From IMG/VR virus record IMGVR_UViG_3300025789_000172, positions 1 through 22,061 of that record: a stretch of 22,061 nucleotides of DNA; one strand, 5' to 3'. Positions 1-22,061 of this stretch are shown here, one piece after another. The translations under genes and the position numbers were made by a program. Positions within the stretch are counted from its first letter, which is position 1. The number at the start of each line of letters is the position of its first letter. Source of the stretch: a virus. Under the pieces are notes generated by a model that saw nothing but the letters and a program-made list of their open reading frames with translations, made no database searches and was not told where the DNA came from.

Positions 1-295
1 ACCTTAATGCTGCACCTTTGCGACCCCCATCCTTCATAGCTTTGTATTTAGCTATTTCTTCATCAGCTCGCTTTAAATGCCAGGCATTATCTTGATAAAT
101 AAAAAATTCGGTAAGAATTGCGCCAACAATTTCAAAGCTAGACCTAACCTTGCGAGCCAGTTTTGATGTATCGGTAAAGGGTTCTTCAGTCTGATAGTAA
201 AGGTCTATCATGCGCCTATAAGCTAAATCTTCCTCATCGGTCAAATGGCTTGTATGGCTCAAATAATCCCCAATATGGAATGGGTAAAAGTTCAT
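1..295 (-). CDS. DUF1376 (YdaU-like) phage replication protein, N-terminal part, cut by window edge
   Basis: Translating the minus strand from the ATG at 293-295 gives 98 codons with no stop before the left edge, so the C-terminus is missing. The start MNFYPFHIGDYLSHTSHL, followed by EDLAYRRMIDLYYQTEEP, matches the conserved N-terminus of DUF1376 proteins such as YdaU. These are found in phage and prophage replication modules, often beside a DnaC-type helicase loader, and are thought to act in replication initiation. The gene follows the Cro-like gene with a 3-base gap (TAA GTG ATG) and has an AAGGA-type ribosome site inside the end of that gene, so the two are probably co-transcribed. A GTG one codon upstream is an alternative start. 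The family call is from motif recall; the role is inferred from family context. Confidence 0.8.
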   Translation of the reverse strand, partial: MNFYPFHIGDYLSHTSHLTDEEDLAYRRMIDLYYQTEEPFTDTSKLARKVRSSFEIVGAILTEFFIYQDNAWHLKRADEEIAKYKAMKDGGRKGAALR

Positions 296-298
296 CAC

Positions 299-496
299 TT
301 AATCCTTTTTAAATAGGTCTGGTCTTAGCATCTCTCTGGTCAATTTGTAATTTGAAAGCTCCTCAATAGTCTTTAAATACTTAAATGGGATGTTGCTTTG
401 ACCCCACAAATATATGGTATTGGGCTTTACATCCAGCTTTTCAGCCAAGTCTTTGAGTGAGCCAAATTCAATCTTTAATAAATCCATTGGGTTCAT
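299..496 (-). CDS. Cro/YdaS-like helix-turn-helix DNA-binding protein
   Basis: This 65-aa protein has the form of a small phage Cro or YdaS-type regulator. Residues 13-40 read as a helix-turn-helix: SLKDLAEKLDVKPNTIYLW is the scaffold and recognition helix, followed by IPFKYLKTIEELS. The C-terminal LTREMLRPDLF is typical of YdaS/Cro-like proteins, where the ending resembles LRPDIF. The ATG has a good AAAGGA ribosome site about 5 bases upstream. It is the first gene of the leftward unit and faces the control region at 497-664, which carries two perfect inverted repeats. It probably binds there and sets the balance between leftward replication genes and the rightward recombination operon. A role in lysogeny cannot be claimed, because no integrase or second repressor is in view. 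Confidence 0.75.
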   Translation of the reverse strand: MNPMDLLKIEFGSLKDLAEKLDVKPNTIYLWGQSNIPFKYLKTIEELSNYKLTREMLRPDLFKKD

Positions 497-520
497 ATGA
501 TTCCTTTCTTAGTTTTGGGA

Positions 521-550
521 ACTATACCATAAATCTTTTAAAAACATTAA
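521..550 (-). promoter_or_regulatory. Putative leftward promoter (extended -10)
   Basis: On the minus strand the bases at 521-526 read TATAGT and are preceded by TGG, giving an extended -10 element (TGGTATAGT). There is no good -35; the best placed hexamers near 544-550 are AT-rich. It sits about 25-30 bases upstream of the Cro-like start. The presumed -35 zone overlaps the inverted repeat at 543-559, which would suit repression. Confidence 0.45.
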
Positions 551-559
551 AAAAATGTT
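543..559. promoter_or_regulatory. Perfect inverted repeat, candidate operator 1
   Basis: AACATT and AATGTT form perfect 6-base arms around an A-run spacer of 5 bases. It lies in the divergent control region over the likely -35 zone of the leftward promoter. It could be an operator for the Cro-like protein at 299-496. AT-rich sequence makes chance symmetry more likely here than for the neighbouring GC-containing repeat. Confidence 0.35.
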
Positions 560-563
560 GTAT

Positions 564-578
564 TAGGGAAACTCCCTA
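564..578. promoter_or_regulatory. Perfect inverted repeat, candidate operator 2
   Basis: TAGGGA-AAC-TCCCTA is a 15-base sequence with perfect 6-base arms and is the only GC-containing symmetry in this AT-rich control region. It lies between the two divergent promoter-like sequences, just upstream of the rightward -35. That is where a Cro-like dimer would bind to control both directions. No protein-DNA link can be shown from sequence alone. Confidence 0.5.
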
Positions 579-586
579 TAAAAAAG

Positions 587-616
587 TTGTTGCAATCTGT
601 TTTTTTCATGTATAGT
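587..616 (+). promoter_or_regulatory. Putative rightward early promoter
   Basis: TTGTTG at 587-592 and TATAGT at 611-616 are separated by 18 bases, a plausible sigma-70 spacing. Transcription would start near 622-625, about 40 bases before the first small plus-strand gene at 665. The promoter would drive the recombination operon through to 3758. Confidence 0.5.
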
Positions 617-664
617 TACACCTATGCAATAAATTTTTTTAACAAGTGATGAAGGGAAGTAAAA

Positions 665-742
665 ATGAAACTACTAGATGCAATCGGTGTAATTCTTTTA
701 GGTGTATTGCTAGCTGCAATGTTTATCTACGGAGGGTTTTAA
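665..742 (+). CDS. Small single-span membrane peptide (25 aa)
   Basis: This short frame begins MKLLDAIGVILLGVLLAAMF and ends IYGGF. After a short charged start, residues 6-22 form one hydrophobic helix long enough to cross the inner membrane. A purine-rich ribosome site (AAGGGAAG) lies 5 bases before the ATG. The frame's stop overlaps the leader of the next gene, whose GGAGGG ribosome site is built from its last codons. These signals support it over the longer in-frame reading that begins at 646, whose extra N-terminal residues (cysteine- and arginine-rich) look like a frame artefact. I do not recognise a family. It could be a membrane modulator or a superinfection or inhibitor peptide, but no function is assigned. 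Confidence 0.55.
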   Translation: MKLLDAIGVILLGVLLAAMFIYGGF

Positions 743-744
743 TC

Positions 745-1038
745 ATGGGTATGTCTAGACACGATGCTTACTATGAGCCTGATGACTACGATGATCGCAC
801 CGATGAGATCGAGGCAAGAGCTTGGGAACTAATGAAAGTTGGTGGCAAGTTTGATTACAGAACTTCAGGTGCAATATCAGAAGCCCTTGGTGACATGGGA
901 GTAAAAGATTCTGAAAATTTACAAGCTGTGATTGATTCAGGTGACCATGAAGCCTTGGGTCGAAAACTAATATCAATGGCTTGTGAATACATGGAAGGCC
1001 ATGCCAAATCTGTAGCAGAATTTGAAATTATTGATTGA
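745..1038 (+). CDS. Unknown small acidic phage protein (97 aa)
   Basis: I chose the ATG at 745 because GGAGGG at 731-736 stands 8 bases before it. A longer in-frame start at 646-649 would overlap the small membrane peptide and adds a non-phage-like cysteine/arginine stretch. The protein opens with a very acidic segment (YYEPDDYDDRTDEIEARAWE) and continues with mixed helices without cysteines in conserved spacing or membrane segments. Nothing in it identifies a catalytic family. It sits in the early operon ahead of the annealing protein, so a role in nucleic acid metabolism or host takeover is possible but unproven. Confidence 0.7.
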   Translation: MGMSRHDAYYEPDDYDDRTDEIEARAWELMKVGGKFDYRTSGAISEALGDMGVKDSENLQAVIDSGDHEALGRKLISMACEYMEGHAKSVAEFEIID

Positions 1039-1048
1039 GGAGAAAGTG

Positions 1049-1276
1049 ATGACTACAAAACCTACAAAACCAGCAGCAATAGATTACAAAGAAGATGCAA
1101 TTTGGAATCGATTTAATAAAGATGAGGCCCTGATTTCTCAGCTAATCATTCTTAAAAAGTATCTTGAAAATGAAGATTCCATCAAAGGCCATGCAGTATC
1201 AATGCTTGATGGATTGGTCGATAAATTGATTTGCGACCAGATTGATATGATTTCTGAAGCCAAAATACCATACTAA
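1049..1276 (+). CDS. Unknown small phage protein (75 aa)
   Basis: The start MTTKPTKPAAIDYKEDAIWN is preferred because GAGGAGA precedes the ATG at 1049 at a normal distance. An upstream in-frame ATG at 1022 would begin inside the preceding gene. The product is mostly helical, with a proline/lysine N-terminus and a later segment ISQLIILKKYLENEDSIKG. No signal peptide or transmembrane helix is apparent. An AAGGAG ribosome site for the annealing-protein gene follows directly after its stop, so the two are probably co-translated. I do not recognise a family. Confidence 0.65.
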   Translation: MTTKPTKPAAIDYKEDAIWNRFNKDEALISQLIILKKYLENEDSIKGHAVSMLDGLVDKLICDQIDMISEAKIPY

Positions 1277-1286
1277 GGAGTAAGTG

Positions 1287-1835
1287 ATGAAAACTTTTAA
1301 TGAATTAAGACTTATCAATGTCAATGAACATACAGAAAGAAAAGGTAAATTTACCTACCTTTCTTGGACTTGGGCAGTAGACCAGCTTCTACAAAATGAC
1401 CCATCAGCCACTTGGACTTTTGGTGACCCTGTTTACTTCAATGAATCAGTAATGGTTTTTTGCACAGTAACCGCTATGGGTAAGTCTATGACTTGCCAAA
1501 TGCCTGTTATTAACAATATGAACAAGGCCATCTCCAACCCTAATGCAATGGATGTCAATACCGCTATGATGCGCTGTTTGGTTAAGTGCATTAGCTTGTT
1601 TGGCATTGGTCTATACATTTATGCTGGTGAAGATTTGCCTGATGAAGAAATGCTTGATTTAACAGCAGAGGCCGACAAATGGGTTTTAGCTATTAGTGGA
1701 ACTAAGACTATGGATGAGCTTAAAGAAATCTATGGCGCAGCTTATAAAGCTCTCAGCAAAGACAAAACAGCAGTAGAAAAGATTGCTAGTGCCAAAGACC
1801 TTCAAAAAGGCACTTTAATGGCATTGCAAGCATGA
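1287..1835 (+). CDS. Sak/DUF1071-type single-strand annealing protein
   Basis: The 182-aa product matches the DUF1071 / Sak group of phage annealing proteins (Rad52 superfamily). The KGKFTYLSWTWAVDQLL segment near the N-terminus is the hallmark, followed by a beta-rich core and AMMRCLVKCISLFGIGLYIY with the G-x-G-L-Y-I-Y ending typical of the family. Such proteins anneal complementary single strands during phage recombination. The exonuclease gene nearby completes a classic two-component system. The ATG at 1287 has AAGGAG 6 bases upstream; a GTG at 1284 would add one residue. The C-terminal third is helical and variable. The stop overlaps the start of the next tiny gene (ATGA), which implies translational coupling. 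Confidence 0.8.
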   Translation: MKTFNELRLINVNEHTERKGKFTYLSWTWAVDQLLQNDPSATWTFGDPVYFNESVMVFCTVTAMGKSMTCQMPVINNMNKAISNPNAMDVNTAMMRCLVKCISLFGIGLYIYAGEDLPDEEMLDLTAEADKWVLAISGTKTMDELKEIYGAAYKALSKDKTAVEKIASAKDLQKGTLMALQA

Positions 1836-1930
1836 GCTGGGCCGATAAAGTAGCCATTACAACAGTTGCAATAACTGCTGTAATTTTGATGACAATGATT
1901 AGATTAGCGATTAGATTGGGGGGTATATGA
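1832..1930 (+). CDS. Small single-span membrane peptide between annealase and exonuclease (32 aa)
   Basis: The reading MSWADKVAITTVAITAVILM then TMIRLAIRLGGI has a charged N-terminus, a hydrophobic span at about residues 8-24, and a basic C-terminus. Its ATG overlaps the annealase stop, and its own TGA overlaps the exonuclease ATG at 1927. Both junctions are ATGA, so it fills the gap between the two recombination genes exactly. That tight fit argues it is a real gene rather than a chance frame. No family is recognised. The arginines after the helix suggest they stay in the cytoplasm (positive-inside rule). Confidence 0.55.
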   Translation: MSWADKVAITTVAITAVILMTMIRLAIRLGGI

Positions 1931-2577
1931 CTACTTTTACTACTGAAGATAGGGTTGCTGTTGAACAAGGCACAGATGCCTGGCATCAACTTAGATTGGG
2001 CAAGGTTACAGCTTCTAGAGTAGCCGACATATTGGCTAAGACTAAAACAGGGCCATCCGCATCAAGACAGAATTACCTTATTGAATTAGCTTTACAGCGC
2101 ACTACAGGCATCATTCAAGAATCTTACACCAATGCAAGCATGGAATGGGGTGTTCAAAATGAGGGAAATGCAAGGGTTTTATATGAAATCACTACCAATA
2201 ATTTTGTCGATAGAATCGCTTTCATTGACCATCCTAGTATTAAGTGGTTTGGTTGTAGCCCTGATGGTCTTGTGTCTAATGGGGGGCTTGTGGAAATTAA
2301 GTGTCCTAATAGCACAACTCATTGGGAGTATTTCAAATTTAATAGACCGCCTCAAAAATATGTAATTCAGATGCAAGCGCAGATGGCCTGCACAGGCAGA
2401 CAATGGTGCGACTTTGTAAGCTTTGACCCCAGGATGCCTGACCGAAGCCAGTTGCTAATTGTTCGAGTTGATAGGGATGAGGCTTTTATTGCTGAAATGG
2501 AAGCAGAAATTAAGAAGTTTTTAGATGAAGTGCAAACCGAAGTAAATTTGATGAAGGGAATTAAAGATGGGAATTGA
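1927..2577 (+). CDS. YqaJ/lambda-type 5'-3' exonuclease
   Basis: The 216-aa protein has the YqaJ viral recombinase layout. EQGTDAWHQLRLGKVTASR (residues 13-31) is the N-terminal motif. E80 sits in QNEGNAR, the metal-binding core is GCSPDGLV (D113) with LVEIKCP (E123 and K125), and the helix VIQMQAQMACTG carries the conserved glutamines. These residues fit the PD-(D/E)XK nuclease fold of lambda exonuclease, which degrades one strand to expose DNA for the annealing partner. The length is normal and no catalytic residue is missing. The ATG overlaps the stop of the small membrane peptide, and its 3' end overlaps the next gene by 11 bases. Confidence 0.9.
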   Translation: MTTFTTEDRVAVEQGTDAWHQLRLGKVTASRVADILAKTKTGPSASRQNYLIELALQRTTGIIQESYTNASMEWGVQNEGNARVLYEITTNNFVDRIAFIDHPSIKWFGCSPDGLVSNGGLVEIKCPNSTTHWEYFKFNRPPQKYVIQMQAQMACTGRQWCDFVSFDPRMPDRSQLLIVRVDRDEAFIAEMEAEIKKFLDEVQTEVNLMKGIKDGN

Positions 2578-2818
2578 ATATTATTTAAAAGCTGCTGTAT
2601 CTGAATATACCGACAAAGATGGGCAACAAAAAAAGCGGTATCAAACTGTTGGCATAGTTACCAAAACTAAAAAAGGTGACCTTATGGCTAAAATTGAAAT
2701 GTTGCCTTTATTGGGTATGAAAGAAGGCGCATTTTGGTGTTATTTAAATGTCCCTGAAGATAAACCTGATACCAAAACTAATAACTTGGCTGACATGGAA
2801 TCTGATATTCCTTTTTAA
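2567..2818 (+). CDS. Putative small ssDNA-binding protein with SSB-like DIPF tail
   Basis: This 83-aa protein combines a beta-rich body (IEYYLKAAVSEYTDKDGQQ, then a YQTVGIV strand and AKIEMLPLLGMKEGAFWCYL) with a charged linker and the extreme C-terminus DMESDIPF. That ending resembles the acidic tip of bacterial SSB (DDDIPF-type), which docks partner proteins. Its position directly after the annealase and exonuclease, with an 11-base overlap, suits a ssDNA-binding partner. It is shorter than a standard OB-fold SSB (about 110 residues or more before the tail), and I cannot confirm the fold. It may be a reduced OB-fold or only a tail-bearing recruiter. The ribosome site is GAAGGGA within the exonuclease gene. 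Confidence 0.55.
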   Translation: MGIEYYLKAAVSEYTDKDGQQKKRYQTVGIVTKTKKGDLMAKIEMLPLLGMKEGAFWCYLNVPEDKPDTKTNNLADMESDIPF

Positions 2819-2827
2819 GGAGGCATT

Positions 2828-3031
2828 ATGAATGAACATATATGGACTGCATCAGGAACAGATATTACAATTCGGTGGAAACTTCATGGTTGGATTCCAC
2901 CATCAGAATTGCAAGAATATAAAGATAAATGGAAGTATTACCAAAATTTACCTTTAAGAAATCTAGATGATGCAGCTAAAGAACAGTATGAACAAGTAAT
3001 GCGAAAAGCTAAAGTATTGAGGATTAAATAA
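2828..3031 (+). CDS. Unknown small phage protein (67 aa)
   Basis: A strong AAGGAGG site lies just before the ATG. The product begins MNEHIWTASGTDITIRWKLH and continues GWIPPSELQEYKDKWKYY, then a basic helical end (EQYEQVMRKAKVLRIK). It is rich in tryptophan and tyrosine for its size but has no metal-binding or catalytic pattern. The gene is flanked by the SSB-like gene and a lysine-rich gene, with a 1-base stop/start overlap downstream (TAATG). No family is recognised. An accessory role in recombination or DNA handling is only suggested by location. Confidence 0.65.
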   Translation: MNEHIWTASGTDITIRWKLHGWIPPSELQEYKDKWKYYQNLPLRNLDDAAKEQYEQVMRKAKVLRIK

Positions 3032-3315
3032 TGGCAACTAAATTAAAGGTACTTGTACCTGCTATAAAAGAAAAATCTGGCAAAGTGATAGTGGCTAAGT
3101 CAAAAGCTTATAGCCATGATGAACTTAAAAAGATGGTTGGTAAAGCAGCCAAAGGCGCAAAGCATGAATTTGAGCTTTCTAATGGTCGAATTGTGACTCG
3201 CAAAGTTGCAGCTAAAGTAGCTGAAAAAGCTGGCGAAGTACCTAAGTCTGTTGGAAAAAAACTTCACAGCCATGATTTGCGAAGGGCTGAAGGCATTAAA
3301 AAGAAAAAGATGTAA
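3031..3315 (+). CDS. Unknown lysine-rich basic protein (94 aa)
   Basis: About 22 of 94 residues are lysine, with four arginines and a terminal KKKKM, so the protein is strongly basic and would be expected to bind nucleic acid or an acidic partner. A segment YSHDELKKMV is partly echoed by LHSHDLRRAE near the end. The middle (AKHEFELSNGRIVTRKVAAK) looks like a short beta hairpin followed by a helix. The gene starts on the stop of the preceding gene (TAATG) and ends on the start of a tiny membrane peptide by the same device. I recognise no family. Its charge is unlike the acidic proteins at the head of the operon. Confidence 0.65.
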   Translation: MATKLKVLVPAIKEKSGKVIVAKSKAYSHDELKKMVGKAAKGAKHEFELSNGRIVTRKVAAKVAEKAGEVPKSVGKKLHSHDLRRAEGIKKKKM

Positions 3316-3410
3316 TGACAGATGACCAATGCCTTATGTTTGGCCTTGCCATAATATTTGGCTTTGGCATCATTATTTTGTATTTAATCGGACAAGACTA
3401 TGACAGATGA
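3315..3410 (+). CDS. Small single-span membrane peptide (31 aa)
   Basis: The frame reads MTDDQCLMFGLAIIFGFGII then ILYLIGQDYDR. An acidic start is followed by a hydrophobic helix at about residues 7-25 and a polar end. It starts on the stop of the lysine-rich gene (TAATG) and overlaps the next gene by 11 bases. Its own stop falls inside a second copy of the 11-base start sequence ATGACAGATGA used by that gene. It is the third one-helix peptide of 25-32 residues in this operon. No family is recognised. Confidence 0.5.
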   Translation: MTDDQCLMFGLAIIFGFGIIILYLIGQDYDR

Positions 3411-3588
3411 ACCAGTTCCATTTGGAGGGAACTTAAAGACTCCATCAGATGATTGTGAAGAGGCATTCTTTGCGCTTTACCCAGACTTTTTCTATGAAGG
3501 CTCTACGGCCCTTAATTTATGGACTCAGGCTTGGTTTAATGCATTAGATTGGGTTGAAGATAATAAAAAACTAATTCAGCTTATATGA
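3400..3588 (+). CDS. Unknown small acidic protein (62 aa)
   Basis: The product starts MTDEPVPFGGNLKTPSDDCE and continues with an aromatic-rich segment (FFALYPDFFYEGSTALNLW). It has no hydrophobic helix and no recognised motif. Its start sequence duplicates that of the preceding peptide (ATGACAGATGA at 3315 and 3400). Translation is probably coupled to that gene by the 11-base overlap and to the next by ATGA. No function can be assigned. Confidence 0.55.
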   Translation: MTDEPVPFGGNLKTPSDDCEEAFFALYPDFFYEGSTALNLWTQAWFNALDWVEDNKKLIQLI

Positions 3589-3758
3589 GAAAGAAAAAAA
3601 TTCGAGTTACCTATGAATCTAGGTATAAAGAATTACTTAAAGATTATCAAAATGTATTAGATAAAATGGGAAAACAAACTGTCAGAATTATTAAGCTTCA
3701 AAAGCTAATTCGAGAAGCCCATTCTATTATGATGAATCATATAGACTTCAAAGAATAA
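3585..3758 (+). CDS. Unknown basic, probably coiled-coil peptide (57 aa)
   Basis: This frame starts on the ATGA stop of the preceding gene and reads MRKKKIRVTYESRYKELLKD, then a helix with heptad-like hydrophobic spacing (YQNVLDKMGKQTVRIIKLQK) and an end at HIDFKE. The strongly basic N-terminus and the single predicted helix suggest nucleic-acid or protein binding, but no family is recognised. It is the last rightward gene and stops about 90 bases before the convergent endolysin gene. The tight coupling supports it as a true gene despite its size. Confidence 0.5.
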   Translation: MRKKKIRVTYESRYKELLKDYQNVLDKMGKQTVRIIKLQKLIREAHSIMMNHIDFKE

Positions 3759-3846
3759 AGGCAGTTAAGCCTACACTCAAGGATGCAACAAGTAAGGGCT
3801 TTTTAGGCTTTCGACCTTACAGTTAGTAGTTGCCAAATTGATGCCT
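3759..3846. other. Convergent gap with weak hairpin candidates
   Basis: This 88-base gap separates the ends of the early (+) and late (-) operons, where a bidirectional terminator would be expected. GTAAGG (3792-3797) pairs perfectly with CCTTAC (3815-3820) across a 17-base loop. AAGCCTA (3767-3773) could pair with TAGGCTT (3804-3810). Neither has the compact GC stem plus T-run of a clear intrinsic terminator, so I mark only the region. Confidence 0.3.
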
Positions 3847-4443
3847 TTATGCCCCTAATATATCCATAGCTTTATGGATTTTATTAATTCGGTCATCTAG
3901 GCCTAAAGTACCACCATTGATGCGCTTGGTCATAGTATTCCAATCTTCAGCCTCAGCAAGGGCATTTAAGCCCTTTTTGTTCCAAAACCAGCCAGCAGAT
4001 AGGCAAGCCCACTCAGGCTCTAAAAGAAGGCTTGGTTCGCTTGTAAAAGGCTGTCCTAAGGCATCGCCACATACTTGGTAATTAGACCGCCCTGTTAGCT
4101 GTATAACCCCTCTGCCATGAAACTTCCAGCCATCGCCATCTTGGGTATTGCCAAGGTCGGCTCTACCGCCATAAACCTTGTTTGCAATCATTTCAGGGTT
4201 GTTTGCATACTTTTCGGCAGTATTGGCATCAGGGAATCGAGAGGGCCATACTCGCATCAAAGCCCCTGCGCTGTAATGAAGGTTTTCTTCTAAGGTTTTA
4301 AAGTTATTAGATTCATGCTGACATTGTCCAATAAAGGCAGCTTGTCGCTTTGGAGTATCTATGCCATATTTGGAAAAAGTATCATTTAAAGGTTTAAGCC
4401 ATTTTTGGTCTATGCCAAGGGCTTGTAATTGCTCATTCGTCAT
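3847..4443 (-). CDS. GH19 family endolysin (chitinase-like muramidase)
   Basis: This 198-aa enzyme has the glycoside hydrolase family 19 fold used by phages to cut cell-wall glycan. IGQCQHESNNF places the likely catalytic acid at E44, and TLEENLHYSA holds the candidate second acid at E52/E53. KFHGRGVIQLTGRSNY (residues 107-122) is the GH19 signature. The end (WNTMTKRINGGTLGLDDRIN) also fits. There is no signal peptide, so it would reach the wall through the adjacent holin. It is the last gene of the late operon, overlapping the holin gene by 11 bases. Confidence 0.9.
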   Translation of the reverse strand: MTNEQLQALGIDQKWLKPLNDTFSKYGIDTPKRQAAFIGQCQHESNNFKTLEENLHYSAGALMRVWPSRFPDANTAEKYANNPEMIANKVYGGRADLGNTQDGDGWKFHGRGVIQLTGRSNYQVCGDALGQPFTSEPSLLLEPEWACLSAGWFWNKKGLNALAEAEDWNTMTKRINGGTLGLDDRINKIHKAMDILGA

Positions 4444-4657
4444 TATCTGCTTGCCCTATTTTCACACCAGCTACCAACCCTACGAATGCACCAACCACCA
4501 TTTGAAAGGCTGGTGTAATAGCTTCAAAAATTTTAGTATTGTCTATTTTATCGACAAAAAGACCTACAAGTAACACTCCCACCATAGACACAAGGATGAG
4601 AGTAAGTGTAATGGTAGCAAGTAAAGTGACATAAGCACTAAGTTCTTCTTTTTTCAT
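4433..4657 (-). CDS. Putative holin (two membrane spans)
   Basis: The 74-aa product has two clear hydrophobic segments, about residues 8-34 (VTLLATITLTLILVSMVGVL) and 45-67 (AFQMVVGAFVGLVAGVKIG), joined by a short charged turn (DKIDNT), with charged ends (MKKEE and QADNDE). It sits directly between the endolysin and spanin genes, where a holin normally lies, and overlaps both. Other small membrane proteins upstream (5612-6012) are rival holins or antiholins, so the assignment rests on position and topology rather than a recognised sequence. Confidence 0.6.
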   Translation of the reverse strand: MKKEELSAYVTLLATITLTLILVSMVGVLLVGLFVDKIDNTKIFEAITPAFQMVVGAFVGLVAGVKIGQADNDE

Positions 4658-5061
4658 TTGATTGCATCATATTGTTTATAACAAGCATCTAACCCTGCTC
4701 TTATTGTGTCTGCTCTGGCAGCTTCCCTGATAAGAAATTTTGCATCCTCGGCATAAAGGGTTGCCCCAGTTCCACCTTGTCCATTGCTGGCTTGGTCGGT
4801 GCGACTACTGCGCTTCCGCAGCTCGCTAATAGCATCGACAAGCTGGTTATTAATAGAATTGATTTGAGCATCTTTTGCCTTTCTAATTTCATCGGTAGCA
4901 AGCTGGGCTTCTCTTTCTTTCTTTTGAGTTTCTGCTATTTGGTCTGCTTTGTATTGAGCAAACCGACTAGCTTCAAAACTATAGCCCATATACCAAGAGC
5001 CAACTAATGCAATAACTGCTGCGCCAATCTTTATCCAAGTGAAAATGGGCAAAGGAAACAT
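4654..5061 (-). CDS. Rz: Rz-like inner-membrane spanin
   Basis: The 135-aa protein has an N-terminal membrane anchor (about residues 6-28, WIKIGAAVIALVGSWYMGYS). It is followed by a long charged, alanine- and lysine-rich coiled coil (residues 30-90) and a soluble end. This is the layout of i-spanins, which link the inner membrane to an outer-membrane lipoprotein and complete lysis of Gram-negative hosts. The match is by topology and location, as Rz proteins diverge widely. The best support is the lipoprotein reading frame nested inside it at 4701-4871. It overlaps the holin gene by 4 bases and follows the 184-aa gene by a 1-base overlap. Confidence 0.8.
   Translation of the reverse strand: MFPLPIFTWIKIGAAVIALVGSWYMGYSFEASRFAQYKADQIAETQKKEREAQLATDEIRKAKDAQINSINNQLVDAISELRKRSSRTDQASNGQGGTGATLYAEDAKFLIREAARADTIRAGLDACYKQYDAIK
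4701..4871 (-). CDS. Rz1: Rz1-like outer-membrane spanin lipoprotein embedded in Rz
   Basis: This frame lies wholly within the Rz gene in a different phase. From the ATG at 4869-4871, with AAAGG 6 bases upstream, it reads MLKSILLITSLSMLLASCG. That is a basic start, a hydrophobic signal and a lipobox LLAS-C with the cysteine at residue 18, as signal peptidase II requires. The mature part is short (about 39 residues) with several prolines (APTKPAMDKVELGQPFMPR), as in Rz1 proteins. A longer frame from 4901 exists, but its start lacks these signals. The embedded arrangement is the lambda Rz/Rz1 type. Together they fuse inner and outer membranes at lysis. Confidence 0.8.
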   Translation of the reverse strand: MLKSILLITSLSMLLASCGSAVVAPTKPAMDKVELGQPFMPRMQNFLSGKLPEQTQ

Positions 5062-5615
5062 TACACAAGCCTTGGGCTAAAAGCAAAAGTAGCAGGGTAA
5101 TCTTTGATTAGCTCTGTATTGTCATGCCATTGGTCAGGGGTAATAAAGCCAGGCTCAACTAAAGCTTTAATGTTCCATCCAAAGTTTAAATATAGAGTTT
5201 TGCCAAACATAGGCTTGTATAAGACCCATTGCCATAAACCATGACCTTTGACCAGTATGCTTCCAGGCTTAGTTGGGCTGCAATCTAAATCGCCTGTGTA
5301 ACTCATGCCTGTAGAACCATCAAAGGTTTTAACTGCAAAGCCATAAAAAGGATTGCGCCAAAGCCAATGAACTTCTGACCACCAACAAGGAGGAAAGTTA
5401 ACTTTAAATCCATCATCACCCCATAAACTATTGTCAGGGGTTTGAAACCAACTTAACCAGCTAAACAGTCTTGGCTCTGTAGCTTTTGCGGTTGCATTGT
5501 TAATCCAGCCATATTCGCCCTTACAAAATATAGGCAAAATGAAAGCCAATGGGTAAGTTAAAACTGTGCCAATAAGATTAATAATGACTAAGAATGGATA
5601 AAGTATGTAGCTCAT
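5061..5615 (-). CDS. Phage protein of unknown function with N-terminal membrane region (184 aa)
   Basis: The N-terminal 30 residues are hydrophobic (LYPFLVIINLIGTVLTYPLA) and likely form one or two spans. The rest is aromatic-rich and soluble, with WLSWFQTPDNSLWGDDGF and a WRNPFYGFAVK motif near the middle. Proteins with this pattern recur in lysis and tail regions of phages of Gram-negative bacteria (I recall a DUF7338-type family, not verified). Its function is not established. It lies inside the lysis block, overlapping the upstream small membrane protein by 4 bases (ATGA) and abutting Rz. Membrane anchoring suggests an envelope or exclusion role, which is inference. Confidence 0.6.
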   Translation of the reverse strand: MSYILYPFLVIINLIGTVLTYPLAFILPIFCKGEYGWINNATAKATEPRLFSWLSWFQTPDNSLWGDDGFKVNFPPCWWSEVHWLWRNPFYGFAVKTFDGSTGMSYTGDLDCSPTKPGSILVKGHGLWQWVLYKPMFGKTLYLNFGWNIKALVEPGFITPDQWHDNTELIKDYPATFAFSPRLV

Positions 5616-5797
5616 TGAATACCTTCGCTGGTTTTAAATCTAAGAATAGCAACAACTATTCCAATTAATACCAAAACTAAACCATAGTATTTATCAGAAA
5701 TAATATTTTGAAGGTTTGAAAAGTTATCATACAAAGCCCCAAATATAACAAGGGCCAAAGAAAACCACATAGTTTTAGAACTATGAACTCTTTTCAT
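5612..5797 (-). CDS. Small two-span membrane protein, possible holin/antiholin
   Basis: The 61-aa protein starts MKRVHSSKTMWFSLALVIFG and has two hydrophobic segments, about residues 10-24 and 38-53 (YYGLVLVLIGIVVAILRF). The pattern of a KTxWF entry, a central loop and a second span ending in LRF is common in short phage membrane proteins often labelled holins. It overlaps both neighbours by 4 bases. Because a second holin candidate sits beside the endolysin at 4433-4657, this one may be the holin, an antiholin or an accessory. Confidence 0.5.
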   Translation of the reverse strand: MKRVHSSKTMWFSLALVIFGALYDNFSNLQNIISDKYYGLVLVLIGIVVAILRFKTSEGIQ

Positions 5798-6012
5798 TTT
5801 CTAACAAAAAATATATCTGTTAAAAAGCTAATTACAGCACCAACAACAGAGGCTACACCCATTAAAGCCCAAAGACTGCCTTTAGACCTTTCAGCCATAA
5901 CTAACAGTTCTTTTAAATCTTTTCTAATTTCAGTAAGTTCTGATTCCATAGACTCAACTTTGTTCCATAGAACACCATAGCGCACTAAATCAATAGAGCC
6001 TCGGTCATCCAT
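5794..6012 (-). CDS. XhlA-like coiled-coil/tail-anchored membrane protein
   Basis: I chose the ATG at 6010-6012, which gives 72 residues, because GGAG lies 6 bases before it and it overlaps the upstream stop as TAATG. The ATG at 6024 lacks a ribosome site. The protein has an acidic/charged coiled-coil half (VESMESELTEIRKDLKELLV) and a C-terminal span at about residues 46-68 (LWALMGVASVVGAVISFL) ending in a basic tail. This matches haemolysin XhlA-like lysis accessory proteins. It sits at the start of the lysis block. The function is inferred from form alone. Confidence 0.5.
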   Translation of the reverse strand: MDDRGSIDLVRYGVLWNKVESMESELTEIRKDLKELLVMAERSKGSLWALMGVASVVGAVISFLTDIFFVRK

Positions 6013-6386
6013 TATGAACTCCATGTAGCAATCGGTTGTTTTGGGAATACAGGATTAGCTACAGGATTAACAGCATAACCTCTAACAATATTGCGATAAG
6101 CAATAAATTCAGCTTGATTAGTCAAATAAGGGTTATTTGTAGTGCTGGCAACATCAGGAATAGTGGCCCAATCTGTTGCATATAGCAAGGCACTAGCTTG
6201 TTGTTGGCAAGCAGCATTAGCAGCATTAGCATTCAAAATAGCTATTTCTGCATCACAAGCAGCTTTTGTAGGCTCTGCAATATCGGTGGAATACCATGAC
6301 AAAGTTTCAAAATCATTGTCATTGGTCATGCTCCATTTAGCATTAGGGGTCAATGCTGTAATAGCATCTGCATAAGTAGCACTCAT
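6012..6386 (-). CDS. Probable tail-fibre companion or assembly protein (124 aa)
   Basis: The C-terminal half carries a recognisable pattern: LYATDWATIPDV, then AEFIAYRNIVRGYAVNPV and NPVFPKQPIATWSS. Similar D-W/IPD-YR-R-W endings occur in XkdW-like and other proteins encoded next to tail fibres, which often help fold or assemble the fibre. The N-terminal part is soluble and alanine-rich in the middle (ILNANAANAACQQQASAL). It follows the fibre gene at 6383-7180 with a 4-base overlap, consistent with that role. It could equally be a minor virion protein. Confidence 0.45.
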   Translation of the reverse strand: MSATYADAITALTPNAKWSMTNDNDFETLSWYSTDIAEPTKAACDAEIAILNANAANAACQQQASALLYATDWATIPDVASTTNNPYLTNQAEFIAYRNIVRGYAVNPVANPVFPKQPIATWSS

Positions 6387-7180
6387 GATTCGTAAATCTC
6401 CAATAATGTAATGACAGCAGTTGCACCTAAACCAATATTACCTAAGTTTTTATTATAAGTAAGAGTTCCACCGCCTGCTGCCATATAAACTGTATAAGTT
6501 GTAGAAGCAGTAGTATTAGGAGTATCTAAATAAGAAAAAGAATTAGATGCTAATGTTTCGCCACCACTAATACTTCCCATAGTTGTAAAGACTGAGCCTG
6601 AACCAGCAAGGTTTGTAGTATTGCGATAAAGAGTAAATCCACTAAAGTTACCTGTAGAGCTATCAGCCCCAAAGCTAACTAAAGCTAATATTTTGCTATT
6701 TAAAGAGCTAGGAGTAATAGTAGCTGTATGGCCTGTAGTTACCAATGAGTTAGAAGTAGTGGATGCAGTTGTTGTAAATGTTTGCTGAACCATCTGAACA
6801 ATGACTCCAGGGGCAGTTAATGCTCCTGTTACCGCCAATGTTCCTGAAACTGTAGCATTACCTATAACAGGCAAAGTACCACCTACTACATTCAAAATGC
6901 CATATAAATTGTCATAGGTAGCAATTTGATTATTGCCTGAATCAGTCAATACAAATTTATATGAATTTCCATTTGTTAACCAAATCTCTTGTGGAGGCCT
7001 GCCATCTGTTCCTAAAACAATAGGATTAGCATTTGCTGTGCTTCCTGAAGAAGTTGTATAAGTTGCTAAAGGAGTGCTTGAACCAGCTTGGTATGTATAT
7101 AAAAGACCGCCAGCTAAAGGTAATCCTGTAGTTGTAAAAAATTGAAATCCATTACCAATGGGAGATAGTAAGACTGACAT
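6383..7180 (-). CDS. Tail fibre/appendage protein with phage adaptor N-terminus
   Basis: Residues 1-95 form the conserved appendage module SVLLSPIGNGFQFFTTTGLP, GGLLYTYQAGSSTPLATYT, then NGNSYKFVLTDSGNNQIATY and DNLYGI, which is common at the N-terminus of short-tail phage fibres and spikes and is thought to attach them to the tail. The rest (residues 100-265) is a Ser/Thr/Gly-rich beta domain with a repeated TVSGTLAVTGALTA motif and a likely receptor-binding or trimerising end. At 265 residues it is short for a spike with enzyme activity, and no depolymerase motif is visible. It comes after the ejection genes in the late operon, beside its probable companion at 6012. Confidence 0.65.
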   Translation of the reverse strand: MSVLLSPIGNGFQFFTTTGLPLAGGLLYTYQAGSSTPLATYTTSSGSTANANPIVLGTDGRPPQEIWLTNGNSYKFVLTDSGNNQIATYDNLYGILNVVGGTLPVIGNATVSGTLAVTGALTAPGVIVQMVQQTFTTTASTTSNSLVTTGHTATITPSSLNSKILALVSFGADSSTGNFSGFTLYRNTTNLAGSGSVFTTMGSISGGETLASNSFSYLDTPNTTASTTYTVYMAAGGGTLTYNKNLGNIGLGATAVITLLEIYES

Positions 7181-9147
7181 TATTGTTCCTTATATGTTGG
7201 ATTTCCAGATAATAAGCCTCTAAGAGCTGTAGCTGGAACATTTTTAGTTCTAGATTCAAATTTAGGTATTTCACCCAATCTCATCATATCGGCAAGTTTA
7301 GCTACAGAATTATTCTTATTAATATTAGCAATTTGTTTTGCGCCAAAAGTGCTTCCAGATAACAAAGCAGCAGATAGATTTCCGCTTAAAGCATGAGTTC
7401 CTACTGTGCTTAAAACACCCATTACAGTATCAGGAGCAAATTTAGAAATAAGGTCTAAAGTTTTTTGAGTTGCGCTTCCTTTAGCAACTTGTTTTATTGC
7501 TTCTTGTTCTTCAGGTGTAAAAAGCCTCATGCGCTTATCATTTTTTGCCAAACTGTTCATTTGGTTTTTTAATGATGTTGATAAACTTTGATTAGTAAAT
7601 TGAGCATCATTTACCATGTCATCAAAAATTTCAGCTTTTTTAAGTCTGGAATATTGAGTTCTAGCATCTTTCCATGCTTGAGCACCTTGAGGATTTCCAG
7701 CAGTTAAGTGTTGGTCTGGCGCATTTAAAACATAATCATCAAATTCATCTTTTAATTTTGAAGCCAACATTCTCACTTTAGGATTGCTAGAAACTTGCTC
7801 TCCAGCAATAATTTCTCTTAAAGCTTGTAACTCTAAATAATCTTTTGGCCTAGATGTATTTTTTAATTCATCTAATGCGCCTTTAATTCCTGAATAAGTG
7901 CTTGAATTTTCAGCATATCCAAATTGCCTTAAATCTTTACCAACTTGGTCCATATGAGCCGCGAATTTATCTGGAGCAAATTGAATGCCTGATTTTTCAG
8001 CTTGGCTATAAAGATTTTTTGCGGTAGCAGCAAGTTGTTCTTGAGAAGGCGCATTTAAAGACCTTTGCTTTAATGAAACTCCAAAAGGTGCGCCAACAGT
8101 AGCCCCAGCAAGCATAGCCAAATAGGGGTTGTCAGTTTTTTCATAAACAGCTTGTCCTGCCACAGCAGAAGGAATTGCAGCAGCAATTTGTGATTTAGGT
8201 GCAGCAGCAGCAGATTCAGCAACTCCTCTTACAAAAGGAGAAGCTGCTGTAGTAGCTAATCTAGTAACAGCAGGTAGTTCTGCAGCAGTTCCACCCATTG
8301 CACTACCAGCAGTTTCAATCATTCTTTCTGGGCCAGTTTGCGCTACAGGCAAACCAAGTCTAGTCATGTATTGTTGGATTAAATCGCTTGGCATTCCTAA
8401 TTTAGGAATATTAGTGCCTGCAAATTTGTTTATGCCACCTGTAACAGCATTAATACCAGTATTTAATACATCACCAACAGGAAGTGCAACAGAGCCTACA
8501 AGAGCACCAGCAGGGCCTGCCAAAGTTCCACCAACAGCAGCACCAGTTACAGCAGGAGTAGCACCTCTAGCAAACAATCCAGCAGCTCTAGGCAAAGTTA
8601 AATTAGGCTTTGGTTGTAGTTCTGATTCTGGAATATTGGTACTTCCAGGCAAAGATTCTGGGCTTACAAAAAGTTTATTGTTTTCAGCAAGGTTTACACC
8701 TTCTAAAACTTTATCAAGATACTTTTCTGGGTCTTTAGTTTTAAATCCACCATAAGCTTTCATGGCCTTTACATAATCGCCACCATGCTCTTTATGCAGT
8801 TGGCTAATGTAATAGTCCATTGCAGCTCTAGCTTCATCTTTATTGAATGGATTAAACTCCACTCCTTGTTTGTGAAGCATGGCTACAGTTTCAGGCATAA
8901 ATTGGCCTAAACCCATCGCACCAGAAGTAGGATTTACAGCAAGCGGATTGCCAGAACTTTCGGTTTGAATAACATTTTCCAAAAGCTTTGCTGGAGTTCC
9001 ATAGCTTTTTTTAGTATCAAATTTGTTTGATTCTGGAGGTGTATAACCAGAAACTTGAACACCAGGTTTACCTGTTCCAGTTTTACCAGAACCAGGTAAA
9101 AGCGCAGGTGCTGCTAATGAATCTGGGTCTACAAAATCTAAAGCCAT
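7180..9147 (-). CDS. Lytic transglycosylase-bearing DNA ejection protein (P22 gp16-position)
   Basis: The 655-aa protein has an SLT domain at about residues 50-150. The catalytic glutamate is E63 in ENVIQTESSGNPLAV, followed by SGAMGLGQFMPETV and the closing KAMKAYGGF. This domain cuts peptidoglycan locally during genome entry. The remainder is a long alpha-helical and alanine-rich region with a hydrophobic stretch near residues 195-235 (AVGGTLAGPAGALVGSVALP) that might insert into membrane. It is the third ejection-type gene, as in the P22 7-20-16 order, and starts 1 base into its neighbour's stop. P22 gp16 itself differs in its N-terminus, so this is a position-based parallel. Confidence 0.75.
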   Translation of the reverse strand: MALDFVDPDSLAAPALLPGSGKTGTGKPGVQVSGYTPPESNKFDTKKSYGTPAKLLENVIQTESSGNPLAVNPTSGAMGLGQFMPETVAMLHKQGVEFNPFNKDEARAAMDYYISQLHKEHGGDYVKAMKAYGGFKTKDPEKYLDKVLEGVNLAENNKLFVSPESLPGSTNIPESELQPKPNLTLPRAAGLFARGATPAVTGAAVGGTLAGPAGALVGSVALPVGDVLNTGINAVTGGINKFAGTNIPKLGMPSDLIQQYMTRLGLPVAQTGPERMIETAGSAMGGTAAELPAVTRLATTAASPFVRGVAESAAAAPKSQIAAAIPSAVAGQAVYEKTDNPYLAMLAGATVGAPFGVSLKQRSLNAPSQEQLAATAKNLYSQAEKSGIQFAPDKFAAHMDQVGKDLRQFGYAENSSTYSGIKGALDELKNTSRPKDYLELQALREIIAGEQVSSNPKVRMLASKLKDEFDDYVLNAPDQHLTAGNPQGAQAWKDARTQYSRLKKAEIFDDMVNDAQFTNQSLSTSLKNQMNSLAKNDKRMRLFTPEEQEAIKQVAKGSATQKTLDLISKFAPDTVMGVLSTVGTHALSGNLSAALLSGSTFGAKQIANINKNNSVAKLADMMRLGEIPKFESRTKNVPATALRGLLSGNPTYKEQ

Positions 9148-10607
9148 TATTTGCCCCTAGTAGCAATACCATTAATAACTCGCAAATCTTCTTGAGCTTT
9201 TTTATATCTTTCTGATTTTTCCCCACCAAGTTCTTTGGTAATTTGAGTCAATCCTTGTGGGTCAATGCCAGCATTTCTCTTGGCATCAGCCAATCTAATA
9301 GAGTCTAAATTTAAATTAGAGTTCCATTTTTGCTGATAATCATTCGCATAGATAGGGTTGTTATTGCTAATTGTTTGTGACTTGTCTACACCATGATTAA
9401 ACATCTGAACACCATAAGCCAATGCTCTGTTATATCTAGAAGTATATTGAATGGCATCTGGATTCCAAGTAGTCTTACCTGCTGTTTGAACAGCTTGTTC
9501 AATTTGCTTCTGAGTACCGCCAGTAACACCCATTTTTCCTGCGCCATAAGCAGGATTTTGTGACAACAAATTGGTTTCATTGGTCAATACATGGCCCAAA
9601 ATATCATAGTTTGCTGCAGGATTTCTAGTATTAAATTCAGGAATGCCAACATAGTTTCCTTTAAGAGCATTCCATAATTGAGCACCTTGACCAGTATCGG
9701 TAACTTGAGATAGTTGAATAGCTTGATTAGCAGCAGATTCAATCTGAACAGCTTTACCAGCTTGCTCTCTTGAAGTATTTACTAAATTATTACCAATTTC
9801 TAAATTGGTTGAAGTTTGAGGTGAAAGAGCAGAAACTGCTGGTCTTTGCTGATTTGCAGGTTTATTCATTTGGTCAGGTGTAACACCGCCTTGACCACCA
9901 CCGCCTACAGCAGAACCACCTACTTGACCGCCACCACCTACTAAATACTTTGTGCCTGGAGGCAAGCCAGAATTGTCCCCAGGTTGAGCAACAAGCTCTG
10001 TGCCTGGTGTTAAACCTAATGCAGTTGCTTGGCCAGCTTGAGTTCCTGGTGTTTGAGAGGAAAGTAATTGATTTCCTGTAGCCAAAGGAGCAGTAACACC
10101 ACCAAGATTGGTTTGAGATGCTTTTGGATAAAGTGCATCTAATTGACCTTGTGCATTTAAAGACCTAGCCATACTTTGTGCAAGCCAAGCTTTTAATTGA
10201 GATAAATTTCCACTTGCAGGAAGCCCTGCTAAAGCTTGTTGAACAGCAGCATCAGGAGTTCCTGCATTTTTTGCATGAACTTTTACTGAATCAATAATAT
10301 CTTGAGCTGTTAAATCAGGCTTATTAATGAGCCTTTGTTGGTCTTGAATAGTATTGGTTAAATGAGCCTGAAAGTTTTGTAATTGCGAAGTATTTGCTTC
10401 AGCAGTTGCCTTTCTAGCATTGGCTTGCCCTTGTTCAATTTCAGAAGGCAATAAAGCTTTCTTTTTTTGAACTTCAAGATTTTTTCCAGTAAGGTCAAGA
10501 ATATCTCCCAAAGAAGTAGCTTTAGGAGCATTTTGATTTCCATAAATACTAGGGTCAATAGTTTGACCTAATTGTGGAACTGAAACTCCGCTTGTGCTGA
10601 TTGCCAT
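9147..10607 (-). CDS. Putative DNA ejection protein (P22 gp20-position)
   Basis: This 486-aa protein is mainly alpha-helical and rich in Gln, Asn and Ala, with repeated helical segments such as EIEQGQANARKATAEANTSQ and a low-complexity Gly patch in the middle (residues near 225-245, with VGGGGQVGGSAVGGGGQGG-like composition). It has no catalytic signature. Position between a gp7-like gene and the transglycosylase gene, and its composition, fit the second of three ejected virion proteins in short-tailed phages. The family is too divergent for a firm sequence-based call. Start and ribosome site are ordinary. Confidence 0.5.
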   Translation of the reverse strand: MAISTSGVSVPQLGQTIDPSIYGNQNAPKATSLGDILDLTGKNLEVQKKKALLPSEIEQGQANARKATAEANTSQLQNFQAHLTNTIQDQQRLINKPDLTAQDIIDSVKVHAKNAGTPDAAVQQALAGLPASGNLSQLKAWLAQSMARSLNAQGQLDALYPKASQTNLGGVTAPLATGNQLLSSQTPGTQAGQATALGLTPGTELVAQPGDNSGLPPGTKYLVGGGGQVGGSAVGGGGQGGVTPDQMNKPANQQRPAVSALSPQTSTNLEIGNNLVNTSREQAGKAVQIESAANQAIQLSQVTDTGQGAQLWNALKGNYVGIPEFNTRNPAANYDILGHVLTNETNLLSQNPAYGAGKMGVTGGTQKQIEQAVQTAGKTTWNPDAIQYTSRYNRALAYGVQMFNHGVDKSQTISNNNPIYANDYQQKWNSNLNLDSIRLADAKRNAGIDPQGLTQITKELGGEKSERYKKAQEDLRVINGIATRGK

Positions 10608-10616
10608 AATTTATTC

Positions 10617-11405
10617 CTAAGCTATTTGAATTGGTGTAGATGGAGCTTGAATACCAAATCCACCACCTGTTCCACCAGAACCATAATAATTTGGGCTTGA
10701 ATTACCAATGGTGTTTAAACTTGTTCCACCGCTAGGTATAGAAATTGGTGCATTATTACCACTATTCATTGCGCTATAAGCACCCATAGTGCCTATTGTA
10801 TTGGCTGTGCTACCATAAATATTGCCTTGAGCAATTTGAGAAGCAGCAGTAGCATTGGCTGAACCTATTCCAAGATTTGCCACATTAGTTGCTGTTCCTA
10901 ATTGAGCATTAGACTGTCCAGTTGTACCTGCAAGACCTAAATTAGCATTTGCCAAATCAATAGCAGCAATATTGCCTCTTTGAGCTTGAAAATTATTAAA
11001 TGCATTTTGATAAGCATTTTGAGCATAATTTTGGGTATAGTCACTTAGTGACTTTAAAGCATTTCCACCTATAGCACCGCCAGAAGCATTGCTGGCATTT
11101 AAATTGGTCTTTTGTCCAATATCTAATCCAAAAGCATAATTAGGAGCTAAATTAGCATTTAAATCTTGATTGCTAAATTGTTCATTAAAATAAGGATTGC
11201 CAGAAGTAAGGCTTGCTAATGGAGTTGCGCCATAATTAGCATAAGGAATAAAATTTTGAGATGCTGTATTTCCAGCAGCAAGTATATTACTTTGCTGTTG
11301 TGTAGCAGCATTTGCTTGAGTTTGAGCAGCATTTTGTTGCCCTTGACTAGACAAATAACCTGCTGCAACTGAACCTACAACTACTGCTGTTGCGACTCCT
11401 GACAT
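10617..11405 (-). CDS. DNA transfer/ejection protein (P22 gp7-position)
   Basis: The 262-aa product begins with a short hydrophobic segment, AVVVGSVAAGYLSSQGQQ, then a Gln/Ala helix rich in QANAATQQQ. It carries the motif seen in many phage DNA-transfer proteins: NYAFGLDIGQKTNLNAS, GGAIGGNALKSLSDYTQ, and NAYQNAFNNFQAQRGNI. The rest is low-complexity Ala/Gly/Asn and ends in a Gly-rich tail. It follows the cupin-SET gene without a gap, at the place of P22 gene 7, whose product is packed in the virion and ejected with DNA. Assignment is by motif plus gene order. Confidence 0.6.
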   Translation of the reverse strand: MSGVATAVVVGSVAAGYLSSQGQQNAAQTQANAATQQQSNILAAGNTASQNFIPYANYGATPLASLTSGNPYFNEQFSNQDLNANLAPNYAFGLDIGQKTNLNASNASGGAIGGNALKSLSDYTQNYAQNAYQNAFNNFQAQRGNIAAIDLANANLGLAGTTGQSNAQLGTATNVANLGIGSANATAASQIAQGNIYGSTANTIGTMGAYSAMNSGNNAPISIPSGGTSLNTIGNSSPNYYGSGGTGGGFGIQAPSTPIQIA

Positions 11406-12239
11406 TTAATTTCTCCTTATTGCAAGATTTAGGGCTTGACGATAATCAATAGTAATTTCTTCCCCCAAATTACCGCCTTGGCATCCATTTATAGCCTTAT
11501 TTGCCACTAAATCAATATTGCCATTATCCCTCAAAACCATAATTCCATTAGCATTTTTTGCATGATTTGTATATCTTCCTACAGGGGTTCTTTTGCCATC
11601 TATGCGAGCTGGAGCAATTACCTCTCCTTGAGCAATATTTCCTGTAGCAAATACACCTTTTCCATCAATTCTTGAATTAGCAATCATCATTTTGTAATTG
11701 CCAAAAGGCATGGGAATTTGGTCATCCATGTTTTCTGTCTGTTTTCTAACAGTTTCATGGTCAAAACCATATTCAGCAATAGCTAAATAATAATCAGCTA
11801 CATCAGAAGAATGGTCTAAAGTTAATAATAAATTTTGAGCTTTTTGATTTTCTTGCCAAGTTATGCTTTTTTCAAGAAACATAGATTCAAGCTTTTCTAC
11901 ATCGGTTTCCAAAGTCGCATAAACATTTTGCCAAACCATTTTTTCATGAATATATCCAATTTTTCGACCTGGCTTTGAAACAAAAACTTGAGGAGCAATT
12001 AATTCATTTTTTGAGCCATCCTCATTGACCATTGTTACTCTACCAGAAATCATTATGTTTAAATGTTCGGTTTTTTGATAATGACCTATGGACAATGTAC
12101 CAGCAGGAATGGTGACTTCTCGGATGTAGATATTAGGGCCAAAGCGATGCACTACAGGACAATCTACTTGTTCATGCTTTAAAAATTCAGCTTCTAATTG
12201 CTGAACTTTTTCTTCAGTTATAACTTGTAAACTAGACAT
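11406..12239 (-). CDS. Cupin-SET domain fusion, putative phage protein-lysine methyltransferase
   Basis: From the ATG at 12237-12239 the protein has 277 residues. Residues 30-125 are a cupin-type beta barrel: IPAGTLSIGHYQKTEHLNIM (H53, H59 as possible metal ligands), then FVSKPGRKIGYIHEKMVW with H98. After a helical linker, residues 183-270 carry SET-domain marks: NSRIDGKGVFATGNI, then GRYTNHAKNANG with the NH core, and GEEITIDYR with the catalytic-type tyrosine Y266. SET enzymes transfer methyl groups from S-adenosylmethionine to lysine side chains. A longer frame from 12332 adds a leucine-rich N-terminus overlapping the preceding gene and lacks a good ribosome site. The gene lies between tail hub and ejection genes. 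Which protein it modifies, if any, is unknown. Confidence 0.75.
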   Translation of the reverse strand: MSSLQVITEEKVQQLEAEFLKHEQVDCPVVHRFGPNIYIREVTIPAGTLSIGHYQKTEHLNIMISGRVTMVNEDGSKNELIAPQVFVSKPGRKIGYIHEKMVWQNVYATLETDVEKLESMFLEKSITWQENQKAQNLLLTLDHSSDVADYYLAIAEYGFDHETVRKQTENMDDQIPMPFGNYKMMIANSRIDGKGVFATGNIAQGEVIAPARIDGKRTPVGRYTNHAKNANGIMVLRDNGNIDLVANKAINGCQGGNLGEEITIDYRQALNLAIRRN

Positions 12240-12468
12240 TGTAATAAGGAACTTTATAAGGCTTACCAGCAACAGTAATATTGATAAATCCAGCAGGGTT
12301 AGTAGGCAATACTGCTGCGCCTTTGGAAGCATTAGGCGAGCTACTAAAATTTAGTAAATTCAAAAAATACTGTTGCCAAGACCTAGTTGGCATCTTTGTA
12401 GACTCATCTAGCAAAGGGGTCTGTGGATAAGGATTTAATTGAGAATTGCCATAAATCTGATTTGCCAT
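12232..12468 (-). CDS. Small virion-operon protein (78 aa), position of P22 gene 26/14
   Basis: The protein starts MANQIYGNSQLNPYPQTPLL and ends with the conserved-looking LPTNPAGFINITVAGKPYKV then PYYNV. Proteins with this P-TNP-GFI and YK-PYYN ending recur next to gp10-like genes in phages, but I know of no tested function. It is far too short for a P22-type tail needle (gp26, 233 aa). Its start overlaps the gp10-like stop by 1 base and its stop overlaps the cupin-SET start by 8 bases, implying co-translation. A tail plug or closure role is inference from location. Confidence 0.65.
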   Translation of the reverse strand: MANQIYGNSQLNPYPQTPLLDESTKMPTRSWQQYFLNLLNFSSSPNASKGAAVLPTNPAGFINITVAGKPYKVPYYNV

Positions 12469-14576
12469 TAGTTTTCCCCTTCTGTAGCTTTAAGGTTAGC
12501 TGACACAATTACAGCCTTAATAGGGTCAGAAACCGATACCTCAAAGATTCTATCCCTAGACCAGCCTAATCTGCGCCAAATAGCTCGATTTTGATATTTG
12601 CCAATTTTGCCAATACTGACCCAATGTTCATTAGACCAAGTAGAACCGCCATCATTTGACCATCTGAGCATTGCTTGTGGGTTTTTTCCTTGCCCTGTAG
12701 ATAAGCCTACACCAGGCTGAAACTGAATTTGCATTTCATCAAAATATTGCCTTTGCAAGTCAGTTACTAAATGAGGGCATCTTCGCAATCTGCGAATTTC
12801 ACCGCCATTGTCTGTGTAGTTATTAGGGTCTAACTCATAAATATTGCCATTTTGCCAATCCCCTACAAGAACCATATCTTGAAAGTTTGCTTGGCAATTT
12901 GACCGATGGCGATGGTAAACATTATTGGAGTCTACCCATAACCACTTATGCCACATTTGAGTGGATAAGTCATAGCACCAAGTCAAATCAAGGGTTGGGA
13001 AAGAAAGAACATAAACTTCATGGCCTTCTTGTTGATAAGTATAGGCAACAGCATCTTTAATATACTTATTAACTAAAGTATTTTCTACAGCATGGGTTGA
13101 TATTCTTTGTGGAAAATATCCATTCATTTGAACAATTTCAGCTTGACCACGATTATTCTTAGACAAATAAGCAAAAGAATTACCTAGTTTTGCTACTGAA
13201 AACTGAGCTGCCACACCATGCTGACTTGAGCTTCCTGGAATGCGCTGAAAAGGAAATGGGAAAGTTCCAACATCCGACCATACTTCTGTAGTGGTATCGC
13301 CTAATAAAAAGACTTGTCCATTGCTTGCAATGATTGACACTAAATTATCTGGGCCAGTAAATTTGCTTGCAAAAGACAAACCATAAGTTACTGGAGAAAG
13401 GATATTAGAAGCAGCCCATTGTTGAGTATTAGGCTTGTTGTAAATAAAATAGTTATCAATAATATCTACTACATTAGCACCTTGAAATGCGCCATCTGTG
13501 CTTGGAATAACTGCAAAATTTACAGCATACATAGTTTCTGAGCTTACAGATTGATTAGGGCTTACTGTATAGTTTCCTGTTCCACCTGAACCTGTACCAA
13601 AAGTAAGATTAAGGGTTAACCCTGAACCTGAACCAGTAGTGCTTGTAGAAGCTGCATTGGATGGTGTAGAAGTATAAGAGCCAGGATAGGTTAAAGATAG
13701 CGAAGAAACAGCACCTGAGCCTCCTATGCCTGTTACTGTAAAGTAAGCTGCGCTTTGTCCATAAACACCGCCTAAAACATATACAACATCATTTATGGCA
13801 TATCCTGTGCCTGCTGTAGCAATGCTTCCGCTTAATACTGTTCCTGTGCCTAATGCACTTACAAAAGTATTTGGGGTTACTCCATTGCCTACTATTGCTT
13901 GCCCTGGATAGATTTGTCCTGTAAACATATAGTTCACAGTCATTTGGCTTCCTGAAATAGAAGCATTAAATGAACCACCTGAAGCATTAGAATTAAATGC
14001 TCTGCTAGTTAAATTTAAAGAGGTGTTAATTTGATAAGTTCCGACACCGCCTGTGCCAGAGCTAGTAATAATTACCCCTAAACCAGTTCCTAAGCCATAC
14101 AAAGACTGACCTTGAATAATTCTGCCTTCTCTAATGGAGGTAACAGTTAAAGTTGTTCCTGAAATAGAGCCAGTAAAAGAACAAGCATCAGGTTGGCTTA
14201 TGCGCCATGTATAGCGATTATTGCCATCAACAATATATGCGCTAATGCCATTATCTGTAATGCTGACAGGGCCAGTAGAGGTATTTAGAATACCGACTAC
14301 ATAAGGTGTAAATTCAGAATCTAAAACATAGACATAAATGCCACAAACCGCCATTAAATAATTGCCACCTGATAAAGCTTGCATTCCACGAACAGAATCT
14401 TGATTAGCAAATTGAACTAAGGAAGTAAGCCCTGGAGTTGGATAAAGCGCAACTACACCTCTTTCACCCTGAGCTTTTAAAGGGTCAATTTCAGGTCTAA
14501 AGTTGATACATTCCTGAGCATCTTGATAGATACTAGGAGCTTCATAAGATGGGCCTACAAATCCAAAGTCAGCCAT
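12468..14576 (-). CDS. P22 gp10-like packaged DNA stabilisation/tail hub protein with domain insertion
   Basis: The 702-aa protein matches the gp10-like family of short-tailed phages at both ends. The N-terminus reads [18 protein letters not shown] then ECINFRPEIDPLKAQGERG and ALYPTPGL. The C-terminal half has GANVVDIIDNYFIYNKPN, TTTEVWSDVG, FPFQRIPGSS and SNDGGSTWSNEHW. Gp10 forms the tail hub that closes the head after packaging; P22 gp10 has 472 residues. The excess is explained by residues 133-354, a Ser/Thr/Gly beta region inserted between TWRISQPD and VIPSTDGAFQG. That insert holds an A-type repeat (133-195), a second A-type repeat (203-246 and 331-354), and inside the latter a different B-type domain (250-327). 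Function of the insert is probably surface display on the tail. Confidence 0.85.
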   Translation of the reverse strand: MADFGFVGPSYEAPSIYQDAQECINFRPEIDPLKAQGERGVVALYPTPGLTSLVQFANQDSVRGMQALSGGNYLMAVCGIYVYVLDSEFTPYVVGILNTSTGPVSITDNGISAYIVDGNNRYTWRISQPDACSFTGSISGTTLTVTSIREGRIIQGQSLYGLGTGLGVIITSSGTGGVGTYQINTSLNLTSRAFNSNASGGSFNASISGSQMTVNYMFTGQIYPGQAIVGNGVTPNTFVSALGTGTVLSGSIATAGTGYAINDVVYVLGGVYGQSAAYFTVTGIGGSGAVSSLSLTYPGSYTSTPSNAASTSTTGSGSGLTLNLTFGTGSGGTGNYTVSPNQSVSSETMYAVNFAVIPSTDGAFQGANVVDIIDNYFIYNKPNTQQWAASNILSPVTYGLSFASKFTGPDNLVSIIASNGQVFLLGDTTTEVWSDVGTFPFPFQRIPGSSSQHGVAAQFSVAKLGNSFAYLSKNNRGQAEIVQMNGYFPQRISTHAVENTLVNKYIKDAVAYTYQQEGHEVYVLSFPTLDLTWCYDLSTQMWHKWLWVDSNNVYHRHRSNCQANFQDMVLVGDWQNGNIYELDPNNYTDNGGEIRRLRRCPHLVTDLQRQYFDEMQIQFQPGVGLSTGQGKNPQAMLRWSNDGGSTWSNEHWVSIGKIGKYQNRAIWRRLGWSRDRIFEVSVSDPIKAVIVSANLKATEGEN
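13515..14180 (-). repeat. Inserted beta-repeat region in gp10-like protein, nested A/B arrangement
   Basis: This segment encodes residues 133-354 of the hub protein. A-type unit 1 reads FTGSISGTTLTVTS, then GQSLYGLGTGLG and GTYQINTSLNLTS. A-type unit 2 opens FNASISGSQMTVN then GQAIVGNGV, breaks after ALGTGTV, and resumes as GNYTVSPNQSVSSETMYA. The interrupting B-type unit contains GTGYAINDVVYVLGG and GGSGAVSSLSLTYPGSY. The A-type pattern also occurs in the gp4-like protein at 15104-15319. Confidence 0.65.
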
Positions 14577-15565
14577 TATCTAAAGAATCCTCCGCTTAGA
14601 ATCCATCCTGCATCTTTTGCTCTGCCTACCAACATAGAATCAGGGTAACCAGCAGCAGCAATCGGTTGCATATTGTTGCGCTTAATTGTTGACTTAGATT
14701 GTGCAGCATAAGCATTAATCATGCTAATTTGAGTTGGAGAAGCTTTGCCATACATCGGCATAAGTCTTTCAGCAAGATTCCATCTAAGAGCCATTGCATA
14801 GCCTTGTGGAAGCGAAATAGTGTCATATAGACTTGTATAGTTGCTAAAAATGGTAGATGAGAACATATGCATCTCACCTTGTGATGGATTAGGCCATACA
14901 AAAATATTGCCTGATTCGGCATTAGGATTGTAATAAAGGGCTTTAGGCCAAGGGCCATTCAAAGTCTTTAAACCAATCTGGTTGTAGTTTTCAAGGGCAA
15001 GAATAGCTACTTGATAGTCTAAACCACCATTTTGCACAGCCTGACCATTGCTCTGAGTATTTACACGAACATAAGCTTGGTCAATAAATAAAGGCTTTTG
15101 GTAATAAGCAGTAATGGTTTCTGAGCTTACAGGACTTGTATAAGTAATGTTTAGCTTATAAGTTCCTGTTTCGTTTACTTGACCGCCAGCACCAGTTAAG
15201 AACTGAACAATCTTAGTTCCTGAGGTTATTCCTGAACCACTAAGGGTTTGCCCTTGGGCTATTGCGCCTGTAGTTAAACCAGTAACAGTAAGAATATTGC
15301 CTGTAATTGAGCCTGTAAAAGTAGCTCCTACAAAGTTTTGTGTGCTTGGATTTGGCCCAATAGTGTATTGAGTTTGCCCTGAAATTAATGGAAATATGAT
15401 TTCTGTGGTGTTATAAACCATCATATCTTCGTTAGACCATTGGTCTATAAGGTCATTGAGCATATCAAAAGCATCTTGAGCAGCTTCAGGAGTTGGTGTT
15501 TCACCAGCTTCTAATGCGCCAATGTCTTTTAAGGCTCTGCTAATAATATCAATCGGCAATGTCAT
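14576..15565 (-). CDS. P22 gp4-like tail accessory factor/head completion protein with domain insertion
   Basis: The 329-aa product has the helical start of gp4-type head-completion proteins: [20 protein letters not shown] then [20 protein letters not shown] and YTIGPNP. After the insertion comes [13 protein letters not shown] and [13 protein letters not shown], with a long C-terminal helical region ending [12 protein letters not shown]. Gp4 caps the portal after packaging and is the base for gp10; P22 gp4 is 166 residues. Residues 83-154 are an extra A-type beta unit ([35 protein letters not shown]) between the two halves of the fold. The gene abuts the gp10-like gene with a 1-base overlap, the same order as P22 4-10. 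Confidence 0.75.
15104..15319 (-). repeat. A-type beta unit inserted in gp4-like protein
   Basis: Residues 83-154 share the pattern of the units in the neighbouring gp10-like protein: FTGSI-G-LTVT, G-I-GQ-L-G-G, GTG/GTY-LN and VSSETI. The unit splits the conserved gp4 body between YTIGPNP and [11 protein letters not shown]. It is therefore best read as a domain inserted into an exposed loop. Confidence 0.65.
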
Positions 15566-15573
15566 AATTGTTC

Positions 15574-15891
15574 CTAAGCATTAGGGGTAAATACTTGAGG
15601 CAGCCAAGGCAGAACCGCATCAGTTTTAATATTTAAAGCATCTAACTGTTTATCTAGTTGAGCAGTTATGTGACATTTATCGTCACGAACAGCTTCCGAT
15701 TCAATCCATTTAGCAATAATATCTTCTGTTACTTCATTAAAAGGTATTTTATTACTAGGAGAGTCAAAATACCAATATCCTTCGGTTTCTACTAAATTAT
15801 TTTCATCAGTAGCAGTTATATGGTACTTAGCACTAAGAATGACTTCATCCTTAGCAGTAATTTCTGTAATTTTCCAAGTATATGTTGTCAT
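15574..15891 (-). CDS. Small tail-region protein, DUF7936-like (105 aa)
   Basis: The 105-aa protein opens [20 protein letters not shown], a beta-rich start shared with small proteins found beside phage tail genes (I recall a DUF7936 family, not verified). It then has a strand pattern around [20 protein letters not shown] and a helical second half ([20 protein letters not shown]) with a proline-rich end [11 protein letters not shown]. It has no membrane span. Its start overlaps the glycine-rich gene's stop by 4 bases, so it is in the appendage sub-cluster. A virion or assembly role is likely but not shown. Confidence 0.55.
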
Positions 15892-16820
15892 GCTGTGTAT
15901 GTTCCTGAGCTTGTAAATGTATGGATAGTGTTGCCACCAGCAGAGGTGATTGTTCCTCCTGTGCCTCGTTGACTGCCTGAATAACTAATAATAACTATTC
16001 CTGAACCGCCATTACCGCCTTGCGATTGAGTTCCTTGGTCAGGGCCTCCACCACCACCACCGCCTGTGTTAGCTGTTCCATTACCGCCATTACCAGTATT
16101 GTTAATAACACCATTACCACCGCCACCATTACCGCCAGTTCCTTGTGTGCCATTTCTTGATGAACCACCACCGCCACCGCCATAATAAGTAGCTGAACCT
16201 GAAATAGAATTAGATATTCCTACACCGCCAGCACCACCGCCTGAACCTGAACCAGCAGCACCAGCACCTCCAGCACCACCGCCACCGCCACCACCATAAG
16301 CAGGGCTACTATTTGCACCTGATGCGCCATTATTTCCTTGTCCTGCTGTGCCAGTTCCACCAGCACCGCCTGAACCGCCTACACCACCGCCACCGCCTGA
16401 ACCACCATTAGCTCCAGTAGTAACACCTGAATCTCCGTTAGCACCAAAACCACCACCTACGGCTGTTAAGCTAAATGCAGTTGAATTTGCACCATTAGTT
16501 TGTGCTGTATTTGAACCACCAGCACCAACAACTATAGAATATGCAGTTCCAGCATTAAGAGTTGTAGTTCCTGAAATTACACCTCCAGCACCACCGCCAC
16601 CTCCATCTCCTGTTCCACCTGTTCCACCACCAGCAGTTAATAAATAGCTAACTGTGTAAGGGCCACCAGCAACAATTTGCCAAGATGAACCATTCCAAAT
16701 TTCATAAGCTACAAGAGTAGTATTCCAACCTTGCTGACCTACAGTTGGGCTTGATGGTCTACCAGCAGTAGTCCATTGGGCTGGAGTTATGCCATTAGTT
16801 CCATCAATAATTACAGTCAT
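15888..16820 (-). CDS. Glycine-rich appendage/adhesin protein 1
   Basis: I chose the ATG at 16818-16820, overlapping the upstream stop as ATGA; the TTG at 16832 would add 4 residues. The N-terminal adaptor-like part (TAGRPSSPTVGQQGWNTT then AYEIWNGSSWQ) is followed by YTVSYLLTAGGG and over 200 residues of glycine-rich sequence (GGGGGG runs with Ala, Asn and Ser). The end is [14 protein letters not shown]. Such glycine-rich stretches in phage adhesins, for example those at the tips of T4-like fibres, can pack as polyglycine II helices that display receptor-binding loops. This function is inferred from composition. A paralogue lies at 17166-18197. Confidence 0.6.
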   Translation of the reverse strand: MTVIIDGTNGITPAQWTTAGRPSSPTVGQQGWNTTLVAYEIWNGSSWQIVAGGPYTVSYLLTAGGGTGGTGDGGGGGAGGVISGTTTLNAGTAYSIVVGAGGSNTAQTNGANSTAFSLTAVGGGFGANGDSGVTTGANGGSGGGGGVGGSGGAGGTGTAGQGNNGASGANSSPAYGGGGGGGAGGAGAAGSGSGGGAGGVGISNSISGSATYYGGGGGGSSRNGTQGTGGNGGGGNGVINNTGNGGNGTANTGGGGGGGPDQGTQSQGGNGGSGIVIISYSGSQRGTGGTITSAGGNTIHTFTSSGTYTA

Positions 16821-17155
16821 AGTGCTACCCAAGATAAAGTTGCTTCATCCCATATAGCTGGTGTTTCAGGTCTTGGTGTTGGGGCTTCCCATGTCCAAGT
16901 ATCTTGATTTAATGTCCAGCTAGGAAAAGGTTGTGGGGCATAGAAAACATCATTAGTAGCATCGTAAATATGCCCAATACCAGCATAGTTGCCTCTTAAT
17001 GGAGTGCCACCTTGAGTATGTTTGTTTTCAAGAGTGTTATAGCTAGTTTGAATCCATGCGCCTGGCGATGAATCTACGAATGTGTCAAAAAACTCAGGTT
17101 TAGCAACAATGACTTGTGTTACTTTTCCATCAACTACTTTAGCAAAATGTCCCAT
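16817..17155 (-). CDS. Small phage tail-associated protein (112 aa), unknown function
   Basis: The sequence begins MGHFAKVVDGKVTQVIVAKP and contains WIQTSYNT, QGGTPLRGNYAGIGHIYD and PFPSWTLNQDTWTWEAP. This pattern is common in marine and freshwater phage structural clusters, where it is annotated only as hypothetical. It is soluble, with about seven tryptophans, and has a GAGGA ribosome site. It lies between two glycine-rich adhesin-like genes. It probably is a virion component or a chaperone of those proteins; neither is proven. Confidence 0.6.
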   Translation of the reverse strand: MGHFAKVVDGKVTQVIVAKPEFFDTFVDSSPGAWIQTSYNTLENKHTQGGTPLRGNYAGIGHIYDATNDVFYAPQPFPSWTLNQDTWTWEAPTPRPETPAIWDEATLSWVAL

Positions 17156-17165
17156 GTTTTCCTCG

Positions 17166-18197
17166 TTAAGCTGTGTAACTGCCTGATGCAGTAAATTTAA
17201 TAATAGTGTTAGAGCCTGAAGTAGTTACTGTTGGGCTTCCTGTTGTAGTTCCTGAATAACTTGATGTAGGAACAGAAAGAATTACAACACCTGAACCACC
17301 ATTTGCACCATTATTTGTTGCATAAAAAGCGCCACCACCGCCACCGCCTGTATTGGCTGTGCCAGCAGTACCAGGGTTTCCTCCTCCACCACCACCTCCG
17401 TTACCACCTGAACCATTTGAAGGTGTATCGCCACCACCACCACCTCCACCGCAATAATAAACAGCAGAACCTGTAATTGAAGAAGAAATCCCTACACCGC
17501 CATTACCAGCAGACCCTGATGTTCCATTTGCCCCAACAGCACCAGCACCGCCACCACCGCCACCAGCGACATTTGGAACTCCTGCATCATAACCAATGCC
17601 ACCATTATTACCTTGACCAGCAGTTCCTGAAGATGCGCTACTTCCTTGATGTGCGCCACCGCCTCCTGAACCTCCTGATGCGCCATTAACATTTCCTGCG
17701 CCACCGCCACCACCGCCACCAAGCGATGTATTTGAATTAAAAACGGAATTTGAACCAGTTGCACCACGACTGTTTGATGAAGCTGAACCTCCTGCACCTA
17801 CAGTAATGGTATATACAGTTCCTGGAGTTAAATTAGATGTTCCTGTTAATAAACCACCTGCGCCACCACCTCCACAAGCAATAGATGATGAACTTCCTCC
17901 ACCACCACCACCAGCAGCAATTAAATAAGAAACGGCATATTGACCAGAAACATAAGTAGTCCAACCACTTCCGTTATACATTTCTGCGCCATTAATTGTA
18001 GTATTCCATCGCATCGCACCAACAACAGGGCTTGATGGTCTTTGTGCAGTTGTTCCTGTAGGCAAAACTAATGCGCCAACTGTGCTAGAAGCATCAATAA
18101 CTCCACCAGTTGCAGTAATAGCTAAATTACCTGAAGTATCAGGTGTAACACTAAAAGCTGTGCCTGTAGTTGTTCCGATGTTTATAGTTGTAGACAT
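17166..18197 (-). CDS. Glycine-rich appendage/adhesin protein 2
   Basis: The 343-aa protein has an N-terminal module of the sort used by phage fibres (GALVLPTGTTAQRPSSPVV then GAMRWNTTINGAEMYNGS). After AVSYLIAAGGGGGG comes a glycine-rich region (about residues 94-305) and an end NTIIKFTASGSYTA. Elements shared with the paralogue at 15888 include GGGGAGG-GT-L-GT-Y-I-VGAGG, AGQGNNG, a GVGI-SI-GSA-YY block, TANTGGGGGG and the C-terminal FT-SG-YTA. It is larger by about 30 residues, mainly at the N-terminus. Presumed role: display of host-binding surface. It overlaps the next gene by 1 base. Confidence 0.6.
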   Translation of the reverse strand: MSTTINIGTTTGTAFSVTPDTSGNLAITATGGVIDASSTVGALVLPTGTTAQRPSSPVVGAMRWNTTINGAEMYNGSGWTTYVSGQYAVSYLIAAGGGGGGSSSSIACGGGGAGGLLTGTSNLTPGTVYTITVGAGGSASSNSRGATGSNSVFNSNTSLGGGGGGGAGNVNGASGGSGGGGAHQGSSASSGTAGQGNNGGIGYDAGVPNVAGGGGGGAGAVGANGTSGSAGNGGVGISSSITGSAVYYCGGGGGGGDTPSNGSGGNGGGGGGGNPGTAGTANTGGGGGGAFYATNNGANGGSGVVILSVPTSSYSGTTTGSPTVTTSGSNTIIKFTASGSYTA

Positions 18198-18694
18198 TAT
18201 GCAATCCTAAAAGCAGTAATTGTGCTGTCTTTGCTGTTACCTGATGAGTTGTAAAGCATAGAAGTTCCTGAATAAGTTGTAGCATTTACACTTATTCTGA
18301 TATTTCCAGCAGGACTAGCAATGTAACCTGACAATGAAATTGTGTAGTTACCATTCTGTAATGGGCCATTAACACGACAAGAAGCAATAACTGTTGTGCC
18401 ATCCCATAATTTAGCACTCCAGTTTGAGTTAGCATTAGTTGGGTCACGAACAACTACAGTTCCACTAGCAAACCAAGTGCCTGTTGTACCTTGTGAAACA
18501 GTTGGGCCATCAATATAAGAACCACTTGTTAAGCTAACATCAGCCCCTAATGAGTTTGTATAGGCTGTATAAGCAAGCATCATTGTGCCTGTAGCAGCAG
18601 GAATTGTAAGAGTATTAGTTCCAGCAACATCAGGCACTACTACACTAATAGCACCTGAAGTATCGCCACTTAAAACTATTTTAGGAGTGCTCAT
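18197..18694 (-). CDS. Small tail appendage protein (165 aa)
   Basis: The start PKIVLSGDTSGAISVVVPDV then AGTNTLTIPAATGTMM is a repeat-type module found at the beginning of many phage appendage proteins (GDTSGAI-NTLT-PA-TGT). The rest is a beta-rich domain with one central pair of asparagine/tryptophan-rich strands (ANSNWSAKLWDGTTVIASC) and an end DSTITAFRIA that resembles a lectin-like jelly roll in strand spacing, though I cannot confirm it. It sits between the large fibre gene and the glycine-rich gene and is probably a virion protein. Confidence 0.5.
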   Translation of the reverse strand: MSTPKIVLSGDTSGAISVVVPDVAGTNTLTIPAATGTMMLAYTAYTNSLGADVSLTSGSYIDGPTVSQGTTGTWFASGTVVVRDPTNANSNWSAKLWDGTTVIASCRVNGPLQNGNYTISLSGYIASPAGNIRISVNATTYSGTSMLYNSSGNSKDSTITAFRIA

Positions 18695-21324
18695 AAAATA
18701 ACCCAGCGAGAACCAGCAGAAACAGTAATTGTAGTTCCTGCTGCAGTTGTAAATGGCCCAACACTCATCGCATTATTGCCAGTTGCGATTGTATAAGAAG
18801 CTGTATTGGTTTTAGCACTAACAATTAATCCATTAGAAGCGACTATTTGAGGAGTTGTCAAATCGCCTGTAGATGGGTTCACTTTAATGCTTGTATTTAC
18901 ATAATCTGTGCTAGTAGAACCGCTAGTGGCAGATTGAAAGCCTAAATAATAGGTTGCATTAGTGGTGGTGCTAGTAATGGTTAAACCACCGCTAGAGGCT
19001 GCCCAGGTTGGGACTCCACCAGCAAGGGTTAAAACATAGCCATTTGTGCCTGCGGTCAAGAATGTTGTAGTTCCTGAAGCGGTCTGATAAGGCAATGAAC
19101 CATTTGCGCCACCAGCTAAATTGGTCGCAGTTGTAGCAGTTAGTGCATTTCCACCAATAGACAAGCTAGAAGCTGTGCCAGTTAAGCCTGTGCCAGCACC
19201 ACTAAATGATGTTGCGCTTAAAGTGCCTGTATTTGGCACAAAGCTTAATTTAGTAGAACTGGTGGTTTCCCCTGTAATTGTTCCGCTTGTAGCGGTGGTC
19301 ATTGCAGGGTAATAAGTAGAAACTGAGGTTGTATTGTCAGTGATGGTGATGCCTGATGATGCAGCAGCAGCCCATGTAGGAACACCGCCTGACAAAGTCA
19401 TGACATAACCATTAGTACCAGCAGCTAAGAAAGTTGTAGTTCCTGACCCTGTTTGATAGGGAACTGAGCCATTAGCACCGCCAGCTAGGTTTGTAGCTGT
19501 AGTTGCGCTTGTAGCTGTTGTTGCAGTTGCAGCATTACCGCCAATAGAAAGACCAGAGGCTGTGCCAGTTAATCCTGTTCCTGCTCCACTAAATGAAATG
19601 GATGTAAACACCCCAGTAGAAGGGTTGTATTGAAGCTTAGTAGAGCTTGTATATTCTGTTGAAAGGCTTCCGCTTGTTTGATTAGCGAACAGAGGGTAAC
19701 GAGTGCTATTTGTAGTGGTGTCATCGGTAACAGTCGCATAAGAAACAGGAGTTGCCCAAGTAGGAGTTCCTGTGCCATTAGATTGCAAAAACTGACCAGT
19801 AGTACCAGCAGCAGTAAATCCTGTTACTCCTGTGGCAGATTGCCAAGGAATTGCCCCTGCGCTTCCACCAGCTAAATAAGTAGCATTTGTCGCATTAGTT
19901 GCAGAGCCTACAGATAAAGTAGATTGAGCCACATATTGCGGTGCAGTTGCGCCAGCAGTTAATACATAGTTTGTAGTGCCAAGGCTTAGGAATGAAGTAG
20001 CTCCTGCGCCTGATTGATAAGCTAAAGCACCAGCAGTACCGCCAGCAATATTGGTCGCTGATGTTGCTAAAGTGGCTGTTGCTACAGCACCGCTAACAAT
20101 AGAGCCTAAAATTGAGGTAATCCAGCTAGGATTTGAATAAGACCCTGTTGTATAAACTCCATTGGTTACAGTCCCAGCATTTCCTGTAATACCAATTCCC
20201 CAAGTGCCTGATGCGCCTGTTCCTGTTGTAGAAGGTGCGCCAATAGTATTGTAGGAAATAGTCTGAGCTACAGAGCCATTAAAAGTAGTGCCAGTTGCGC
20301 CACCAGTACCGCTATTATTAAAAGTTACTGAGTTAGGGGTATTGGCTGTAACAGTAGTCGAGCCACCCAAAGAAACCGCATTACCATTAATAGTGATGCT
20401 AGAGTTTGCTAAATAACTGTTAGCAATAGGGGTCGCATTCCATGTTCCTGCTGTAAGAGTGCCAACTCCTGTAATTCCTGTATATGAGCCACTAATTAAA
20501 CTAGAAGCGATTGTTCCGCTAGTAATTTGACTTGCGCCAATAGCAATAGAGGTATTGGTTGCGCTAGTGATTTGCCCTTGAGCATTTACGGCTACTACAG
20601 GAACAGAACTTGCCGAGCCATAAGTTGCAGCAGTAACACCAGTATTGGTAATGCTAAAAGTATTAGCAGATAGGGTTAACCCTATACCAGCATAATAAGT
20701 ACCCAAGGCAGAGAACTGAACAAAGGTAATTGGAGTTACACCAATAGTTCCAGTATCAGCAGAGGTAGATACCCAGCCAGTATTGGCTTGTGAGCCGTTT
20801 AAAAGTACTGTGTAAGCCCCTGGCACTTCTGCCCATACATCCATATCAACGGCACGAGTCCATGCGCTTGCAGAGGCTACATAGATGCCGTTTTCAGATG
20901 CTGTATTTTGATTTTTTACCAATACTCGGTTACCAGCTAATACTGAATAACCATCAATGGTTTGCAGACCTGACAAAGTAATGTTGGTTAAAGTGCCTAC
21001 TTTACAAGCAGCTTTAGGATTTAAGCCTTGAGCTACAGTATCAACATAAAGTTTATTAGCAATATCAATAGCATTAACAGGACTATTTGCAATAGTGCCT
21101 GTAGTGGTAGCAATACTTGTAAAGTAACCAGCAGCAGGAACAGAACCACCAATAATAGAACTATCAATAGTGCTATTAGTAATGGTTAACCCTGATTGAA
21201 TAGGATTAATAGTTGCATAAAAAGGCTTACCTTGGCCTATGAAAGTTTGAAAATTTCCATAAACATCAAAGTAAGCCTGAACAGGCAACAAATTCTGAAC
21301 TACAGAATTGGCTGGATTAGCCAT
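18691..21324 (-). CDS. Large tail fibre-like protein with tandem repeats (877 aa)
   Basis: Residues 1-40 (SVVQNLLPVQAYFDVYG then QTFIGQGKPFYATI) match the start of the neighbour at 21334. Residues 90-205 contain the phage fibre module DIANKLYVDTVAQGLNPKAA, GNRVLVKNQNTASENGIYVA, AWTRAVDMDVWAEVPGAY and a GTIGVTPITFVQFS end. From 426 to about 830 there are four copies of an LAGG-G-YQ-GT-F--GT unit (starts at 426, 484, 613, 736), with a second unit type (T-Y---TSG----SSTKL--NP-TG) in three copies. The C-terminus is a short beta domain ending SAGSRWVIL. This describes a long fibrous appendage for host contact; no enzyme motif is visible. It overlaps the next gene by 4 bases. Confidence 0.65.
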   Translation of the reverse strand: MANPANSVVQNLLPVQAYFDVYGNFQTFIGQGKPFYATINPIQSGLTITNSTIDSSIIGGSVPAAGYFTSIATTTGTIANSPVNAIDIANKLYVDTVAQGLNPKAACKVGTLTNITLSGLQTIDGYSVLAGNRVLVKNQNTASENGIYVASASAWTRAVDMDVWAEVPGAYTVLLNGSQANTGWVSTSADTGTIGVTPITFVQFSALGTYYAGIGLTLSANTFSITNTGVTAATYGSASSVPVVAVNAQGQITSATNTSIAIGASQITSGTIASSLISGSYTGITGVGTLTAGTWNATPIANSYLANSSITINGNAVSLGGSTTVTANTPNSVTFNNSGTGGATGTTFNGSVAQTISYNTIGAPSTTGTGASGTWGIGITGNAGTVTNGVYTTGSYSNPSWITSILGSIVSGAVATATLATSATNIAGGTAGALAYQSGAGATSFLSLGTTNYVLTAGATAPQYVAQSTLSVGSATNATNATYLAGGSAGAIPWQSATGVTGFTAAGTTGQFLQSNGTGTPTWATPVSYATVTDDTTTNSTRYPLFANQTSGSLSTEYTSSTKLQYNPSTGVFTSISFSGAGTGLTGTASGLSIGGNAATATTATSATTATNLAGGANGSVPYQTGSGTTTFLAAGTNGYVMTLSGGVPTWAAAASSGITITDNTTSVSTYYPAMTTATSGTITGETTSSTKLSFVPNTGTLSATSFSGAGTGLTGTASSLSIGGNALTATTATNLAGGANGSLPYQTASGTTTFLTAGTNGYVLTLAGGVPTWAASSGGLTITSTTTNATYYLGFQSATSGSTSTDYVNTSIKVNPSTGDLTTPQIVASNGLIVSAKTNTASYTIATGNNAMSVGPFTTAAGTTITVSAGSRWVIL
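18835..20049 (-). repeat. Tandem repeat region of the large fibre gene
   Basis: This segment encodes residues 426-830. Units begin IAGGTAG, LAGGSAG and twice LAGGANG. The last two carry nearly identical blocks, for example SFSGAGTGLTGTASSLSIGG against SFSGAGTGLTGTASGLSIGG. Copies are close enough at DNA level to allow recombination between them. Confidence 0.7.
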
Positions 21325-21333
21325 GTTTAAGCC

Positions 21334-21822
21334 TTAATAAGCGAAACAATTAACTAAAACAACATCTCCAGCAGACATATTTGTAGCAGCACCTGTTGTT
21401 ACAGAATAGCTTGTAAATGTAACTGAAGTAGTTGAGCTTGCTGTTAACTGCAAGAACAATGAATTACCATTAGTTACATCAGCAGCAAAAGCAAGCCAGC
21501 CATTTACTGCAGTTGGCAAAGTAATAGAACCATTGGCTGCGCCACCAGTACCAACAACAATCTTAAAGCACATTGTATTGGCTGCTGTAATAGTTGGACT
21601 TGTACCCCATCCTGAACCAAGACTAGGCAAAGTTGCGCTACTAGCAAGCAAATTACCACCCATTTGAAATACAGAAGGGTTAATGGTATCGCCAGTAAGA
21701 GGAGGGCTAAAAAATTGACCTCCTGGGCCTACTAAACCTAAACAAACACCAGCAGAATTAAACTGGGCCTGAACAGGCACATTTTGAACTGTTACTGTAG
21801 AAGCTACTTGATTTGAACTCAT
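21334..21822 (-). CDS. Small structural protein sharing an N-terminal motif with the large fibre (162 aa)
   Basis: The protein starts MSSNQVASTVTVQNVPVQAQ and continues FNSAGVCLGLVGPGGQFFS, which parallels the start of the 877-aa fibre (VQN-LPVQA-F---G----IG-G--F). The remainder is a beta-rich, hydrophobic-patterned domain with Gly/Thr-rich turns (GWGTSPTITAANTMCFKIVV, GSITLPTAVNGWLAFAADV) and an end VVLVNCFAY. I see no membrane helix or signal peptide. The shared N-terminus suggests that both attach to the same site on the tail or baseplate. It abuts the upstream gene with a 1-base TAATG overlap. Confidence 0.55.
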   Translation of the reverse strand: MSSNQVASTVTVQNVPVQAQFNSAGVCLGLVGPGGQFFSPPLTGDTINPSVFQMGGNLLASSATLPSLGSGWGTSPTITAANTMCFKIVVGTGGAANGSITLPTAVNGWLAFAADVTNGNSLFLQLTASSTTSVTFTSYSVTTGAATNMSAGDVVLVNCFAY

Positions 21823-22061
21823 TATGCAATTCCTTCACCAGGGGTAATTTCAAGGCTAGTAGCTGTTCCTGCAATAAACCAAGCATTTGGTGGGATACCG
21901 CTAAATACACCAACTCCATTAGGCTGAATAGTAAGCACATTAGCTATACCAGTAGCTGTAGGAGTTGTTGCAGCAGGAGTTACTGTAGCATCGCCTGGCT
22001 CTTGTGGTGACCAGCCCACTCGAACCAATCCATTGGTTAAATTGATAATCCGATACCCTGA
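21822..22061 (-). CDS. Virion protein, C-terminal part only (5' end beyond window)
   Basis: The minus-strand frame is open from the right edge (SGYRIINLTNGLVRVGWSPQ) down to a stop at 21822, giving 79 residues with no start inside the window, so the N-terminus is missing. It contains IPPNAWFIAGTATSLEITPG, ending with GEGIA, a pattern recurring in small structural proteins of short-tailed phages. The TTG at 22028 is not needed as a start because the frame continues upstream. Its role in the virion is not established. Confidence 0.65.
   Translation of the reverse strand, partial: SGYRIINLTNGLVRVGWSPQEPGDATVTPAATTPTATGIANVLTIQPNGVGVFSGIPPNAWFIAGTATSLEITPGEGIA

Follow-up and report, generated by a model that had tools for sequence, protein, structure and literature searches.

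SET enzymes have been studied mainly as chromatin writers, and the domain is best known from the chromatin of complex cells. A small viral SET has been described, vSET of chlorella virus PBCV-1, a histone H3K27 methyltransferase that is among the best structural matches of the phage protein reported here, but it shares 22% identity with that protein, stands alone without a cupin, and belongs to a virus of a eukaryotic alga. KMT2A/MLL1, EZH2, and SETD8, to which both SET blocks of the phage protein align in order and with a Foldseek probability of 1.00, differ in that they possess a full SET-I and post-SET, act on histone substrates, and are eukaryotic. Bacterial SET proteins share the Pfam family (PF00856) and the motifs of the phage SET, whereas their stretch from GxG to NH is longer by ~30 residues and they form a separate branch (100/98). 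The cupins of PHROG 12032, PHROG 24280, and CDD PHA00672 are homologous to the N-terminal half of the phage protein and are also encoded between hub and ejection genes; they lack SET, and their names, “short tail fiber protein” and “tail fiber adhesin,” are annotation only. The whole protein falls into PHROG 34170 (match over residues 7-271, E 2e-94; 36/36 diverse members match), which is listed as “unknown function” with neither cupin nor SET named, so the expectation of the initial annotation that relatives already exist in databases as unnamed phage proteins proved right. A0A6J5PTS6, a metagenomic protein of 263 aa automatically annotated as “SET domain containing protein [uncultured Caudovirales phage],” is possibly the same fusion because it matches the fusion model structurally over 118 columns, and record MW202744 automatically labels its copy of the family after vSET. 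Our search of open-access papers found none on phage SET or cupin-SET proteins, and at least 511 IMG/VR stretches encode a relative.

The window, that is, the whole stretch of DNA that was analysed, is a virus record of 22,061 bases. The features referred to below are as follows.

7180 to 9147, minus strand: 655-aa ejection-type protein with a lytic transglycosylase (SLT) domain (PF01464, E 2e-10)
9147 to 10607, minus strand: 486-aa probable internal virion protein, assigned by position only, no family match
10617 to 11405, minus strand: DNA ejection protein (phrog_598, E 2.2e-12)
11406 to 12239, minus strand: cupin-SET fusion gene, 277 aa, PHROG 34170
11415 to 11708, minus strand: compact SET domain without SET-I, residues 178-275
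11442 to 11465, minus strand: SET motif IV, GEEITIDY, with the catalytic-position tyrosine Y266, residues 259-266
11547 to 11591, minus strand: RTxxGRYxNHxxxxN, comprising R217/T218/G221 and SET motif III, residues 217-231
11649 to 11675, minus strand: SET motif I, SxIxGxGxF, with the SAM-binding GxG, residues 189-197
11730 to 11864, minus strand: helical linker, residues 126-170 (model helices 126-156 and 161-169)
11865 to 12164, minus strand: cupin (RmlC-like) domain, residues about 26-125, homologous to the stand-alone phage cupins of PHROG 12032/24280
12232 to 12468, minus strand: small 78-aa protein directly upstream of the fusion, no PHROG match
12468 to 14576, minus strand: head closure Hc3, P22 gp10-like (phrog_578, E 2.4e-104)

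The fusion gene starts with the ATG at 12239 and stops at 11408-11406, and the plus strand across 11406-12239 is rich in stops, the long open frame existing on the minus strand only; the initial annotation gave these coordinates correctly but left the strand unstated. The 5′ end of the gene overlaps the upstream 78-aa gene by 8 bp, and the gene directly abuts, with no gap, the ATG at 11405 of the DNA ejection gene. Its placement between tail-hub and ejection genes, as had been proposed, agrees with the presence of Hc3 upstream and of the ejection and SLT proteins downstream, and the quoted motifs SRIDGKGVFA, GRYTNHAKNANG, and GEEITIDYR are all found in the fusion protein. The gene just upstream of the fusion is unrelated from phage to phage and represents a highly variable position among relatives; in L024 it looked like a sulfotransferase gene, an idea dropped after no Pfam match was obtained. 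Elsewhere in the window, two glycine-rich tail-region proteins (15888-16832 and 17166-18197, minus strand), both phrog_2295, are encoded close together as if duplicated.

The window protein scores 21.3 bits against Pfam SET (PF00856; E 3.6e-4), just below the cut-off of 22.4, so the SET call is marginal from this single sequence. At the family level, SET identity is beyond doubt because the homologues match: 34 of 36 diverse members hit Pfam SET (E<0.01; best 3.3e-8), and locus L128 (31.5 bits) and Pseudoalteromonas phage PH1 (34.3 bits) lie above the cut-off. When a profile of the SET half was compared with all PDB sequences, 46 matches were obtained at E up to 0.1, of which 45 were labelled as SET lysine methyltransferases (KMT2A–D, vSET, EZH1/2, KMT5A, and others) and the last is listed merely as PFL0690c. 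The best match was MLL1 (E 5e-7), with SET-N and SET-C aligned in the correct order, while vSET was matched at E 5e-5, and the single PH1 protein matched KMT2D at 7e-6 without a profile. The full-length AlphaFold model (pLDDT 89.3, pTM 0.83) returned both cupins and SETs in Foldseek with a probability of 1.00, and the SET-only model (pLDDT 89.9) returned SET proteins throughout the 50 matches listed. These confident models (pLDDT 89–90) resemble vSET, EZH2, MLL1, and SETD8, with a TM of 0.64/0.65 between vSET and the SET-only model. The pseudoknot that the C-terminal segment of a SET forms is indicated only indirectly, through these Foldseek matches. That the C-terminal half would take the SET fold is, judging from the models, practically certain, and the earlier description of it as a SET of the lysine-methyltransferase type is borne out by the Pfam, PDB profile, and Foldseek results together with its intact SAM and catalytic motifs.

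Conservation was counted in an alignment of 126 distinct sequences. The glycines of GxG are kept in 125/126 (G193) and 126/126 (G195), motif III in 126/126 (N225), 125/126 (H226), and 124/126 (N231), and E261, T263, and Y266 of motif IV each in 125 of the 125 rows with letters there. The initial annotation had regarded loss of the NH and Y residues in homologues as a sign of a dead or unrelated fold, and these counts reveal no such loss. In addition, R217 (126/126), T218 (125/126), and G221 (126/126) are family-specific near-invariants. The conserved SET positions persist even in members that share as little as about 30% identity with the window protein. L117, an Anaerolineae MAG contig, encodes the sole member with NQ for NH in motif III (H226Q), and in L122 a K replaces the first G of GxG (G193K); both variants are natural controls for activity.

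What sets the phage SETs apart is their shortness. The GxG-to-NH spacing is 29 aa in 118/125 phage proteins and 57–63 aa in nine of the 10 bacterial SETs parsed, the tenth spacing, 77, having been counted from a false upstream GxG. What the phage SETs lack is SET-I, an insert that helps to line the peptide cleft of characterised SETs. Because SET-I is missing, the domain is a true SET by its motifs and fold and yet not a canonical SET methyltransferase, and ordinary lysine methylation should not be assumed. The missing wall of the cleft probably comes from the invariant R217-T218-x-x-G221 loop, from the linker helices or the cupin, from another protomer, or from the substrate; the linker itself is a poorly conserved stretch of the family alignment.

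The cupin half is homologous to PHROG 12032 (E 3e-38) and PHROG 24280 (E 2e-29), and the model, Foldseek, and these PHROGs agree with the earlier claim of a cupin domain. The metal site that had been proposed in it, H53/H59/H98, did not stand up, since it is not conserved: H53 is present in 110/126 sequences and H59 in 120/126, while H98 is found in just 76/126 and is replaced by L, I, or V in 45/126. Such variable His ligands do not support a metal-dependent cupin enzyme as a family trait, although individual members could bind metal. The cupin is usually SET-free: among the 56 GenBank phage records matched, the full fusion, defined by a query coverage of 80% or more, is present in eight, and the remaining records match the cupin only. 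It is a conserved phage protein in P22-like, T7-like, and BPP-1-like phages and is encoded in the structural gene cluster wherever annotated. In P22-like phages (BA3, VvAW1, and Vibrio and Shewanella phages), cupin-only homologues are flanked by the hub/nozzle gene and the ejection genes; in T7-like phages, their place is between the genes for tail tubular B and internal virion protein; and in BPP-1, bbp23 is the homologue and is bordered by terminase plus a GNAT acetyltransferase gene on one side and by portal on the other. Phage zth2-2 carries a cupin-SET fusion at the BPP-1-type position with a GNAT gene nearby, so the fusion occurs in two distinct structural neighbourhoods. The cupin-SET fusion recognised in the initial annotation is supported; the missing SET-I, the coming and going of SET as a module, and the second genomic position had no place in it. 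GNAT genes are situated beside or near the cupin in three phages, at L242:7480-7944 (BPP-1 bbp24), L031:10096-10581 (zth2-2), and L182:2484-2900. Taken with the SET fusions, these neighbours hint at protein-modifying enzymes gathering at the cupin. A sequence search returned no solved phage particle containing a cupin homologue, the open-access literature offered neither virion proteomics nor a particle structure for the cupin or its close relatives, and the passages found on BPP-1 mass spectrometry name only Bbp16 and Bbp17.

SET is a swappable C-terminal module on the cupin, and loci with nearly the same cupin differ by a clean SET block of ~380 bp. The cupin genes of L128, with SET, and L130, without it, share 89% nucleotide identity over 472 nt; after the cupin, L128 continues with 382 nt of SET and L130 with an 87-nt tail, beyond which the two match again, at 77% identity, in the next gene. 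L236–L238 and L240, which lack SET, fall inside the window protein's own clade, and the other reading frames of these four loci showed no remnant of SET. In the cupin tree (80 rows), the SET label takes six changes, at least four of them forced by starred branches. In the SET tree, the cupin-fused SETs and the stand-alone SET of Pelagibacter phage Kolga split from the bacterial SETs (100/98), and the SETs of both SET-bearing cupin clades group together although the cupins that carry them are distant from one another, a pattern that requires either transfer of the module or repeated loss. The trees rest on 105–134 columns (105 for the SET tree), which makes their finer points unsure, and a clade of phage SETs excluding the Kolga SET gave an AU p of 0.25, leaving a single origin unsettled. 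The Kolga protein itself, gp27 (L140:4965-5273), has 102 aa, is annotated as hypothetical, and scores 40.1 bits against Pfam SET. Of the 399 Pseudomonadota genomes sampled, 69 encode SET proteins, and the phage-type SET profile found nothing in this sample at E 1e-4 beyond the centre genome, which holds one phage cupin-SET-type gene. The C-terminal tails “CQE/CLG/CHG” recur in many cupin and cupin-SET proteins (e.g., L120, L121, L127, and L134). They were considered as a zinc-binding post-SET remnant, but cupin-only members end likewise, and for that reason the “CQE/CLG” tails are judged to reflect the Shine-Dalgarno of the overlapping next gene.

Starting from the fold, the motif conservation, the modularity, and the gene context described above, we tentatively propose that the fusion would combine a particle-associated cupin with a working lysine methyltransferase, irrespective of the target, a reading that we place at a probability of roughly 0.45. 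The N-terminal cupin would be a conserved, probably nonenzymatic member of podophage structural clusters and most likely a particle-associated adaptor, to which the C-terminal SET would be attached as an accessory enzymatic module. This module would bind S-adenosylmethionine via GxG and NH and might use Y266 for methylating the lysine side chain of a protein. Binding of SAM is highly probable, the presence of the fusion protein in the virion is likely, and methylation of protein lysine is somewhat favoured. A constant scaffold, an optional enzyme, and strict catalytic conservation fit an accessory enzyme on a particle protein. The fusion might then be delivered with the virion and act on a protein of the host, such as one involved in the nucleoid, in transcription, or in defence. 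SET comes and goes at the cupin C terminus with constant neighbours, which fits a cargo activity against particular hosts and not a part that builds the particle. The position of the BPP-1 cupin, which is not beside ejection genes, counts against this reading. In its complete form, that hundreds of podophages may carry and eject a miniature SET lysine methyltransferase without SET-I, modifying a host protein at the start of infection, the idea is rather doubtful.

The alternative that survives best is that the enzyme works in the infected cell during assembly and methylates itself or a structural or ejection protein of the phage, for instance, to tune stability or unfolding and ejection. The gene stands among late structural genes and the cupin would place SET beside other virion proteins, but a target among those proteins is hard to find. 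There is no lysine column common to the SET-bearing phages in the four largest neighbour clusters, nor among the head-closure, ejection, and SLT proteins, which weakens a shared substrate among those neighbours, and the DNA ejection protein of the window is very poor in lysines. The gene directly upstream, unrelated across phages as described above, does not offer a common substrate either. One group of upstream proteins, cluster 4, has two lysine columns occupied in 78% and 89% of nine SET-bearing members and in 0/3 SET-lacking members; however, with twelve small proteins it is tiny and confounded by kinship, and the window's 78-aa protein is outside it. Methylation during assembly is possible in our view, if on the whole unlikely. 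The absence of a common neighbour lysine inclines us toward a host target, weakly, because these negatives are silent on other phage proteins, and a host protein is only slightly favoured over a phage protein as the target. A 94-aa lysine-rich protein with 22 K and no PHROG match is encoded at 3031-3315 (plus strand) of the window. It was rejected as a substrate for want of a link to the fusion; among the loci compared, only the close relative L007 shares it, and most of these loci stop short of this region.

The proposal of an active enzyme also has to face the possibility that SET is catalytically dead and SAM-independent, a small beta-rich knob that merely lengthens the cupin. The missing SET-I, the location of the module in a structural operon, and its dispensability would all suit such a role, but conservation of the positions for SAM binding and catalysis is near-perfect in the 126 sequences, with one H226Q and one G193K as the exceptions, as is unexpected for a scaffold, and we consider a dead domain improbable. 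SAM-dependent activity on a small molecule or on an amine other than protein lysine, in a cleft that the loss of SET-I has opened and whose rim is altered as the invariant R217, T218, and G221 indicate, is very improbable, given that the nearest matches in structure and sequence are protein-lysine methyltransferases and that no SET is known to have chemistry of such a kind.

The pair L128 and L130, which differ mainly by the SET block, makes the questions about the enzyme directly testable, and Rhodoferax phage P26218 and Pseudoalteromonas phage PH1, isolates whose hosts are named, likewise aid such tests. If the proposed lysine methyltransferase is real, a widespread phage SET without SET-I, strongly constrained at every catalytic position, would show how little of the domain its function requires, and lysine methylation would become a candidate weapon of phages or a candidate step in their assembly.
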